From Arenibacter sp. P308M17 (GTDB taxonomy: Bacteria > Bacteroidota > Bacteroidia > Flavobacteriales > Flavobacteriaceae): a stretch of DNA of 64,000 nt. The position numbers and the translations under genes are program-made. The stretch is from positions 124,001 to 188,000 of the forward strand of contig NZ_QVON01000006.1 in the NCBI RefSeq assembly GCF_003426735.1, read 5' to 3'. Below are positions 1 to 64,000 of this stretch, one piece after another. The notes under the pieces are model-generated. The model saw only the letters and a list, made by a program, of their open reading frames with translations. It had not been told where the DNA came from and made no database searches. Positions within the stretch are counted from its first letter, which is position 1. Each line of letters begins with the position of its first letter.

Positions 1-588
1 ATAAACAGGTATGTTCGATTTTCGTGCTCCGCGTATATAAAAAAGTTCGTGTAGTCTTGGTTTGGGAGGGGGCAGGAAGAAACCGTCCGGATCATTGGGC
101 AAGCCTTCATTGGTGCCAAAAACCCCGATCAATTTGTCCACTTTGTCATAATATGGCTTGACATCCTCATAGGAAATGGGCCAATTGTCGCCTAATCCAT
201 CCTCGTTTTTTTGCTTAAAATCCTTGGGGCCAAATCGTAATGAAATCCTGCCCCAATGATTGGTTCTGCCGCCGAGCATCCGAGAACGGAACCATCTGAA
301 ATTGCTGCCCTCCATATTGGTATAGGGCTCTCCCTCAATATCCCAGCCACCATAGGCACTATCAAAATCGCCAAATGGCCTCACGGTGCCCGCCCCTCTT
401 CTCGGAGATTCCCATGGCCACTTTAGCTGTGTCATTTGTTCAGGATCTTTGGGATCAAAAAAAGGGCCTGCCTCCACCACGGCAACCTTTAGACCCGAAT
501 CGGCAAGTATTTTAGTGGCCATTCCACCACCTGCCCCAGAGCCGACGATGATAACATCATACATTGTCGAAGATTCCTTTATCTGCAT
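1..588 (-). CDS. GMC-family oxidoreductase, N-terminal part (runs off the left edge)
   Basis: FAD-dependent glucose-methanol-choline oxidoreductase, the group that oxidises sugars and alcohols. The 196 visible codons are open to base 1, so the C-terminal catalytic part is outside the window. Seen: a Rossmann FAD motif GSGAGGG at residues 16-22, an acidic strand end VVEAG about 20 residues later, and the motif GGRTNHWGR further on, as in bacterial GMC enzymes related to gluconate and sorbose dehydrogenases. Two in-frame ATGs are possible, at 588 and 564; the second (MYDVIIVG) puts the FAD motif at the usual distance from the N terminus. No signal peptide is visible. The substrate cannot be inferred. 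Confidence 0.85.
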   Translation of the reverse strand, partial: MQIKESSTMYDVIIVGSGAGGGMATKILADSGLKVAVVEAGPFFDPKDPEQMTQLKWPWESPRRGAGTVRPFGDFDSAYGGWDIEGEPYTNMEGSNFRWFRSRMLGGRTNHWGRISLRFGPKDFKQKNEDGLGDNWPISYEDVKPYYDKVDKLIGVFGTNEGLPNDPDGFFLPPPKPRLHELFYIRGARKSNIPVY

Positions 589-944
589 GGTTTCCGGTTT
601 TAAAGAGATTCGTTCTTTCGGCAAAAATCCATCATTTCAAAACAGTCTCTTAGAAAAATTCAAGTTAGAACTTTATTGGATTCATGGGTTCTGTATGCTT
701 TTGCCATTCCAATTGAATTATTGGAATAAATGTATGCAACCGCAAAGACCTTCTTCTACACAATTTTCTTTCTTTTTTATACAATTTCCTCAAAAAATGC
801 TTTCAGATCCCAACATTTAAAAAAACCGGTATAGTTCCTACACTAGGTGGAAAGACGTATAACTTTGGTGATAGAACATATGTAAGGAACTTATCTGAAT
901 AGGTGTTTGTAGTTTTTAAGAATACTATACTGGTAGGCCAAAAT
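589..944. other. Intergenic region, nothing recognised
   Basis: About 356 bases between two minus-strand genes. It is A+T rich. Both strands were read; no plausible gene, RNA or clear hairpin was seen. It should hold the promoter of the oxidoreductase gene on the minus strand, but no good TTTG/TAnnTTTG pair was identified. Confidence 0.5.
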
Positions 945-1691
945 TTAGGATTTTGGAATTGCTTTTATTTTCACATTTTTTAATTCTATAATGGAAAGCT
1001 CTTCCAGTTTTCCATTTTCAAAGGCTTTTTCAATTTGCCCGAAAGGAACCCCGTCTTTTATTTTCGGTTGCAGGTTCCGATAGTCCTGTATGGTAACGCC
1101 GTTAACGGTACGTTGATTATATGCCTCGCGAAACCGCATCCCTCCTTTACCGGTAAAATACTTATAGGCCAAGTAGTCCATACTATAATCCTCAACATCG
1201 AACCAGTAAAGGAACACGTCCTCAAAATCAACGCCACCGCCCTCCTTTTTAAAGGTTACACGAATCTTATGGTATTCTATTCCTTTGATAAAGGTGGTGC
1301 CCTTATTCTCAAGAACAACGGCAGGGTCTTTTAGCCACAAGGGAAGAAATGCAAAGTACATTACGGAATTGACTGAATTTGTATAGGCATTTTTTCTTTC
1401 CTCCGTGATAGATGCCATGGTTTCGTCAATATAACGGGTAAACCCTTTATTGGTATATATATCCCTCACCAAACTACTGTCCCTGTTCTTACCGATTCTT
1501 GTATAAGTAAATTGTCCGTTTTGCCGTTTGTAACTATAGGTATGCTTACGGAAGGTAAAGGAAGCCTCTGCATTTTTCATTTTTTCCATACCCGATACCT
1601 CAATGGCCTTGTCCACTATCCTTTCTTGTGCCAAGCTAAGGAAGGGCAAAATCAAAAGGGAAAAGAGTAATTTTCTTCTAAAGGCTTTCAT
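945..1691 (-). CDS. DUF6503 family secreted protein
   Basis: A 248-residue protein of the Bacteroidota family DUF6503, whose function is unknown. It has a signal peptide (Lys/Arg-rich start, hydrophobic run, cleavage after SLAQ near residue 21). The mature part begins with the family hallmark IVDKAIEVSG and carries NSVNSVMYFAFLP and KEGGGVDFEDVF, which I recognise from other members; most of it should be a periplasmic or outer-membrane-associated beta-rich domain. It lies about 100 bases downstream of the TonB receptor gene on the same strand and could be co-transcribed with it. The family assignment is from recall of these motifs. Confidence 0.75.
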   Translation of the reverse strand: MKAFRRKLLFSLLILPFLSLAQERIVDKAIEVSGMEKMKNAEASFTFRKHTYSYKRQNGQFTYTRIGKNRDSSLVRDIYTNKGFTRYIDETMASITEERKNAYTNSVNSVMYFAFLPLWLKDPAVVLENKGTTFIKGIEYHKIRVTFKKEGGGVDFEDVFLYWFDVEDYSMDYLAYKYFTGKGGMRFREAYNQRTVNGVTIQDYRNLQPKIKDGVPFGQIEKAFENGKLEELSIIELKNVKIKAIPKS

Positions 1692-1795
1692 ATATATTTC
1701 AATTTTTTTAATTCATGATTCTTCGCTACAGGGAATAAAATCAAAAATAACTTTATACCATTAGGTACAACGATACTTAATCTTCGATTTTTATT

Positions 1796-4030
1796 TCAAA
1801 AACCATAGGCTAGTGAAAAGTTGATGCCAAAAGGATGCCCCGGTCTTAACCCTGCCGGAACCCTGGATACCGCATAGGTTTCATCCATTAAATTGATAAT
1901 GTTAGTAGAGAAGGTGATGTGTTTATTGTAAAAATATCGACCCGACAGGTCAATAACATAATTGGAATCTACTTTTTGGTTTTCCGGTATTGTGCCCGTT
2001 CCCGCTCGCGTCCTAAAGGCGTCGGTATAGCGCAAACCCATATCTAGTGCAAATTTTTCATGCTCCAATCCAAGATTCAAATTAAACTGATTTTTGGCGA
2101 TGTAAGGAATTTCATCGCCTTCCGTGACCTCTCCGAATATATCGGTATCACTTTCAAAGGAACTGAGGAACTTGGTGTCGGTCAAGGTATAGGATACCGA
2201 TACGGGAAGTCTTAACTTTTCGGAGCTGTTCTTTAAAAAATCGTAGTTCAACAATACCTCTACCCCGCTTACCCGTACCTCGCCTGCATTGAATTGGTCA
2301 AGGCTGCCCGTACCGCCAGTGGCGGCAAGGTCGCTTCCCAGTAGGTTTTGATAATCATTGTAGTACGCTATTATTTCGCCTTTTAGACCACTGTGGTTGA
2401 AACGTGTACCCAGTTCGTAATTTATGCTTTGTTCCGGATTTTGGCCGTCAGTATTTCCTGGAGGAGAAAACCCTTTGTGAATTCCACCAAAAACGGACAA
2501 ATTATTGGCAAAGCTATAATTGGCACCCAATCCCGGTATCCAAACATCCACCCTGTTCTCCCTTTCGGAAAGGTCAATGCCCGACCTCGCCGCATCGTTG
2601 CTTCCATAATCCGTTCTACCCAACGTTATATTCTCATAGCGCAGGCCCGGAGTAACTGTCAGTCCGTTAATACTTAATTTATATAAAAAATGCGCAGCGA
2701 CGGCTTTCGCATAACTTATACGATTGGCATCTTCACCCTTTTCGCCTACTGTAGTCCTTATTAATTCTTTATTTTGAAATGCATACCTGTCCACCCATTG
2801 AAATCTGTCCTCGTCATCTTCGTGATAACGTATTCCCGCTTCCAGGGTTTGTAACCAATCCGAACCCCATCGTAATTTGGCTATGGATTGAACACCATTT
2901 GAGGTGTATGTTCTGTTGTTTGCCTTTATACCGAACACGTCTTCGGAAGTATCGCTATTTCCCAATAATGCATTGTACTCAATGGCGTACCTCTCAGGGT
3001 CTGCGAGCACATTGTTGATTCCGACACGCTCCCCCAGATTAACATCATCCAATTTATACCAATTGCGCTTGAACTTATTAAGGTAGCCTGTGGTTTGTAT
3101 GCTCAGTGCCGGGGAAAGTTTTAAAAAATGGGTCAATTGGTACTGTTGGTGTTCCGAATCCATCACATCTTTTGACGAAGCCCGATACCTGCGGTACGGA
3201 TTTTCCTTGAAATCTATATCTGTCAGTCCCAAATACGTTTCATTGGCCTTCTCCTCGGAATACTGAATTTTAAATTGAAGGGACTGATAGAATCTGGCAT
3301 CTTCATCAGTACTTATACGGAACTTTGCCAAATAATCCGATTTATCGAAACCTGTATTGCCGCCCCCGTCCAAGTTTTTAAAGCCATTGGAATTGTAGTT
3401 GTAGTACTCACTAACAAACCCAAAATTCTGATAGTTGTCACCAACGACAACCTGTGTATTTCTTGAGTTGAAATTACCGGCAGACAACACGACCCTTCCC
3501 AAAAGTTGGTCGGGAATGCGAGTTGAAATCATGTTGATCGCTCCGCCTGTCGTATTTGGCCCATACTGAATTTGACTGCTTCCTTTCAATATTTCCACAG
3601 CTTGCATTCGGCCAATGGTCGGAAAATAATACGCTGCCGGGGCACTATATGGGGCCGGGGCAATTAAGACACCGTCCTCCATAAGGTTGATCTTGGCACT
3701 CCGCTCGGGTGAGGTACCACGTAAACTTATATTTGGCCGAAGACCAAACCCATCTTCTTCATATATATTGATCCCGGGCACACCTTTTAGGGTTCTGTTA
3801 ATATCGTTGTAACTAAATTTTAGGAGTTCTTTATCCGATATGTAGACCGCAGAACCTGTCCTATTCTTTGCCTCGAACGTACTACCTAGTATGGAGTTGC
3901 CGTTCACAATGACCTCGTTCAACACCTCGGTTTTAAGGGCCGTAGAATCTTTCCGATCTAGAGTGTCTTGGCTCAGCACCTTGGTATAAAAAGAGAGAAA
4001 AAAGAGGGATATTAGAAATGGCTTCCACAT
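1796..4030 (-). CDS. TonB-dependent outer-membrane receptor, FecA-like
   Basis: A 744-residue TonB-dependent receptor. Signal peptide at residues 1-20, then a plug domain with VIVNGNSILGS near residue 40, RGTSPERSAKINLMEDGV, and VEILKGSSQIQYGPNTTGG, the last typical of ferric-citrate (FecA) type receptors. The rest is a 22-strand barrel ending in a terminal Phe as outer-membrane proteins do. It lacks the N-terminal carboxypeptidase-like domain of SusC-type receptors, so a siderophore or metal-chelate ligand is more likely than a glycan. Its position just before a copper island allows a metal-related substrate, but this is inference. A good promoter lies upstream (4065-4096). Confidence 0.9.
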   Translation of the reverse strand: MWKPFLISLFFLSFYTKVLSQDTLDRKDSTALKTEVLNEVIVNGNSILGSTFEAKNRTGSAVYISDKELLKFSYNDINRTLKGVPGINIYEEDGFGLRPNISLRGTSPERSAKINLMEDGVLIAPAPYSAPAAYYFPTIGRMQAVEILKGSSQIQYGPNTTGGAINMISTRIPDQLLGRVVLSAGNFNSRNTQVVVGDNYQNFGFVSEYYNYNSNGFKNLDGGGNTGFDKSDYLAKFRISTDEDARFYQSLQFKIQYSEEKANETYLGLTDIDFKENPYRRYRASSKDVMDSEHQQYQLTHFLKLSPALSIQTTGYLNKFKRNWYKLDDVNLGERVGINNVLADPERYAIEYNALLGNSDTSEDVFGIKANNRTYTSNGVQSIAKLRWGSDWLQTLEAGIRYHEDDEDRFQWVDRYAFQNKELIRTTVGEKGEDANRISYAKAVAAHFLYKLSINGLTVTPGLRYENITLGRTDYGSNDAARSGIDLSERENRVDVWIPGLGANYSFANNLSVFGGIHKGFSPPGNTDGQNPEQSINYELGTRFNHSGLKGEIIAYYNDYQNLLGSDLAATGGTGSLDQFNAGEVRVSGVEVLLNYDFLKNSSEKLRLPVSVSYTLTDTKFLSSFESDTDIFGEVTEGDEIPYIAKNQFNLNLGLEHEKFALDMGLRYTDAFRTRAGTGTIPENQKVDSNYVIDLSGRYFYNKHITFSTNIINLMDETYAVSRVPAGLRPGHPFGINFSLAYGF

Positions 4031-4064
4031 GTTGTATTTATTTAGATTTAATAAAAATAAATTA

Positions 4065-4096
4065 CAAACGTAGTTGATTTCTACATACCTTACAAA
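4065..4096 (-). promoter_or_regulatory. Promoter of the TonB receptor gene
   Basis: On the minus strand TTTG (4096-4093), 20 bases, then TACGTTTG (4072-4065), matching the Bacteroidota consensus TTTG-N19/20-TAnnTTTG. The expected transcript start near 4060 gives a leader of about 30 bases before the ATG at 4030. Confidence 0.6.
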
Positions 4097-4287
4097 ACTA
4101 TTTATAAAAATTCTAAATAAACTTTCTTGAAGCCCTTTATGTTGATTGATTGAGGGCCACCCATTTCTAAAAAGATGATATTTATCATGTAATAAAAAAT
4201 TGAAATCAACTAGGTTTGCCCTTTCTAATAATGGAATTCTGCAATTCTAAATTTTTGTTAAACTATAGCCTTACACTAAAATTTTTG

Positions 4288-4295
4288 TACTTTTG
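4288..4295 (+). promoter_or_regulatory. -7 box of the HYC_CC_PP gene, leaderless arrangement
   Basis: TACTTTTG matches TAnnTTTG and lies only 8 bases before the ATG at 4304, so the transcript would start at or next to the start codon. No TTTG is present at the exact -33 distance; the nearest good one (4254-4257) is about ten bases too far upstream. Regulation by an activator would suit such a half-promoter, but this is inference. Confidence 0.45.
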
Positions 4296-4303
4296 CATAG
4301 TAT

Positions 4304-4720
4304 ATGAAGAGTATTTTTCATAAAATAGTATCTTTTTCGATGGCACTTTTGGTGCTGTTCTCGACCTTTTCATTCACGGTCGAGCAGCATTATTGTGGAG
4401 ATACCTTGGTTGATTTTTCCATGTTCGGCAAGGCAGAGTCTTGCGGTATGGATATACAACAACTGTCCAATTCCCATGATGACAACTTAAAAAAAATAGG
4501 GTGTTGTGAAGATGAGACTCTTTCTGTCTTAGGACTGGATGACCTAAAAGTTTCGCTTGAAAAATTAAATTTTGAGCAACATAAATTTGTAGTTTCTTTT
4601 GTATATAGTTACTTAAATCTTTTTGAGGGGTTACAAGAGAACATAGTTCCGTTTAACCACTACCCTCCACCTCTCTTGGTTAAGGATATTCCTATCCTAC
4701 ACCAGACTTTCCTTATTTAA
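4304..4720 (+). CDS. HYC_CC_PP family small secreted protein
   Basis: A 138-residue protein of the Bacteroidota family named for its motifs: His-Tyr-Cys at 29-31, Cys-Cys at 67-68 and Pro-Pro-Pro at 121-123. It has a signal peptide (hydrophobic residues 8-25). The family is commonly encoded next to heavy-metal exporters; a role in binding Cu(I) or assembling the exporter in the periplasm is plausible but unproven. It is the first gene of the copper operon, about 100 bases ahead of cusA, with a small hairpin (AAGGGCA/TGCCTTT, 4766-4784) in the gap. Two other small Pro-Pro proteins lead the other RND operons in this window (31159, 53742). Confidence 0.8.
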   Translation: MKSIFHKIVSFSMALLVLFSTFSFTVEQHYCGDTLVDFSMFGKAESCGMDIQQLSNSHDDNLKKIGCCEDETLSVLGLDDLKVSLEKLNFEQHKFVVSFVYSYLNLFEGLQENIVPFNHYPPPLLVKDIPILHQTFLI

Positions 4721-4822
4721 AAGCTTTCTTATGAAGTTTTGCCGTGCTATTGATTTAGTATGGCTAAGGGCATTTCTTGCCTTTGGAACATTTCTTTTAA
4801 TTCCAACCCAATATTTCATAAA

Positions 4823-7800
4823 ATGCTTAATAACATTATTAAATACTTTTTAGAGAACAAGTTAGTTACTGTTCTTATATTATTTGCGTTAATCTTATGG
4901 GGTGTTTCTACCTCACCGTTCAATTGGAATACGGGATTTATTCCTAAAGATCCTGTTCCAGTAGATGCAATACCGGATATTGGTGAGAACCAGCAAATTG
5001 TGTTTACACAGTGGCCAGGTCGCTCACCACAGGATATCGAAGATCAGATATCCTATCCAATGACCACTTATTTACTTGGCATACCGGGTGTTAAGACCAT
5101 TAGAAGTTCGTCAATATTCGGATTCTCTAGTATCTATATTATTTTTAATGACGATGTTGAATTCTACTGGTCGCGGTCCCGGATTTTAGAAAAATTAAAT
5201 TCACTTCCAGCCGGCCTTTTGCCAGATGCCGTAACGCCAACTTTAGGTCCCGATGCTACAGCTTTAGGTCAAGTATATTGGTATACATTGGAAGGTAGGG
5301 ACAAAGATAATAACCCTACAGGCGGTTGGGATCTGCACGAAATACGCACCGCACAGGACTTTTATGTAAAATACGGCTTAAACGCAGTTGATGGCGTTTC
5401 AGAAGTTGCCTCTATCGGAGGATTTGTTCAGGAATATCAAATTGATGTAAACCCCGATGCCCTTAAAGCATATAATATTCCATTGCATCGTGTCATGCAG
5501 GCCGTACAGAAATCTAACAAAGATGTTGGGGCAAAGACCATCGAAATCAATCAGGCCGAATATCTCGTTAGAGGTCTCGGCTATGTAAAAAAGACAGAAG
5601 ACATTGAAAAAGCGGTGGTTGCCGTTCAGGATAATGTTCCTGTGCGTATTAAAGACATAGGGGTTGTCAGTTTAGGGCCTGCTACACGTAGGGGTATACT
5701 GGATAAAGGTGGTGCCGAAGTGGTAGGAGGTGTTGTGGTTGCCCGTTACGGTTCCAATCCGCTAGCGGTCATCAATAACGTTAAGGACAAAATCAAGGAA
5801 ATTGCTCCTGGATTACCAAAAAAGACCTTGGCCAATGGGGTAGAGAGCCAATTGACCATCGTACCGTTCTATGATCGCACGCAATTGATCCATGAAACTA
5901 TAGGTACTTTAGAAAATGCCCTCTCCCACGAAATTTTGATCAGTATCATTGTTGTGCTGGTACTGGTACTTAACTTGCGTGCGTCCATTATAATTTCAAG
6001 TCTTTTGCCTGTTGGTGTATTGATGACTTTTATAGTCATGCAATATGCAGGAGTAGATGCCAATGTTGTAGCGCTATCAGGTATCGCGATTGCCATTGGA
6101 GTCATGGTGGATGTTGGAATTGTTTTTGTTGAAAATATAATCCGGCATTTGGAAATGCCCGAGAACCACGGTGTTAAGGGAAAGGAACTCATGCAGGTCA
6201 TTTATAAGGCAACGGTGGAAGTAGGATCGGCTATCACAACGGCATTGGCTACTACTGTAGTTAGTTTTGTGCCTGTTTTTGCAATGCAGTCGGCAGAAGG
6301 AAAATTGTTTAGGCCTTTGGCATTTACAAAAACATTTGCACTATTAAGTGCGTTTGTTTTGGGTATTATCGTGCTTCCTGCTTTGGCGCATTTTGTAATG
6401 GGTATAGATTACAATAAAAAGCGAGTACGCCGTTTCTGGTCTATTCTGTTAATTGTAGCAGGAATTCTTTTTGCTTTTTATGCACATATGTGGTTGCCAT
6501 TGGTTATATCGCTTATTGGTTTAAATAACCTTATGGAACCTAAATGGCCCGAGAAATATAAATTATATCCCAACTATATTAATTTAGGATTAACAATCTT
6601 TATAGCCTCCTTTTTCCTAACGGAAGAATGGATGCCATTAGGGCCTCAAAATGGGATTATTATTAATTACTTCTTTGTGTTGTTTTTAATTGGAATCATA
6701 CTAGCAGCACTTATGGCGATTGTTCATTTTTACACCCCTGTATTGAAATGGTGTCTGGAAAACAAAGGAAAGTTCATGCTTATCCCCTTTGTAACATTGT
6801 TTTTTGGGGTATTGGTATGGATAGGGTTCAATACGACCTTTGGATTTGTAGCTAAAGGTTTGGAAACAGTAGGTTGGAAGAGTGTTAGGCAATCTTCAGG
6901 TTGGACAGCTGCATCAAATCTTTTTCCTGGAATAGGTTCAGAATTTATGCCATCATTAAACGAAGGAAGTTACCTCTTAATGCCCACTTCTATGCCACAC
7001 TCTGGGGTGGAATACAATAGGAATGTGGTAGGGCAAATCGACATGATGGTAGGGAAAATTCCTGAAGTAGAACTAGTGGTTGGGAAACTGGGACGCGTAG
7101 AATCTGCACTTGATCCCGCACCAATTTCTATGTATGAGAACATCATCAATTACAAGCCCGAATTTATTCTAAACGAAGCAGGGCATAGGGTTCATTTTAA
7201 AGTGGACCGCAAAGACAGATTTATTACCGTTCAAAAGGATACCCTTACGAACGAAGAGGCATTGGCAAGAGGAATTATCGAAGAGGACTTGATTGTGGAT
7301 GAAAATGGAGAATTTTTTCGAAATTGGAGGCCACATATTAAATCACCGGATGATATATGGGATGAAATCGTAAAGGTTACCAAAATACCTGGGGTTACTT
7401 CAGCACCCAAATTACAACCGATTGAAACACGTTTGGTGATGTTGCAAACAGGTATGCGCGCTCCTATGGGAATAAAAGTATATGGTCCAGATCTGAAAAC
7501 AATAGAAGATTTTGGTATGCAACTGGAAACAGTTTTAAAAGGAGTACCATCCGTTAAATCGGAAGCTGTATTTGCCGACCGTATTGTAGGAAAACCTTAT
7601 TTGCACCTCAATATAAACAGGGATGAAATATCTCGATACGGCCTTAATGTTGAAGATGTACAACAAAGCATCGAGACCGCCATTGGTGGGATGAAGATTA
7701 CTTCTACTGTTGAAGGTAGGGAACGGTTTCCGGTCAGGGTACGTTACCCAAGGGAACTTAGGGATGATCCCGAATCATTAAGTAAAATTTTAATCCCAAC

Positions 7801-8656
7801 CCCGGTAGGGGCACAAATACCGCTTTCCCAAGTAGTCGATTTCGAATATGTAAGAGGTCCGCAGGCCATAAAAAGTGAAAATACCTTTTTGGTAGGCTAC
7901 GTGCTTTTTGATAAAAGGGATGGGTTTGCTGAAGTTGATGTGGTAAATGACTCACAGGAAGCCATTCAACAAAAAATTGATTCAGGTGAACTCATAGTCC
8001 CTGCTGGAATAAGTTATAAGTTTTCCGGTAGCTATGAAAACCAGATCAGGGCAGTGAAAAGGCTGTCCATTGTAATACCGATCAGTTTGATCGTGATATT
8101 CTTGCTCCTCTTCTTTCAATTCAAGACTGTCATTGCGTCATCCATTCACTTTTCAGGAGTATTTGTCGCTTTTGCCGGAGGATTTATCATGTTATGGCTT
8201 TATGGACAGGATTGGTTCCTTAATTTTTCCATTTCGGGCGTAAATATGAGAGATCTTTTTCAAATACATACTATCAATTTGAGCGTTGCCGTTTGGGTCG
8301 GTTTTATTGCACTTTTCGGTATTGCGACAGATGATGGTGTAATAATGGGTACCTATATTCACCAGGTCTTCGAAGAAAAGAACCCTCAAACAATTCCTGC
8401 TGTTAGGGCAGCCGTTTTGGAGGCTGGGAAAAAAAGGGTGCGACCAGCGATGATGACCGCTGCGGTGGCAATCATTGCTCTTTTACCGGTGCTTACTTCT
8501 ACTGGTAAAGGGGCCGATGTAATGATTCCTATGGCTATTCCAACTTTTGGCGGAATGACCATACAGATCATGACCATGTTCGTGGTGCCTGTTCTTCAGG
8601 CTTATTGGAGGGAAACGGTCATTAAAAATCAAAACAAAAAAATTGAAAAACAATGA
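4823..8656 (+). CDS. cusA: CusA, copper/silver RND efflux pump
   Basis: Inner-membrane proton-driven RND pump of the CusA/CzcA family, 1277 residues. Start at 4823 (MLNNIIKYFLENK) because this is the usual RND N terminus; the upstream ATG at 4760 would add 21 residues lacking family character. The TM4 signature IAIGVMVD...VEN, with Asp430 and Glu437, is of the Cu/Ag (CusA) class, not the DFG class of CzcA. Porter-domain Met residues fit Cu(I)/Ag(I): EFMPSLNEGS, PISMYEN and LQTGMRAPMG. It is about 230 residues longer than E. coli CusA owing to an insert around residues 530-680 with extra membrane segments and a segment around 830-870. The stop overlaps the next gene by four bases (ATGA). Confidence 0.93.
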   Translation: MLNNIIKYFLENKLVTVLILFALILWGVSTSPFNWNTGFIPKDPVPVDAIPDIGENQQIVFTQWPGRSPQDIEDQISYPMTTYLLGIPGVKTIRSSSIFGFSSIYIIFNDDVEFYWSRSRILEKLNSLPAGLLPDAVTPTLGPDATALGQVYWYTLEGRDKDNNPTGGWDLHEIRTAQDFYVKYGLNAVDGVSEVASIGGFVQEYQIDVNPDALKAYNIPLHRVMQAVQKSNKDVGAKTIEINQAEYLVRGLGYVKKTEDIEKAVVAVQDNVPVRIKDIGVVSLGPATRRGILDKGGAEVVGGVVVARYGSNPLAVINNVKDKIKEIAPGLPKKTLANGVESQLTIVPFYDRTQLIHETIGTLENALSHEILISIIVVLVLVLNLRASIIISSLLPVGVLMTFIVMQYAGVDANVVALSGIAIAIGVMVDVGIVFVENIIRHLEMPENHGVKGKELMQVIYKATVEVGSAITTALATTVVSFVPVFAMQSAEGKLFRPLAFTKTFALLSAFVLGIIVLPALAHFVMGIDYNKKRVRRFWSILLIVAGILFAFYAHMWLPLVISLIGLNNLMEPKWPEKYKLYPNYINLGLTIFIASFFLTEEWMPLGPQNGIIINYFFVLFLIGIILAALMAIVHFYTPVLKWCLENKGKFMLIPFVTLFFGVLVWIGFNTTFGFVAKGLETVGWKSVRQSSGWTAASNLFPGIGSEFMPSLNEGSYLLMPTSMPHSGVEYNRNVVGQIDMMVGKIPEVELVVGKLGRVESALDPAPISMYENIINYKPEFILNEAGHRVHFKVDRKDRFITVQKDTLTNEEALARGIIEEDLIVDENGEFFRNWRPHIKSPDDIWDEIVKVTKIPGVTSAPKLQPIETRLVMLQTGMRAPMGIKVYGPDLKTIEDFGMQLETVLKGVPSVKSEAVFADRIVGKPYLHLNINRDEISRYGLNVEDVQQSIETAIGGMKITSTVEGRERFPVRVRYPRELRDDPESLSKILIPTPVGAQIPLSQVVDFEYVRGPQAIKSENTFLVGYVLFDKRDGFAEVDVVNDSQEAIQQKIDSGELIVPAGISYKFSGSYENQIRAVKRLSIVIPISLIVIFLLLFFQFKTVIASSIHFSGVFVAFAGGFIMLWLYGQDWFLNFSISGVNMRDLFQIHTINLSVAVWVGFIALFGIATDDGVIMGTYIHQVFEEKNPQTIPAVRAAVLEAGKKRVRPAMMTAAVAIIALLPVLTSTGKGADVMIPMAIPTFGGMTIQIMTMFVVPVLQAYWRETVIKNQNKKIEKQ

Positions 8657-9876
8657 AAAATATAATTATAACCGTAATATTATTTAGTGGTTTGGGCTTA
8701 CAGGCCCAAACATTGGAAGATTATTTCAAGATTGCAGCAGAGAATAACCCCGGATTACTTTCACAATACAAGGAGTTTGAAGCTGCCTTACAAAAAGTAC
8801 CTCAAGTAAGCACCTTACCTGATCCATCTTTTTCGTTTGGATATTTTGTTTCACCAGTCGAGACAAGGGTTGGGCCACAACAAGCACGTTTTTCATTAAC
8901 ACAAATGTTTCCTTGGTTTGGGACATTAAAGGCTCAAGGAGATGCCGCTACGCTTATGGCAGAGGCAAAGTACCAGTCTTTTTTGGATGCCAAGAACAAA
9001 CTCTATTTTGATGTCTCGGCCGCTTATTTTCCATTGTACGAACTCAAGGAGTGGATAAAAATCGAAGAAAATAACATCGCTATCTTGGAATCCTATAAGA
9101 CCATTTCCAATTCAAAGTTCAAAAACGGCAATGGAACCCTTGTAGATGTACTACGTGTAGATATTATGTTAAAGGAGGCCAAGACAAATTTAGCAATTCT
9201 GAACAAAAAGGAAAGTCCATTAAAGGCAGCGTTTAATAAGCTACTCAACCGCGTCGAAATGCAACCGGTTGTCATAGCTGATTCCATTGTTGTTGAACCT
9301 GTTCTATTGGACTATAATAAAGATGCGCTTGCTATAGATCATCCACTATTGAATTCAATAGATTTGAAGACAAAAGCAAGCGAGGCATCAGAACGTGCAG
9401 CAATTAAGCAAGGATACCCAAAACTAGGGTTAGGCTTGGACTATGTAATGGTGGGTGAGCGTACAGACATGACTTTAGTCGATAATGGGAAGGATGTATT
9501 GATGCCAATGCTAACGGTAACCCTTCCAATATTCAGAGGTAAGTACAAAGCAGCAGTCAAAGAAGCACAATTAATGCAAGAGAGTTATTCATTCCAAAAA
9601 AAAGAAATAGAGAACTCACTGAATTCAAACTACGAAATGGCTTTGTTCGATATTCGGCAGCAAACAGATTTGGTTTCATTGTTTGATGAACAAATAGAGG
9701 AATCAAAACAAGCATTGAATCTATTATATACGGCATACGGAAACTCGGGAAAAGATTTTGAAGAGGTGCTCCGAATGCAACAACAATTACTAAAATACGA
9801 TAAACTTAAAATAACCGCACAATCTCAATATAGAATTGCGATGGCCAAACTCGATTATATTACAGCAAAAAAATAG
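8653..9876 (+). CDS. TolC-family outer-membrane channel (CusC role)
   Basis: A 407-residue outer-membrane efflux protein that would form the exit duct for CusA. Signal peptide cleaved after LGLQAQ; the rest is long amphipathic helices (two outer-membrane efflux repeats) with the family-type phrase LEDYFKIAAENNPGLLSQ at the mature N terminus and SLTQMFPWFGTL in the first barrel part. The start ATG overlaps the cusA stop (ATGA), implying translational coupling. Five bases later cusB begins, so pump, channel and adaptor are made together. No N-terminal lipobox Cys, unlike E. coli CusC. Confidence 0.9.
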   Translation: MKNIIITVILFSGLGLQAQTLEDYFKIAAENNPGLLSQYKEFEAALQKVPQVSTLPDPSFSFGYFVSPVETRVGPQQARFSLTQMFPWFGTLKAQGDAATLMAEAKYQSFLDAKNKLYFDVSAAYFPLYELKEWIKIEENNIAILESYKTISNSKFKNGNGTLVDVLRVDIMLKEAKTNLAILNKKESPLKAAFNKLLNRVEMQPVVIADSIVVEPVLLDYNKDALAIDHPLLNSIDLKTKASEASERAAIKQGYPKLGLGLDYVMVGERTDMTLVDNGKDVLMPMLTVTLPIFRGKYKAAVKEAQLMQESYSFQKKEIENSLNSNYEMALFDIRQQTDLVSLFDEQIEESKQALNLLYTAYGNSGKDFEEVLRMQQQLLKYDKLKITAQSQYRIAMAKLDYITAKK

Positions 9877-9880
9877 CATC

Positions 9881-11668
9881 ATGACAAGAGAAACTAAAAA
9901 AATAATAAGTATTGCAGTATCTACCCTATTTGTGGGGTTATTGCTTGGATGGTTCTTTTTTGGAGGTTCCAAAAACACCACAGTTGATGAACACCAACAC
10001 GATAGTGAAATGGTCGGGGAAACCATTTGGACCTGTTCCATGCATCCTCAAATAAGACAGAACGAGCCAGGGGACTGCCCAATTTGCGGCATGGAATTAA
10101 TCCCCTTGGAAAGCGACGACAATTCAGAACTGGACCCAATGGCCATTAGTATGTCGCCAACTGCAATGCAAATCGCTAATGTAGGTACAGAAATTGTAGG
10201 CAAGGCCAAGCCTGTAAAATCTGTTCGATTGAATGGAAAAGTTGAGGCTGATGAGCGATCTGTTTATTCACAGTCTTCCCATATTCCTGGACGTATTGAA
10301 AAGCTAATGGTCAATTTTACTGGCGAGTATGTCAACAAAGGTCAAGTAATAGCTTCCATTTATTCGCCAGATTTGGTCAATGCTCAAGAAGAACTTTTTG
10401 AGGCTCGAAAAATTGTGGAAACAGAACCGCTTCTTTTTAACTCGGCCAAAGAAAAACTGAAAAACTGGAAGCTAACTGATAACCAAATTGCACAAATTTT
10501 AGAATCTGGAATTGTTAAAGAAGAACTCCCTATACTGGCAGATATATCGGGTTATGTGACCGAAAAAAAGGTCAATCTTGGGGATTATATCATGAAAGGA
10601 ATGGCTATATATGAGATTGCCAACCTAAATAGTGTTTGGATCTTATTCGACGTTTACGAATCGGATATGGCATGGGTAAAAAAGGGGGATGTAGTCAATT
10701 TTACAGTGCAATCCTTGCCTGGAGAAAGTTTTAAGAGCAAAATTTCATACATAGATCCCGTAATCGACCCTATGACACGAGTTGCAAAGGCTAGGGTAGA
10801 GATAAACAATAGCGGTTTAAAACTCAAACCCGAAATGTTTGTGTCAGGTACCGTAGAAGCAGAATTGCCAATAAAATCGGAAGCTATCATAGTTCCTAAA
10901 ACTGCCGTGATGTGGACCGGGCAACGTTCGGTAGTGTACATAAAGAATACTACAGCTAAGGGTGTTAATTTTATGATGCGTGATGTTACGTTAGGACCGG
11001 CTTTGGGAGATGGATTCGTCGTGAATGATGGGCTTCAAGAAGGTGAGGAAATAGCCATTAATGGTACATTCAGTATCGATGCCTCGGCGCAATTGGCTGG
11101 TAAGCCCAGTATGATGAATCCCGAGGGTGGTCCTGCCATGACTGGGCACAATCATGGGGGTGGCGCTATGCCTGCCACAAATGGAACACCCAATAAAACG
11201 GCTGCTAAAAAAGTATCGGTTAGTCAAAAAGCCAAAGATGCTCTAAAGCCCCTTTTTACTGAATATCTATCCATGAAAGATGCCTTGACAAATGACAACT
11301 TGGAAAACGCCAAAAAGGCAGGCTCAAATATCTTAAAAACGGTTGATGGATTGAACATGGCTTTATTTACTGGCGAATCGCACAATGTTTGGATGGGATT
11401 GAGCAGTGACTTAAAGAACACGCTTCAGCATGTTCAGCATTTTAAAACACTGGAAGAGATTCGAAAAGCGTTTCAACAGGTATCCAATATCATAATTGGA
11501 CTGGAAACGTCATTTAACCCCAACGACGAGGCGTTATATGTTATGCATTGCCCTATGGCCAATAACAACAAGGGTGCAGATTGGGTGAGCACTTCCAAAG
11601 AAGTAAAAAACCCATACTATGGACAGTCAATGCCTACTTGTGGGGAGGTTACAAAGGAGATTAAATAG
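9881..11668 (+). CDS. cusB: CusB, periplasmic adaptor with metal-binding N domain and C-terminal DUF3347
   Basis: Membrane-fusion protein joining CusA to its channel; 595 residues. Order: membrane anchor about 8-28; a heavy-metal-binding domain at 50-75 with C52, M54, H55, C66, C69 and M71; barrel-sandwich and beta-barrel domains about 90-420; a His/Met/Gly linker; a DUF3347 domain from about 447, ending with HCPMANNNKGADW and NPYYGQSMPTCG. DUF3347 is a Bacteroidota domain presumed to bind copper through these Cys, Met and His residues. Start at 9881 avoids overlap with the channel gene and gives a normal anchor. The same DUF3347 signature recurs in two free proteins downstream (16111, 17218), suggesting they deliver metal to, or compete with, this adaptor. 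Confidence 0.92.
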   Translation: MTRETKKIISIAVSTLFVGLLLGWFFFGGSKNTTVDEHQHDSEMVGETIWTCSMHPQIRQNEPGDCPICGMELIPLESDDNSELDPMAISMSPTAMQIANVGTEIVGKAKPVKSVRLNGKVEADERSVYSQSSHIPGRIEKLMVNFTGEYVNKGQVIASIYSPDLVNAQEELFEARKIVETEPLLFNSAKEKLKNWKLTDNQIAQILESGIVKEELPILADISGYVTEKKVNLGDYIMKGMAIYEIANLNSVWILFDVYESDMAWVKKGDVVNFTVQSLPGESFKSKISYIDPVIDPMTRVAKARVEINNSGLKLKPEMFVSGTVEAELPIKSEAIIVPKTAVMWTGQRSVVYIKNTTAKGVNFMMRDVTLGPALGDGFVVNDGLQEGEEIAINGTFSIDASAQLAGKPSMMNPEGGPAMTGHNHGGGAMPATNGTPNKTAAKKVSVSQKAKDALKPLFTEYLSMKDALTNDNLENAKKAGSNILKTVDGLNMALFTGESHNVWMGLSSDLKNTLQHVQHFKTLEEIRKAFQQVSNIIIGLETSFNPNDEALYVMHCPMANNNKGADWVSTSKEVKNPYYGQSMPTCGEVTKEIK

Positions 11669-11715
11669 GAACTCTCAAAGAGATTTCAATAAATTCTTAA
11701 AAAATAATATTGACA

Positions 11716-14142
11716 ATGAAAACTGTTAACACAATATTACTCTTATTCTTAACTTCATTATTATTCGCCCAAGTTGGCACAAATGGTGGGGACAGAAATG
11801 AAGAAGGGCGTCCCGTAATTGAGTATAACCTTACCCTGGAACAAAAGGAGATGACCCTTGGAGGCGTAACGGCCAATGGAATGACTATAAATGGTAGTAT
11901 TCCTGGCCCTACGTTAGAATTTAATGAAGGAGACCTTGCCATAATCAATGTAACCAATAAAATGGACAAAGAAACTTCAGTGCATTGGCACGGATTAATA
12001 CTTCCAAATTTCTATGACGGTGTACCCTATTTAACTACGCCACCAATTGAACCTGGTACGACATTTCAGTATAGAATTCCTATTAACCAATCGGGTACGT
12101 ATTGGTATCATTCCCATACAATGTTGCAGGAGCAGAAGGGAGTTTATGGTTCCATAGTCATTCATCCAAAAGAAAAGACATTGGAATATGACAAAGATTT
12201 GGTTGTAGTGTTATCTGACTGGACCAATGAAAAACCTATGAACGTTTTGCGTAACCTTAAAAGGGGTAACGAATGGTACCAAGTTAAAAAAGGTACCGCA
12301 GTGCCATTAAGTAGAGTCATAAAAGAAGGTGCATTGGGAGCTCAATTTAAGTTTTGGCGCGATAGAATGGAAGGTGCCGATATTGCAGACGTCTATTATC
12401 CTGCTTTTTTGTCCAATGGTAAAAAACTAGCAGAGTACCCAGATTTTCAACCCGGTGAAAAAGTAAGGATTCGCTTTATCAATGCGGCAGCATCTACCTA
12501 TTATTGGATGGATTTTGGAGGAGGCAACCCAATGGTTGTCTCAAGTGATGGTATAGATGTGGAACCTATATCCAAAAGCCGATTTCTTTTCGGAATTGCT
12601 GAAACCTATGATGTTATCGTTACCATCCCCGAAGGCACATTAGAAATTACAGCTACAGCGCAAGATGGTTCCGGACATACTTCCGTGCGTTTAGGACAAG
12701 GTATACTTTATCCTGCAAAACCGATTGACAGACCGGACAAAGTGGCAATGATGAAGCAAATGGCAAAAATGGATATGAAGATGGGCGCGCCTGCAATGGT
12801 AGGAAATCAAAAGAAAAAAACACCAGAGTTTTTGATGCAGAAATATGGAATGAAGATGAAGATGGATATGAAAGATGGACAGATGAACATGGATATGCCC
12901 GATAAGATGTCCATGAAGGATGGTGCAATGAAAAAGCAAATGGATATGAACATGAAGATGGATGAGAAAATGCCCATGAACGACGGCAATATGAATATGG
13001 ACAATACGATGGTAATGAAAAAGGATTCTATTCCAATGAACCATAATAAAACAAGGGACAAAATGAATGACCACATGAATCACGATATGTCCAAGATGCA
13101 AAAAGATTCAACAGCTTTTGATTACAATGCACGTAAAACCTATTTCAACTATGATTTTCTAAAAGCTAAGGAAAGTACAACTTACGGGGCGGATATACCG
13201 GTAAATGACATTCTGCTCAATCTAACCGGAAATATGCAACGTTACGTGTGGAGTATGAATGGAGTACCATTGTCTGAAACAGATAAGATTAAAATCAAGG
13301 GTGGGGAAGTTACAAGAATTACTTTGAATAACATTACAATGATGCACCACCCAATGCATTTACACGGGCATTACTTCAGGGTAATCAACGAAAACGGGGA
13401 ACGTTCGCCACTAAAACATACCGTTAATGTACCACCGATGCAAAAAGTGGTCATCGAATTTTACAATGAAGAGTATGGCGATTGGTTTTTTCATTGTCAC
13501 GTATTGTATCATATGATGGGTGGTATGGCACGTGTATTTAGTTATGATACGCCAAGAGACGAACGGATGGCGGAATTTCCAGTACAAAAACTAATTGATG
13601 AGACCGACCACTATTATTCGTGGGGGGCTGCTCGTGTAAGTTCAAACTTTAATGAACTTTTTTTGATGTCGAGCAACATTCGTAACGAATTTGGATTACG
13701 TGCCGAATTTGATTATGACCAAAATGCAGAGATAGAAGTGAACTATAATCGATACCTCAATGATTGGGTACGCTTGTATGCAGGGGTGAATACCGAAACT
13801 TCAACACCAGATTCTTACGATAAATTTAATACTGTTGGATTGGTTGGGGTTAAATACTTTACGCCTTATAGATTTAATGTAGATGTGAGTATGGACCATC
13901 AATTGCGCCCAAGAATAAGACTGGACAGAGAGTTGTTGATTTTTCCAAGAATTTTCTTAGAAGGAGAATATGAATACAGAGCGGATTTTGGTTGGGTCAA
14001 TGATTTGGAAAACAATAAATCTTTTGAAAGTGAAACCCAATGGCTCGTAGGGCTTGCGTACATTGTTTCCAGAAACTTTTCCATACAAGGAAATTACAAT
14101 AATCGTTATGGCTGGGGTGGCGGTCTGTTAGTTAGATTTTAA
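11716..14142 (+). CDS. Multicopper oxidase with Met-rich insert, fused to a CopB-like outer-membrane domain
   Basis: Periplasmic copper oxidase, 808 residues, likely to oxidise toxic Cu(I). Signal peptide 1-18. Copper ligands: HWHG at 90-93, HSH at 132-134, HHPMHLHGH at 544-552 and HCHVLYHMMGGM at 593-604, complete for type 1, 2 and 3 sites. About residues 344-460 is a repetitive insert with 33 Met in roughly 115 residues plus several His, as expected for Cu(I) capture. From about 636 to the end the sequence changes to alternating beta strands with FGLRAEFDY, LFLMSSNIRNEF and a terminal Phe, resembling CopB (PcoB), normally a separate outer-membrane protein. An ATG at 11716 is preferred to a TTG six bases upstream. 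Three bases separate it from the permease gene. Confidence 0.88.
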   Translation: MKTVNTILLLFLTSLLFAQVGTNGGDRNEEGRPVIEYNLTLEQKEMTLGGVTANGMTINGSIPGPTLEFNEGDLAIINVTNKMDKETSVHWHGLILPNFYDGVPYLTTPPIEPGTTFQYRIPINQSGTYWYHSHTMLQEQKGVYGSIVIHPKEKTLEYDKDLVVVLSDWTNEKPMNVLRNLKRGNEWYQVKKGTAVPLSRVIKEGALGAQFKFWRDRMEGADIADVYYPAFLSNGKKLAEYPDFQPGEKVRIRFINAAASTYYWMDFGGGNPMVVSSDGIDVEPISKSRFLFGIAETYDVIVTIPEGTLEITATAQDGSGHTSVRLGQGILYPAKPIDRPDKVAMMKQMAKMDMKMGAPAMVGNQKKKTPEFLMQKYGMKMKMDMKDGQMNMDMPDKMSMKDGAMKKQMDMNMKMDEKMPMNDGNMNMDNTMVMKKDSIPMNHNKTRDKMNDHMNHDMSKMQKDSTAFDYNARKTYFNYDFLKAKESTTYGADIPVNDILLNLTGNMQRYVWSMNGVPLSETDKIKIKGGEVTRITLNNITMMHHPMHLHGHYFRVINENGERSPLKHTVNVPPMQKVVIEFYNEEYGDWFFHCHVLYHMMGGMARVFSYDTPRDERMAEFPVQKLIDETDHYYSWGAARVSSNFNELFLMSSNIRNEFGLRAEFDYDQNAEIEVNYNRYLNDWVRLYAGVNTETSTPDSYDKFNTVGLVGVKYFTPYRFNVDVSMDHQLRPRIRLDRELLIFPRIFLEGEYEYRADFGWVNDLENNKSFESETQWLVGLAYIVSRNFSIQGNYNNRYGWGGGLLVRF

Positions 14143-14145
14143 GAA

Positions 14146-15444
14146 ATGGCACAATACAGAAAAAATAGCCTGAGCTTGACCGGAGCCGTATCACTTGGTA
14201 CGGGTGTAATGATCGGTGCGGGAATTTTTGCCCTTTTGGGCCAAGTGGCCGAGCTATCCGGTCAATGGTTTCCCATCGCATTTTTGGTCGGTGCTATTAT
14301 CTCAGGATTTAGTGCATACTCTTATATAAAAATGTCAAATGCCTACCCATCCGCAGGTGGAATAGCCAATTACCTGAAAAAGATTTATGGCAAGAGTGCA
14401 TTAACCGCTTCCGGAGCATTATTGATGGCCTTCTCAATGGTCATTAATGAAAGTCTGGTCGCACGAACATTTGGTTCGTACACCTTGCAATTGTTCGATG
14501 TGGGCGATGATAGTATTTGGGTTCCTATTTTGGGTGTTTTGCTATTGGTCGTAGCCTTTTTGATCAACATTTCAGGGAACAATATTATTGGCAAATCATC
14601 CTTAGCCATGGCCATCTTGAAGATTGGCGGCATTTCCATTTTTGCCATTGGCGGACTTTGGGCCGCTGGGTTTTCGTTTGGCGAGGTACTACCATCCAGC
14701 GATTTAAGCGAGTATCCCATTGCAAGTTATTTGGGGGCTTTGGCCTTATCGATTTTGGCGTACAAAGGGTTTACCACAATAACCAATAGTGGGGGAGAAA
14801 TTGTAGACCCGAATAAAAACGTAGGCAGGGCCATTATCATTTCATTGGCCATTTGCACCTTGGTATACCTATTGGTCGCGTTTGCGGTATCATCTAATCT
14901 TTCCATAGAGGAAATTATAAAAGCCAAAGATTACTCATTGGCAGAAGCGTCAAAACCGGCTTTTGGCAAGTATGGTCTTTGGTTTACGGTAGGCATCGCT
15001 ATTGTGGCTACAATTTCTGGGGTCGTAGCAAGTGTTTTTGCGGTTTCTAGAATGACGGCCATGCTTACCGATATGGAGCTTATTCCCCATAACCATTTTG
15101 ACATGTCGGGTGGTATCCAAAGGCATATGTTGGTCTACACCGTTGTATTGGCCATCACGTTGACTGTGTTGTTCGATCTCACACGGATCGCCTCCTTGGG
15201 TGCGATCCTCTATCTGATTATGGATATCGGAATTCATTGGGGCATCCTAAAAAATTTGAAAAAGGATATAAAGGCAAACACCTACATAATCGCAACTGCC
15301 ATTTTTCTGGACCTTGTCGTTCTGGGAGCTTTTTTATATATAAAGGCATCGAGCGATCTACTGGTGGTGGTCGTGTCGGCAGTACTGATGGTCCTCATAT
15401 TTACAGGGGAAAAATGGTTTTTGAAAAGAAATGATAACACTTAA
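14146..15444 (+). CDS. APC-superfamily amino-acid permease
   Basis: A 432-residue inner-membrane transporter with about 12 hydrophobic segments. The N-terminal TM1 motif GTGVMIGAGIFALLG is the helix-breaking substrate site of amino acid-polyamine-organocation permeases; TM6 contains LAYKGFTTITNSGGEI. Substrate unknown. It starts three bases after the oxidase stop and is therefore likely to be expressed with the copper genes, perhaps to move a metal-binding amino acid or supply precursors under copper stress; that link is inference from position only. Confidence 0.85.
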   Translation: MAQYRKNSLSLTGAVSLGTGVMIGAGIFALLGQVAELSGQWFPIAFLVGAIISGFSAYSYIKMSNAYPSAGGIANYLKKIYGKSALTASGALLMAFSMVINESLVARTFGSYTLQLFDVGDDSIWVPILGVLLLVVAFLINISGNNIIGKSSLAMAILKIGGISIFAIGGLWAAGFSFGEVLPSSDLSEYPIASYLGALALSILAYKGFTTITNSGGEIVDPNKNVGRAIIISLAICTLVYLLVAFAVSSNLSIEEIIKAKDYSLAEASKPAFGKYGLWFTVGIAIVATISGVVASVFAVSRMTAMLTDMELIPHNHFDMSGGIQRHMLVYTVVLAITLTVLFDLTRIASLGAILYLIMDIGIHWGILKNLKKDIKANTYIIATAIFLDLVVLGAFLYIKASSDLLVVVVSAVLMVLIFTGEKWFLKRNDNT

Positions 15445-15456
15445 AATAGAGAAGTT

Positions 15457-15648
15457 ATGATGATGTACTGGTGGGTCATAGTCTTGGCCGTGATAGTTAT
15501 AGGAATTTTTTTCTATGCAGGAAAAAATGGGAAGCAGATGGGAAAAGGAGAAAGTCCCATGGAAATCTTGGACAACCGTTTCGCAAAGGGCGAAATATCA
15601 AAAGAGGAATAGGAAGAACAAAAACGAACGATTAATTCTAAAAACTAA
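15457..15648 (+). pseudogene. SHOCT-domain small membrane protein interrupted by an in-frame amber codon
   Basis: ATG at 15457 gives a 51-residue product with one membrane segment (YWWVIVLAVIVIGIFFYAG) and the start of a SHOCT domain, ILDNRFAKGEISKEE, ending at TAG 15610-15612. SHOCT domains normally continue Tyr-Glu-Glu at this point. The same frame runs on as EEQKRTINSKN to TAA at 15646-15648, so a single Tyr (TAT/TAC) to TAG change explains the stop. The truncated protein may still be made. It lies 12 bases after the permease and 4 bases before the DUF302 gene. A sequencing error is possible. Confidence 0.7.
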
Positions 15649-15652
15649 GAAG

Positions 15653-16039
15653 ATGAAGTATTATTTTAATAAAACACTCAACGAAGACTTTGACAAAGTA
15701 ATCGAAAAGGTTACCGAGGAACTAAAAAACGAAGGTTTTGGCATCTTGACGGAAATCGATGTTAAGGAAACCTTGAAAAAGAAACTGGACGTCGATTTCA
15801 AAAAGTACAAAATACTCGGTGCCTGTAACCCGCCTTATGCCCACAAAGCATTGGAAGCCGAAGATAAGATAGGCACTATGCTTCCTTGTAATGTAATCGT
15901 ACAGGAAATCGAGGAGGGTACGGTCGAAGTTGCCGCGGTAAACCCCATGGCTTCCATGCAAGCGGTAGAAAATGAACAATTGAAAGAAGTGGCCGAAGAA
16001 ATTACCAACAGGCTTGAACATGTAATAGATAAACTTTAG
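15653..16039 (+). CDS. DUF302 family protein
   Basis: A 128-residue cytoplasmic protein of family DUF302 (function unknown, often beside metal and redox genes). Family features: GFGILTEIDVKETLKKKLDVDF, split here as GFGILTEID and KKLDVDF, then YKILGACNPPYAHKAL, then MLPCNVIVQE. The start at 15653 (MKYYFNKTL) matches other members; an upstream open stretch from 15515 in the same frame overlaps the SHOCT gene and has no family character. The conserved Cys in GACNPP and LPCN could bind metal or a thiol; this is inference. Confidence 0.85.
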   Translation: MKYYFNKTLNEDFDKVIEKVTEELKNEGFGILTEIDVKETLKKKLDVDFKKYKILGACNPPYAHKALEAEDKIGTMLPCNVIVQEIEEGTVEVAAVNPMASMQAVENEQLKEVAEEITNRLEHVIDKL

Positions 16040-16110
16040 GGGTCGGGATCATCCAAATTACAGAAAACAAAAAGTAACACAAATAATTATAATTCTAAAA
16101 AACACAAACA

Positions 16111-16740
16111 ATGAAAAAGGTAAGAGTATCAACAGGAATTTTGGCAATGGCGGTAATTGCACTAGGTGCAACATCGTGCAAGGACACAAAAAAAGAGGGT
16201 AGTAGTGCAGATGGGGTACAATCCGAACACATGGATGACAATGGGCACATGGGTGATGGAATGGAAGATCATTCGCAAATGGACCAAGACAATATGAACC
16301 AGGGCGGAATGGCCATGATGTCATCAGAAGTTGTCGCGGATTATCTTACGCTCAAAAACGCCCTTGTATCAGATGATAAAGACGGTGCAGCAACGGCAGG
16401 AGAAAAGCTGGAAGGTAGTCTTAAGGATTTTGACACGAGCAAATTTTCAGACGAACAACGGGCCGAGTTAACAGATATTATTGAAGATGCCACAGAACAT
16501 GCGGAACATATCGCCAAAAGCGACATCGGGCACCAACGTGAGCACTTTGATATATTGAGCAAAGATGTCATTGACCTTTTGGCCATTACAGGTTCTGAAA
16601 GAACACTTTACCAAGCCTATTGTCCAATGTACAACAATAATAAGGGAGCACAATGGTTAAGTGCCACTGAAGAAATCAAGAATCCTTATTACGGAAGCAA
16701 AATGATGACCTGCGGTAGTGTACAAAAGCAAATCAATTAA
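16111..16740 (+). CDS. DUF3347 lipoprotein, His/Met-rich
   Basis: A 209-residue lipoprotein: lipobox GATSC around residue 25, then a His/Met/Asp-rich linker (HMDDNGHMGDGMEDHSQM region, residues 39-70) suited to binding copper, then a helical DUF3347 domain with YCPMYNNNKGAQW and NPYYGSKMMTCG at the C terminus. The same closing signature is in CusB and in the protein at 17218. Probable role: periplasmic copper storage or transfer to the Cus exporter (inference). The stop abuts the GTG start of the next gene. Confidence 0.82.
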   Translation: MKKVRVSTGILAMAVIALGATSCKDTKKEGSSADGVQSEHMDDNGHMGDGMEDHSQMDQDNMNQGGMAMMSSEVVADYLTLKNALVSDDKDGAATAGEKLEGSLKDFDTSKFSDEQRAELTDIIEDATEHAEHIAKSDIGHQREHFDILSKDVIDLLAITGSERTLYQAYCPMYNNNKGAQWLSATEEIKNPYYGSKMMTCGSVQKQIN

Positions 16741-17193
16741 GTGAAGGCGGTAAAGGTCACAGGATGGATTCTGTTGGTAGCGTTGGTGGGCATCCAGTTT
16801 ATGCCCACCGAACGCAATCAAAGCGATTTGATACCCAAAACGGATTTTATGGTCGTTAACGAGGTGCCAAAAAATATCGAGAGCATCATCAAAACCTCTT
16901 GTTATGACTGCCACAGCAATAATACCGACTATCCTTGGTACAATAAGGTGCAACCGGTGGCGTGGTACTTGGAAGACCATGTGGAGCATGGCAAGGAAGA
17001 ATTGAATTTTAGCGAATGGGACACCTATTCATCGCGAAGAAAGAATAGCAAACTAAAATCCATTATAAGCCAAATCGAGGATGATGAAATGCCCCTTACA
17101 TCGTACACGCTCATCCATAGAGACGCAAAACTTTCGGATACCGAAAAGAAAATCGTTTTGGATTGGGTGTCAAAACTAAAGGACAGTTTATAA
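16741..17193 (+). CDS. Haem-binding domain protein (single CxxCH c-type haem)
   Basis: A 150-residue protein with an N-terminal hydrophobic anchor (residues 6-20) and one c-type haem site CYDCH at 54-58, followed by NNTDYPWYNKVQPVAW, the pattern of the haem-binding domain family PF14376. The start is GTG directly after the previous TAA; the hydrophobic segment supports it. It probably faces the periplasm. Between two DUF3347 genes it may carry electrons for copper redox chemistry together with the multicopper oxidase; this is inference. Confidence 0.82.
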   Translation: MKAVKVTGWILLVALVGIQFMPTERNQSDLIPKTDFMVVNEVPKNIESIIKTSCYDCHSNNTDYPWYNKVQPVAWYLEDHVEHGKEELNFSEWDTYSSRRKNSKLKSIISQIEDDEMPLTSYTLIHRDAKLSDTEKKIVLDWVSKLKDSL

Positions 17194-17217
17194 TAGAATA
17201 ACTTAAAAGTAATAACA

Positions 17218-17736
17218 ATGAAAAAAATAAATAATGGATTTGTGGTCATGTTGATGCTGACTATTTCTTTTGTTTCAGCACAAGATAAGATAAAGTTGAA
17301 CCATGACCATAGCAAAATGGAAATGAAGCAAACGCCTATTGAGTTCAGTAATGAGAATGTGGCCAATGCCTACGAACATTATGAACACGTAAAAAATGAT
17401 CTGGTCGGTTCAAATCCTGGAGATGCCCAAAAGGGTGCGGAGATGTTGAACGAAGCACTTGGTAAAGTTGAAGGTGCCGGTGCCGCTTTATCGGCATCCC
17501 AAAAGATAGCCGCTACGGATAATTTAAAGGTACAGCGAAAAGCATTTTCAGAATTGAGTACTAAAATGGAAGATATTTTAAGAGGAAAAATAACGGCGGG
17601 TAAACTGTATAAGGATTTTTGTCCCATGGCCTTGAACGGGGGCGCCTATTGGTTATCCTCTATCGAGGATATCCGTAATCCGTACTACGGCGCCCAAATG
17701 CTCAGCTGTGGAAAGGTTGCGGAAGTAATCCAATAA
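17218..17736 (+). CDS. DUF3347 periplasmic protein
   Basis: A 172-residue protein with a signal peptide (cleavage after FVSAQ near residue 22), a short His/Met stretch (NHDHSKMEMKQ), a helical middle and a closing DUF3347 signature FCPMALNGGAYW and NPYYGAQMLSCG. Compared with the copies in CusB and at 16111 the Asn-Asn-Asn-Lys segment is replaced by Leu-Asn-Gly, so it is a diverged paralogue. Likely a soluble copper-binding partner of the Cus system (inference from family and place). Confidence 0.82.
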   Translation: MKKINNGFVVMLMLTISFVSAQDKIKLNHDHSKMEMKQTPIEFSNENVANAYEHYEHVKNDLVGSNPGDAQKGAEMLNEALGKVEGAGAALSASQKIAATDNLKVQRKAFSELSTKMEDILRGKITAGKLYKDFCPMALNGGAYWLSSIEDIRNPYYGAQMLSCGKVAEVIQ

Positions 17737-17742
17737 TAAAAG

Positions 17743-17804
17743 CCTGTTATGGGAAGTAGCGATTTAGTTTGGTTGGTTAGTTGGTTAGCCCCTTCCCTTT
17801 CAGG
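17743..17804 (+). repeat. Hairpin element 1 with GTTA-rich loop
   Basis: Stem CCTG/CAGG (17743-17746 with 17801-17804) plus GGGAAG/CTTCCC (17751-17756 with 17792-17797), internal loops TTAT and TTT, and a 35-base loop rich in GGTT and GTTAGTT. Architecture and stem sequence match element 3 at 18513. A 40-codon ORF (ATG 17749, TAA 17871) overlaps it but looks accidental. No T tract follows, so it is not a standard terminator. Confidence 0.6.
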
Positions 17805-17882
17805 TAATATCCGGTTGGTGTTGGCCAAAGAATTGAAGGCCAATTTTAGTGGTCTTAAAAAAGAAGTCTAAGTAGAAAATAA

Positions 17883-18413
17883 ATGGAAGAATTAAGCCTC
17901 GGCATTTTCGTTGTACCCACTATAGCGTTGACTTTGGTCATTTTGGGTTATTTGTATTTTGCGAAACAGGTAACAGACATAGGGGAATATAGGAGGTTTG
18001 TGTTTGCAGTGGCAGTAACGTCCTTTATGTTGAATTTTATATGGGAGCTGGCGCAAGGCCCATTGTACGAAGGGTTCGAATATGATTTGAAACATATCTC
18101 CTTTTGCGCCTTGGCATCCGTCGCGGATATGTTGATGGTATTCATACTGCTTTTTGCCTTAGGACTAATTTATAAGGATGTGTATTGGATGCAAAATTGG
18201 GGTTCGAAAAGTATGTTGCTTTTGGTCCTTGTCGGATTTTTTGGGGCTATTCTAGCAGAGGTTTGGCATACCGCTAGGGGCGATTGGGCCTATGTTGATG
18301 CCATGCCACGATTGCCAGTAGCAGAAGTGGGGATTTCGCCCGTTCTTCAGTTTACGATATTACCATGGCTGATTTTTTTGATTTGCAAGAAGTTTATAAT
18401 GGAAAAAGTATAG
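17883..18413 (+). CDS. Uncharacterised multi-pass membrane protein
   Basis: 176 residues with five hydrophobic stretches (about 8-26, 38-56, 70-100, 112-130, 150-170). Conserved-looking motifs are NFIWELAQGPLYEG in TM2 and the polar stretch AEVWHTARGDWAYVDAMPRLP before the last helix, containing His, Arg and Asp that could form a membrane-embedded site. I have seen similar unnamed membrane proteins but know no function. It is bracketed by hairpin elements on both sides (17743 and 18425/18513), so its mRNA may be separately processed. Confidence 0.7.
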   Translation: MEELSLGIFVVPTIALTLVILGYLYFAKQVTDIGEYRRFVFAVAVTSFMLNFIWELAQGPLYEGFEYDLKHISFCALASVADMLMVFILLFALGLIYKDVYWMQNWGSKSMLLLVLVGFFGAILAEVWHTARGDWAYVDAMPRLPVAEVGISPVLQFTILPWLIFLICKKFIMEKV

Positions 18414-18424
18414 TAAGATATAGC

Positions 18425-18490
18425 TCTGGGTGGGCTTTGGGAGTGTTTTTTGTTTGGTTAATTATTTAGTGTTTCCCATTTCTGCCCAGA
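18425..18490 (+). repeat. Hairpin element 2 with GTTA-rich loop
   Basis: Stem TCTGGG/CCCAGA (18425-18430 with 18485-18490) plus TGGGA/TCCCA (18438-18442 with 18474-18478), with a loop containing GTTTGGTTAATTATTTAGTG. The stem sequence differs from elements 1 and 3 but the two-part stem and the loop type are kept. Confidence 0.5.
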
Positions 18491-18512
18491 CGATAGTGTT
18501 GAAGGAAAAAGT

Positions 18513-18573
18513 CCTGTTATGGGAAGGGAATATGTAGTTAATGATTAGTGTTTAATGCCCTTCCCTTGACAGG
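18513..18573 (+). repeat. Hairpin element 3 with GTTA-rich loop
   Basis: Stem CCTGT/ACAGG (18513-18517 with 18569-18573) plus GGGAAGGG/CCCTTCCC (18521-18528 with 18558-18565), three-base internal loops, and loop TAGTTAATGATTAGTGTTTA. The strongest of the set with 13 Watson-Crick pairs. It lies 16 bases before the small Cys-rich protein gene at 18589. Confidence 0.65.
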
Positions 18574-18588
18574 CACAATAAAAATGTA

Positions 18589-18744
18589 ATGGAAGACTGT
18601 TGTAAAGATTGTGGAAAGCATAAGAAACGTAAGTCTAAGCTTAAGAAATGGTTTAGTTATTCGCTTTATATCATCATTGGATCGATAGTCAACTGGACAC
18701 TGGTCATACAGATCTATAACAATTATTTATTAAAACAGGAATAG
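18589..18744 (+). CDS. Small Cys/Lys-rich membrane protein (51 residues)
   Basis: Begins MEDCCKDCGKHKKRK, with a CCxxC metal-binding-like cluster and His, followed by a basic stretch and one membrane helix (residues 24-42) containing SYSLYIIIGSIVNWTLV. Stop TAG at 18742-18744, 19 bases ahead of the methyltransferase gene. Not a family I can name. The N-terminal thiol cluster on the cytoplasmic side suggests metal sensing or binding; this is inference. Real coding is supported by composition, strand and tight spacing. Confidence 0.6.
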   Translation: MEDCCKDCGKHKKRKSKLKKWFSYSLYIIIGSIVNWTLVIQIYNNYLLKQE

Positions 18745-18763
18745 TGTTACCAAACGGATTAAC

Positions 18764-19444
18764 ATGGTAAAGAAAAAGAACAAAGAATTTATTCCCGCCT
18801 TGGGCTATGACTGGTTGACCAAGTTTTATGACTTGACCATTTCAGTTACTATGCCGGAGAAGAAATTTAGAAATAAATTGATTGACCTGTTAAATCCACA
18901 AGATGGCGAACAAATTCTTGAGTTTGGATTTGGTACCGGCCAGAATTTAATTATTGCCAACGACCGAAATAGAAACGCAAGCTATACCGGTTTGGATATT
19001 GATCCAAAGGTCAAATATATTGCGGAAAAGAAGTTCGCTGAAAATGATGTTGATATCAAACTTGATCTTTATGGGGGAGATATTTTTCCATATCCAGATA
19101 GAACTTATGACAAGGTATTTAGCTCATTGGTGTTCCACCAATTGGATAAGAACACAAAGATTTCTTGTTTAAATGAAATCAATAGAGTGCTTAAACCTGA
19201 TGGAGAGTTAGTTATAGGGGACTGGGGAAAGCCCAAATCCAAACTTATGAGATTACTGTTCTATACGGTCCAAATTCTTGATGGATTTGCCACCACCACC
19301 GACAACGTAAATGGACTTATCCCAGATTACATGGTTGAAGCAGGGTTTGAAGACGTTAAAGAATCAAGTTACATAAACACCAAAATTGGAACCTATAGCT
19401 ACTATCAAGGCAAAAAATCAAGTCCAGCTATCATTTGGAGTTAA
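18764..19444 (+). CDS. Class I SAM-dependent methyltransferase
   Basis: A 226-residue soluble enzyme with the SAM motif I LEFGFGTGQ at 52-60, the acidic end of strand 2 in TGLDIDP, and the post-I motif GGDIFPYPDRTYDKVF. The later part (GDWGKPKSKLMRLLF and LIPDYMVEAGFEDV) resembles the UbiE/ArsM-like group. Substrate unknown; arsenite methylation is not supported because the Cys triad of ArsM is missing. Confidence 0.85.
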   Translation: MVKKKNKEFIPALGYDWLTKFYDLTISVTMPEKKFRNKLIDLLNPQDGEQILEFGFGTGQNLIIANDRNRNASYTGLDIDPKVKYIAEKKFAENDVDIKLDLYGGDIFPYPDRTYDKVFSSLVFHQLDKNTKISCLNEINRVLKPDGELVIGDWGKPKSKLMRLLFYTVQILDGFATTTDNVNGLIPDYMVEAGFEDVKESSYINTKIGTYSYYQGKKSSPAIIWS

Positions 19445-19501
19445 TAGAATTCATAAAGGAAAAGAACAAAACAGCAATCAATAACCATAATATACAAAGT
19501 C

Positions 19502-19990
19502 ATGAAAAAATTTAAAGCAATCCTTTTACCTATGGCGACCGCATTGATTTTCAGTATCGGCCATGCCCAGATTAAAACACCTTCTTCAGAGAAAGAAGCC
19601 GTTATTTCTGTTATGAAGGCATATAATGGCGCCATAAAAAATTTAACGACCAATGGCATCTTAGAGCTTTTTTCTGAAAATTCCCAAGTTTTTGAATCAG
19701 GCGGCGTTGAGGGTACCTTCGCCCAATATATAGAACACCACTTGGGACCTGAGTTGAAAGAATTTAAAAGTTTCGATTTTTCCGATTATGCCATAGAGGC
19801 GGAAATAGATCTTCCCTATGCATTTACCATGGAAACTTACATTTATACCATTGTGTTTAACCCAGATGAAAAAGGCGAAAGTAGAACAATAAAGAAAAAA
19901 GGGGTGGCAACTTCAATTTTAAAGAAGATGGACGGCCAATGGAAAATTATTAAAACTCATACTTCCTCTCGGAATATCAAAAACAAATAA
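19502..19990 (+). CDS. Secreted NTF2-like (SnoaL/DUF4440-type) protein
   Basis: A 162-residue protein with a signal peptide (cleaved after GHAQ near residue 23) and a single alpha+beta cone of the NTF2-like superfamily: helix EKEAVISVMKAYNGAIKN, then FSENSQVFESGGVEGTF, ending with MDGQWKIIKTHTSSR, the usual closing strands. Function unknown. It is in the same run of genes as the DUF2911 lipoprotein 16 bases downstream. Confidence 0.78.
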   Translation: MKKFKAILLPMATALIFSIGHAQIKTPSSEKEAVISVMKAYNGAIKNLTTNGILELFSENSQVFESGGVEGTFAQYIEHHLGPELKEFKSFDFSDYAIEAEIDLPYAFTMETYIYTIVFNPDEKGESRTIKKKGVATSILKKMDGQWKIIKTHTSSRNIKNK

Positions 19991-20006
19991 CCTAAAAACT
20001 AAAGCC

Positions 20007-20588
20007 ATGAAAAATCCAAAACCGTTACTAATTATTTTAAGTTTCCTAATAATGGTAGCCTGTAAAGAAGATAAAAAAAATACAGAACCTGAACATAACC
20101 ATATGGAGGCAGAAAAGGTATCTACTCCCAAGAAAAATTTAAGTCCACATACCAGTAATATGGCAATGGTAGGCGAGGCCCATATCCATATAGATTATTC
20201 CTCTCCTGGTGTTCGTAACAGAATTATATTCGGAGGTTTGCTGCCATACAATGAAGTCTGGCAAGCAGGAGCACATATGGCCACTTGGTTAGAGACAAAC
20301 AAAGATTTAATGATTGGGGGAAAAGAACTCAAAGCAGGAAAATATGGTTTTTTTGTAATACCGAATAAAGAAGAATGGACTGTAATTTTTAATAGCAACT
20401 GGGACCAACATGGTAAGGATGAATATGATGAGAAGGATGATATTTTACGCTTTTCGACAACTCCTAGAATTTCAGAAAATAGTCAAGAACATTTAGAATA
20501 TACAGTCAACAAAACAAGCGATACATCAGGAACTATTAAAATGAGTTGGGAGAAAGTCACTATTGAATTTCCATTTGAAGTAAAATAA
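20007..20588 (+). CDS. DUF2911 lipoprotein
   Basis: A 193-residue lipoprotein with lipobox MVACKED (Cys19) and a short His-containing linker (EHNHMEAE). The folded part shows the DUF2911 hallmarks IDYSSPGVRNR, IFGGLLPYNEVWQAGAH and GKYGFFVIPNKEEWTVIFN. Function of DUF2911 is unknown. It is separated from the next gene by one base, so the two are surely co-translated. Confidence 0.85.
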   Translation: MKNPKPLLIILSFLIMVACKEDKKNTEPEHNHMEAEKVSTPKKNLSPHTSNMAMVGEAHIHIDYSSPGVRNRIIFGGLLPYNEVWQAGAHMATWLETNKDLMIGGKELKAGKYGFFVIPNKEEWTVIFNSNWDQHGKDEYDEKDDILRFSTTPRISENSQEHLEYTVNKTSDTSGTIKMSWEKVTIEFPFEVK

Positions 20589-20589
20589 G

Positions 20590-21306
20590 ATGGTAAAAAG
20601 ACAAACAGCACTGAAAATAAGAAAAGTACATCGGTATCTTGGAATTTTTCTGGGAATTCAGTTTCTGATGTGGACCATTAGCGGCATGTATTTCAGTTGG
20701 ACGGATATCGATGAGATACACGGAGACCAATTTCGACAGGCACCTGTTGAAAAAACCACATTTATGAATCTAATCAGTCCAACAGAGATTAAGTTCGATG
20801 CCATAACCTCTTTGGAACTAAGGGAAATAGCAGGAGAGCCTTATTATTGGATTGATCACAGTCAATTGGTCAATGCAAAAACAGGTGCATTAAAAGCTGA
20901 AATATCCGAACAGGACGCCCTTCAGGTGGCGAGGAGAAATATGCTGCCTGAACTGAAAGTTAAAAGCATAGAACGCATCGAGGAAGTGGAGGCCCATAGT
21001 GAATATCGAGGCAGACCCCTTCCAGCCTTTGTCATATCATATAAAACACCCGAAAATATAAAAGCCTATGTGTCCGTCAAAGATGGTTCGTTCCAAACAT
21101 TGCGCCATCGCGATTGGCGTTGGTTCGATTTTCTTTGGATGACGCATACGATGGATTATCAAGGCAGAGATAATTTCAACACCTTTGTACTAAGAACATT
21201 TTCCTTAATGGGCTTGCTTACCGTGATAAGCGGGTTTACACTCTGGTACATATCCTCCCCAACAATTAGGAAAATAAAAAAGGGGAGTTATTCAAACCAA
21301 TCTTAA
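20590..21306 (+). CDS. PepSY-domain membrane protein
   Basis: A 238-residue protein with a first helix RKVHRYLGIFLGIQFLMW (HRYLG is typical of PepSY-associated membrane proteins), one periplasmic PepSY-like domain (DALQVARRNMLPELKVKSIERIEE), a conserved HRDWRWFDFLWMTHTMDY segment, and a last helix about 203-225. It is a short relative of the iron-regulated PepSY reductases, and could take part in periplasmic metal reduction; inference. Ends the copper block. Confidence 0.82.
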   Translation: MVKRQTALKIRKVHRYLGIFLGIQFLMWTISGMYFSWTDIDEIHGDQFRQAPVEKTTFMNLISPTEIKFDAITSLELREIAGEPYYWIDHSQLVNAKTGALKAEISEQDALQVARRNMLPELKVKSIERIEEVEAHSEYRGRPLPAFVISYKTPENIKAYVSVKDGSFQTLRHRDWRWFDFLWMTHTMDYQGRDNFNTFVLRTFSLMGLLTVISGFTLWYISSPTIRKIKKGSYSNQS

Positions 21307-21325
21307 CTTGAAATTGAAGAAGATT

Positions 21326-21476
21326 ATGAGGAAAATCGTAAATATGGAGGAAAGGATAAAAGCCCTCGAAGGATAATAGGGCAGAGAAAGAGGGACATTA
21401 TATAATAATTTCAATTTTGATTTTATTCGTGATAAATGCTTTAATAACGGCGCTAGTCATAGCTTTTTATAAGTAA
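21326..21476 (+). pseudogene. Frameshifted small coiled-coil/membrane protein
   Basis: ATGs at 21326 and 21344 open MEERIKALEG and stop at TAA 21374. Shifting by one base at the GG of 21371-21372 continues as DNRAEKEGHYIIISILILF then VINALITALVIAFYK to TAA 21474-21476. Joined, this is a normal small protein: a short charged helix followed by one membrane helix. One extra G explains the break. Family not recognised; low complexity makes this tentative. Confidence 0.4.
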
Positions 21477-21607
21477 GTAGGATAATGCAAAGAACACTTA
21501 ATAAAACTAATATCTCTTTTCGTTGATAGACCAGCCTTGTAGGGAAAATAGCAGTAGATAGTAGATAAATGTAGGTACTAACCCTATTTTGAACTTTTTA
21601 AAAGAAG

Positions 21608-21763
21608 ATGACGATGAGCCATAATCGCAGGAAAAGAAGAAAAAACAAGAGAAAACCACCGCAAGGGGGCATTACTAAAAAAGATAGAGCATATGGAATC
21701 ATTGCTATAGTGCTGTTATTCCTTATGGCAATAATATTCGTTCTTGTACGAACTTTTTCTTAG
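21608..21763 (+). CDS. Small basic single-helix membrane protein (paralogue of 43164)
   Basis: 51 residues (or 49 from the second ATG at 21614): MSHNRRKRRKNKRKPP, a Lys/Arg-rich head, ITKKDRAYG, then one membrane helix IIAIVLLFLMAIIFVLVRTF. The small protein at 43164 has the same plan and similar head (MSKNRRERRQTKKDKK...AKRDKVS...). Function unknown. The preceding 130 bases hold nothing recognisable. Confidence 0.6.
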   Translation: MTMSHNRRKRRKNKRKPPQGGITKKDRAYGIIAIVLLFLMAIIFVLVRTFS

Positions 21764-21799
21764 AGCAAGAAGATGATATAAAATTGAAGGTAGAATCAA

Positions 21800-22366
21800 A
21801 TGAGCAATACTATCCATATTAAAAACATGGTCTGCCCCAGATGTATAAAGGCGGTTTCAACCGTTTTGCAGAAATTGGGCATTCCCTACACTTTGATTAA
21901 ATTGGGAGAAGTGGAATTAGTCTCCGCACTTGACTTGAAAAAAAAATTGTCGTTGTCCATAGAACTTCAAGATGCCGGTTTCAGTTTGATAAACGATCGA
22001 AAAAGCCAACTTATCGAGCAAATGAAAAGTCTGGTGGTACAAAAAATCCATCACTCCGATGAAGAACTGGATATAAAATGGCCCGATTTTATCAGTGACA
22101 AGCTCAATCTTGATTACAAGTATTTAAGTTCCCTTTTCTCGTCAGTAGAAAGTATTACGTTTGAGCAATACATTATCAATCAGAAAATTGAACGTGTGAA
22201 AGAACTCATTGTGTATGATGAATTAACCCTGAGTGAGATAGCATTTCAATTACATTATAGTAGCGTTGCGTACTTAAGCAATCAATTCAAAAAAGTAACC
22301 GGAATGACACCTACGCAGTTCAAGAAGTCTGTAGACAAAAACCGAAAATCCTTGGATGAGATTTAA
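21800..22366 (+). CDS. AraC-type regulator with N-terminal HMA-like metal domain
   Basis: 188 residues. Residues 1-75 form a ferredoxin-like HMA-type domain with the metal motif NMVCPRC (Cys12, Cys15) and the usual beta-alpha-beta order; residues about 105-180 are an AraC helix-turn-helix: IERVKELIVYDELTLSEIAF, split as IERVKELIVYDE and LTLSEIAFQLHYSS, then YLSNQFKKVTGMTPTQF. This looks like a one-component metal-responsive activator. It is placed between the copper block and the mercury operon. A 9-bp hairpin follows at 22396-22420. Target metal unknown; Cu(I), Hg(II) and Cd(II) all suit a CxxC site. Confidence 0.82.
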   Translation: MSNTIHIKNMVCPRCIKAVSTVLQKLGIPYTLIKLGEVELVSALDLKKKLSLSIELQDAGFSLINDRKSQLIEQMKSLVVQKIHHSDEELDIKWPDFISDKLNLDYKYLSSLFSSVESITFEQYIINQKIERVKELIVYDELTLSEIAFQLHYSSVAYLSNQFKKVTGMTPTQFKKSVDKNRKSLDEI

Positions 22367-22395
22367 GGTGTGCTTACCGCTATTAAGGGATATTT

Positions 22396-22420
22396 AAATC
22401 AATAGATGATATATTGATTT
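22396..22420 (+). terminator. Hairpin after the HMA-AraC gene
   Basis: Perfect 9-bp stem AAATCAATA (22396-22404) with TATTGATTT (22412-22420), seven-base loop, 30 bases after the stop. No long T run follows, so termination strength is uncertain. Confidence 0.45.
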
Positions 22421-22447
22421 ACCAATGAACCAAATTTAGATATCAAA

Positions 22448-23095
22448 ATGAAATTAGACAGAAAGAAACATTGGGAAACAGTTTACGAAACTAAAAATCC
22501 AGACCAGGTAAGTTGGACCCAAGAAATACCAAAAACTTCACTGGAGTTTATACGTTCGTTCAAACTAAATAAAAAGGCAAAAATTATAGACATTGGTGGT
22601 GGCGACAGTAAACTTGTTGACTATTTACTTGGGGTAGGGTATAATAACATTACTGTACTTGATATTTCAGAAAAAGCAATTGCGAAAGCTAAAAAAAGAT
22701 TGGGAGAAAAGGCAAGTAAAGTAAATTGGATTGTAAGCGACATTACCGAATTTAAACCTCATTCGTCTTTTGATGTTTGGCACGACAGGGCAACTTTTCA
22801 TTTTCTTACAACAGATGGCCAAATTAAAAAATATATTAAGCAAGCGACAAAATTTGTAAGTGGCTATTTAGTAATCGGTACCTTTTCACAAAACGGACCA
22901 AAAAAATGTAGCGGACTTGAAATAAAACAATACAATGAAGAGGAATTAACATTGGAATTAAAAAAGGGATTTGACAAAATTCAATGTATAACAGAGGACC
23001 ACACAACACCGTTCAACACCATGCAGAATTTTCTGTTTTGTAGTTTTAAAAGACAATTGACAGAAAAGCCAGCATTACCTATTCCTACAAGCTAA
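22448..23095 (+). CDS. Class I SAM-dependent methyltransferase
   Basis: A 215-residue soluble methyltransferase: HWETVYETKNPDQVSW at the N terminus, SAM motif I IIDIGGGDS at 46-54, acidic LDISEKAI, and the motif FDVWHDRATFHFLT, typical of a family frequently found beside metal-resistance and transport genes. Unrelated in detail to the one at 18764. Substrate unknown. Base composition from here through the mercury operon is noticeably more A+T rich than the preceding copper genes, by eye. Confidence 0.83.
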   Translation: MKLDRKKHWETVYETKNPDQVSWTQEIPKTSLEFIRSFKLNKKAKIIDIGGGDSKLVDYLLGVGYNNITVLDISEKAIAKAKKRLGEKASKVNWIVSDITEFKPHSSFDVWHDRATFHFLTTDGQIKKYIKQATKFVSGYLVIGTFSQNGPKKCSGLEIKQYNEEELTLELKKGFDKIQCITEDHTTPFNTMQNFLFCSFKRQLTEKPALPIPTS

Positions 23096-23202
23096 AAGAA
23101 CAGAAGTACAATTCGCTAGTTTTAGTTTTTGTCAAAACACGAACCAAAACGAAAAGGACATAATGATCTAAACTTCTTTATCATTTCATATTTATTTTAG
23201 CA

Positions 23203-23233
23203 TTTGCTTAAATAATAAATAAATGTAACTTTG
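23203..23233 (+). promoter_or_regulatory. Consensus promoter of the mercury operon, leaderless
   Basis: TTTG at 23203-23206, exactly 19 bases, TAACTTTG at 23226-23233: a full match to the Bacteroidota consensus. The ATG of the ArsR gene begins at 23238, four bases after the -7 box, so transcription should start at the A of the start codon or within a base or two. The regulator can only bind over or next to the start codon. Confidence 0.8.
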
Positions 23234-23237
23234 TTTT

Positions 23238-23612
23238 ATGGAAAATAATTCTTGCATAAGACAACAAGCGGATATTGAACAGATAAACCGTTGTAAAGTG
23301 ACGGTTTCAGAACTAAACGAAACATTTGATTATTTAGCAAATGGACTTTCATTGGTTGGAAATAGTGTAAGGCTGAAAATTCTTTACCTACTCTTTGAGG
23401 AAAAAAGACTTTGCGTTTGTGATTTAAGCGACATTCTCGGAATGAACATTTCAGCTATTTCCCAACATTTGAGAAAAATGAAGGACAGAAATTTATTGCA
23501 AACGGAAAGAGAAGCCCAAACCATTTTTTACTCACTAACTCCTGAATATTCAACATTCTTGAATCCGTTTTTTGAAATACTCGATAAAAACAAAGTTTTA
23601 GAAACGATATGA
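23238..23612 (+). CDS. ArsR-family metal-responsive repressor of the mer operon
   Basis: A 124-residue winged-helix regulator. DNA-binding helices around ISAISQHLRKM; metal-type Cys pair in RLCVCDL (Cys59, Cys61) as in ArsR/CadC alpha-3 sites, plus Cys6 and Cys19 in the N-terminal arm. In mercury operons of Bacteroidota an ArsR-type protein takes the place of MerR; I see no MerR-family gene here. Its stop overlaps the start of merTP (ATGA). It probably represses the promoter at 23203-23233 until Hg(II) binds. Confidence 0.88.
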   Translation: MENNSCIRQQADIEQINRCKVTVSELNETFDYLANGLSLVGNSVRLKILYLLFEEKRLCVCDLSDILGMNISAISQHLRKMKDRNLLQTEREAQTIFYSLTPEYSTFLNPFFEILDKNKVLETI

Positions 23613-24202
23613 AACGTGAAAAAAAATTAATTGGTGCAGGTTTACTTGCTGCTATTACAGCTTCATTATGTTGTATTACACCCGTTTTGGCTCTCATTGC
23701 AGGAACAAGCGGAATTGCCTCAACATTTTCTTGGATTGAGCCTTTTAGACCTTATCTAATCGGGCTGACAATTTTAGTGCTCGGCTTTGCTTGGTATCAA
23801 AAACTAAAACCTCAAAAGGAAATCGACTGTGAATGCGATACGGACGACAAACCAAAATTTATTCAATCAAAAAAGTTTTTAGGAATTGTAACTGTATTTG
23901 CAATTATAATGCTGGCATTTCCATATTATTCATACATTTTTTATCCAGATAATAAGAAAGAAGTAGTCATTGTAAACCAATCAAATATTCAAACTGTAAA
24001 CTTTAATGTTCAAGGAATGACTTGTGCTGGCTGTGAAGAAAGCATAAAACACGCTGTAAATGAATTGGACGGTATTATAAATGTAACCCCTTCGTATGAA
24101 AGGGGAAATACCGTCGTAGAGTTTGATAAGTCTAAAACCTCTAAAGTAGCTATTGAAAAGGCAATTAATTCAACAGGATACAAAGTTATAAAAGACAAAT
24201 AA
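23609..24202 (+). CDS. merTP: MerTP, mercuric ion uptake protein (fused MerT and MerP)
   Basis: 197 residues. MerT part: membrane helices about 8-30, 45-62 and 88-110 with the Hg-binding pair Cys21-Cys22 (LCCITP) in the first helix and CEC at 73-75 in the cytoplasmic loop. MerP part: periplasmic HMA domain from about 128 with GMTCAGC (Cys138, Cys141). Takes Hg(II) from the periplasm and passes it to MerA. A diverged second copy is at 27034. Start overlaps the regulator stop by four bases. Confidence 0.9.
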   Translation: MKREKKLIGAGLLAAITASLCCITPVLALIAGTSGIASTFSWIEPFRPYLIGLTILVLGFAWYQKLKPQKEIDCECDTDDKPKFIQSKKFLGIVTVFAIIMLAFPYYSYIFYPDNKKEVVIVNQSNIQTVNFNVQGMTCAGCEESIKHAVNELDGIINVTPSYERGNTVVEFDKSKTSKVAIEKAINSTGYKVIKDK

Positions 24203-24219
24203 ACGCAAAATTACCCATT

Positions 24220-24561
24220 ATGAAAAAACTATCAATAGTGCCTATTTTGGCTTTAATGCTGTTTTCTTTTCAGGCCAAATCACAAAGCAAGGAGGTTACA
24301 AATCAAGTTATGGAAGGAGCTTCAAAGAAACACAATGCAACCACGGTGAAATTTAAAATTACAGGCATTACTTGTGCTGGTTGTTCCAATGCTATTTATA
24401 ATGAATTAAAGGAAGTAGATAGTGTTTTGGAACATTCGGTTGAATACCCTGGAGATATTGCTGTTATTGAGTTTGATGGTTCAAAAACAAGTATCAAAGC
24501 CCTAAAACTTATCATAGAAAAGAAAGGGTTTAAGGCCGAAGTAATTAAAGGGAAGGTCTAA
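24220..24561 (+). CDS. MerP-like periplasmic HMA protein
   Basis: 113 residues: signal peptide to about residue 21 (QAKSQ), then one HMA domain with GITCAGC (Cys52, Cys55) in the order beta-alpha-beta-beta-alpha-beta. A soluble periplasmic Hg(II) carrier that would hand metal to the MerTP transporters. It sits between merTP and merA with 17- and 29-base gaps, so is in the operon. Confidence 0.85.
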   Translation: MKKLSIVPILALMLFSFQAKSQSKEVTNQVMEGASKKHNATTVKFKITGITCAGCSNAIYNELKEVDSVLEHSVEYPGDIAVIEFDGSKTSIKALKLIIEKKGFKAEVIKGKV

Positions 24562-24590
24562 TTTTTAATAAGTAAACAGTACCGATTTCA

Positions 24591-26297
24591 ATGAAAAATA
24601 CAGCTAAAATGAAAATCAAAATGCCTCAAAATAGAGAAACCATTACATTGGAAATCGAGGGTATGACCTGTAAAGGTTGTGCAACACATATCGAAAAGGA
24701 TATGAACGCAACTGAAGGAGTTTTAAGTTCCACAGTTAACCACGAAACCGGAAAAGGCGAATTTAATTTTGATGCTGATAAGATGAGTAAGGCAAATGTA
24801 ATAGATGCTATAAACAGCGTTGGTGATTATTCGGTTGTAAATAATGTCGACGAGGAAGAGGTTTCCGCTGTAAATTCCAAAGGCCAAAATCAATTCGATT
24901 TAATAATTATTGGTGGTGGTTCAGCTGCATTTTCAGCAGCCATTAAAGCTGAAGGTTTAGGGCTCACAACACTTATGGTAAATGCAGGATTAGATTTTGG
25001 TGGCACTTGCGTAAATGTGGGTTGTGTACCGTCTAAAAACCTTATTCGGGCTGCCGAAACGGTACGTCTCGCTACGCATTCCAATTTTAAGGGTATAAAA
25101 CCTAAAGGAGCAGACATTGATTTTACTCAAATTATAAAAGACAAGAAAGCATTAGTTTCCACACTACAACAACATAAATATATGGATGTGGTAAGTGATT
25201 TCAAAAACTTAACAATGCTTAAAGGTTGGGCAGAATTTGTAGATAATAAAACCATTCTTGTAAATGGAAAAGATACATACACAGCAGCTAACATCATTAT
25301 AGCAACAGGAGCGACAACAAACATTCCAAGTATTGAAGGACTGAATAAAGTAGGCTACTTAACGAATGTTTCTTTATTCGATTTAGAAGAAAAACCAAAA
25401 AGCTTAACCATAATGGGAGCTGGTTATATTGGTTTGGAAATTGCGATGGCTTACAACAGATTGGGTGTAAAAGTACGTATCATTGAATTTACCGACAGGC
25501 CATTACGCAGTCAAACAAAAGATATTACAGATGTTTTGGTAGAACAAATGAAAAGTGAAGGGATTGAAATCCTTCCAAACTTTAGAGCGTTTAAATTTGA
25601 AAAGAAAGGTAACGATACAATTATTCATTGTAATTGTCCTGATGGTTCCACAACTCAAATTGTTGAAAAAGGACATATTGTGGTGGCTACAGGGACGAAG
25701 CCTAACACCTCTAAATTAGGGCTTGAGAATATCGGCCTAAAGTTAACAGAAAGCGGCCATATTATTGTAAATGAAAAAATGGAAACCAATATTTCCAATA
25801 TTTATGCAGTAGGAGATGTCACCATTACACCGGCATTTGTTTATACAGCAGCAACCGAAGGTAGTACAGCAGTGCACAATGCGTTTTCATCAACAAAAAC
25901 AAGTATTGATTATTCATCATTACCTTGGGTAGTATTTACAGACCCTCAAATCGCAGGAGCAGGTATAGATGAAAATGAAGCAGAAAAAAAGGAAATTCCT
26001 TTTGAAGTAAGTAAACTTGATTTAATTCACGTTCCAAGAGCCTTGGCAGCTCAAGATACCAGAGGGTTCATAAAACTGATACGCAACACTGAAACCGATA
26101 AATTAATAGGCGCAAGAGTAGTTGCACCTGAAGGTGGTGAACTGATACAACAATTGAGTATGGCTATTAAATTTGGAATCACTGTAAAAGATTTAGCAGA
26201 AAGCTTTTATCCATATTTAACTTTAGGAGAATCTGTTAAACTGGCAGCGATTACCTTTGGGAAAGATGTTTCCAAATTAAGTTGCTGCGCGAGTTAA
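24591..26297 (+). CDS. merA: MerA, mercuric reductase with N-terminal HMA domain
   Basis: FAD- and NAD(P)H-dependent enzyme reducing Hg(II) to Hg(0); 568 residues. N-terminal metal domain with GMTCKGC at 24-30; FAD motif IIIGGGSAAF about 105-114; redox-active CVNVGC at 140-145; second Rossmann motif GAGYIGLE; YAVGDV FAD contact; C-terminal vicinal pair Cys565-Cys566 (LSCCAS) that delivers Hg(II) to the active site of the partner subunit. All catalytic elements are present. No organomercurial lyase (merB) gene is present, so inorganic mercury only. Confidence 0.95.
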   Translation: MKNTAKMKIKMPQNRETITLEIEGMTCKGCATHIEKDMNATEGVLSSTVNHETGKGEFNFDADKMSKANVIDAINSVGDYSVVNNVDEEEVSAVNSKGQNQFDLIIIGGGSAAFSAAIKAEGLGLTTLMVNAGLDFGGTCVNVGCVPSKNLIRAAETVRLATHSNFKGIKPKGADIDFTQIIKDKKALVSTLQQHKYMDVVSDFKNLTMLKGWAEFVDNKTILVNGKDTYTAANIIIATGATTNIPSIEGLNKVGYLTNVSLFDLEEKPKSLTIMGAGYIGLEIAMAYNRLGVKVRIIEFTDRPLRSQTKDITDVLVEQMKSEGIEILPNFRAFKFEKKGNDTIIHCNCPDGSTTQIVEKGHIVVATGTKPNTSKLGLENIGLKLTESGHIIVNEKMETNISNIYAVGDVTITPAFVYTAATEGSTAVHNAFSSTKTSIDYSSLPWVVFTDPQIAGAGIDENEAEKKEIPFEVSKLDLIHVPRALAAQDTRGFIKLIRNTETDKLIGARVVAPEGGELIQQLSMAIKFGITVKDLAESFYPYLTLGESVKLAAITFGKDVSKLSCCAS

Positions 26298-26306
26298 GTT
26301 TGAGTT

Positions 26307-26693
26307 ATGAAAGGAGAACAGTACAAATTACCTACTGATTTAATCTTGGATATTAAATCCAGATTAAAAACTTTGAGTGGTCAAATAAACGGCATTGTTA
26401 AAATGCTTGATGAAGGAAAGGACCCCGAACAAATAAACATACAGTTCAGATCCATTGATAAGGGGATTCAAAAAGCACATTACTTACTGCTGGATGAAGT
26501 CTATCGAAAAGCACTTGCTATTGGAATTGTAAAGGCCGTGGACTCTTGCCCAGGAAATTGTGGCAATGAAGATAAAATTGAATATTTAAAAAGTGAATTC
26601 CCCAATTTGGAATTATCCGATTTGACCAATCGCTTAAAAGAAATCCAAACTATTGAAACCAGATTAAAAAACTACAACGAAAAAAAAGGTTAA
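26307..26693 (+). CDS. CsoR/RcnR-like (DUF156) metal-sensing repressor, divergent
   Basis: 128 residues. The first 75 fit the all-helical CsoR/RcnR/FrmR fold: IKSRLKTLSGQINGIVKML, then QFRSIDKGIQKAHYLLLDE. The usual first ligand Cys is absent; His58 is kept in place and Cys81 and Cys85 (SCPGNCG) could supply others. The C-terminal 45 residues are an extra charged helical tail. It would be a second regulator in the mercury operon; a G/C-tract site of the kind bound by this family lies 13 bases after its stop (26704-26718). Confidence 0.72.
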   Translation: MKGEQYKLPTDLILDIKSRLKTLSGQINGIVKMLDEGKDPEQINIQFRSIDKGIQKAHYLLLDEVYRKALAIGIVKAVDSCPGNCGNEDKIEYLKSEFPNLELSDLTNRLKEIQTIETRLKNYNEKKG

Positions 26694-26703
26694 AAAAAGT
26701 TTG

Positions 26704-26718
26704 GTGACCCCCTACCTC
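26704..26718 (+). promoter_or_regulatory. Candidate CsoR-type operator
   Basis: The sequence GTGACCCCCTACCTCAC has a C5 tract flanked by short, imperfect GTGA/TCAC-like arms, resembling the C-tract operators of CsoR/RcnR/FrmR proteins. It stands out in A+T-rich DNA and lies between a TTTG (26700-26703) and a partial -7 box (CATCTTTG, 26726-26733). Spacing of those boxes is 22, not the ideal 19. Confidence 0.35.
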
Positions 26719-26761
26719 ACGTTCTCATCTTTGTTCCATTATTAATTTAAACTTAAATAAG

Positions 26762-27031
26762 ATGAAACGACAAATCGAGATTTTTACAGCAGGTTGCCCG
26801 GTATGCGAGCCTGTGGTGCAATTAGTAAAAGAGACAGCAGGAAAGGACTGCGAAATCATACTTCATAATCTGTCTGAGCAATGCGAAAGTAAAATATGTG
26901 TTTCAAAAATGAAGGAATATGGGGTTACAAGAGTTCCTGCCATTGCTGTTAACGGAAAACTACTGAATTGCTGCACCAACATCGAAATCACAAAAGATGA
27001 TTTGGTAAATGCTGGAATAGGAAGTTGTTAG
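26762..27031 (+). CDS. Thioredoxin-like protein with CPVC motif
   Basis: An 89-residue thioredoxin/glutaredoxin-fold protein: IEIFTAGCPVC (Cys12, Cys15), VTRVPAIAVNG (the cis-Pro loop), plus additional Cys pairs (CESKIC, CC near residue 65 and a C-terminal Cys). The extra Cys make a metal-carrying role as likely as disulphide exchange. It is two bases before the second merTP, so probably acts on Hg(II) or on the MerTP Cys pairs. Confidence 0.78.
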   Translation: MKRQIEIFTAGCPVCEPVVQLVKETAGKDCEIILHNLSEQCESKICVSKMKEYGVTRVPAIAVNGKLLNCCTNIEITKDDLVNAGIGSC

Positions 27032-27033
27032 GT

Positions 27034-27648
27034 ATGGCACTTACCAAATTGAACAAAAAAGCATCTATGGGTACTGCTGTATTTTCAGCAGTTTCCCTTA
27101 AACTATGCTGCTGGGGTCCTTTACTACTTACAAGTGTAGTTGGTATTAGTGGGAGTTCTGTCTATTTTTCTTGGCTTATTGCATTGAAACCTTATCTATT
27201 GGCCATAGCATTTTTGTCATTGGGATTGGCTTTTTATCAAGTTTATAAAAAAAAGAGAGTGGACGATTGTGACAACTGTGAAACTGATAAACCATCATTT
27301 TTTAAGTCGAAATTCTACTTGTGGTTGGTTACAGCGTTTGTTGTTGTAATGACATTGGTTTCTTATTATCCTCAAATATTTCACCCAATGGCCACAAAAG
27401 GAATTGTTGCAACAAACAATACACATATTCAAACTGTAAAGTTGAATATTGAAGGGATGGTATGCTCTGGTTGTGAAGAAAATATCAACCATTCTGTAAA
27501 TAAAATTGACGGGGTTACAAATGTATCTACGTCTTTTGAAGAAGGGACTTCAATTATAGAATTTGATACCACTAAAACGAATATCGATGAGATAAAAAAG
27601 GTCATCCAATCAAAAGGGTATTTGATTACAAATACTAAAGACCGATAG
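27034..27648 (+). CDS. merTP: Second MerTP mercuric transport protein
   Basis: 204 residues from the ATG at 27034 (a TTG nine bases upstream would overlap the preceding gene). Cys25-Cys26 (KLCCWGP) in the first helix, a CDNC cytoplasmic loop pair at 79-82, two more helices, and a C-terminal HMA domain with GMVCSGC (Cys144, Cys147). Clearly a paralogue of the protein at 23609 but diverged throughout, so not a recent duplication. May favour a different metal or redox condition. Confidence 0.85.
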   Translation: MALTKLNKKASMGTAVFSAVSLKLCCWGPLLLTSVVGISGSSVYFSWLIALKPYLLAIAFLSLGLAFYQVYKKKRVDDCDNCETDKPSFFKSKFYLWLVTAFVVVMTLVSYYPQIFHPMATKGIVATNNTHIQTVKLNIEGMVCSGCEENINHSVNKIDGVTNVSTSFEEGTSIIEFDTTKTNIDEIKKVIQSKGYLITNTKDR

Positions 27649-27801
27649 ACACGTCCCCATTATGATTATAAGAGACATAAATTATTCCAATTGGTAGTAA
27701 TAATTCGTGAAGAGTAAATTCTACAAATCATTCAGCATATAACGTAACACATTACAGTCTTTTAATCCTGAAATTTGTAACATACAAATAAGAACGGATT
27801 T

Positions 27802-30060
27802 ATGGAGACAATCAACATATTTGAAACCAAAGAAAAGAATACTAAAAAAGGAATAAAGGAATCATTCCCTGTTACGGGAATGACTTGTGCATCTTGTGCA
27901 GCAAGTGTTGAATCTGTATTAAAACACACGGAAGGTGTGTTTGATGCAAGTGTTAATTTTGCCAATAGTTCCGTTCTTGTGGAATATGACAAGGAGTTGA
28001 GTCCAAATCAACTTCAAAACGCACTTCGTGAGGTCGGTTACGATATTATAATTGATGCCGGAGACCCTTCGGAAGTACAACAAGAACTTCAGCAAAAGCA
28101 TTATCAGGACATAAAAAGCCGAACCATCTGGTCGGCGATACTTACGCTGCCCATTTTTGTGTTGGGAATGTTCTATATGCAATGGGAACCAGGCAAATGG
28201 ATTTCATTGGTATTGGCCTTTCCCATTCTTTTTTGGTTCGGGCGTAGCTTTTTCATCAATGCCTTCAAGCAGGCCAAACACGGTAAAGCAAATATGGATA
28301 CCTTGGTGGCTTTAAGTACCGGAATCGCTTTCATCTTTAGTGTATTCAATACGTTCTTTCCTGAATTTTGGTTAAGTCGCGGTATCGAACCTCACGTATA
28401 TTACGAAGCGGCTACCGTGATTATCACCTTTATTTCCTTGGGGAAACTATTGGAAGAAAAGGCAAAATCCAATACCTCTTCAGCCATCAAAAAACTAATG
28501 GGTCTTCAACCAAAAACCCTTAAAATTATTGAGAATGGGGAAGAAAAGGAAGTTCCTATTTCATCTGTACAGGTGGGTCAGACCATTTTGGTGCGTCCCG
28601 GAGAAAAGATTCCCGTGGATGGCGAAGTTTCCAAGGGAAGCTCGTATGTAGATGAAAGTATGATTACGGGAGAACCCGTTCCAGTTCAGAAATCCCAAGG
28701 GGAAAAGGTGTTCGCTGGCACCGTTAATCAAAAAGGAAGCTTTCAGTTTACCGCTGAAAAAGTAGGCGGGGAAACCCTGCTTTCCCAAATCATTAAAATG
28801 GTTCAGCAAGCGCAAGGTAGTAAGGCACCCGTTCAAAAACTGGTCGATAAGATTGCCGGTATATTTGTTCCTGTGGTATTGAGTATTTCAATTGTAACCT
28901 TCATTGTCTGGATGTCTGTAGGAGGCGATAATGGCTTTTCACAAGCCTTATTGACCTCTGTAGCTGTGTTGGTTATCGCTTGTCCGTGCGCCTTGGGCTT
29001 GGCAACACCTACCGCCATAATGGTAGGTATCGGCAAGGGAGCCGAAAATAATATTCTGATAAAGGATGCCGAAAGTTTAGAACTCGGCTATAAAGTGAAT
29101 GCAGTAATCCTTGATAAAACAGGTACGATTACAGAAGGAAAACCACTGGTAACCGATATACTCTGGAAGGATAAACTTCAAAATCAAAAGGAATACAAGG
29201 AAATTCTTTTGGCTATCGAAGCACAATCAGAACATCCTTTGGCAGAAGCGGTCGTCAATCATTTGAAAGAAGAAAATATTGAACAAGCAGAAATTACTTC
29301 CTTCGAAAGCATTACCGGAAAAGGTGTAAAGGCGCAATCAGAGAAAGGTTCAAAATATTATGTAGGCAACCATAAACTAATGGTCGAAAAAGATATTCAA
29401 ATCGACGCTACTTTAATGCAAACAGCAGAAAGTCTCGAAGAGAAAGCAAAAACGGTCATATTCTTTGGTAACGAACATCAAGTGCTGGCGATACTCGCTA
29501 TTGCAGACAAGATAAAGGAAACTTCAAAAAAAGCTATAGCTATGCTTCAAGAAAGGGGCATCGAGGTCTATATGCTCACGGGAGATAACAATAAAACCGC
29601 ATCAGCTGTTGCAAAACAAGTAGGAATAACAAATTACCAAGGCGAAGTAATGCCTTCGGACAAAGCAACTTTTGTCGAAAAATTACAGGCAGATGGGAAG
29701 ATAGTAGCAATGGTAGGTGATGGTATCAACGATTCGCACGCTTTGGCGCAAGCTAATGTGAGTATTGCAATGGGTAAGGGTTCGGATATAGCAATGGACG
29801 TCGCAAAAATGACCTTGATAACGTCAGATTTACAATCCATCCCCAAAGCATTGGAACTATCAAAGAGGACCGTGCTGGGCATACGTCAGAACTTATTCTG
29901 GGCATTCATTTATAACATCATTGGTATCCCAATTGCAGCAGGAGTTCTTTATCCCGTAAATGGGTTTTTATTGGACCCTATGATTGCAGGTGCAGCAATG
30001 GCATTCAGTAGTGTATCTGTAGTTGCAAATAGCTTAAGATTAAAACGAGTAAAACTTTAA
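27802..30060 (+). CDS. copA: CopA, Cu(I)-exporting P1B-1 ATPase
   Basis: 752 residues. One N-terminal HMA domain with GMTCASC at 26-32, actuator TGEP loop, membrane Cu site CPCALG at 394-396, phosphorylated DKTGT (Asp438), SEHPLAEA in the nucleotide domain, [10 protein letters not shown] hinge, and the final-helix [17 protein letters not shown] typical of P1B-1 (Cu+) pumps. Moves Cu(I) from cytoplasm to periplasm. Followed at 20 bases by a CopZ-like gene. It begins a new transcription unit after a 153-base gap; no convincing promoter was found there. Confidence 0.94.
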
Positions 30061-30080
30061 TAATAAATAAATTTAATACT

Positions 30081-30293
30081 ATGAAAACTTTAAAATTTAA
30101 AACAAATATCAATTGTGGTGGGTGTGTATCAAAAGTAACCCCTTTTTTAAACAAACAAGAAGGTGTAGAAAGTTGGGAAGTAGATACCTCTAATCCTGAT
30201 AAAATCCTAACCATTGAAAGCGATGGTGCAACCGAAGAAGACGTAAAATCGACTTTGCAAAAAGTAGGATTTAAGGCGGAACCTGTAGACTAA
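30081..30293 (+). CDS. CopZ-like cytoplasmic HMA protein
   Basis: 70 residues, one HMA domain without signal peptide; the metal site is NINCGGC (Cys12, Cys15) in place of the usual GMxCxxC. Would shuttle Cu(I) to the CopA ATPase encoded just upstream. Confidence 0.85.
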   Translation: MKTLKFKTNINCGGCVSKVTPFLNKQEGVESWEVDTSNPDKILTIESDGATEEDVKSTLQKVGFKAEPVD

Positions 30294-30307
30294 TACGTTT
30301 TTTTAAT

Positions 30308-31102
30308 ATGGCTTACATTTTAATTTCAGTTGTTATTGTTCTCTTTGCTGTTCATTTTTATAGAAAAGCGAAACGCCATAGTGTAAAGCCATTTCCAGAG
30401 GATTGGCACAAATTACTGATGGATAATGTGCTGTTTTATAGAAACCTTTCAAAAGATAGGCAGCTTATTTTTCAGCAAAAAATGATGCAATTTTTAAGTG
30501 AGGTCTATATCGATGCTGTGCAGTTTGAATTGGAAGAATTGGATAAGATTTTAATTGCAGCAAGTGCAGTAATCCCAGTTTTTGGCTTCAAAGAGTGGCA
30601 TTACACCAATTTAAGCGGCATCCTTTTATATCCAGATAATTTTAATGAGGATATGCAATTCAGCAGTAAGGATAACTCACGGAATATTGGTGGAATAGTT
30701 GGTAATGGAAGGTTCGAGAAACAGATGATACTTTCCAAAAAAGCATTGTATCACGGCTTTAAAAATACAACGGATAAAAGTAATACTGGCATACACGAAT
30801 TTGTGCACCTTATAGATAAGTTGGACGATAGAACAGACGGTGTGCCAGAGCGGCTAATGGAACATCAATATGCCATACCTTGGTTAAACTTAATCCATAA
30901 AGAAATGGAAGCGATAAATGATAACCACTCTGATATCAGAAAATATGGTGGCACTAATCAAGCTGAATTCTTTGCGGTTGCTTCAGAGTATTTTTTTGAA
31001 CGTCCGGACTTGCTTAAAAAGAAACATCCTGAATTATACAGGATGTTGAGTGAATGTTTTAATCAAAATTTGAGAGGTAATGTTTCACATTACAAAATAT
31101 AA
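30308..31102 (+). CDS. mtfA: MtfA-like zinc peptidase
   Basis: 264 residues: one N-terminal membrane helix (2-18) followed by a metallopeptidase domain of the MtfA (M90) family with HEFVHLID at 163-170 (zinc ligands His163, His167; catalytic Glu164) and a downstream EFFAVASEYFFERP holding the third ligand Glu. In E. coli MtfA binds the repressor Mlc and responds to zinc; the family is common next to Bacteroidota copper genes. Its role in metal resistance here is inferred from position only. Confidence 0.85.
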   Translation: MAYILISVVIVLFAVHFYRKAKRHSVKPFPEDWHKLLMDNVLFYRNLSKDRQLIFQQKMMQFLSEVYIDAVQFELEELDKILIAASAVIPVFGFKEWHYTNLSGILLYPDNFNEDMQFSSKDNSRNIGGIVGNGRFEKQMILSKKALYHGFKNTTDKSNTGIHEFVHLIDKLDDRTDGVPERLMEHQYAIPWLNLIHKEMEAINDNHSDIRKYGGTNQAEFFAVASEYFFERPDLLKKKHPELYRMLSECFNQNLRGNVSHYKI

Positions 31103-31141
31103 TGATAATTTCTTTGCACAACCTGTGCATCTCAATTTTTG

Positions 31142-31149
31142 TATCTTTG
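31142..31149 (+). promoter_or_regulatory. -7 box of the Czc-type operon, leaderless arrangement
   Basis: TATCTTTG matches TAnnTTTG and is followed nine bases later by the ATG at 31159. A TTTG lies 25 bases upstream, not the ideal 19. The box lies just past the 3' end of mtfA. Confidence 0.5.
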
Positions 31150-31158
31150 TCAAACTTT

Positions 31159-31554
31159 ATGAAAATATTCTTTTCCATATCAATGTCTATTTTATTCTTT
31201 TTTCAGGGAATCAGCATAGATATGGACTTTTGTGGACCAATTAAAGAAATTTCAAACATCATTACCCATTATCAAGACCATAAATTTTATGGCGATTCTT
31301 TCGTTGAATACGTAGTTGAAGATTACATTGACAATGATGCAAAAAATGAAGGGCATCATAATAACCCAGATAAGGAGAATACACCAGTTCATTCCCATAA
31401 TCAATGTTGTCATCCTTTAGTATTAATTATTAAGAACAACAATTCAGCTTTAACCAATCGATTAAAGTTTGAAGATAAAGAGCAGTTTAATTCATATACT
31501 GTCAACTTCAATTCCATATATCTGGAATCCCTTTTTCAACCCCCTCAAGTATAA
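31159..31554 (+). CDS. Small secreted Cys/His protein, distant HYC_CC_PP-like
   Basis: 131 residues from the ATG at 31159 (an earlier ATG at 31102 would overlap the mtfA stop and lacks a usable signal). Signal peptide at 1-17. Cys25 in DFCG, a His/Asp/Glu-rich centre (GHHNNPDKE, PVHSHNQ), Cys83-Cys84 followed by His-Pro, and Pro128-Pro129 three residues from the end. The order single Cys, Cys-Cys, Pro-Pro matches the protein at 4304, so I regard it as a diverged member. It leads the Czc-type operon. Confidence 0.6.
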   Translation: MKIFFSISMSILFFFQGISIDMDFCGPIKEISNIITHYQDHKFYGDSFVEYVVEDYIDNDAKNEGHHNNPDKENTPVHSHNQCCHPLVLIIKNNNSALTNRLKFEDKEQFNSYTVNFNSIYLESLFQPPQV

Positions 31555-31660
31555 TTCAGTTTTTTTAAGGATAGCTATATCCTAACGTGATGTTTCTCAA
31601 AGTAGGCATTGCTTTATAAATACGTTGCATCTATTCGCACCGTAAGTTTTAAACTGAATT
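31553..31660 (+). promoter_or_regulatory. Structured intercistronic region enclosed by a 10-bp inverted repeat
   Basis: AATTCAGTTT (31553-31562, starting within the stop codon of the small gene) is perfectly complementary to AAACTGAATT (31651-31660), 12 bases before the RND start codon. Inside is a smaller hairpin GGATA/TATCC (31569-31582). Folding would bring the two coding regions together and could control translation of the pump. Confidence 0.45.
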
Positions 31661-31672
31661 AATACATTTTCT

Positions 31673-34600
31673 ATGATTAACAAAATCATTTCATTTTCCA
31701 TTAATAATAAATTTATTATTGGACTCTTTATAGTGGCACTCGTTGGTACAGGTATTTGGTCTATGACCACTATAAATTTGGGTTCTGTCCCAGATATTAC
31801 CAACAACCAAGTACAAGTTATTACCGTTGCCCCAAATTTAGGTACTGAAGATATAGAACAATTTGTTACCTATCCCGTAGAATTGGCAATGGCAAATCTA
31901 CCTGACGTTATCGAACTACGTTCGGTGTCCCGTTTTGGTCTTTCTGTAGTTACCATTGTCTTTAAGGACGAGGCAGGCACTTATCTTCCCCGGCAATTGG
32001 TACAAGAGAAATTAACCGAAGTTGCCGGAGAAATCCCCGAAGGTTTTGGCACACCTTTTATGGCTCCCATAACAACAGGTCTGGGCGAAATTTTTCAATA
32101 TACCTTAAAAGTAAAAGAAGGCTATGAGGACAAATATGATGCCATGGAGCTTCGCACCATACAGGACTGGATTGTAAAACGCCAAATGGCGTTAGTCCCC
32201 GGAGTCGTCGAGGTCAATGCCTTTGGAGGTTATGTAAAACAATACGAAGTTGCCATTAATCCTGATAAACTAAAAAGTTTTGGCATTACAATGAATCAGG
32301 TATTTGAAGCTCTTAAAGTGAACAATGCTAATACCGGTGGTGCTTACATTGAAAAAAACCACCAAGCCAATTTTATCCGTGGCGAAGGGCTGGCTCGAAG
32401 TATCGCCGATTTGGAAAACACGGTTGTGACCACTCAAAATGGAAGCCCTGTCTTGGTAAGGGACGTTGCCGAAAAAGTGGGTTACGGAAACCAAGTGCGT
32501 TATGGTGCATTTACCCAAGACGGTCACGAATCTGTAGGCGGACAGATTTTGATGCTTAAAGGCGAAAGCCCTGGTACTGTGATAGAAAATGTACAAAACC
32601 GTATTGATGAAATACAAAAATCCTTGCCGGAAGGTGTATATATAGCACCGTTTTTAAGCCGAAGTGAATTGATTGGAAGAACCACAAGTACCGTAGAAAA
32701 AAACTTGATTGAAGGTTCGCTGATTGTGATTTTTGTTTTGGTGTTATTGTTGGGAAGCTTCCGTGGTGGTTTGATTACAGCTTCGGTAATCCCATTATCA
32801 TTACTATTCGCATTTATTTTGATGAAACAATTTGGGGTGTGGGCAAATTTAATGTCCTTGGGTGCAATCGACTTTGGAATCATCGTGGATGGTGCGGTAA
32901 TCATTGTAGAAGGAATGGTATTCCATATCCATCAGCGGATGAAAAAAACCACAACCGCCATTGGTCAATCTGAAATGGATGAAATAGCCTACGAATCGGC
33001 CAGTACGATGATGAATTCGGCATTTTTCGGACAATTGATTATCCTTATTGTATTTACCCCCATTTTGTTCTTAACAGGCGTTGAAGGAAAAATGTTCCGT
33101 CCAATGGCATTTACCTTCGGATTTGCGGTGTTGGGAGCGATTATCCTTTGTCTTACTTACGTCCCAATGATTTCGTCGATGTTCCTGAAACCAGCAAAGA
33201 ACCAAAATGGTTGGTTTGCCAAGTTTGAAAACAGGATTGATAGGTTCAGTGATAAAATAATGTCTGGGCTAAACAGAGGATATGTGCCATTGCTCAATTT
33301 TGCACTTCGCTTTAAGGCTGGTATCCTTTTAGGTGCAGTTACCCTACTATTAATCGCAGGATTTATCTTCAGCAATATGGGTGGCGAATTTATCCCAAAA
33401 TTTGATGAGGGCGATATTGCGTTTCAAGCGTTGATAAAACCAGGTAGCAGTCTTACGGAGTCCATCGAGGCTTCAAAAAAACTTCAAAATTTAATCAATG
33501 AATTTCCAGAAGTAAAAACAGTAATTTCAAGAATTGGGGTTGCCGAAATCCCAACCGACCCAATGCCTATGGACATTGCGGATAGTTATATCATTCTTGA
33601 AAAAGATAAGAGCAAATGGACTTCAGCAGACAGCAAAGAAGAACTTATCGAAAAAATACAGGAAAAAATTTCAGTTGTTCCAGGCGTAAATTTCGTGTTT
33701 ACCCAACCTGTAGAACTTCGTTTTAATGAATTATTGACGGGTGTCCGAGAAGATGTTGCCATTAAACTATATGGGGAAGATTTGGGCGTTTTGGCAGACA
33801 AGGTACAGGAAATCGCTGCGGTCATTAGAACTGTACCCGGAGCGGCTGACCTCAATGTGGAAGCTACAAGTGGCTTACCTCAAATGACGGTGGAATACAA
33901 TCGCGCAAAAATGGCACAATACGGTGTAACCGTGGATAAATTGAATGATTATGTAAGTGCCGCCTTTGCAGGAGAAGAAGCAGGTGTAATTTTTGAAGGC
34001 GAAAAACGGTTCGATGTGGTTATCCGATTGGCAAAGGAATTTAGACAAGACATCAACAACCTTAAAAATCTTTATATCGATTTACCAAATGGAGCGCAAG
34101 TACCATTAAAGGAAGTGGCGGAAATCAGTTATAAACCCGGACCGATGCAAATTTCAAGGGACAATACCTCCCGTCGTATTTCAGTAGGGGTCAATGTCCG
34201 TGGCCGTGACGTAAAATCGATGGTCGAGGAAATACAGCAAAAACTGGAAACACAAGTAAAATTGCCACCTGGTTATTTTGTAACCTACGGAGGTTCGTTC
34301 GAAAACCTACAACGTGCTTCTGACCGATTGATGATTGTAGTGCCTATTGCACTTTTCTTAATATTCATATTGCTTTATTTTGCCTTGAGCTCATTCTCAC
34401 AATCGGTAATGATTTATATGGCAGTGCCTTTGGCGGCCATTGGTGGCGTATTTGCTCTTTGGATAAGAGGAATGCCTTTTAGCATTTCCGCAGGTGTTGG
34501 CTTTATCGTGCTCTTTGGGGTTGCAGTTTTAAACGGATTGGTACTGATAAACAAATTCAATGAATTAAAAGAAAGTGGAATGACAAACTTAAAAGACAGA

Positions 34601-36088
34601 ATATACGAAGCCACCCACGAGCGTTTACGCCCAATTTTATTGACGGCAACCGCAGCCATTATGGGCTTTATCCCAATGGCGGTTTCTACCTCTGGTGGCG
34701 CGGAAGTGCAACGACCTTTAGCAACGGTTGTTATTGGAGGATTGCTTACAGCTACTTTTTTAACGCTTGTAGTCCTTCCCGTATTATACTATTGGCTTGA
34801 ATCACGAAAAGAAAAGAAAGAAAATGATGGCGATGTAAGCTATATCAACAAATCCACGAATATTATAACCATATTTTTGATGGTTGGAGGTTTGATGGCT
34901 TCTAGTACTTCATTTGCCCAAGACACCAATCAAGATGGTACAATCCCAAAGACCTTGACCATTGATGAGGCCATTGCTGTGGCTAAACAGAATTATCCAT
35001 CACTTAAAGAAAGCCAAGCATTTATTGAACGGGAAAAGGCACTAAAGGGAACGAGTTTTGACCTTGGTAGCACTCAAGTTTTCACGGGCAAAGAAGAATA
35101 TGGAAATAATCTTCCTGGAGTGCAGACAACCGTTGGTGTACAACAGAGCAACATTGATTTGCTTTCCGGTTTTTCAAAATCGAAGTTTTACAAAGAGCGT
35201 ATTGCCTTGGGAGAAAAGTTTTATGTGGCCAGTGAACAACAATTGGTGCGTAATGTGATGCAGGCGTATGACCAAATTAATTATTATAAGGCACAGTTGC
35301 GCTTTGCAGACCAATTGGACAGTATTTATGCCAATTTTAAGACCGCTGCCCAACTTCGCTATGATACGGGAGAAACAGGTAAATTGGAGTTTATTTCAGC
35401 CTCTTCCGAATTTCAACAGATTCAAGTATTAAGGCAACAAGCCTTTGATGATATTGAAATTGCCAAGCGCGCCTTAAAACAATATTTAGGAACCGATGAA
35501 TCCATTGAGACCATTAGTGAACCATACAAAACATTGGATTTTATGGCGACATTGGATTCCATTTCGGTGGCCAATAACCCAATGTTGCAATATGCATTAC
35601 AAAATGCCGAAGTAAGTAAAGCAAACGTGGGTGTTGAGAAATCACAATTCCTACCGAAATTCAGTTTTTCCTATGGAAGACAAGTAGTAGATGAAGTGTC
35701 AGGCTTCAACACCTATCAGGCAGGTATTAGTATTCCGTTGTGGTTTTTTCCCCAGAAGTCAAGGGTAAAGGCAGCCAAGGCAGACGCAATGGTAGCAGAG
35801 AATCAGTATTTGGAGCAAAAGGCGGTTACAGAAAGTCGCGTGTCGCAGTTGGCCAAATCTCTTGAAAAGACAAAGAAGATTTTGCAATATTACGAAGAAG
35901 GCGCACTATTGTTGGCAGAACAACAAATTACCACAGCGCAATTGGCATCCAAGGAAGGCGAAATAGATTATGTCAATTACATCACGATTCTCAACAGTGC
36001 CATCAGGATAAAACAAAATCATTTACAGTACATCAATCAGTTTAACCAGCAGACCATTGATATGCAATATCAATTGGGCAATTTATAA
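31673..36088 (+). CDS. CzcA-type RND pump fused to a TolC-type channel
   Basis: 1471 residues. Residues 1 to about 1045 are a complete heavy-metal RND pump; TM4 reads DFGIIVDGAVIIVEG with Asp400, Asp406 and Glu413, the CzcA (Zn/Co/Cd) class. A hydrophobic stretch around 1063-1083 ending ASSTSFAQ looks exactly like a signal peptide, and 1085-1471 is an outer-membrane efflux protein (LTIDEAIAVAKQNYPSLKES at its start, helical repeats, SIPLWFF barrel strand). The frame is continuous. Such fusions are known in Bacteroidota; the internal signal-like segment suggests the channel is cleaved off after export. Adaptor gene follows at 16 bases. Confidence 0.9.
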   Translation: MINKIISFSINNKFIIGLFIVALVGTGIWSMTTINLGSVPDITNNQVQVITVAPNLGTEDIEQFVTYPVELAMANLPDVIELRSVSRFGLSVVTIVFKDEAGTYLPRQLVQEKLTEVAGEIPEGFGTPFMAPITTGLGEIFQYTLKVKEGYEDKYDAMELRTIQDWIVKRQMALVPGVVEVNAFGGYVKQYEVAINPDKLKSFGITMNQVFEALKVNNANTGGAYIEKNHQANFIRGEGLARSIADLENTVVTTQNGSPVLVRDVAEKVGYGNQVRYGAFTQDGHESVGGQILMLKGESPGTVIENVQNRIDEIQKSLPEGVYIAPFLSRSELIGRTTSTVEKNLIEGSLIVIFVLVLLLGSFRGGLITASVIPLSLLFAFILMKQFGVWANLMSLGAIDFGIIVDGAVIIVEGMVFHIHQRMKKTTTAIGQSEMDEIAYESASTMMNSAFFGQLIILIVFTPILFLTGVEGKMFRPMAFTFGFAVLGAIILCLTYVPMISSMFLKPAKNQNGWFAKFENRIDRFSDKIMSGLNRGYVPLLNFALRFKAGILLGAVTLLLIAGFIFSNMGGEFIPKFDEGDIAFQALIKPGSSLTESIEASKKLQNLINEFPEVKTVISRIGVAEIPTDPMPMDIADSYIILEKDKSKWTSADSKEELIEKIQEKISVVPGVNFVFTQPVELRFNELLTGVREDVAIKLYGEDLGVLADKVQEIAAVIRTVPGAADLNVEATSGLPQMTVEYNRAKMAQYGVTVDKLNDYVSAAFAGEEAGVIFEGEKRFDVVIRLAKEFRQDINNLKNLYIDLPNGAQVPLKEVAEISYKPGPMQISRDNTSRRISVGVNVRGRDVKSMVEEIQQKLETQVKLPPGYFVTYGGSFENLQRASDRLMIVVPIALFLIFILLYFALSSFSQSVMIYMAVPLAAIGGVFALWIRGMPFSISAGVGFIVLFGVAVLNGLVLINKFNELKESGMTNLKDRIYEATHERLRPILLTATAAIMGFIPMAVSTSGGAEVQRPLATVVIGGLLTATFLTLVVLPVLYYWLESRKEKKENDGDVSYINKSTNIITIFLMVGGLMASSTSFAQDTNQDGTIPKTLTIDEAIAVAKQNYPSLKESQAFIEREKALKGTSFDLGSTQVFTGKEEYGNNLPGVQTTVGVQQSNIDLLSGFSKSKFYKERIALGEKFYVASEQQLVRNVMQAYDQINYYKAQLRFADQLDSIYANFKTAAQLRYDTGETGKLEFISASSEFQQIQVLRQQAFDDIEIAKRALKQYLGTDESIETISEPYKTLDFMATLDSISVANNPMLQYALQNAEVSKANVGVEKSQFLPKFSFSYGRQVVDEVSGFNTYQAGISIPLWFFPQKSRVKAAKADAMVAENQYLEQKAVTESRVSQLAKSLEKTKKILQYYEEGALLLAEQQITTAQLASKEGEIDYVNYITILNSAIRIKQNHLQYINQFNQQTIDMQYQLGNL

Positions 36089-36104
36089 CCTTAAAAAAAG
36101 AAAA

Positions 36105-37361
36105 ATGAAGAATATATTATTAGTAAGCACCGTATTATTTACACTTATGTTTATGAGTTGTAATGATGCTCCAAAATCTGAACTTGGGCATAACGAAGCC
36201 GAAGGCGTATCAAAAACCAATGAAGCTGGAGAAGATGCACACGGCGAGGAAGGCCACAATGAAGGAGAAGAAGAAGGTCATAGTGAGGAAGAAGGTGTTG
36301 TGGAACTCACAAAGCAACAGGCCGAAACCATTGGTTTGGAAATGAAACCTTTGGAGGAACGTAATTTAGGGAACAACATTAAGGTAACAGGAACGCTGGA
36401 ACTTTTCCCACAGGACAAGGCGAACATAAGCCCGTTTGTTGGTGGAAATGTGAGTTCCATAAAAGTCATCCCTGGAGATAACGTAAACAAAGGTCAGGTG
36501 CTGGCATATATAGAACACCCAGATATCATTGCAATGCAACAGGATTATCAGGAAAAAAATGACGAACTGGTGTTTTTGAAACAGGATTTTGAACGTAAGC
36601 AGACCCTTTATGATAAAGGCGTTTCTTCTGGTAAGGAATTTCAGATGGCACAGTCAAAATTTCGTTCTACAACATCCAGCGTCAATGGTTTGCGGTCCCA
36701 ATTGAGACTGTTGGGAATTAACCCAGACAAAGTGGCGGAAGGCCAAATATATCCCGCTGTTCCCATTACCACGCCCATAAGTGGTTACGTGGATGAAGTA
36801 ATGATTAGCCTTGGCGATTACGTGGCACAACAATCCAAAATGTTCTCAATAAGCGATAATTCAAAAATTTATGTCAACTTCAAAGTATATGAAAAGGACA
36901 TAAAGCAAATCAAGCAAGGGCAACAGATATATTTTTCCACGGCCTCTCGCCCAGATGAACTGCTTAAGGCCACCGTTCGGTCTGTAGGCAAAACTTTCGA
37001 GTCTGACCCAAAAGCTTTGGAAGTTCTTGCAGATATAGAAAACAAGGATAAAAACCTTTTGCCAGGTATGTATGTGGAAGGGCGCATAGTGCAGGGCGAT
37101 AAAAAGGGTTTTGCCGTACCGGAAGCCGCCATTATAAAGGAAGGCGAGCAATCCTTCATTTTCATTTTGGATGAAGATGAGGAAATGGAATCTGACAAAA
37201 TGAAATTCAAAATGATACCCGTAACGGTTGGTATTACCGATTTAGGTTTTGTTGAAGTCAATCTTCCTGCTGAAGTTTCAAAGGATGCCAAAGTGGTCAT
37301 AAACGGAGCTTATAACCTGTCTTCGGAAATGGTTAAGGGCGAACTGGAACACGGACATTAA
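36105..37361 (+). CDS. CzcB-type periplasmic adaptor lipoprotein
   Basis: 418 residues from the ATG at 36105. Lipobox around LMFMSC, then a His/Glu-rich stretch (GHNEAEG ... DAHGEEGHNEGE) that may bind Zn(II), an alpha-helical hairpin about 140-195, and lipoyl and beta-barrel domains. Typical adaptor phrases: VPGDNVNKGQVLAYIEHP-like IPGDNVNKGQVLAYIEHP, and ITTPISGYVDEVMISLGDYV. Couples the RND pump to the channel. Ends with HGH. After it lies a 246-base gap with a strong hairpin. Confidence 0.9.
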   Translation: MKNILLVSTVLFTLMFMSCNDAPKSELGHNEAEGVSKTNEAGEDAHGEEGHNEGEEEGHSEEEGVVELTKQQAETIGLEMKPLEERNLGNNIKVTGTLELFPQDKANISPFVGGNVSSIKVIPGDNVNKGQVLAYIEHPDIIAMQQDYQEKNDELVFLKQDFERKQTLYDKGVSSGKEFQMAQSKFRSTTSSVNGLRSQLRLLGINPDKVAEGQIYPAVPITTPISGYVDEVMISLGDYVAQQSKMFSISDNSKIYVNFKVYEKDIKQIKQGQQIYFSTASRPDELLKATVRSVGKTFESDPKALEVLADIENKDKNLLPGMYVEGRIVQGDKKGFAVPEAAIIKEGEQSFIFILDEDEEMESDKMKFKMIPVTVGITDLGFVEVNLPAEVSKDAKVVINGAYNLSSEMVKGELEHGH

Positions 37362-37379
37362 TTCAATAATAATCAAAGG

Positions 37380-37449
37380 TTTTGAGTCCGAGTTTGTTTA
37401 TCGTCTTAATTAGTTAGTTAAAAATTAGAAAAACAGGCTCGGTTCAAAA
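37380..37449 (+). repeat. Hairpin element 4 with GTTA-rich loop
   Basis: Three-part stem TTTTGA/TCAAAA (37380-37385 with 37444-37449), CCGAG/CTCGG (37388-37392 with 37438-37442) and TGTTT/AAACA (37395-37399 with 37431-37435), loop containing TTAATTAGTTAGTTAA. Same plan as elements 1-3. It follows the adaptor stop by 18 bases and may terminate, process or protect the transcript. The rest of the gap to 37607 shows nothing recognisable. Confidence 0.6.
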
Positions 37450-37607
37450 TCGATTAAAAATTTAAAATATGAAATGAGCCACAACAATTTTGGATACCAA
37501 CCGAAATGTTGATTGGCGAAATCAGAGATTCACGAACACCTTTAAATAAAATAAAAACGATGTGAGTAATTACATATGACCATTAAAAAACAAATAAATA
37601 TCAACAG

Positions 37608-37946
37608 ATGAAAGAAATAAAAGCATTTATAAAACCGAACCGAATCCAAAGAGTCATTGAAGCACTTTCTGACAATGGATTTGAAAGTATGACCCTTTCA
37701 CAAGCAGAAGGCACGGGCGCATTCAAGGCAAAAGGTGCAAGACCGTCGCTAGATTTTCACGTAACAGATAGTCCTGTGGTAAAATTGGAATTGGTCTGTC
37801 AAAATGAGGAAGCCCAAGCGGCCATTGAAACAATTATAGCCAACGCCAAAACCGACGGGCCTGGAGATGGTATTATTTATATAGCAAATATTGAAGATGC
37901 CTTTCAGATTAAAACAGGAGATTCCTTAAAACGTTACGACCTGTAA
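37608..37946 (+). CDS. PII-like protein linked to the metal exporter
   Basis: 112 residues with the PII ferredoxin-like fold: MKEIKAFIKPNRIQRVIEAL start and the C-terminal nucleotide motif DGPGDGIIYIANIEDAF. The T-loop region (EGTGAFKAKGARPSLDFHV) lacks the Tyr that is uridylylated in GlnB. PII-like proteins beside CusA/CzcA pumps form a distinct group, likely to sense nucleotide or metal and to modulate transport. Seventeen bases before the first Fur-type gene. Confidence 0.82.
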   Translation: MKEIKAFIKPNRIQRVIEALSDNGFESMTLSQAEGTGAFKAKGARPSLDFHVTDSPVVKLELVCQNEEAQAAIETIIANAKTDGPGDGIIYIANIEDAFQIKTGDSLKRYDL

Positions 37947-37962
37947 ACCTCTTTCTGAACAA

Positions 37963-38385
37963 ATGGAAAAAATAGTTCAATTTTTAGAAAGCAAAGGAAT
38001 ACGGCCTACTGCAATGCGCCTTATGACCTATAAGCGGTTGGCAGAGTTGAATGTTGCCATCAGCCTTGGCGACTTGGAAAAGGATTTTAAGGTCAGTGAA
38101 AGAAGTACTCTATTTAGGACTATGAAAGCGTTTGAAGAAAAAGGTATTGTGCATCAAATCGAGGATGGTACGGGAATTATAAAATACGCCCTTTGCGAAG
38201 AAAATTGTGAATGCGAGGTCGGCAACGACCTTCATTTGCACTTTCATTGCAACAATTGTAATGAAACGGTCTGTTTAATAGAGCATAAAATCCCTCACAT
38301 CAACTTGCCTGATGGCTATATCACGGAGGACATTAACTTGGTGGTAAAGGGTATCTGCGAAAAATGCAGTGGCAATTTGGATTAA
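37963..38385 (+). CDS. Fur-family metalloregulator 1
   Basis: 140 residues with the Fur winged helix (GIRPTAMRLMTYKRLAEL; SERSTLFRTMKAFEEKGIVHQI), sensor segment HLHFHCNNCNETVCL and the structural pair CNNC/CEKC for Zn(II). An additional Cys-rich loop CEENCECEV is unusual. The His-rich HLHFH strand is the expected regulatory metal site. Zn (Zur-like) or Fe/Co sensing are possible; the neighbours favour Zn or Co. Confidence 0.85.
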   Translation: MEKIVQFLESKGIRPTAMRLMTYKRLAELNVAISLGDLEKDFKVSERSTLFRTMKAFEEKGIVHQIEDGTGIIKYALCEENCECEVGNDLHLHFHCNNCNETVCLIEHKIPHINLPDGYITEDINLVVKGICEKCSGNLD

Positions 38386-38427
38386 ACCTTTGGTTTTTAA
38401 ATTCAATTATCATTTAAATAATGAGCA

Positions 38428-38775
38428 ATGATAACAATCTATAAAAAAGAGGCTACTGTATATATGGTAGCAGAGAATAAGCTGGATGCCAAGGATTATG
38501 AAAACTTGATACCGGTCTTAACAGAACACATAAATGCATATCAGGAAGTGTTCTGGTATATTGAAATGCAAAATTTTGAAGGCTGGACGGTAAGTGCCTA
38601 TTGGAAGGGTATTGAATTAAATCTTCCGAATGAAAAGCATTTAAAGCGTGTTGCTTTGGTGGGTAGCGTTAAATGGCAAGAGCAATTTACCGAGGTATTG
38701 CTTCCTTTTTCAGAAGCTCATATAAAATTTTATAAGACCGAAGAAAAAGACGATGCCAAAGAGTGGATAAAATAA
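38428..38775 (+). CDS. SpoIIAA-like (STAS-fold) protein
   Basis: 115 residues matching the SpoIIAA-like family (PF11964): KLDAKDYENLIPVLTEHINAY, VFWYIEMQNFEGWTV, then RVALVGSVKWQEQF and AHIKFYKTEEKDDAKEWIK. Members are cytoplasmic, and their ligand is unknown. It sits between a Fur regulator and the P1B-4 ATPase in the same operon. Confidence 0.8.
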   Translation: MITIYKKEATVYMVAENKLDAKDYENLIPVLTEHINAYQEVFWYIEMQNFEGWTVSAYWKGIELNLPNEKHLKRVALVGSVKWQEQFTEVLLPFSEAHIKFYKTEEKDDAKEWIK

Positions 38776-38784
38776 AAATAAAAA

Positions 38785-41310
38785 ATGGAAAAACTACAAC
38801 TAAAAATATCGGTCATCCTTCCGCAAGTTCCAAACGAAAAAGATTCTTGTGTTGAAAGGCTTATTCAAAAACTACAAGCTAAAGAGGGCATCGAAAAAGT
38901 GCACATTGCCGATGCAAACGGAGCTAATGTGCCACAGCTCTGTTTTCATTATGACCCAGATATCATTTCCATCGACCGCATTCAATCCCTCGCCGAAAGT
39001 ACTGGTGCCGAGATTACCGAAAAATACGGGCATTTGCTCATTGAAGTTAAAGGAATCAGACACACAAGACAGGCTCGTTCCATAGAGAAAAGCCTTTTGG
39101 CAATCAATGGAGTTTTGGAAGCTTCCGTTTCAGGCTCTGGAATGGTACGACTTGAGTTTGATAAAAAGCAAACAAATTTTGATGAAATAAGCAAACAAAT
39201 TGAAAAGGAAGACCTTCAGGTTCAACGCAGTGCTTCAAACGAAAATGATTACACCAAAGCATCCAAAAAACAGGAGCGTTCAAAGAAGGAAGAGACTAAA
39301 GAGCAAACTTCCACAGAGGGACACGAGCACAAAGAAGGCGAGACCCACGAGGAAGGAGAAGAGCACGCCCACGGTGGTATTTTCGGTAAAAATACGGAGC
39401 TCATTTTTTCCATTATCTGTGGGGCACTTCTCGGAATAGGTTTCGGCCTTTCCTATGTGGAATCCATCCCAGATTGGGTCAGTCTTACTTTATACATTGG
39501 CGCTTACTTTTTCGGTGGTTTCTTTACGGCCAAGGAAGCAGTACAGACCGTCGCCAAAGGCGGTTTTGAAATTGACTTCTTAATGTTGGTTGCCGCCATT
39601 GGTGCCGCCATTCTGGGAGAATGGGCAGAAGGTGCATTGTTATTGTTCCTGTTTAGTTTGGGGCACGCCCTTGAACATTATGCAATGGAAAAGGCCCGAA
39701 AGTCCATTGCGGCACTGGCAGATTTGGCACCAAAAACGGCATTGCTCAAAAAAGATGGCAAGACAGAAGAAGTCGGGATTGAAAAATTAATTATAGGTGA
39801 TATCATTGTGGTCAAGCCCAACAGTAAAATATCTGCCGATGGTGTTGTGGTCAAAGGAAAAAGCAGTGTCAACCAAGCACCTATCACAGGGGAAAGTGTA
39901 CCTGTGGACAAAATTCCTGTGGAAGATACGGGCAAGGACTATTCAGCAGACGATGATATCAAGGACGAAAACCGCGTTTTTGCTGGAACTATCAACGGTA
40001 ATAATACTCTGGAAATAAAGGTAATCAAAGAAGCCAAAGACTCTACGCTGTCCCGACTGGTCAAATTGGTCAACGAGGCACAGACCCAGAAATCCCCTAC
40101 CCAACTGTTGACCGACAAGTTTGAAAAATATTTTGTACCATCCGTACTGATATTGGTTAGTATCCTACTCTTTGCCTTTTTGGTCATTGATGAACCGTTT
40201 AGTGCCAGTTTTTACCGTGCAATGGCAGTATTGGTAGCTGCCAGCCCCTGTGCACTCGCCATTTCAACACCAAGTGCGGTATTAAGCGGTGTGGCACGGG
40301 CAGCACGGGGCGGTGTACTTATCAAAGGTGGGCGACCACTTGAGGATTTAGGGGTCATTACCGCTTTGGCTTTTGATAAAACGGGCACGCTTACCGAAGG
40401 CAAGCCCAAACTTACCGAAGTAGTACCACTGGGAAATATTGAAGAAAATGAACTGTTAAAGATAGCCGTTGCCGTTGAAAACTTGAGCGACCACCCTTTG
40501 GCCAAAGCCGTCGTAAGGGATGGGAAAGAGCGTCTGAAAGGTACTGATATTACCGATGCGTCAGATTTGGAAGCGGTTCTAGGAAAAGGTATCAAAGCGT
40601 CCTTTGGCAAGGATAAAATCTATATTGGAAACCTTGACTTGTACGAAGACCTCGATGAAGCAATACCATCCGAAGAAATATCGAATAAAGTAAAAGAACT
40701 TGAAGGTGGTGGAAATACCACAATGCTCATAAGAAGGAACAAAGAATATATAGGTATCATCGCCCTGATGGATACCCCACGGGAAGCGGCCAAGGAAACA
40801 CTGAAAAAATTAAAGGAAATCGGCATCAAACGGATGATAATGCTAACCGGGGATAATCAAAAGGTTGCCGATGCCGTTGCTAAAGAAATTGGGTTGACCG
40901 ATGCCTGGGGAAGCCTGTTGCCGGAGGAAAAGGTTGATGCCATTAAAAAATTAAAAGAACAGGAATCCAAAGTCGCAATGGTAGGCGACGGTGTGAACGA
41001 TGCCCCTGCAATGGCAAACAGCACCGTAGGGATCGCAATGGGTGCTGCGGGCAGTGATGTAGCATTGGAAACAGCTGACATTGCCCTAATGGCCGATAAA
41101 CTGGAAACCCTGCCCTTTGCCATAGGTTTGAGCAGGAAGGCAAAGACCATTATTAAGCAAAACCTTTGGGTAAGCCTCGGTATTGTGGCATTGCTTATCC
41201 CATCGACCATTATGGGTTGGGCCAATATCGGTATTGCAGTGGTCATCCACGAAGGCTCAACGTTACTTGTGGTTTTTAATGCGTTAAGACTTTTGGCCTA
41301 TAAAAAATAA
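38785..41310 (+). CDS. P1B-4 type heavy-metal ATPase (SPC motif) with degenerate metal domains
   Basis: 841 residues. The membrane metal site is SPCALA at 487-489 instead of CPC, and the last helix region has HEGSTLLV (His822), both hallmarks of P1B-4 pumps (Co, Fe(II), sometimes Zn). Phosphorylation site DKTGT at Asp531; TGES actuator; GDGVNDAPA hinge. Residues 1-150 hold two HMA-fold repeats whose CxxC loops are lost: the first keeps one Cys (EKDSCVERL), the second reads KGIRHTRQA. They are followed by a His/Glu-rich linker (GHEHKEGETHEEGEEHAHGG). Metal loading has therefore probably passed from CxxC to the His linker. Confidence 0.88.
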   Translation: MEKLQLKISVILPQVPNEKDSCVERLIQKLQAKEGIEKVHIADANGANVPQLCFHYDPDIISIDRIQSLAESTGAEITEKYGHLLIEVKGIRHTRQARSIEKSLLAINGVLEASVSGSGMVRLEFDKKQTNFDEISKQIEKEDLQVQRSASNENDYTKASKKQERSKKEETKEQTSTEGHEHKEGETHEEGEEHAHGGIFGKNTELIFSIICGALLGIGFGLSYVESIPDWVSLTLYIGAYFFGGFFTAKEAVQTVAKGGFEIDFLMLVAAIGAAILGEWAEGALLLFLFSLGHALEHYAMEKARKSIAALADLAPKTALLKKDGKTEEVGIEKLIIGDIIVVKPNSKISADGVVVKGKSSVNQAPITGESVPVDKIPVEDTGKDYSADDDIKDENRVFAGTINGNNTLEIKVIKEAKDSTLSRLVKLVNEAQTQKSPTQLLTDKFEKYFVPSVLILVSILLFAFLVIDEPFSASFYRAMAVLVAASPCALAISTPSAVLSGVARAARGGVLIKGGRPLEDLGVITALAFDKTGTLTEGKPKLTEVVPLGNIEENELLKIAVAVENLSDHPLAKAVVRDGKERLKGTDITDASDLEAVLGKGIKASFGKDKIYIGNLDLYEDLDEAIPSEEISNKVKELEGGGNTTMLIRRNKEYIGIIALMDTPREAAKETLKKLKEIGIKRMIMLTGDNQKVADAVAKEIGLTDAWGSLLPEEKVDAIKKLKEQESKVAMVGDGVNDAPAMANSTVGIAMGAAGSDVALETADIALMADKLETLPFAIGLSRKAKTIIKQNLWVSLGIVALLIPSTIMGWANIGIAVVIHEGSTLLVVFNALRLLAYKK

Positions 41311-41347
41311 ATTTAATAAAAAGGGTTGCTTTTGAATCAAGGTTAAA

Positions 41348-41785
41348 ATGACCAAAACGGAAAAAATATTATCATATCACGGTATTCGCCCTACTCAAAT
41401 GAGGTCGAAGATATACAAGTTCCTGAAAAGGAAACAAAGTGCAGTGTCCTTTTCCGATTTAAAAAAAGCCTTTGTTCAAAAGAGCGAAACCAATAAAACA
41501 GCCAACAGAACGACCTTTTATCGCAATCTAAAGATTTTTGAGGATAAAGGGTTGATTCATCAGATTAATGATGGTGTCGGGGTGTCAAAATATGCGATTT
41601 CTGATGAAAATGCCAAAGGTAAATACGGTACAGATTTACATATGCACTTTCATTGTACCGTTTGTAGGAAAACAATCTGTTTACCAAATAAAATATCGGA
41701 AGATAGCTTGCCAGATGATTATGAAGTGAACGATGTGAACTTGGTTTTGAAAGGAATATGTGAAAAATGCAGGAAAAAACAATAA
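41348..41785 (+). CDS. Fur-family metalloregulator 2
   Basis: 145 residues, paralogous to the protein at 37963: GIRPTQMRSKIYKFL, RTTFYRNLKIFEDKGLIHQI, HMHFHCTVCRKTICL and final CEKC. It lacks the Cys-rich loop of the first. The two regulators bracket the SpoIIAA and ATPase genes. May control the downstream CDF transporter. Confidence 0.85.
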   Translation: MTKTEKILSYHGIRPTQMRSKIYKFLKRKQSAVSFSDLKKAFVQKSETNKTANRTTFYRNLKIFEDKGLIHQINDGVGVSKYAISDENAKGKYGTDLHMHFHCTVCRKTICLPNKISEDSLPDDYEVNDVNLVLKGICEKCRKKQ

Positions 41786-41787
41786 GG

Positions 41788-42036
41788 ATGAAAAAGCTTC
41801 AGCAATTGACCAAGGAAATTAACGAATTAACTTTGAGAATTGAACAGGACTATCCTGAACTATACCAATATCTCGATGAAAACCCTATTACCATTCCTGA
41901 TTGCGAAACACCCGAGATTTCGGTCAACTCGTTCGTGGACTATTTGGATAACCTGAAGTCACTCTTGGAAAGGTATATAGAGTCGCATAAACAAATGAAG
42001 CACTTGAGGACAATTAATTCAGTAGTATATAAATGA
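41788..42036 (+). CDS. Small conserved protein before the CDF transporter
   Basis: 82 residues from the ATG at 41788 (an in-frame ATG at 41767 would overlap the Fur gene by 19 bases). Soluble, helical, MKKLQQLTKEINELTLRIE, DYPELYQYLDENPITIPD. Similar short proteins occur next to metal genes in Flavobacteriaceae; no function known. The stop overlaps the CDF start by four bases (ATGA), implying translational coupling. Confidence 0.65.
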   Translation: MKKLQQLTKEINELTLRIEQDYPELYQYLDENPITIPDCETPEISVNSFVDYLDNLKSLLERYIESHKQMKHLRTINSVVYK

Positions 42037-42824
42037 ACAAGAGCACTTTTAAAATCAGTAAAATGGACTGCCCTTCAGAAGAGCAGATGATTCGGATGAA
42101 GTTGGAGTCTTATGCCGAAGTAAAATATTTGGACTTTGATATTCCCAACAGAAAATTGGAAGTATATCACGTGGACGATATCAAGGCGATACAAATGTCT
42201 ATAGCGAGCTTAAAACTTGGGGATTCCTTTGAGGGAACCACAGAAGCCGAACCACCCGTAATGGAAGACCAATCCAAACAAAAAAGAATCCTTTGGTGGG
42301 TCTTGGGCATCAACTTTGGCTTTTTCGTTATCGAAATGACCACTGGTTGGATATCTGGCTCAATGGGACTTATAGCAGATTCGTTGGATATGCTGGCAGA
42401 TTCCATCGTATATGCGCTAAGCCTATTCGCGGTAGGCGGTGCCATTTCCAGAAAAAAGAAGGTCGCAAAATTCAGCGGATACTTTCAGATGGCATTGGCA
42501 ACACTTGGGTTTGTAGAGGTTTTGCGAAGGTTTTTCAGCGATACCGAAACACCTTTGTTCCAATGGATGATTATCGTTTCGATTTTCGCATTGGTAGGTA
42601 ATTTGATATCGCTCTGGCTTATCAACAAAACCAAGAGCAAAGAAGCCCATATGCAGGCAAGTGCCATTTTTACGTCCAATGATATCATTGTTAACGGTGG
42701 TGTTATAGCAGCAGGGATACTGGTTTATTTTCTGAATAGTAAATGGCCCGATTTAGTAATTGGCGGCATCGTTTTCACGTTTGTGATGCGTGGTGCAATA
42801 AGAATTTTAAAATTGTCGAAGTAG
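42033..42824 (+). CDS. CDF-family metal transporter with N-terminal HMA-like domain
   Basis: 263 residues. Residues 1-75: ferredoxin-like domain with KMDCPSEEQMI (single Cys13 followed by acidic residues), known from Bacteroidota and Proteobacteria cation transporters. Then membrane helices with the CDF metal motif SLDMLADS in TM2 and a TM5 motif in which SNDIIVNGG replaces the usual HxxxD. There is no long cytoplasmic C-terminal domain. Exports divalent metal in exchange for protons; Zn/Co likely from context. Confidence 0.85.
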   Translation: MNKSTFKISKMDCPSEEQMIRMKLESYAEVKYLDFDIPNRKLEVYHVDDIKAIQMSIASLKLGDSFEGTTEAEPPVMEDQSKQKRILWWVLGINFGFFVIEMTTGWISGSMGLIADSLDMLADSIVYALSLFAVGGAISRKKKVAKFSGYFQMALATLGFVEVLRRFFSDTETPLFQWMIIVSIFALVGNLISLWLINKTKSKEAHMQASAIFTSNDIIVNGGVIAAGILVYFLNSKWPDLVIGGIVFTFVMRGAIRILKLSK

Positions 42825-42869
42825 CTTTAAGTAAACCTTGAAATAGAAAAAAATAAATCAATAATAAAA

Positions 42870-43070
42870 ATGAATATTTGGCTTTGGGTAGTAGTATTAG
42901 GATTGGCAGCTTGGGCGGCACATTGGGGTGCGGACAAACTGTTGACACCTTTAAAGATGCTGCGTAAACAATGGGGGCTTACCGCTTTGGCAGGGGTGGC
43001 ATTCATTGTCATCGTTACCGCCAGCCCGGAAGTGGCCACAAACATTACCTGCATGTCGATGAACGTATAG
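42870..43070 (+). pseudogene. Truncated cation exchanger, N-terminal remnant
   Basis: 66 residues: WAAHWGADKLLTPLKMLRKQ, WGLTALAGVAFIVIVTASPE, VATNIT, which match the first helix and alpha-1 repeat of Bacteroidota sodium/calcium-type exchangers (normally over 300 residues). It then ends in CMSMNV. Nothing resembling the rest of the exchanger follows, so this is a 3'-deleted gene rather than a simple stop. Confidence 0.6.
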
Positions 43071-43163
43071 TATTTTGCTTTACAAGCCTTTACGCTAGAA
43101 AAAGAGCGATTCTATGAATAAGGCGCTGAATAAAAGGTGAATAGACCATCTAAAATATTGACC

Positions 43164-43343
43164 ATGTCTAAGAATAGAAGGGAGAGAAGGCAAACAAAAA
43201 AAGACAAAAAACCCAAGAGTATTGGAATAGCAAAGCGGGATAAAGTTTCCTGTATTTTGATATTTGCTGCTATGTTTATTGTATTACTTGTCATTTACTT
43301 TATAGATGCTATTCTATATTTCTTTTACCTTCTTTTTAAGTAA
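43164..43343 (+). CDS. Small basic membrane protein (paralogue of 21608)
   Basis: 59 residues from the ATG at 43164 (a GTG at 43137 is less likely). Basic head MSKNRRERRQTKKDKKPK, AKRDKVSC, then one long membrane helix ILIFAAMFIVLLVIYFI and a hydrophobic tail. Same plan as 21608-21763. Function unknown. Confidence 0.6.
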   Translation: MSKNRRERRQTKKDKKPKSIGIAKRDKVSCILIFAAMFIVLLVIYFIDAILYFFYLLFK

Positions 43344-43362
43344 TAATAAAAACAAAAGTAAT

Positions 43363-43940
43363 ATGAAAACTACGGCAATTTTGGTGCCGATAGATTTTAC
43401 CCGTGCAGCGAATAATACGATAAACTATGTTATGGGTCTATCGAAGCAACTAAAAACGAAAATTGTTTTTGTACACACCTGCTCAGTGGCATATCCATCG
43501 AGCACGCCCATAGGAATGGCAGCTATGGCCGCTCCAGTTTCGAGAACCCAAGAATCCCAGTAAAAATTATATAAACAAAAACTCAAGGATTATCTCGGAA
43601 GCTTTCTGGATTTAGCATCTAAGGACTACAAAAGTTTTGTTGATTTTGGCACCACCGTAGTTGTCATTTATCAAACAGCAAAAGATGAGAAAGCCGATTT
43701 GATAATAATGTGCGCTAAAGGCGCAGACTCATCAATCGAATAATTTTTTTAGGCACGGTAAGTGAAAAAGTAAGTCGTACAACAACTTGCTCGGTATTAG
43801 TTGTTCCAGCGAGCGTAAAATACACTTCCATCAAACACTTAGTTTTAGCGCTAAATGAAGATAGTCTCGAAAATGAAGTTGATTTAGACCACTTGGTCAA
43901 CTTGAAGGAATCATTCGCTGCTATAACATTATTTCCTTAA
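43363..43940 (+). pseudogene. Universal stress protein (UspA) pseudogene
   Basis: ATG at 43363 opens MKTTAILVPIDFTRAANNT, the ATP-binding N terminus of a UspA protein, but TAA at 43561 ends it after 66 residues. The frame continues with KLYKQKLKDYLGSFLDL and ADLIIMCAKGADSS (normally MGTRG/KG), then a frameshift near 43738 leads to IIFLGTVSEKVSRTTTCSV and LVVPASVKY, the normal UspA ATP-binding motif and final strand, and on to TAA at 43938. So at least one nonsense and one frameshift change; decayed. Confidence 0.85.
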
Positions 43941-43987
43941 CCTAATGGTATAAACATTTCAAAGATTTTCTGCATTATATTAAATAA

Positions 43988-44003
43988 TTTAGACATATCT
44001 AAA
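43988..44003 (+). promoter_or_regulatory. Candidate operator ahead of the di-haem oxidoreductase operon
   Basis: Perfect inverted repeat TTTAGA-CATA-TCTAAA, 35 bases before the ATG at 44039, where a repressor or activator would act. No clear TAnnTTTG box was found nearby. Confidence 0.4.
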
Positions 44004-44038
44004 AATTTAATTATATTAGCATAAATTAATTAACAGTA

Positions 44039-45238
44039 ATGTCTAAAATAGCTTTTGTTTTCGTTGGACTATCAGTATTTCTGTTTTGTGGCTGTGAAAA
44101 TTTGGGACCCGAAGAACCAATGGAATTTGATCTGTTGGATGGGCCTATCGATGGCCTGTCCATAAGCGAGCAAAAACGGTTTTTGGCTGGCGACATAGCT
44201 TTTAACGATGACGTCTTTACTGTTGAAAATGGCCTCGGCCCCTTATTTGTAGGGACTAGCTGTGTTAGCTGCCATTCAGGGGATGGCAAGGGCCATCCTT
44301 TCAATCAACTAATTAGGTTTGGCAATAATGATTTGGATTTATCTGCAATGCCAACTATCGGCGATGGCAGGAACCAAATTCAAAATAAGGCCTTACCCGG
44401 TTTTGAACCTGAAACCGTGCCCCACGGTGTGCCCTTTTCCATTTTAGTGGCACCTGCGGTAACAGGATTGGGCCTCTTGGATGCTGTCCCTGATGAGGAA
44501 ATCATGGCCTTGGCCGACCCAATGGATGAAGATGGAGATGGAATTAGCGGACGGCCACACTATAATCTTACTCCCGAATTCACAAAGATTCGGGAAAACA
44601 GTGTTCCACAGGGAGACAATTATATCTTCAGGTTTGGGAAGAAGGCCAACAGCTATGATTTGTTGCATCAAACCGTAGGTGCATATAATCAAGACATTGG
44701 GATAACCTCCCTTTTCGACCCCATTGACCCGTTCAGTGGCCTCGAAGTAGATCCGGAGATAAGTACCAAAACTTTGAACGACGTGGTGTTTTACCTTAAG
44801 ACCCTTAAGGCTCCTATTTCAAGAAACCAAATGGATCCAGATGTTATTGCCGGAAAAGAGCTTTTTAAATCGGTACAATGTGCTGCCTGCCACACACCGA
44901 CCCTGACAACAGGTTATTCTCCCATTAAATCCCTGTCTTTCAAGGAGTTTCATCCTTATACGGATTTATTGCTACATGATATGGGCCTTGGCCTTGATGA
45001 TGGATTCACAGAGGGCAATGTTGAGACCTCCGAATGGAGAACTCCACCGCTATGGGGAATCGGTCTATCCGCCAATTCCCAAGGCGGACAAATGTTCCTG
45101 CTACATGACGGAAGGGCTTCAAGTATTGAGGAAGCCATAGAAATGCACGGGGGCGAGGCAAATAATTCAAAGGCCCGGTACATTTCATTAGCACCAGAAG
45201 AAAAGTCACAATTGATAAAATTCATTAACTCCCTATAG
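44039..45238 (+). CDS. Di-haem oxidoreductase (DHOR family) lipoprotein
   Basis: 399 residues. Lipobox region FLFCGC (Cys19), first c-haem site CVSCH at 75-79, second CAACH at 281-285, and family segments LRGGRDGI-like VAPAVTGLGLLDAVPDE, DPMDEDGDGISGRPH and RTPPLWGIG ... LHDGRA. This is the PF06537 (DUF1111) family related to MauG and bacterial cytochrome c peroxidases. Periplasmic electron transfer or peroxide reduction is likely. Stop is immediately followed by the Rieske start. Confidence 0.88.
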   Translation: MSKIAFVFVGLSVFLFCGCENLGPEEPMEFDLLDGPIDGLSISEQKRFLAGDIAFNDDVFTVENGLGPLFVGTSCVSCHSGDGKGHPFNQLIRFGNNDLDLSAMPTIGDGRNQIQNKALPGFEPETVPHGVPFSILVAPAVTGLGLLDAVPDEEIMALADPMDEDGDGISGRPHYNLTPEFTKIRENSVPQGDNYIFRFGKKANSYDLLHQTVGAYNQDIGITSLFDPIDPFSGLEVDPEISTKTLNDVVFYLKTLKAPISRNQMDPDVIAGKELFKSVQCAACHTPTLTTGYSPIKSLSFKEFHPYTDLLLHDMGLGLDDGFTEGNVETSEWRTPPLWGIGLSANSQGGQMFLLHDGRASSIEEAIEMHGGEANNSKARYISLAPEEKSQLIKFINSL

Positions 45239-45679
45239 ATGCACAGGAAGGATTTCATTAAACGTTTAGGGTATCTAGCCACAGCCCTCCCAGCTTCCAC
45301 CTTTTTTCTCCACAGCTGTGCGGGCCTGTACTATGCCTCCTTCATAACGGAAGAAGGAGTGTTGAGGATTTCAAAGAGTGAGTTTGAACAGATAAAAGGA
45401 GGGAAACAAATAGAGCGTGATTTTGTGGTCATCCAAAGCGATTCCATGGAATATCCCATAGGCATATTCAAAACTCAGAATCAAGGTTATACGGCCAGTT
45501 TAATGCAATGTACCCATCGAGGCTGTGAACTCAATATTGGCGGAGGTATATATAATTGTCCTTGTCATGGTAGTGAATTTGACCGCTTGGGTCACGTTCT
45601 GCAAGGGCCTGCAGAAGAAAACTTGAAGTCATTCGCAATAACAACCGATAATGAAAATATCTATGTACATGTCTCCTAA
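45239..45679 (+). CDS. Rieske [2Fe-2S] protein
   Basis: 146 residues. N terminus with basic residues and hydrophobic stretch ending at Cys27 (FFLHSC), so a lipoprotein or membrane-anchored form. Cluster motifs CTHRGC at 91-96 and CPCHGS at 107-112, with GPAEENLKSF closing the fold, as in cytochrome bc/b6f Rieske proteins. No cytochrome b gene is nearby, so it is a stand-alone electron carrier working with the di-haem enzyme encoded directly upstream. Confidence 0.9.
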   Translation: MHRKDFIKRLGYLATALPASTFFLHSCAGLYYASFITEEGVLRISKSEFEQIKGGKQIERDFVVIQSDSMEYPIGIFKTQNQGYTASLMQCTHRGCELNIGGGIYNCPCHGSEFDRLGHVLQGPAEENLKSFAITTDNENIYVHVS

Positions 45680-46883
45680 AATATGCGCTGTACTTTTCAT
45701 GGTTCATATTTGCGTTTCGACCATTAGCGCCCAAATCAAGTATAAAGACAGTACCAAGACATCGATGAATATGGATGCGGTTTATGACCGTCCATTTTTG
45801 ACTTTCGACAAATTTCCCGTCAATCTGGGAGGTTATCTGGAGGCGAACTCCATCTATAGCATTGAGGATGGATTGTCTGAAGGGCTCTCTTTTCAGGCCA
45901 GGCGATTGACACTTTTCGTTTCGGCTTCCATATCCAAGCGCATTAAGTTTTTGACTGAGCTGGAATTTGAAAACGGAACCGAGGAAATTGCCATTGAGTT
46001 CGCCTCGATGGATATCGCCCTACATCCCCTACTTAACCTTCGAGGGGGAATTGTATTGAATCCCATAGGCTCATTTAATCAAAATCACGACGGTCCGAAA
46101 TGGGAGTTTGTAGAGCGGCCGGATGTTAGTACCAATTTGTTGCCCGCCACTTTCTCCAATGCTGGTTTCGGCATATACGGAAAGGCATACAAGGGAGATT
46201 GGACTTTGGGATATGAAGCGTATCTGACCAATGGTTTTGACACAAGCATTATCAATAACGAAGAAGAAAGAACTTTTTTAGCGGCTGTTAAGGAAAATTC
46301 TGCGCGATTTGAGGATAATTTTAGTGGGAGCCCGCTCTTAAATGGAAAATTGGCAATTAAACATCGTAAAATAGGAGAACTGGGTATCTCTTATATGGGA
46401 GGCGCGTACAACAGGAAGGAAATAGACGGCCTTCAAGTTGACACTGGATCAAGGCGGGTCGATGTACTGGCTTTAGACCTAAATACGACCATCAACAAAA
46501 CCGGAACAGGGCTTATTGGTGAGATGGCCTACATTTGGGTGGATGTACCGGATACCTTCACACAGCAATTTGGAAATCAACAAGCGGGCTTTTTTGTCGA
46601 TATTATCCAACCGGTGTTAAAAACGAAAATACTCGATTGGGAAGAGGCAATACTGAACCTGTCGCTCCGAACGGATTATGTGGATTACAATATCGGAAAG
46701 TTTGCCCAGACCAATACGGATATTGGAGATGACCTATTCGCTTTGACCCCTGCCTTGAGCTTCAGGCCATCACCCCAGACCGTTCTAAGGATTAATTACA
46801 GATACCAATGGCAGCAGGATATTTTGAACAATCCAGCTTCAAGAACCGCTACATGGTATTTCGGGATCAGCACTTATTTTTGA
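45651..46883 (+). CDS. Outer-membrane porin-like beta barrel
   Basis: Up to 410 residues; start uncertain among ATGs at 45651, 45663 and 45669, all overlapping the Rieske gene end by 11-29 bases. Signal peptide ends near STISAQ. The rest is amphipathic beta strands (NLGGYLEANSIYSIEDG, SFQARRLTLFVSASISKRIK, VLRINYRYQWQQD, terminal YFGISTYF), resembling phosphate-selective (OprO/P) porins. Overlap shows it belongs to the di-haem/Rieske operon; it may admit the substrate oxidised by those enzymes. Confidence 0.8.
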   Translation: MKISMYMSPKICAVLFMVHICVSTISAQIKYKDSTKTSMNMDAVYDRPFLTFDKFPVNLGGYLEANSIYSIEDGLSEGLSFQARRLTLFVSASISKRIKFLTELEFENGTEEIAIEFASMDIALHPLLNLRGGIVLNPIGSFNQNHDGPKWEFVERPDVSTNLLPATFSNAGFGIYGKAYKGDWTLGYEAYLTNGFDTSIINNEEERTFLAAVKENSARFEDNFSGSPLLNGKLAIKHRKIGELGISYMGGAYNRKEIDGLQVDTGSRRVDVLALDLNTTINKTGTGLIGEMAYIWVDVPDTFTQQFGNQQAGFFVDIIQPVLKTKILDWEEAILNLSLRTDYVDYNIGKFAQTNTDIGDDLFALTPALSFRPSPQTVLRINYRYQWQQDILNNPASRTATWYFGISTYF

Positions 46884-47069
46884 TGCTTTTGGGAGGTTGG
46901 TTTTTAACAAATTGGATTGGTCCCTATACGGTTCGCCCATTTTAAATTAAATCAAAGTACTGTAAGCCGTATCTGCTGATGTAGGTGTTGCGTTACTGGA
47001 TAAATTCAATGCGGTGAGATTGCATGGGACGAAGTGGAACTTACCTAAGTCCTCCCCAATCAATGAAAA

Positions 47070-47095
47070 CGGTCAAAACAATATTGTTTTGACCG
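47070..47095. terminator. Palindromic bidirectional terminator
   Basis: A perfect 26-base palindrome centred on GGTCAAAACAATATTGTTTTGACC minus its ends (arms CGGTCAAAACAAT and ATTGTTTTGACCG) lies between the converging porin gene and the third RND operon. The A and T stretches inside the arms let it act on both strands. Confidence 0.65.
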
Positions 47096-47119
47096 CCCCA
47101 AATATATAGTACTAATATT

Positions 47120-50100
47120 TTATTTGTTTGTAACCACCAACTTATACACACAAGGAATTACCACCAAGTTTAATATAGTTGCTGATAACAAACCACCTAA
47201 AATAACTACTGCCATCGGGCTTTGAATTTCACTACCAGGTTCGCCACCTTTTAAGGCCAATGGTATCAATGCCAGACCTGTGGTAAAGGCTGTCATTAAT
47301 ATGGGATTCAATCTATCTAATGCACCTTTCTTTATCAATTGAAAGCCTTGGATTCCTTCTTTTCTTAAATCCTCGTAACGTGAGACCAAGAGAATACCGT
47401 TTCGTGTGGCAATACCAAACAAACTGATAAAACCTATGGTCGCTGCAATACTTATGATACCTGAAGTAAAATACACAATCAAGATACCACCAATCAAGGC
47501 CAAGGGTAAATTGATCAATACCACGAACGCCAGTTTTACGTCCTTGAATTCATAATACAATAAAAGGAAAATGATAGCTACGGCGATGATGGCTGTTATT
47601 AAAAGCAATTGTGATGCTTTTGATTCACTTTCGAACTGTCCTCCATATTGTACACGATAGCCTTCTGGCATATTTACATTGTTGCCCACGACTTCCTTTA
47701 TTTCGTTAACAGCACCACGTAAATCCCTGCCTTGAACATTGGCGGCGACCACAATCTTTCGTTGTACATCTTCCCGATTGATGGTGTTTGGACTGCTTAC
47801 CGATTGAACGGTTGCCAATTCGCCCAGCGTGGTTTGTCCACCATTTGGTAAACTAATCAAGGTTTTATTGATGTTCTCAATATTGTCCCGAAACTGTTTT
47901 TCATAGCGCACCACCAAATCAAAATATTGCTGACCTTCATAAATCTCGCCCGCTTCTTCCCCCGCAAAAGCGATATCTACTTGTTCCATTAAATTGCCTA
48001 CTGTCATTCCATAAGCCGAGAGAATTTGGCGTTTGGGTTTAATACGAATTTGAGGCACTTCAATTTGTTGGTCAACCGCAACATCTGCCAGTCCATCAAT
48101 ATCCTTGATGTTCTGTTCTACGCTTTTACCAACTTCAAACAGTCGCTGTAAATCTGAACCAAAAATCTTTATGGCGATATTGGCCCGTGTACCCGAAAGC
48201 ATATGGTCTATACGGTGGGCGATGGGTTGCCCCAAAGTAATGTTGACACCTGGTGCAACACTCAAATTGTTTCGGACTTCTTCAAAGAATTCTTCTTTTG
48301 TTTTGTCCTCAAGTACAAAAGGCACATCAATTTCCGAAGCATTGACACCTTGTGCATGTTCGTCCAATTCGGCACGGCCTTGTCTTCTTGTAACGACGGC
48401 TACTTCGGGCATATCCAATAGTATAGTTTCGATTAATTTACCTGTCTTGTTGCTTTCTTCTAAAGACATTCCCGGTGGACCGACTACACTTATTACCAAA
48501 GAGCCCTCGTTAAATTCAGGAAGAAAACTCCTTCCCAACTGTGTGACCACTAAAAGACTTAACAGAAAGGCAATCACAGTTACGCCAATAATGGTTTTGG
48601 GTATTCTTGTGGCACGTTCCAAAAGGTTGCCATAATGCTTTTGTAACCATCGCTCCACGCGTGTACCTTCTGCCTGCTTGTTCAAAAGTTTTTCGTTATC
48701 CAACAAATAGGAACATAGAATAGGCGTGACGGTTACGGCAACAACCAACGAGGTCAAGACCGAAGTCACAAATGCTATTCCCAGCGGTTGCAACAATCGA
48801 CCTTCCATTCCGCTTAAAAAGAACAAGGGGACAAATGATACAATAATAATTAGGGTTGCAATAATGATGGAACTTCTAATCTCTACCGAAGCATCACGCA
48901 CTACTTTTATGGTCGATTCCCGCTCCGATTTCGGTTTTCTGATGTTTTCGCGCAAGCGTTTATACACATTTTCCACATCGATGATGGCATCATCTACCAA
49001 TGCTCCTATGGCAATGGCCATACCACCCAAACTCATTGTATTTATGGTGTAACCCAGCCATTTTAATATGATGATGGAAACCAATAATGAAATAGGGATA
49101 GCCAGTAAGGAAATAACGGTAGTCCTCCAGTTCATTAAAAAGATGAACAGGATAATCATTACAAAGAAAGCTCCTTCCAATAGGGTTTGATTCAAATTGC
49201 TGATGGACGCGTCAATGAAGTCGGATTGCCTGAAAATTTGACTTTTGATGTTGACACCTTTGGGCAGGGTTTTTTGCAAATCTGCAATAGCTTCGTCCAA
49301 GCGGTCTGTCAGCTCCAAGGTGTTTACATCGGGCTGTTTAGAAATGGTCAGAATCACAGCGGGATTTGCGTTTAATGAACCATCACCAATTTTATCAGCT
49401 GCACCAATTTGTACGGTTGCAACATCTTTGATCTTGATAGTTTGACCATTCACTTCTTTAAGAACTGCTTCCTGCAAGTCTTCCAGCGCATAGGCTCTAC
49501 CGCTTCCCTTAATGATGTACTGATTGCCATATTGATTGATGACACCACCGGGCGCATTTTGATTTGCTTCCTTAACGTGTTCTACCAATTCTGATAGGCT
49601 CACGTCGTAATACTTCATCTTTTCGGGATTGGCAAATACTTGGTATTGTTTGTAATCGCCGCCAATGACTACCACATTTGCAATACCGCCTATGGCTTTT
49701 ATACGCGGCCTGATGGTCCAGTCGGATAAGGTTCGCAGTTCCATTGGTGAAAGGCTATCCGATGTCACTCCCAAGAGCATTATTTCGCCCATAATGGATG
49801 AAATAGGTGCCATCGTTGGTGCTCCTATGCCTTCGGGTAGGTTCTCTCGAACCATCGGGATACGTTCGCTCACGATTTGTCTGGCACGGTAAATATCCGT
49901 TCCCCATTCAAATTCTACCCAAACAATGGAAACACCTGCCGCCGATGAGGAACGGATTCGCCTTACATTGGGCGAACCGTTTAAGGCAGTTTCCAGTTGA
50001 TAGGTCACTAATTTTTCTACTTCTTCAGATTCCATTCCGTGGGCTTCGGTAAGAATGGTTACCGTAGGTGCCGTGAGGTCTGGGAATACATCCACGTTCA

Positions 50101-50200
50101 TAGTACGCGCATAATAGATTCCCAAAACGCTCAATGCAACCGCTCCCAAAAGAATGAGCAATCTGTTTTGAAGTGAAATTGATAATATTTTGTTTAACAT
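47120..50200 (-). CDS. Heavy-metal RND efflux pump, third system
   Basis: 1026 residues, complete CusA/CzcA-family pump. TM4 reads MAIAIGALVDDAIIDVEN with Asp403-Asp404, different from both the CusA-like (VMVDVG) and CzcA-like (DFGIIVDG) pumps in this window, so specificity is unclear; it fits the less characterised heavy-metal branch. Porter domain has EFNEGSLVISVVGPPGMSL and RQGRAELDEHAQG. Preceded by its adaptor at 12 bases. No TolC fusion: the channel is a separate gene (52046). Confidence 0.9.
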   Translation of the reverse strand: MLNKILSISLQNRLLILLGAVALSVLGIYYARTMNVDVFPDLTAPTVTILTEAHGMESEEVEKLVTYQLETALNGSPNVRRIRSSSAAGVSIVWVEFEWGTDIYRARQIVSERIPMVRENLPEGIGAPTMAPISSIMGEIMLLGVTSDSLSPMELRTLSDWTIRPRIKAIGGIANVVVIGGDYKQYQVFANPEKMKYYDVSLSELVEHVKEANQNAPGGVINQYGNQYIIKGSGRAYALEDLQEAVLKEVNGQTIKIKDVATVQIGAADKIGDGSLNANPAVILTISKQPDVNTLELTDRLDEAIADLQKTLPKGVNIKSQIFRQSDFIDASISNLNQTLLEGAFFVMIILFIFLMNWRTTVISLLAIPISLLVSIIILKWLGYTINTMSLGGMAIAIGALVDDAIIDVENVYKRLRENIRKPKSERESTIKVVRDASVEIRSSIIIATLIIIVSFVPLFFLSGMEGRLLQPLGIAFVTSVLTSLVVAVTVTPILCSYLLDNEKLLNKQAEGTRVERWLQKHYGNLLERATRIPKTIIGVTVIAFLLSLLVVTQLGRSFLPEFNEGSLVISVVGPPGMSLEESNKTGKLIETILLDMPEVAVVTRRQGRAELDEHAQGVNASEIDVPFVLEDKTKEEFFEEVRNNLSVAPGVNITLGQPIAHRIDHMLSGTRANIAIKIFGSDLQRLFEVGKSVEQNIKDIDGLADVAVDQQIEVPQIRIKPKRQILSAYGMTVGNLMEQVDIAFAGEEAGEIYEGQQYFDLVVRYEKQFRDNIENINKTLISLPNGGQTTLGELATVQSVSSPNTINREDVQRKIVVAANVQGRDLRGAVNEIKEVVGNNVNMPEGYRVQYGGQFESESKASQLLLITAIIAVAIIFLLLYYEFKDVKLAFVVLINLPLALIGGILIVYFTSGIISIAATIGFISLFGIATRNGILLVSRYEDLRKEGIQGFQLIKKGALDRLNPILMTAFTTGLALIPLALKGGEPGSEIQSPMAVVILGGLLSATILNLVVIPCVYKLVVTNK

Positions 50201-50212
50201 TTCTCTTCGTTT

Positions 50213-51715
50213 TTAATGTTCGTGGCCGTGTGCCGGTGTAGAACCCGACATTGAAGCCATTTTAACTTGATATGCTCCTGTAGTTACCACCACTTCGCCA
50301 ACTTGAAGACCTTCCAGTATCTCTACATTTTCGCCATTGCGCTTTCCAATCTTAACAGGTCGTCTTTCAAAACTTTCGCCTGATAGTTGAACGATAACGG
50401 AATAGCTTCCATAGTCTTCCAAGAGAGCATTCACAGGAATCATTGTGTTCTGTGTTGCATTTCCCATCGCTATCTGAACAGGTGTTAGACTTCCTATTGG
50501 CATATCGACGGTAGCATTGACTTCTGCAAAAACAGAAATCAAAGGGTTTTCACGTTCCACGTCCTTACCAATCGAAAGGATTTTGCCTTCGGCATCAGTT
50601 ACGTCTTTCCATTGGTTATCATTATCCTGATACCATATACCTTGTACATTGCCCATCGCAAGTCCGTAGTTGGGTGCTAATTGCGCTTTTAAAACTCTGG
50701 ATTGATGCGTCCCAACGGTTACAAGTGTAACACCTTGTTCTACATAATCGCCATTTGAAACAGTTATGGATTTGATAAAGCCATCAAAAGGTGCTCGTAT
50801 TTGTTTACTTCCGCCCGATACACCAGATACCAATGATTGATAGTTGGCTTTGGCTATCTCGAAACTGCTCTCTACTTTTTCAAATTCAGATTTTGGGACT
50901 ATTTTGGATTCGTATAGCTCTTTCTTCCTTTCATATTCCGATTTGGCCTGTTGGAATGTCGCTTTAGCAGAAGCGATATCCGTACTTAAATTATTGGATG
51001 CCAATCCTTGACTGTTCAAGCTCATCAACAACTGACCCTGTTTTACCGCTGTACCTTCCGTAAGGTTATTTACCTTAAAATCTACCACACCATTGGATTT
51101 TGCCGCCAAGGACTTGGTTGAACCTTGCGATGGCATCCAAACACCGGACGTATTGATGACATCGTAAATTTTACCCGAAATTACAGGTGCGGTCTGAAAA
51201 TCGATTTTCCAAGCTTGCTCCTTTAAGAACGAGATTCCTGCATCATCTTCTTCCGTACCCAAAGTTTTTATGGCCTCATCCGTGGTGGCATATACCATTA
51301 CATCATCAATGGAAATTTTATCTGAATATTCTGGTGTTGTCAATTCAAAAACCAATTGATAGTTTCCAGCTTCTTTCGGTTGTATGGCAGGCGAAAAAAT
51401 ACCTGGTGACGAAGGCGCATTTGCCTTATTTCTGATGCCCTTTCCATCTTTTATTAAACTGACCGTTACAGAACCTTCACGAACGGGCTGGTGTTTATCC
51501 AAAACCGTAAAGTGGGCTGCGAATTTACTTCCGTTACCTACTATAAGCGCAGGAAACTCAACAAAGAGTTCTGTTTTATCCGTCCAGACAGTATAGTTCA
51601 ATCGTGGATTTTCTTCGCCCACGTGACTACCATCTTCATTATGTGCGTGTGCGTCTTCTGACTTGTTATTGCATGACATTGCCAAAAAGGCGAGCACTAT
51701 TATTATATATTTCAT
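50213..51715 (-). CDS. Periplasmic adaptor of the third RND system, with extra N-terminal beta domain
   Basis: 500 residues. Lipobox AMSCNN, His-containing stretch (DAHAHNEDGSH), then an additional beta-sandwich-like domain at about 35-145 (WTDKTELFVEFPALIVGNG ... FTVLDKHQPVREGSV) that most adaptors lack, then the coiled-coil hairpin (AKATFQQAKSEYERKKELYES), lipoyl and barrel domains, and a His tail (AHGHEH). The extra domain and two His clusters may capture periplasmic metal. Confidence 0.87.
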   Translation of the reverse strand: MKYIIIVLAFLAMSCNNKSEDAHAHNEDGSHVGEENPRLNYTVWTDKTELFVEFPALIVGNGSKFAAHFTVLDKHQPVREGSVTVSLIKDGKGIRNKANAPSSPGIFSPAIQPKEAGNYQLVFELTTPEYSDKISIDDVMVYATTDEAIKTLGTEEDDAGISFLKEQAWKIDFQTAPVISGKIYDVINTSGVWMPSQGSTKSLAAKSNGVVDFKVNNLTEGTAVKQGQLLMSLNSQGLASNNLSTDIASAKATFQQAKSEYERKKELYESKIVPKSEFEKVESSFEIAKANYQSLVSGVSGGSKQIRAPFDGFIKSITVSNGDYVEQGVTLVTVGTHQSRVLKAQLAPNYGLAMGNVQGIWYQDNDNQWKDVTDAEGKILSIGKDVERENPLISVFAEVNATVDMPIGSLTPVQIAMGNATQNTMIPVNALLEDYGSYSVIVQLSGESFERRPVKIGKRNGENVEILEGLQVGEVVVTTGAYQVKMASMSGSTPAHGHEH

Positions 51716-51736
51716 CTTTCGTATGTATTTGATTTT

Positions 51737-52027
51737 TTAATGGTCGTGGTGTTCAGAACCATCTTCGTGTTTGTGGGTATCAGAATCATCATCTGAATGG
51801 TTGCCGTCAGAATCGTGGTCGTGACCGTGGTCATCTGCCTTTGTTCCCATAGAATCTTTTCCTACTTCAAATTCTTCTTGTTCTATGTCTTCCTCGTGCA
51901 TATGGCTTCCATCTTCATTGTGTTCGTGACCGTGGTCATCTGTACTCTCTTTTTTTGCTTCCCTACAACTGGTTACCAAAAAAGTTGAGGCGATTGCTAT
52001 TGCGAATATTGTTTTTGTAAATTTCAT
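51737..52027 (-). CDS. Small His/Asp-rich lipoprotein
   Basis: 96 residues: lipobox LVTSCREAK, and then almost only His, Asp, Glu, Gly, Ser and Lys in repeats such as DHGHEHNEDGSHMHEE and DDHGHDHDSDGNHSDD. Likely unfolded and able to bind several Zn(II), Ni(II) or Cu(II) ions at the periplasmic face. The GHEHNEDGSH phrase is like the N-terminal stretch of the adaptor encoded next to it, suggesting origin by duplication of that segment. Confidence 0.8.
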   Translation of the reverse strand: MKFTKTIFAIAIASTFLVTSCREAKKESTDDHGHEHNEDGSHMHEEDIEQEEFEVGKDSMGTKADDHGHDHDSDGNHSDDDSDTHKHEDGSEHHDH

Positions 52028-52045
52028 AATCTTTGTTTTTAAGGT

Positions 52046-53230
52046 TTATAAAGTATGTTTTAATAATTGTGCCTGTAATAATTGTACTTCCTTTTCCATT
52101 TGCAGCATTCTGTCAGATGCATTACGGTAGAATTGAAGCTCCACATAGTAGTCCATAAACGAAAATTCGCCCAGCATATAGGCCTTAAAGAGCAGTTGTT
52201 CGCTGTTTAAGTTGGCCATTGTGGTTTGATACTCATTGTATTTTTCAAGCATCAATTCGTATCGGTTGTATGTTTCCTGAAATTGGGTATATAGCGAAGC
52301 GGTAATGACTTGAGTATTCGATTTTTGGTACTCATAATCGGCTTTGGCCGATTTTACCTTGTTCTTGCTATTCCACAACGGAATGGAAAGACCGCCATAA
52401 AAACCCGAAAAATTACTGCCACTAACACCTTGATAATTGTAACCAAGTGCCATATTGGGCAATACCTTGTTTTTTTCCAGTTTTACTTTTTGAAGCGAAG
52501 CCGTTTCAGTAACCTTTAAACTTTGTAAAGAAGGGTCGTTTGCCAACTTTTCTTGCCAAAGCGTTTCTACCGTAGCCACCTCGATAGGTAAATCGATACT
52601 TGCTGTAAAGCTATCAATGGCATTTCCGCCGTTCAAGGTTTTGAGTTTGGACAGTACAATTTGGATTTCACTATCAATCTGTTGAACAACGAATTGCTCG
52701 TGAATCCAAGCGATTTTCGCCTTGTTCAAATCCAAAATACCGACTTGCTCTTTATCATAAAGCTCTTGAATCTGGTCAAAAACCTGTTTGCCCTGGGTTC
52801 TTCTTTTGGTTTCAATGGCTTTCTGCTTTTGAAGGAAAACGAGTTTAATCAATACCGATTTTGCTTCCAACAAAACTTCCTGCCGCTTTTTGGCATAGGA
52901 CGTTTGCAGTTGTATCGACTTTAAGTCGTTCCATTTACTGCGTGAACCATAAACCGTCGGAAACTCGAAGGATTGCGATATTTCATATTCGGAATAATTC
53001 CCCGTTGCGTTATCGCCAAATGGCAAATTATAGCCTGAAAGCTGTGGGTCGGGTAAATTATTGGCGCTCTTGTTTTCGAGCTGTTGATTTTCAATGAACG
53101 ATTGATAGCCTTTTAGCTCTGTGTTGTTCTGTTCTATTTCATTAAGCAATTCCCCAATGTTTTTATCCTGTGAGAAACCATTAACAAAGAACAGGCATCC
53201 GCAAATCGCGGATACGATATATTTTTTCAT
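52046..53230 (-). CDS. TolC-family outer-membrane channel of the third RND system
   Basis: 394 residues, signal peptide to about residue 20 (FVNGFSQ), then two outer-membrane efflux repeats of long amphipathic helices; YNLPFGDNATGNYSEYEISQ and GGLSIPLWNSKNKVKS mark the barrel parts. Forms the outer duct for the pump at 47120. 71 bases downstream of the His-rich gene, with a hairpin in the gap (53267-53294). Confidence 0.88.
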   Translation of the reverse strand: MKKYIVSAICGCLFFVNGFSQDKNIGELLNEIEQNNTELKGYQSFIENQQLENKSANNLPDPQLSGYNLPFGDNATGNYSEYEISQSFEFPTVYGSRSKWNDLKSIQLQTSYAKKRQEVLLEAKSVLIKLVFLQKQKAIETKRRTQGKQVFDQIQELYDKEQVGILDLNKAKIAWIHEQFVVQQIDSEIQIVLSKLKTLNGGNAIDSFTASIDLPIEVATVETLWQEKLANDPSLQSLKVTETASLQKVKLEKNKVLPNMALGYNYQGVSGSNFSGFYGGLSIPLWNSKNKVKSAKADYEYQKSNTQVITASLYTQFQETYNRYELMLEKYNEYQTTMANLNSEQLLFKAYMLGEFSFMDYYVELQFYRNASDRMLQMEKEVQLLQAQLLKHTL

Positions 53231-53266
53231 TGTTTGAAATTTTAGGTTTAATCTTAGTGCATAAAA

Positions 53267-53294
53267 GGATTTCTACCTTAGCGGTAGGTATTCC
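53267..53294 (-). promoter_or_regulatory. Hairpin between the His-rich gene and the TolC gene
   Basis: Stem CTACC/GGTAG (53273-53277 with 53283-53287) extended by GGA/TCC (53267-53269 with 53292-53294). No T tract on the minus strand, so more likely an mRNA processing or translational control structure than a terminator. Confidence 0.35.
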
Positions 53295-53301
53295 TAAACG
53301 A

Positions 53302-53742
53302 TTAACCTAAAGATGGTGGGCCCCGTAAATCGAGGGATGAGAGGTAAGGACTAAAATGATTGTTGGGTGAATGATAAATTGGCGGTTTAGAGTTTTGCCT
53401 ACTATCAACGACATAAAATTCCTGAAAATCAGATGTAGGTTTTACCACATTATCATCTACGATAGTCTGCCGCTCAACGGTATTCCTTTTAAGTACAACA
53501 ATATCGCTGGATACCGTGGAATGGACGTGCATATCCATAAAGAACCCAAAGAAACCGTATGGGGATTCTTCTTTCTCGTGAGAACTGTCATCGTGATGAT
53601 GGTGTTCGCCAGTATGGGCAATATCTGAATGGGAATGCGTTTCCTCGTGCTGATGATGCAAATGTGGAAATGCCTGATGCAGCACCATTAGGCTAAACAA
53701 GCCCAAAAAGAAAAATGCCGATATTTTATTTGGTTTTTGCAT
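53302..53742 (-). CDS. Small secreted His-rich protein leading the third RND operon
   Basis: 146 residues from the ATG at 53742. Signal peptide to about residue 24, then a His-rich region with HLHHQHEETHSHSD and GEHHHHDDSSHEKE (His27 to His55), a Phe/Gly stretch, MHVHS, and a C-terminal LRGPPSLG with Pro142-Pro143. No Cys. By location, size, signal peptide and Pro-Pro ending it is the functional counterpart of 4304 and 31159. His-rich composition points to Zn(II)/Ni(II)/Co(II)/Cu(II) rather than Cu(I). Confidence 0.75.
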   Translation of the reverse strand: MQKPNKISAFFFLGLFSLMVLHQAFPHLHHQHEETHSHSDIAHTGEHHHHDDSSHEKEESPYGFFGFFMDMHVHSTVSSDIVVLKRNTVERQTIVDDNVVKPTSDFQEFYVVDSRQNSKPPIYHSPNNHFSPYLSSLDLRGPPSLG

Positions 53743-53748
53743 CAACTA

Positions 53749-53779
53749 CAAAAGTATGAAAATTATCTTTGGTAACAAT
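53749..53779 (-). promoter_or_regulatory. Promoter of the third RND operon, leaderless
   Basis: On the minus strand ATTG (53779-53776), exactly 19 bases, TACTTTTG (53756-53749), then six bases to the ATG at 53742. It matches the Bacteroidota consensus in the -7 box and three of four bases at -33. The transcript would begin at or near the start codon. Confidence 0.65.
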
Positions 53780-55000
53780 AGGACAATTGTGCTGTAGTAA
53801 AAAGTTAAGCGTAATAGTTTATATCTTTTAGCGTTTCCTAGTTCTCTGCTTGGTTAAATGCTTTGGGGGCAAAAAATCATACTGAGAAATGAATAAGTTG
53901 AGTAACATATTTACGATTACTTTTGATAAATATATGAAAATTTGTATCCAGAAGTGCACAATTAACTGGTGAGGGAACTCTACCGCTTCTGGGAATAGGA
54001 TTATAGTAAGTGGTTTTTAATTATTTGAGCTAGAACATTCCACGAAAATTTCAGGAACACCACCGCTAAAGAATCGAGAGTCGTTATTAACGATGCATAG
54101 GCAGTCATAAAATGTGCGTTGGTAAAATTGCTTGGTAACGCCTAAAGGAATTTTTTATTGCTAAACCAGATTGCAAAACCTGGAAAAGCTAGCCGTTGAA
54201 TTTTTAGAGAGTAAAAAATAATATGTAAAATAAAAAGCACTGCGGTGATAGATTTGGATGGTTCAAGGATGTACTTATGGGAGTAGACGACGGAATTTTA
54301 AATACTTGCTTGATAGTTTATTTGTCATGTTTAATATGAAAATTGGTCAGACAGGCGACGGTAATTCCGTTCAGCCGCAAATCCTTTTCTTCTTTCATTT
54401 TTGGGAATGCCTTTATTCCACCAGCATATCAAATGGCAGTGCAAGGTTTATCGTATTTAAAATATCTGTCCATGATAGCTCTGTGTCATTTTAAAAGGGC
54501 AAGGCTATTTTCAACTTCATCGCCTATTTCTGTGTCCACCTTTTTGCCCCGATCACTTCGGATAAACAGCGACATAGTATTGGCATCTATGAATCTGATA
54601 CCGTTGTCGCTGCCGTTTGAGGGTAGATAAATGTCAGGTGTATGATCCTGACTTTTTGATGATATAGAAGGTTTGCCACTTGATACGGGAGGAAGCCGAT
54701 CTAATTGCCAATTTTCTAGTATCGAAGGTTAATAGTTTCTTTGGCGATAATCTCTCCTTTACTCAAAATTAGAACTTAAACGGCTCACTTTTTTTGAAGT
54801 TTAATATTTCTGAAGTGAAATCAATAATCAGTAAAAAAGTAAGTTATATTGTATTTGTGTTGATTTGTAGTTTAATTTGGTTTGTGTCCCGAACCATAAG
54901 TTAAAATTGAATTCAATTGTAAACATTTGAGATCAAAAAGTCCAACTTGAAACCTATACACCCGAAAAATTAATTTGTTGTACCTATGTTGTACCTGAAT
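53780..55000. other. Gene-poor region, probably decayed DNA
   Basis: About 1.2 kb with no intact gene I can support. Two items stand out: a compact two-part hairpin at 53948-53992 (CCAGAAG/CTTCTGG enclosing GGTGAG/CTC-ACC), and a minus-strand reading frame from about 54726 to 54310 that looks coding but contains three stops (see separate entry). The region separates the metal island from tRNA genes. Confidence 0.5.
54310..54726 (-). pseudogene. Possible decayed reading frame, unidentified
   Basis: Read on the minus strand one frame gives ENWQLDRLPPVSSGKPS, then YLPSNGSDNGIRFIDANTMS and GKKVDTEIGDEVENSLALLK, a TGA, then HRAIMDRYFKYDKPCTAI, a TGA, YAGGIKAFPKMKEEKDLRLN, GITVACLTNFHIKHDK and a TAA. 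Amino-acid content looks protein-like in one constant frame, but I cannot assign a family and chance is not excluded. Confidence 0.25.
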
Positions 55001-55032
55001 AAAAAAAGCCAGCTTTATAAAAGCTGGCTTTT
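55001..55032 (-). terminator. Terminator after tRNA-Leu
   Basis: Stem GCCAGCTTT (55008-55016) with AAAGCTGGC (55020-55028), three-base loop, flanked by A and T runs; on the minus strand the stem is followed by seven T, a classic rho-independent terminator for the tRNA transcript. Confidence 0.85.
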
Positions 55033-55038
55033 CCTTTG

Positions 55039-55122
55039 TACTCGAGGCGGGACTTGAACCCGCACGGACTAATGTCCATTGGATTTTAAGTCCAACGTGT
55101 CTACCAATTCCACCACTCGAGC
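55039..55122 (-). tRNA. tRNA-Leu (anticodon UAA)
   Basis: 84 bases with a seven-pair acceptor stem (GCTCGAG with CTCGAGT, one G-U), D loop GGAATTGGTAGAC, anticodon stem-loop GGACTTAAAATCC giving UAA, a class II variable arm (TGGACATTAGTCC region) and T arm GCGGGTTCAAGTCCCGC. CCA is not encoded. Its 3' end faces the metal island. Confidence 0.95.
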
Positions 55123-55153
55123 CTAACTGCTCAGAGCAGTAGCGATTGTACAA

Positions 55154-55229
55154 TGGAGCGAAAAACGGGATTCGAACCCGCGACCTCCACCTTGGCAAGG
55201 TGGCGCTCTACCAACTGAGCTATTTTCGC
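55154..55229 (-). tRNA. tRNA-Gly (anticodon GCC)
   Basis: 73 bases plus encoded CCA. Acceptor GCGAAAA/TTTTCGC, D arm GCTCAGTTGGTAGAGC, anticodon arm CACCTTGCCAAGGTG with anticodon GCC, T arm CGGGTTCGAATCCCG. Co-transcribed with the tRNA-Leu 31 bases downstream. Confidence 0.95.
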
Positions 55230-55651
55230 AAATTTTGCCCTACTTCCAGGTAGCTATCGGAAGGAGCTATTTTTACAGTTTATATAATGAGCGTTACATC
55301 CTTTTCCGATGCGGGAGCAAATTTAATACAATTCTATAAAAAGCAAAGAACTTTTCATTAAAAAGAATCAAAATAATTTATTGTTGTCCGATAAAATATG
55401 TATGAATCATCATAAGTCCATTAATAACAATTATTTAGGGTCCTTGACGTCTTTCGTACTCTGCTTTTCGATTTGATTCATCCAATAAAAAGGGATGCTT
55501 TAAACCGGCTGGTCGTGATCGGATTTTTAGTCTTAAGTCTTGCAACGAAGTGGTCTTTGTTCTTTAATCGGACCATAATGAAAATAATTATACCCCCAAG
55601 CTGAATATTTTAGACGGTAGTACTACTTTAATGGCCCTCCTGCGCACTTAC
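55230..55651. other. Intergenic region between tRNA-Gly and mutS
   Basis: 422 bases. It should contain the tRNA promoter near its left end on the minus strand and the end of the mutS transcript on the right. I see no gene, repeat or strong hairpin in it. Confidence 0.5.
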
Positions 55652-58267
55652 CTAGGCATTTTTCTTTTTGGTGAGCAAACGCTTAATTTCATTGAGTTTC
55701 ATTAGTGCCTCAACGGGGGTTAGGGTATTGATATCCAGATGGGTAATTTCTTCCTTGATCTGTTCCAATAAAGGGTCGTCCAGATTGAAAAAGCTAAGTT
55801 GCATTTCATTTTGAACCAATTGTAATTTATCGGAAAGCTCTTCGCTGGAATGTGATTTTTCCAGCTTCTTAAGAATTTTATTGGCCTTGTGGATCACCTG
55901 TTGCGGCATACCGGCCATTTTGGCCACGTGTATACCAAAACTGTGCTCACTGCCGCCCGGGGCGAGTTTTCGTAAAAAAAGTACATTGTCCTTTAGTTCC
56001 TTCACGGAGACATTGAAGTTCTTGATGCGGCCAAAAGTGGAGGACATCTCGTTCAGTTCGTGATAATGCGTGGCAAATAAGGTTTTTGCCCTTGCGGGAT
56101 GTTCGTGCAAATATTCGGAAATGGCCCAGGCTATGGAGATTCCGTCATAAGTACTGGTACCCCTGCCTATCTCATCCAAAAGTACCAGACTGCGCTCTGA
56201 AAGATTATTTAAAATGGAGGCGGTTTCGTTCATTTCCACCATAAAGGTAGATTCTCCCATAGAGATATTGTCACTGGCGCCTACCCGTGTAAATATTTTG
56301 TCCACATAACCAATTTTTGCCGCATCGGCCGGTACAAAACTACCCATTTGGGCCAATAGTACGATGAGTGCCGTTTGCCGCAAGATGGCCGATTTACCGC
56401 TCATGTTGGGACCGGTGATCATAATAATCTGTTGATCGTCCCTGTTTAAGGTAACGTCATTGGCAATATAGGCTTCGCCCAAAGGCAATTGCTTTTCAAT
56501 GACGGGATGCCTGCCACCTACAATGGACAGTTCCGTAGAATCGACCATTTCTGGGGAAACATAGTTGTTCTCCTTGGCCAATTGGGTGAAGCCACAGAGA
56601 CAATCCAACTGCGCAATTTGAAAGGCATTGTTTTGTACGGGGGCAATATATTCCTGCATCCAGACTACCAATTGGGAAAATAATTGTTGCTCCAGACTTA
56701 AAATACGCTCTTCCGCTCCCAATATCTTGGCTTCATATTCTTTGAGCTCCTCCGTAATATAGCGTTCCGCATTCACCAAGGTCTGTTTTCGGATCCAATC
56801 TTCCGGTACTTTGTCCTTATGGGTGTTCCGCACTTCTATATAATAGCCAAAAACATTGTTGGAGGCTATTTTTAGGGAACCGATGCCGGTGCGCTGGGTT
56901 TCCCTTTCCAGCATTTTATCCAAATAATCCTTGCCTGAATAGGCCAGTCCCCTAAGTTCATCCAGTTCCGGGGAATAACCTTTGGCAATGGTACTCCCTT
57001 TCATCATATTTACCGGTGCTTCCTCGTTTACCATTTCTTTGATCTTGGTTCTCAGCATGTCACAGGAATGCAATTGGTCCCCAATAAGGTTTAAGGCCTC
57101 GTTTTTACTTTTGGTGGTAATCTGTTTAATGGGAACAATGGCCTCCAAGGAATTTTTAAGCTGGACTACTTCTTTGGGATTTATTTTTCCCGTGGCCACC
57201 TTGGAAATCAATCTTTCCAGATCTCCTATCAGTTTAATGCCGCTCTGTAATTTTTGGTGGGCCGCTTCGTTTTCGGTTAAATGGGTAATTACCTGATGTC
57301 TTCTTCGGATTTTTTCGATATTCTTTAAGGGAAGTGCCAACCATCTTTTCAACATTCTACCGCCCATAGGGGAAATGGTCTTGTCTATTACATCCAAAAG
57401 GGTAACGGCGTTTTGATTGTTGGAATGGTAGAGTTCCAGGTTCCTTATGGTAAACCGGTCCATCCAAATATATTCCTCTTCCGCAATGCGTTGAAGGGTG
57501 TTGATATGCTGTAATTGCCTGTGCTGTGTATCCGAAAGATAATGCAGTACTACGCCGGCCGCCACTATGCCATGGGCCAAATGGTCTACCCCAAAACCCT
57601 TGAGCCCCTTTGTTTTAAAATGGTTGGTAAGTGTCTCTAGGGCATAATCATCCTGAAAGATCCAGTCCTCTGTAAAAAAAGTATGGAAATTTTTGCCAAA
57701 TACCTCCAAAAATTCCTTTTTGTTGGCCTTTGATACCAGTACCTCGTTGGGGGAGAAATTTTGGAGCAATTTGTCTATCTGTTCCTCATTGCCTTCCGAA
57801 GTCAGAAATTCCCCTGTGGATATATCTAAAAAGGATATTCCCAACCTTTTTCTACCAAAATGAACCGCACACAAAAAATTGTTGGTCTTGGCCGATAGGA
57901 TATCGTCGTTCATGGCCACCCCTGGGGTAACCAGTTCGGTAACGCCCCTTTTTACTATGGTCTTGGTGAGTTTTGGGTCTTCCAATTGATCGCATATGGC
58001 TACCCTTTGTCCAGCTTTTACCAATTTGGGCAAGTAGGTGTTCAATGAATGATGCGGAAAACCGGCCAGTTCGGTCCTATCGCCTCCGTTGTTCCTATGG
58101 GTTAGGATAATGCCCAGTATTTTAGAAGCCTTGACCGCATCTTCCCCAAAAGTCTCGTAAAAATCCCCGACACGGAACAATAATAGGGCATCGGGATATT
58201 TCACCTTAATGGTATTGTACTGTTGCATTAAAGGGGTTACCTTTTTTGTCTTTCCCGAGTCTGCCAA
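55652..58267 (-). CDS. mutS: MutS, DNA mismatch recognition ATPase
   Basis: 871 residues. Mismatch-reading motif [10 protein letters not shown] (Phe36, Glu38), Walker A GPNMSGKS at 619-626, Walker B region [12 protein letters not shown] and ABC signature in [17 protein letters not shown] switch. Binds mispairs and starts repair with MutL. The start codon is TTG at 58267, since no in-frame ATG lies between it and an upstream stop, and [17 protein letters not shown] lines up with usual MutS N termini. Divergent from the SpoU gene. Confidence 0.97.
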
Positions 58268-58437
58268 AGCGATTTTATTAACTTATTTTTGTATTCTGTT
58301 TCCAAACAACTAATGTAGGGTTTATCTACTGGAATGTACTCTATTGTTGATATTTTTGGGATAACTTTATACAGTTTCGGCCGGACCGGTGACCTTGGTA
58401 ACCTTGGGGGAAGTGTACAAATTTAAAATAGTATTAC

Positions 58438-58968
58438 ATGCGTAAATTGGAGAATAGTGAATTGGACCGACTTGATCTGGAAGCGTTTAAGCAGGTGGAA
58501 AAAACACCGATTTGTATTGTGCTGGACAATGTACGGAGCTTGAACAACATTGGGTCCGTTTTTAGAACGGCCGATGCCTTTTTGATCCAAAAGATCTACC
58601 TGTGCGGAATAACCGCAACCCCACCGCATAAGGAAATCCATAAGACCGCACTAGGGGCCACGGATAGTGTGGCCTGGGAGTATAGGGAGAGTACCATGGA
58701 TCTTTTGGAGGAATTAAGGGACAGTGGCTATACTTCGCTTTCTGTGGAGCAGGCAGAAAATGCCGTTATGTTGAACGACTTTAAAGTGGAAGGGAGTAAA
58801 AAGTACGCCCTAATCTTTGGCAATGAGGTAAAGGGGGTTTCCCAAGATGTGGTCTCAAATAGCGATCTGGTCCTGGAAATTCCGCAATACGGCACTAAAC
58901 ATTCCCTGAATATTTCCGTAAGTGTGGGTATAGTGATTTGGGACCTATGGGCCAAATTGCAGGGCTAA
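58438..58968 (+). CDS. SpoU/TrmH-family RNA 2'-O-methyltransferase
   Basis: 176 residues containing the three SPOUT motifs: NVRSLNNIGSVFRTADAF, ALIFGNEVKGVS and KHSLNISVSVGIVIWDL, which form the trefoil-knot SAM site. Methylates ribose in tRNA or rRNA; the exact position cannot be told. It lacks the N-terminal L30e-like domain of rRNA-specific relatives, so tRNA is favoured. Terminator-like hairpin follows at 59002. Confidence 0.9.
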   Translation: MRKLENSELDRLDLEAFKQVEKTPICIVLDNVRSLNNIGSVFRTADAFLIQKIYLCGITATPPHKEIHKTALGATDSVAWEYRESTMDLLEELRDSGYTSLSVEQAENAVMLNDFKVEGSKKYALIFGNEVKGVSQDVVSNSDLVLEIPQYGTKHSLNISVSVGIVIWDLWAKLQG

Positions 58969-59001
58969 GATCAATATAATGGAATACCCATATAAAACCA
59001 A

Positions 59002-59025
59002 AAACCCAACCATTGGGTTGGGTTT
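59002..59025 (+). terminator. Hairpin after the SpoU methyltransferase gene
   Basis: Perfect 10-bp stem AAACCCAACC/GGTTGGGTTT, loop ATTG. Followed at 59037-59060 by GTTTGAGTTAGTTAGTTTAA, the same GTTA-type motif found in the loops of the hairpin elements at 17743, 18425, 18513 and 37380. Lies between convergent genes. Confidence 0.65.
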
Positions 59026-59172
59026 GGCAATATATAGTTTGAGTTAGTTAGTTTAAAACCTTTAAGTCTTTCCATGGATTATTCCGATGTGTCAACCTAC
59101 TTAAAACGACTTAATTGGAGGCGCAAGTAAATAAATTGATTTGTTCTGTGCAAATAATATGTGAAAATTATC

Positions 59173-60318
59173 TTAAAAAGATAGGTGCACCGCATATTTC
59201 TGAATTTGGCCCAGAATAATTTCGTAATCGCCCGGGTTTTCCACAAAATCCAAATTACTGATATCCAAAACTAAATTATTTTGTTCGGGAAAGCTCCTTA
59301 TATAGTCAAAATACCCCCAGTTGAGCTGCTTCAGATATTCAGGGGATATATTCTGTTCGTAATCCCTTCCCCTTTGCTTTATGTTCTTTAATAACCTTTC
59401 CGTATTTTGGTACAGGTAAATATATATTTTCGGCCTTTTAATCTCTTTGTACATAAGGTTAAAGAGCTTTCGGTAGAGTTTAAATTCCTCCTCCTGCAGG
59501 GTAACTTTGGCGAAAATGAGGGATTTGTGGATGTCGTAATCGCTTACCATAAAGTTCTTGAATAGATCAAACTGGGAGGTATCGTCCATAAATTGCTGGT
59601 AGCGATCGGCTAAAAAGGACATTTCCAAGGGAAAGGCATATCTACCCTGATCCTCATAAAATTTGGGTAGGAAAGGGTTGTCCGCAAATCGTTCCAACAC
59701 CAGTTTTGCATTGAAATCCTGCCCGATCTTATGGGCCAAGGTGGTTTTTCCTGCTCCAATATTTCCTTCAATGGCAATATATTCCAATTGGGAAAAAAGC
59801 TGTGACCTGCTCGTATATAGCATATAGGGGGTCCGTGTAATATCGCTTTTGTCCTTGCATTCCTGTAATAAGTTTCGGGTATCCTTGTTTAAAACTGGAT
59901 GATAGAACTGCGGGGCTATGTCTGCCAGTGGTCTCAGTACAAACCTCCTCAATGGCATGTTGGGGTGGGGAATGGTCAACAAATCGGTATTGATGATTTC
60001 CTTGTCAAAATATAGTATATCGATATCAACGGTCCTGGAGGAATAGCCTGTTCCATGTTGCCTCTTCCTGCCCAAGCTCGTTTCCAGTTCCAGTAATTTC
60101 TCCAAAAGAACTGAAGGTGTAAGCGTGGTTTCTACCATAATGCAGGCATTATAAAAATTGTCGCCCTCAAAACCCCATGCGGGAGTCTCATATACAGGTG
60201 ATGTTTTTATGACTTCGCCAACAGTGGTATGGATTAAAAATACTACCTCCTGCAGCTGGTTGAGCTTATCCCCCAGATTGCTCCCAATGGAAAGATATGT
60301 TGTTGACGTCTTGTTCAT
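59173..60318 (-). CDS. folK: FolK (HPPK) fused to a deoxynucleoside kinase
   Basis: 381 residues from the ATG at 60318 (an upstream ATG adds 24 unusual residues). Residues 1-165: HPPK with LSIGSNLGDKLNQLQ, YETPAWGFEGDNFYNAC, RTVDIDILYFD and IPHPNMPLRRFVL, the folate-pathway pyrophosphokinase. Residues about 180-381: deoxynucleoside kinase with P-loop EGNIGAGKTT, ERFADNPFLPKFY, and the DRS-like ADRYQQF. Such fusions occur in other Bacteroidota. Couples folate and dNTP supply in one polypeptide. Confidence 0.9.
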   Translation of the reverse strand: MNKTSTTYLSIGSNLGDKLNQLQEVVFLIHTTVGEVIKTSPVYETPAWGFEGDNFYNACIMVETTLTPSVLLEKLLELETSLGRKRQHGTGYSSRTVDIDILYFDKEIINTDLLTIPHPNMPLRRFVLRPLADIAPQFYHPVLNKDTRNLLQECKDKSDITRTPYMLYTSRSQLFSQLEYIAIEGNIGAGKTTLAHKIGQDFNAKLVLERFADNPFLPKFYEDQGRYAFPLEMSFLADRYQQFMDDTSQFDLFKNFMVSDYDIHKSLIFAKVTLQEEEFKLYRKLFNLMYKEIKRPKIYIYLYQNTERLLKNIKQRGRDYEQNISPEYLKQLNWGYFDYIRSFPEQNNLVLDISNLDFVENPGDYEIILGQIQKYAVHLSF

Positions 60319-60746
60319 GATAGGCGGACAAAGAAAACAAAAGTAATTGAACTCGTAAAAACTTTTTGGATTGAAGCGAAAATTAGGCATTTTTTACCCA
60401 GTTGAAGACTTTTTTGAGTTGCATAGCATCGCTACGGAAAGAAAAAAAAGGTAGGACGGAGCGTATAAAAATAACCCGGGGGGTTATTTTAGCGAACGGG
60501 CCGGCTGGCGCAAGGATGAAAAGGAGCAATTCCTGCCCGTACCGGATCCGGCGGGTTTTAGCTAATTAAAAAGGTTTATACGGGTTCATGAACTTCATAA
60601 AGAGAATTACCAAAAACAGGACCAAATTTTAAGGGTTCTTTCCCAGTGCCGTATATGGGGGCAGGAGGGTGTAAAAATCAACTATTTATAATTGCATCAA
60701 CGCTACATTGGTTATCTTTGTAGGTTATTAACAATATATTTACGGA
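60319..60746. other. Divergent intergenic region with GC-rich remnant and hairpin
   Basis: Between divergent folK and sppA. Holds a 10-bp hairpin AAAATAACCC/GGGTTATTTT (60468-60490), an unusually G+C-rich stretch at 60456-60562 that can be read as NNPGGYFSERAGWRKDE, then KEQFLPVPDPAGFS and a stop, and the sppA promoter (60692-60720). The GC-rich piece could be a gene fragment or a repeat element; it has no start codon in frame. Confidence 0.45.
60692..60720 (+). promoter_or_regulatory. Promoter of sppA
   Basis: TTG at 60692-60694, 18 bases, TATCTTTG at 60713-60720; start codon 26 bases downstream at 60747, so a normal short leader, unlike the metal operons. Confidence 0.6.
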
Positions 60747-62507
60747 ATGAACTTTTTAAGAAATTTATTGGCTGCAATTGTAGGTTGTCTCATCGCTTTC
60801 GGAATCATGTTTGTCATGTTTCTTATTTTGGCCGCTCTCATAGGTAGTGGCGAGGATACCGTAACGATCAGGGAAAATTCCGTTTTGGAAATTCAGTTGC
60901 AGACCCCGATCAATGACTATGTGGGGATGGACGAATCCAATCCCTTTGCCGGACTTTTCAATGTAAATCAGGGATTGGACGAAATATTGCATGCCATTCA
61001 AGTGGCCAAGGAAGACAACAAAATAAAAGGGATCAGCCTAAACAATAATGTGCTTATGGCCGGGTTGTCCCAAACACAGGCCATTCGGGATGCCTTATTG
61101 GATTTTGGCGAAAGTGGGAAGTTTATATTGGCCTTTGGGGACTTTTATACGCAGAAGGACTATTATTTGGCCAGTGCGGCCAATGAGGTATTTCTTAATC
61201 CTGTTGGGGCAATGGACTTTAAGGGGCTGTCTACCGAAGTATTGTTTTTAAAGGATTTACAGGAAAAGACGGGGGTAAAAATGGAAGTTATTCGGCACGG
61301 GAAGTATAAGAGTGCCGTAGAACCTTTTTTGGCCAACGAAATGAGTAGGGACAATAGGACACAGATCAAGGAGTTGTTGGATGCCCTATGGCAGTCCATG
61401 CTTACCAATATTTCGGAAAGTAGGGATATCTCCGTTGAAGATTTGAACCATATAGCGGATACCTTGGGCACACGTACCCCAAAATATGCAATTTTATCGG
61501 GGTTGATCGATAAGGAGTTGTTTTATGATGAATATGAAAGCTTGATCAAGGAAAAAATAGGTGTGGATACGGCAGAAGATATCAACTATATCCCTTTAGC
61601 CGATTATATTAGAACCGCCAACAAGATTAATATTAACGGCGGCAGGGATAAGATCGCTGTAATTTATGCCCAAGGCGAAATCTGGTACGGGGAGGGAGGT
61701 TCCGATGTAATTGGGCAGGGAATTATTAATGACGCCTTAAAAAAGGCCAGGGAAGATGAGGAGGTCAAGGCTATAGTGCTAAGGATAAATTCTCCCGGGG
61801 GAAGTGCATTGGCCTCAGATATTATTTGGCGCGAGATCGAAATCACCAAACAATCCAAACCTGTGGTGGTCTCTATGGGCGATGTAGCTGCTTCGGGAGG
61901 TTACTACATAGCGGCGGGCGCCGATAAGATTTTTGCCGAACCTACTACGATTACTGGATCTATCGGAGTTTTTGGAACTATTCCCAATATAAGTGGACTG
62001 GCCGAAAATATAGGTGTCAATGCCGAACAGGTGGGCACCAATAAGAATTCTGTGGAGTATTCCTTGTTCGAGCCAATGAACGATAACTTTAGGAACAATG
62101 TACAGGAAGGAATAGAAACAACTTATGAAACATTTTTGGACAGAGTGGCCAAGGGACGTGGAATTACCATGGCCCAAGCCGATAGTGTTGCCCAAGGAAG
62201 GGTTTGGAGCGGGGTGGATGCCAAGCGCTTGGGACTGGTAGATGAATTGGGAGGACTGGACGAAGCCATTGCAGCGGCTGCCAAAATGGTGGATCTGGAA
62301 AATTATGGAATAAAAAAACTTCCGAAGTATAAATCGGATTTTGAGAAGTTAATGGAAGATATGGGGGGCGCCACTTCCAAGAGTAAGGAAACCATTATTA
62401 GGGAAGAAATCGGGGCCGAGGCCTATACGATTCTAAAGGAGATAAGATCCGCAATGGAAAATAAGGGGATTCAGGCAAGAATGCCCTTTACCTTGAATAT
62501 CAAATAG
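60747..62507 (+). CDS. sppA: SppA, signal peptide peptidase (67-kDa type)
   Basis: 586 residues, duplicated ClpP-like fold with one N-terminal membrane helix (2-33). Catalytic Lys188 in HGKYKSAVEPF of the first half and Ser383 in GDVAASGGYY of the second half, as in E. coli SppA. Degrades cleaved signal peptides in the membrane. Membrane anchor and both catalytic residues present. Confidence 0.95.
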   Translation: MNFLRNLLAAIVGCLIAFGIMFVMFLILAALIGSGEDTVTIRENSVLEIQLQTPINDYVGMDESNPFAGLFNVNQGLDEILHAIQVAKEDNKIKGISLNNNVLMAGLSQTQAIRDALLDFGESGKFILAFGDFYTQKDYYLASAANEVFLNPVGAMDFKGLSTEVLFLKDLQEKTGVKMEVIRHGKYKSAVEPFLANEMSRDNRTQIKELLDALWQSMLTNISESRDISVEDLNHIADTLGTRTPKYAILSGLIDKELFYDEYESLIKEKIGVDTAEDINYIPLADYIRTANKININGGRDKIAVIYAQGEIWYGEGGSDVIGQGIINDALKKAREDEEVKAIVLRINSPGGSALASDIIWREIEITKQSKPVVVSMGDVAASGGYYIAAGADKIFAEPTTITGSIGVFGTIPNISGLAENIGVNAEQVGTNKNSVEYSLFEPMNDNFRNNVQEGIETTYETFLDRVAKGRGITMAQADSVAQGRVWSGVDAKRLGLVDELGGLDEAIAAAAKMVDLENYGIKKLPKYKSDFEKLMEDMGGATSKSKETIIREEIGAEAYTILKEIRSAMENKGIQARMPFTLNIK

Positions 62508-62643
62508 GAATTCTAATCCATAGTGGTGGTTTATTGTTGATCGATTATCGTTCAATTAAATTTGGATGGTTTAAATAGGAGCAGTTTTTTAAGAATTCTT
62601 AAATGGGAGTATAGATTTATATGTTAAAAAATTTAATTACGGT

Positions 62644-63369
62644 ATGGGGAATATGATCTTAAAGGAGGGGGATAAAAAATTGGCCTTTAAGATCTATCTC
62701 TATTTGGGAGCATTGTTCATTACTTCTTTAGTGGTTTCCAATTTAATTTTTCAAAAATTTTTTTATTGGAGGCCCTTTGGCGATGTTACGGTATTTGGAG
62801 CGTCTTTATTTGAAGTTTCTGTGGGAATCTTGCCATACCCCCTTACTTTTTTGATTACCGATCTTATTTCGGAAATTTATGGGAGGAAAAAGGCCAACCA
62901 AATTGTGACTGCCGGAATATTTGCCTCCTTTTTTTCAATGGGAATCGTATTGCTGGCCAATTGGGTGCCGGCATTGCCCAATTCCCCTGTGCAGGATGAG
63001 GTGTTTAGCCATGTATTTGCACTATCCCCAATAGCGGTATTTGCCTCTATGCTTGCCTATCTTTTTGCACAATACGTGGATATTGGCATATATCATTTCT
63101 GGAAAAAAATTACCAATGGCAAGCATCTTTGGTTGCGCAATAATTTCTCCACCTTCCTTTCCCAATTTCTGGATACGTTTACCGTGGTTGGACTGTTGTG
63201 CATTTTTAAAGTGTTGCCTTGGTCCATGTTTTACGGACTATTGGTCAGTGGATTCATTTTTAAAGTAATTGTAGCATTCTTGGACACCCCTTTCCTCTAT
63301 TTTTTCGTATATCTCTTTAGAAGGCGATTTAATTTAAAAGTAAACCAGGAAATTGATCTTGAGGCATAA
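62644..63369 (+). CDS. yhhQ: Queuosine precursor transporter (YhhQ family)
   Basis: 241 residues, six to seven membrane helices. Family motifs: VVSNLIFQKFF, GILPYPLTFLITDLISEIYG, and later SQFLDTFTVVGL. YhhQ imports pre-queuosine bases for tRNA modification. Seven hydrophobic segments and normal length. Confidence 0.9.
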   Translation: MGNMILKEGDKKLAFKIYLYLGALFITSLVVSNLIFQKFFYWRPFGDVTVFGASLFEVSVGILPYPLTFLITDLISEIYGRKKANQIVTAGIFASFFSMGIVLLANWVPALPNSPVQDEVFSHVFALSPIAVFASMLAYLFAQYVDIGIYHFWKKITNGKHLWLRNNFSTFLSQFLDTFTVVGLLCIFKVLPWSMFYGLLVSGFIFKVIVAFLDTPFLYFFVYLFRRRFNLKVNQEIDLEA

Positions 63370-63481
63370 TAAAACAGGCTTTTCACTGTTCTTATCGTGT
63401 AGACCGATATGTTCTTCTAATATGTGGTGAACTATCGGGATTCTTAAATTTATAGTTGAATAATTACTAAAATATAAAGGT

Positions 63482-64000
63482 TTGAAAAATAAAATTTTAA
63501 AGATTGTTGGAGGTGTGGTTTTGGTGATAGTTTTATTGCTGATCGCAACCCCATTTTTCTTAAAGGGTAAAATTGCCGATATAATCAAGAATAAGGTAAA
63601 TAATAGTATTAATGCCAGCTTCGATTTTTCCGATGCGGATTTAAGTCTGTTCAGAAGTTTTCCCAATGCGTCCGTAACCTTGGATAACATTACCTTAATA
63701 AATAAGGCTCCCTTTGAAGGCGATACCTTATTTGCATCGGATAAGGTACGTTTGGATATGTCCATAAGGGAGCTCTTCAAGGAGGCCAAAGAACCTATTG
63801 CCATAAAAAGCCTAATACTGGATCGCCCACGGCTAAACATAAAGGTGGACAAGGATGAAAATGCCAACTATGATATCGCTAACGGGGATAGTTCTATACC
63901 AGATGCCCCGGCCGACACGGATTCCTCTGAAAGCGGTTTCAATCTATCTATGGAGTCTTACGCAATCAATAATGCATTGATAATGTATAACGACCATTCC
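63482..64000 (+). CDS. AsmA-family protein, N-terminal part (runs off the right edge)
   Basis: 173 visible codons, open to the last base. TTG start at 63482 after AAAGG; no suitable ATG before it. One N-terminal membrane helix (ILKIVGGVVLVIVLLLIATP), then the AsmA start GKIADIIKNKVNNSINASFD and ADLSLFRSFPNASVTLDNIT, typical of the Bacteroidota AsmA/DUF748-like proteins, which span the periplasm and are thought to affect lipid transport or outer-membrane assembly. Confidence 0.85.
   Translation, partial: MKNKILKIVGGVVLVIVLLLIATPFFLKGKIADIIKNKVNNSINASFDFSDADLSLFRSFPNASVTLDNITLINKAPFEGDTLFASDKVRLDMSIRELFKEAKEPIAIKSLILDRPRLNIKVDKDENANYDIANGDSSIPDAPADTDSSESGFNLSMESYAINNALIMYNDHS

Follow-up and report, generated by a model that had tools for sequence, protein, structure and literature searches.

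The locus studied here raises the question of whether several long-looped hairpins in a copper-resistance region of Arenibacter sp. P308M17 belong to one family, and what such hairpins could do between genes. The window, by which we mean the whole stretch of 64,000 nt that was analysed, carries copper and heavy-metal genes across approximately 4–46 kb. Pfam was run on eight window proteins, and the other window genes were named by eye from their translations. The eight proteins gave two DUF3347 proteins, a haem-binding domain, a CusB-type HlyD protein, a P-II protein and a DUF4440-like protein just below the cut-off, and two ORFs were without a match. A sequence-only reading had placed one hairpin family at four sites of the window, named E1 to E4 here (Table 1). 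In this study, we found that E1, E2 and E3 are RNA hairpins that lie between the cistrons of a copper-resistance operon, whereas E4 did not hold up as a member of their family.

Table 1. Features of the window around the hairpins (window coordinates).
Feature	Position	Strand	Basis or remark
Haem-binding-domain gene, same operon as E1–E3	16741..17193	+	Pfam PF14376
DUF3347 gene, stop codon touching E1	17218..17736	+	Pfam PF11827
E1, R1/R3-family hairpin between the DUF3347 gene and ORF 17883-18413; loop with GGTTGGTTAGTTGGTTAG	17736..17810	+	
176-aa ORF between E1 and E2	17883..18413	+	Without Pfam or NCBIfam match
E2, diverged family hairpin, first of a tandem pair with E3	18418..18496	+	cmsearch
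E3, best member	18506..18579	+	cmsearch; blastn islands in family genomes
51-aa Cys-rich ORF (MEDCCKDCGK...)	18589..18744	+	Start 10 nt past E3 end
E4, hairpin 3' of the cusB-like gene	37380..37449	+	z -6.4; A7; R3 11.0 bits

E1 starts at the last base of the DUF3347 stop codon, E2 lies 3' of ORF 17883-18413, and E3 comes next. The two-part stems and the long G/U-rich loops that had been described are real in all three. E3, for example, has the ends AAGTCCTG...CAGGCACAA, a conserved unpaired C and the loop TTAATGATTAGTGTTTA. It had also been said that these hairpins are not Rho-independent terminators, and we agree, since no T run lies 3' of the three stems on the operon strand; the 3' flanks on that strand, read from the sequence, are CACAATAAAA for E3, TAATATCC for E1 and ACGATAG for E2. 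The terminator scan covers loops of 3–8 only and is blind to loops of the E1–E3 type. Our own generic hairpin scan of the window (3 sites against 0–1 in random controls) was uninformative because its score limit missed E1–E3. The folding z-scores of E3, E1 and E2 were -4.9, -0.8 and -1.5, respectively; because these values are uneven, single-sequence folding alone does not settle E1 and E2 and is convincing for E3 and E4 only.

The scores of E3 and E1 were 81.2 bits (E 3e-17) and 49.2 bits (E 1.8e-9) with model R3 on the window, and 87.4 bits (E 1.4e-22) and 53.9 bits with model R1 in cmsearch, and they are high by construction because both hairpins are training rows of R1 and R3. E2 is not a training row. 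It scored 21.8 bits (E 0.0085) with R3, whose training rows include the hairpin taken to be its orthologue, which adjoins E3 in Maribacter 4G9 (L043; 36.6 bits), and 12.5 bits (E 0.4) with R1, which is trained without E2 or this orthologue. Copies like E1 were found at L013, L014/L042, L043 and L044. The independent evidence consists of the matches in genomes outside the training set of R1.

The R3 score of E4 (E 3.5) is at noise level. Its hairpin is conserved after the same cusB-like 3' end in nine relatives (A7). Its score places it outside the family, and it may be an element of its own. A similar motif had been reported after the hairpin at 59002; that hairpin folds with the motif outside it, and no model matched there. 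The proposed loop word GTTAGTTNGTTAG (at most 1 mismatch) was not enriched in the genome, with 11 matches against 32 in the backwards-read control, and the informative loop words were instead UGGUU, GGUUAGU and TTRATGGTTAGTGTT. A stretch of about 160 nt upstream of the P-II-like gene (37454-37614) was observed to be a dispersed repeat, with 12 matches in the own genome (one of them the locus itself), 5–12 matches in 14 of 17 other genomes of the genus and 1 in three. The last bases of the window copy are AAATAAATATCAACAGATGA, at the start codon of the P-II gene; a similar stretch is present in L082, and the repeat looks like a leader repeat or a small mobile element.

When 17218-18740 was compared by blastn with 397 Flavobacteriaceae genomes, about two dozen short islands coincided with E3, six genomes (own included) had longer operon matches, and some matches were coding-only. 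The neighbours in 22 loci around the E3-type matches were copper-operon genes. Model R1 was built from A1, a MAFFT alignment of 26 copies. Searched over the same genomes, as the sequence-only reading had proposed for such a model, it matched 73 of 397 at E<=0.05, in 60 of 237 genera, and further hits with kept pairing were found. The best R1 match was below 1e-3 in 62 of the 73 genomes; the 11 with a best E above 1e-3 were kept out of the strong set, and some of these are cross-matches to the stand-alone RNA described below. The E-values of such short-calibrated models are rough. Among 247 genomes drawn from the phylum, which include an unstated number from the own family, R1 matched six; each of these belongs to the same family as the window, and the own genome is among them. 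The R1 matches in the own genome were two strong ones (E3 and E1), one of 30.8 bits, one shadow of E3 and two below significance. The 30.8-bit copy lies on the same contig, upstream of an ORF that resembles an outer-membrane efflux gene by eye, and folds unlike the family.

Alignment A3 contains the hits fitted to R1 from 68 of 91 loci (95 rows, 85 distinct) and omits near-identical loci and weak-hit loci; shadows of palindromic stems on the opposite strand, 5 of 150 rows, were removed before counting. Copper-operon gene clusters adjoin 76 of the 85 distinct copies, and the strand of the copy agrees with that of the upstream gene in 84 and of the downstream gene in 79. Neighbours were clustered by BLASTP and labelled from the scanned window proteins or from representatives, some by eye. 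The upstream neighbour belonged to the DUF3347, haem-binding and ORF-176 clusters in 42, 20 and 9 of the 85 copies, respectively, and the downstream neighbours were mixed. Relatives of the 176-aa ORF occur in four genomes (Euzebyella saccharophila, two Maribacter and Allomuricauda profundi). The 51-aa ORF received no Pfam or NCBIfam name, and members of its cluster lie 3' of the element in 22 of the 85 copies. The hairpins also occur in arrays: L094 and L102 each have four units on one strand with starts about 70–110 nt apart, and L087 and L089 have four hairpins each, one of which scores better on the other strand. The stems of the array units differ, and their loops carry GGTTGGTT, GGTTAGT or GGTTAAT; in one unit type, GGTTAAT stands 5' of the hairpin.

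The earlier observation that pairing is kept while the stems change was confirmed by compensatory changes in A1 and A3. In A1, whose structure was drawn by hand from its consensus, 90.6% of the pairing in 17 pairs is kept, 6 of the 17 pairs are changed on both sides, and double changes fill 12 cells against 5.6 in shuffled alignments; when the columns are slid by 1–3, pairing drops to 44–58%. In A3, double changes affect 14 of 15 pairs and fill 123 cells against 36 shuffled, and these counts lean towards the structure because A3 is fitted to its own model. The family ends are AAGUCCU...AGGCACAA. On the 3' side, one base stays unpaired where the main stem stops and two more pairs may follow; it is C in 75 of 85 copies, and the two additional pairs can be G-C in 64 and U-A in 66. 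The loop has a mean length of 27, contains 5.4% C and is mostly unpaired, and UGGUU occurs in 60 of the 85 loops, whereas shuffling the loops leaves a mean of 8. G-U/U-G cells in A3 number 76 and A-C/C-A cells 24, and such an excess shows selection on pairing in the RNA of the operon strand. Taken from the alignments, the hairpin forms in the operon-strand RNA with a stem that is free to change as long as pairing is kept, and the C-poor loop, with words such as UGGUUAGU, is under sequence constraint. The family matches and the kept pairing support the structured-RNA interpretation given earlier, and we believe that this is almost certainly a real structured RNA family; protein binding, proposed there as the alternative, is a candidate role.

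The same loop was also found on another RNA. The first sign was three weak R1 matches, next to a CoA-binding gene and fabH or next to a receptor gene, in which an unrelated stem bears the same loop. In this second form, TTRATGGTTAGTGTT is the loop core of a hairpin with a terminator behind it, and the two together make up a putative small RNA. The 18-nt loop occurs without mismatch in 18 of 18 searched genomes of the genus to which the window belongs. In 17 of them the copy that was fetched has a CATTGAT-stem hairpin and then a terminator; in the eighteenth (G407) it is a copper-operon hairpin, one of two matches. The CATTGAT-stem hairpin faces fabH in L147 and L136, and ten genus loci align onward into the same flanking sequence. 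A model of this form, R2, was built from A5 (MAFFT; 98.5% paired, 5 of 25 pairs with double changes) and matched 192 of 397 family genomes at E<=0.01. Alignment A6 was made from 73 loci, which sample some of the 192 genomes; its 81 rows, 76 of them distinct, contain one shadow or more and a small number of second copies whose loops read GGTTGGTTGG. All 25 pairs are double-changed among its 76 distinct hits, with 327 cells against 73 shuffled, counts that again lean towards the structure because A6 is fitted to its own model. The loop positions UGGUUAGUGU are each kept in 70–75 of 76 hits, G-U cells exceed A-C cells in the first hairpin (83 against 12), and at the fabH locus the terminator helix of the putative small RNA covaries and has a T run behind it.

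Among the 81 hits, the CoA_binding_2 cluster lies upstream of 54 and the fabH cluster downstream of 46, and the receptor cluster is upstream in 18 and downstream in 18. The composite order is CoA_binding_2 (read away), hairpin and terminator, a TonB-type receptor gene (OMP_b-brl_3), a second hairpin and terminator at the receptor stop codon, and then fabH facing or near. This full order is seen in L222, and likewise in L221 with one extra gene before fabH. In five genus loci the hairpin looks like an orphan because no receptor gene is adjacent. An ECF-type promoter pattern, GTAAC-N14-19-CGTC, lies upstream of 36 of 77 distinct sites, against a background of 0.005 per stretch; an exact match is absent at the receptor 3'-end copies and at the tested copies of the window's genus, among them the own copy at G000:C3:54758-54864. 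By eye, the stand-alone RNA and the TonB receptor gene behind it also share sites resembling GTAAC/TGTTAC...CGTCTA in L221 (1400-1860), L222 (1380-1830), L178 (1420-1815) and L201 (1455-1860), and the two may be under the control of a single ECF sigma factor. In Flavobacterium psychrophilum, an ECF motif with a CGT -10 box has been reported (PMC9723704). A relation to Rfp18 of that species (PMC9723704) was considered and is unsupported because G127 and G317 of genus g128, which we guess to be Flavobacterium for this comparison, have neither a match of the stand-alone RNA nor a loop-core match.

The 15-nt loop core alone is found in 199 of 397 genomes, and the backwards-read control gave 23 sites. 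Among 30 loci fetched by the core only, 2 lie inside ORFs, 27 lie in gaps (25 with receptor, CoA or fabH genes, L268 in a copper operon and L288 in another gap) and each of these 27 has a predicted hairpin round the core, some of them weak. The last, L279 (1440-1540), is a possible new 3'-end site: the core starts 11 nt past the stop of a lipoprotein-like gene, within a weak stem. At most 1 mismatch to the stand-alone core was found in 24 of 85 operon loops and in none of 4,250 shuffled loops, and 53 of the 85 have at least 4 differences from the core or are too short for it. Both forms are present in 43 genomes, the operon form only in 19, the stand-alone form only in 149 and neither in 186, a moderate co-occurrence (odds ratio 2.8, p 4.7e-4, with kinship between genomes ignored). 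At least 12 enclosing pairs were found round the core at 23 of 30 core-only flavobacterial sites, at 29 of 94 viral sites among the matches listed and at 98 of 300 flank-shuffled sites, so the measure separates, but not cleanly.

Searches for known relatives were made in several collections. Rfam 15 gave two tRNAs only over the window, one miRNA match far under its threshold in 17700-18620 at E<=5, and none in L147, L155, L136 and L094 at E<=0.5. Plasmids had no match for E3 (E<=1e-5) or for the stand-alone RNA of L147 (E<=1e-2). The exact consensus pattern of the operon form was found in 0 viral contigs, and among the listed 15-nt loop matches in viral contigs no clear R2 match was seen (best E 0.061 in 80 of 120 stretches). 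Five of 15 same-order genomes from other families had loop matches at 2 mismatches (8 matches); five of these outside-family matches were fetched and, read without folding, looked unlike the hairpin. Among the titles and abstract openings listed for open-access full text under the terms used, none described the family, which is apparently uncatalogued. A leader peptide in the loop (ATG GTT AGT GTT) was dropped by eye because third positions hardly vary and the frame is lost in many operon copies. The usual RNA-binding partners CsrA (PF02599), Hfq (PF17209) and RRM_1 (PF00076) were rejected, as a Pfam search of the own genome (G000) gave 0 for each; controls were positive in 3 of 14 for CsrA, in 5 of 14 for Hfq, and in Bacteroides ihuae and Synechococcus elongatus for RRM_1.

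Unlike the loop, the stem can be exchanged for another, and we consider that the loop is very probably the recognised part and the stem its holder. Our best explanation is that E1–E3 and their relatives are cis-acting hairpins of one new family whose fixed loop is shown to a trans-acting factor, and we give this explanation as a whole a probability of roughly 45%. The stem would present the loop to the factor, most likely an RNA-binding protein as yet undescribed in these bacteria, although the chances that the partner is a protein are about even. The factor would set the stability or translation of the adjoining copper-resistance cistrons, and it could protect or mark their 3' ends. The terminated copy could act as a decoy that competes for the factor while its ECF sigma factor is active, a part of the proposal that we hold only tentatively.

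Several known systems resemble parts of this arrangement. Hairpins of the CsrB/RsmZ type, bound by CsrA/RsmE, have variable stems and the fixed loop word GGA, stand several in a row, and occur both in mRNAs and in free RNA. The family described here has the same variable stems, fixed loop word, hairpin rows and copies in mRNA and free RNA; unlike CsrB/RsmZ, its loop word is UGGUUAGU and CsrA was not found in the own genome. Its conserved loop words are UGGUU and GGUUAGU rather than GGA. The iron-responsive element arrays of transferrin-receptor mRNA serve metal homeostasis with a fixed loop and an unpaired C, and the likeness extends to a hairpin array in a metal-homeostasis mRNA, whereas loop and topology are different. 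Sigma-E-dependent small RNAs (RybB/MicA) are ECF-controlled and linked with outer-membrane protein genes, as is the putative ECF-controlled small RNA here; unlike in that system, no Hfq was found in the own genome. The FopS small RNAs and RbpB of Bacteroides thetaiotaomicron pair an RNA-binding protein with a multicopy RNA family, also in a Bacteroidota host; FopS is a single-stranded 5' stretch plus a terminator (PMC11697453), unlike our hairpins, and the own genome has no RRM_1 protein by Pfam search. RbpPg1 of Porphyromonas gingivalis is an RRM protein with which a metal-exporter transcript is enriched, and stem-loops may be among its targets (PMC12119571); in contrast, Pfam found no RRM protein here, and no common RNA motif was noted.

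Other explanations were weighed against a loop-reading factor. The one that survives best, which we still consider unlikely, is an antisense family whose members have one base-pairing seed, the loop, in common: through GGUU[AG]GU, the stand-alone RNA and released 3'-UTR copies would pair with mRNAs, and the operon copies would be extra sources or sponges. The promoter-like and terminator parts of the stand-alone form and the mostly unpaired, C-poor loop suit this idea, and a G-U pair lets GGUUAGU as well as GGUUGGU bind ACUAACC, as read from the sequence. Against it, the ten or more near-invariant positions exceed the needs of a short seed, and in the own genome the 18-nt loop (at most 2 mismatches, either strand) occurs only at E3 and the fabH-side copy, so that there is no long complementary target; a seed of 7–8 nt may exist.

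Somewhat less probable again are plain intercistronic hairpins for stabilisation or processing, as in REP/BIME elements or the puf operon, where the stem blocks 3'-5' exonucleases and the loop is irrelevant. REP/BIME and other intercistronic hairpins stand within operons and in arrays, and the family here is alike in its place between cistrons and at 3' ends, in arrays of up to four and in stems that covary freely. This idea leaves unexplained that the loop of the stand-alone RNA is better conserved than its stem and that the same loop sits on unrelated stems. Repeats of the REP/BIME type as such were rejected: many dispersed copies would be expected, and the own genome has only few R1 matches, the family being found in few copies, mostly in one operon type and with a conserved loop.

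A ligand-binding riboswitch or attenuator that senses copper or stress would fit the copper-gene context and the hairpin and terminator that, in 18 of 81 hits, precede the receptor gene; we regard it as improbable, as the operon copies follow a narrow gene set and precede diverse genes, and no terminator or competing hairpin was seen by eye beside E1–E3. A DNA element (an attC-like recombination site, a REP/IS200-type mobile hairpin or a cruciform) would account for hairpins that lie at gene junctions where the downstream gene varies. It is strongly disfavoured by the excess of G-U over A-C pairs, the few copies per genome in mostly one operon type, and the negative searches above of plasmids and, with the exact operon-form pattern, of viral contigs. 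By eye, the attC core GTTRRRY was not noticed.

Returning to the loop-reading factor, we tentatively propose a post-transcriptional regulon of Flavobacteriaceae resembling CsrA/CsrB, in which an RNA-binding factor reads the UGGUUAGUG loop on interchangeable stems, with sites known so far in copper-resistance operons, at a TonB receptor and in a decoy RNA driven by an ECF sigma factor. If this is true, the regulon would do the job of CsrA/CsrB in bacteria without CsrA, Hfq and RRM proteins. Little is known of control at the RNA level in Flavobacteriaceae, and the three usual RNA-binding regulators are absent from the own genome by Pfam search. Roughly half of the genomes sampled have this almost invariant loop, on a stem whose every pair has changed in some copy, and this makes it a strong handle for experiments, with a bait sequence, a stand-alone RNA that can be deleted, and expected read-outs in the copper-resistance operons and the TonB receptor. 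The question of which protein replaces CsrA or Hfq in these bacteria thus becomes directly testable.
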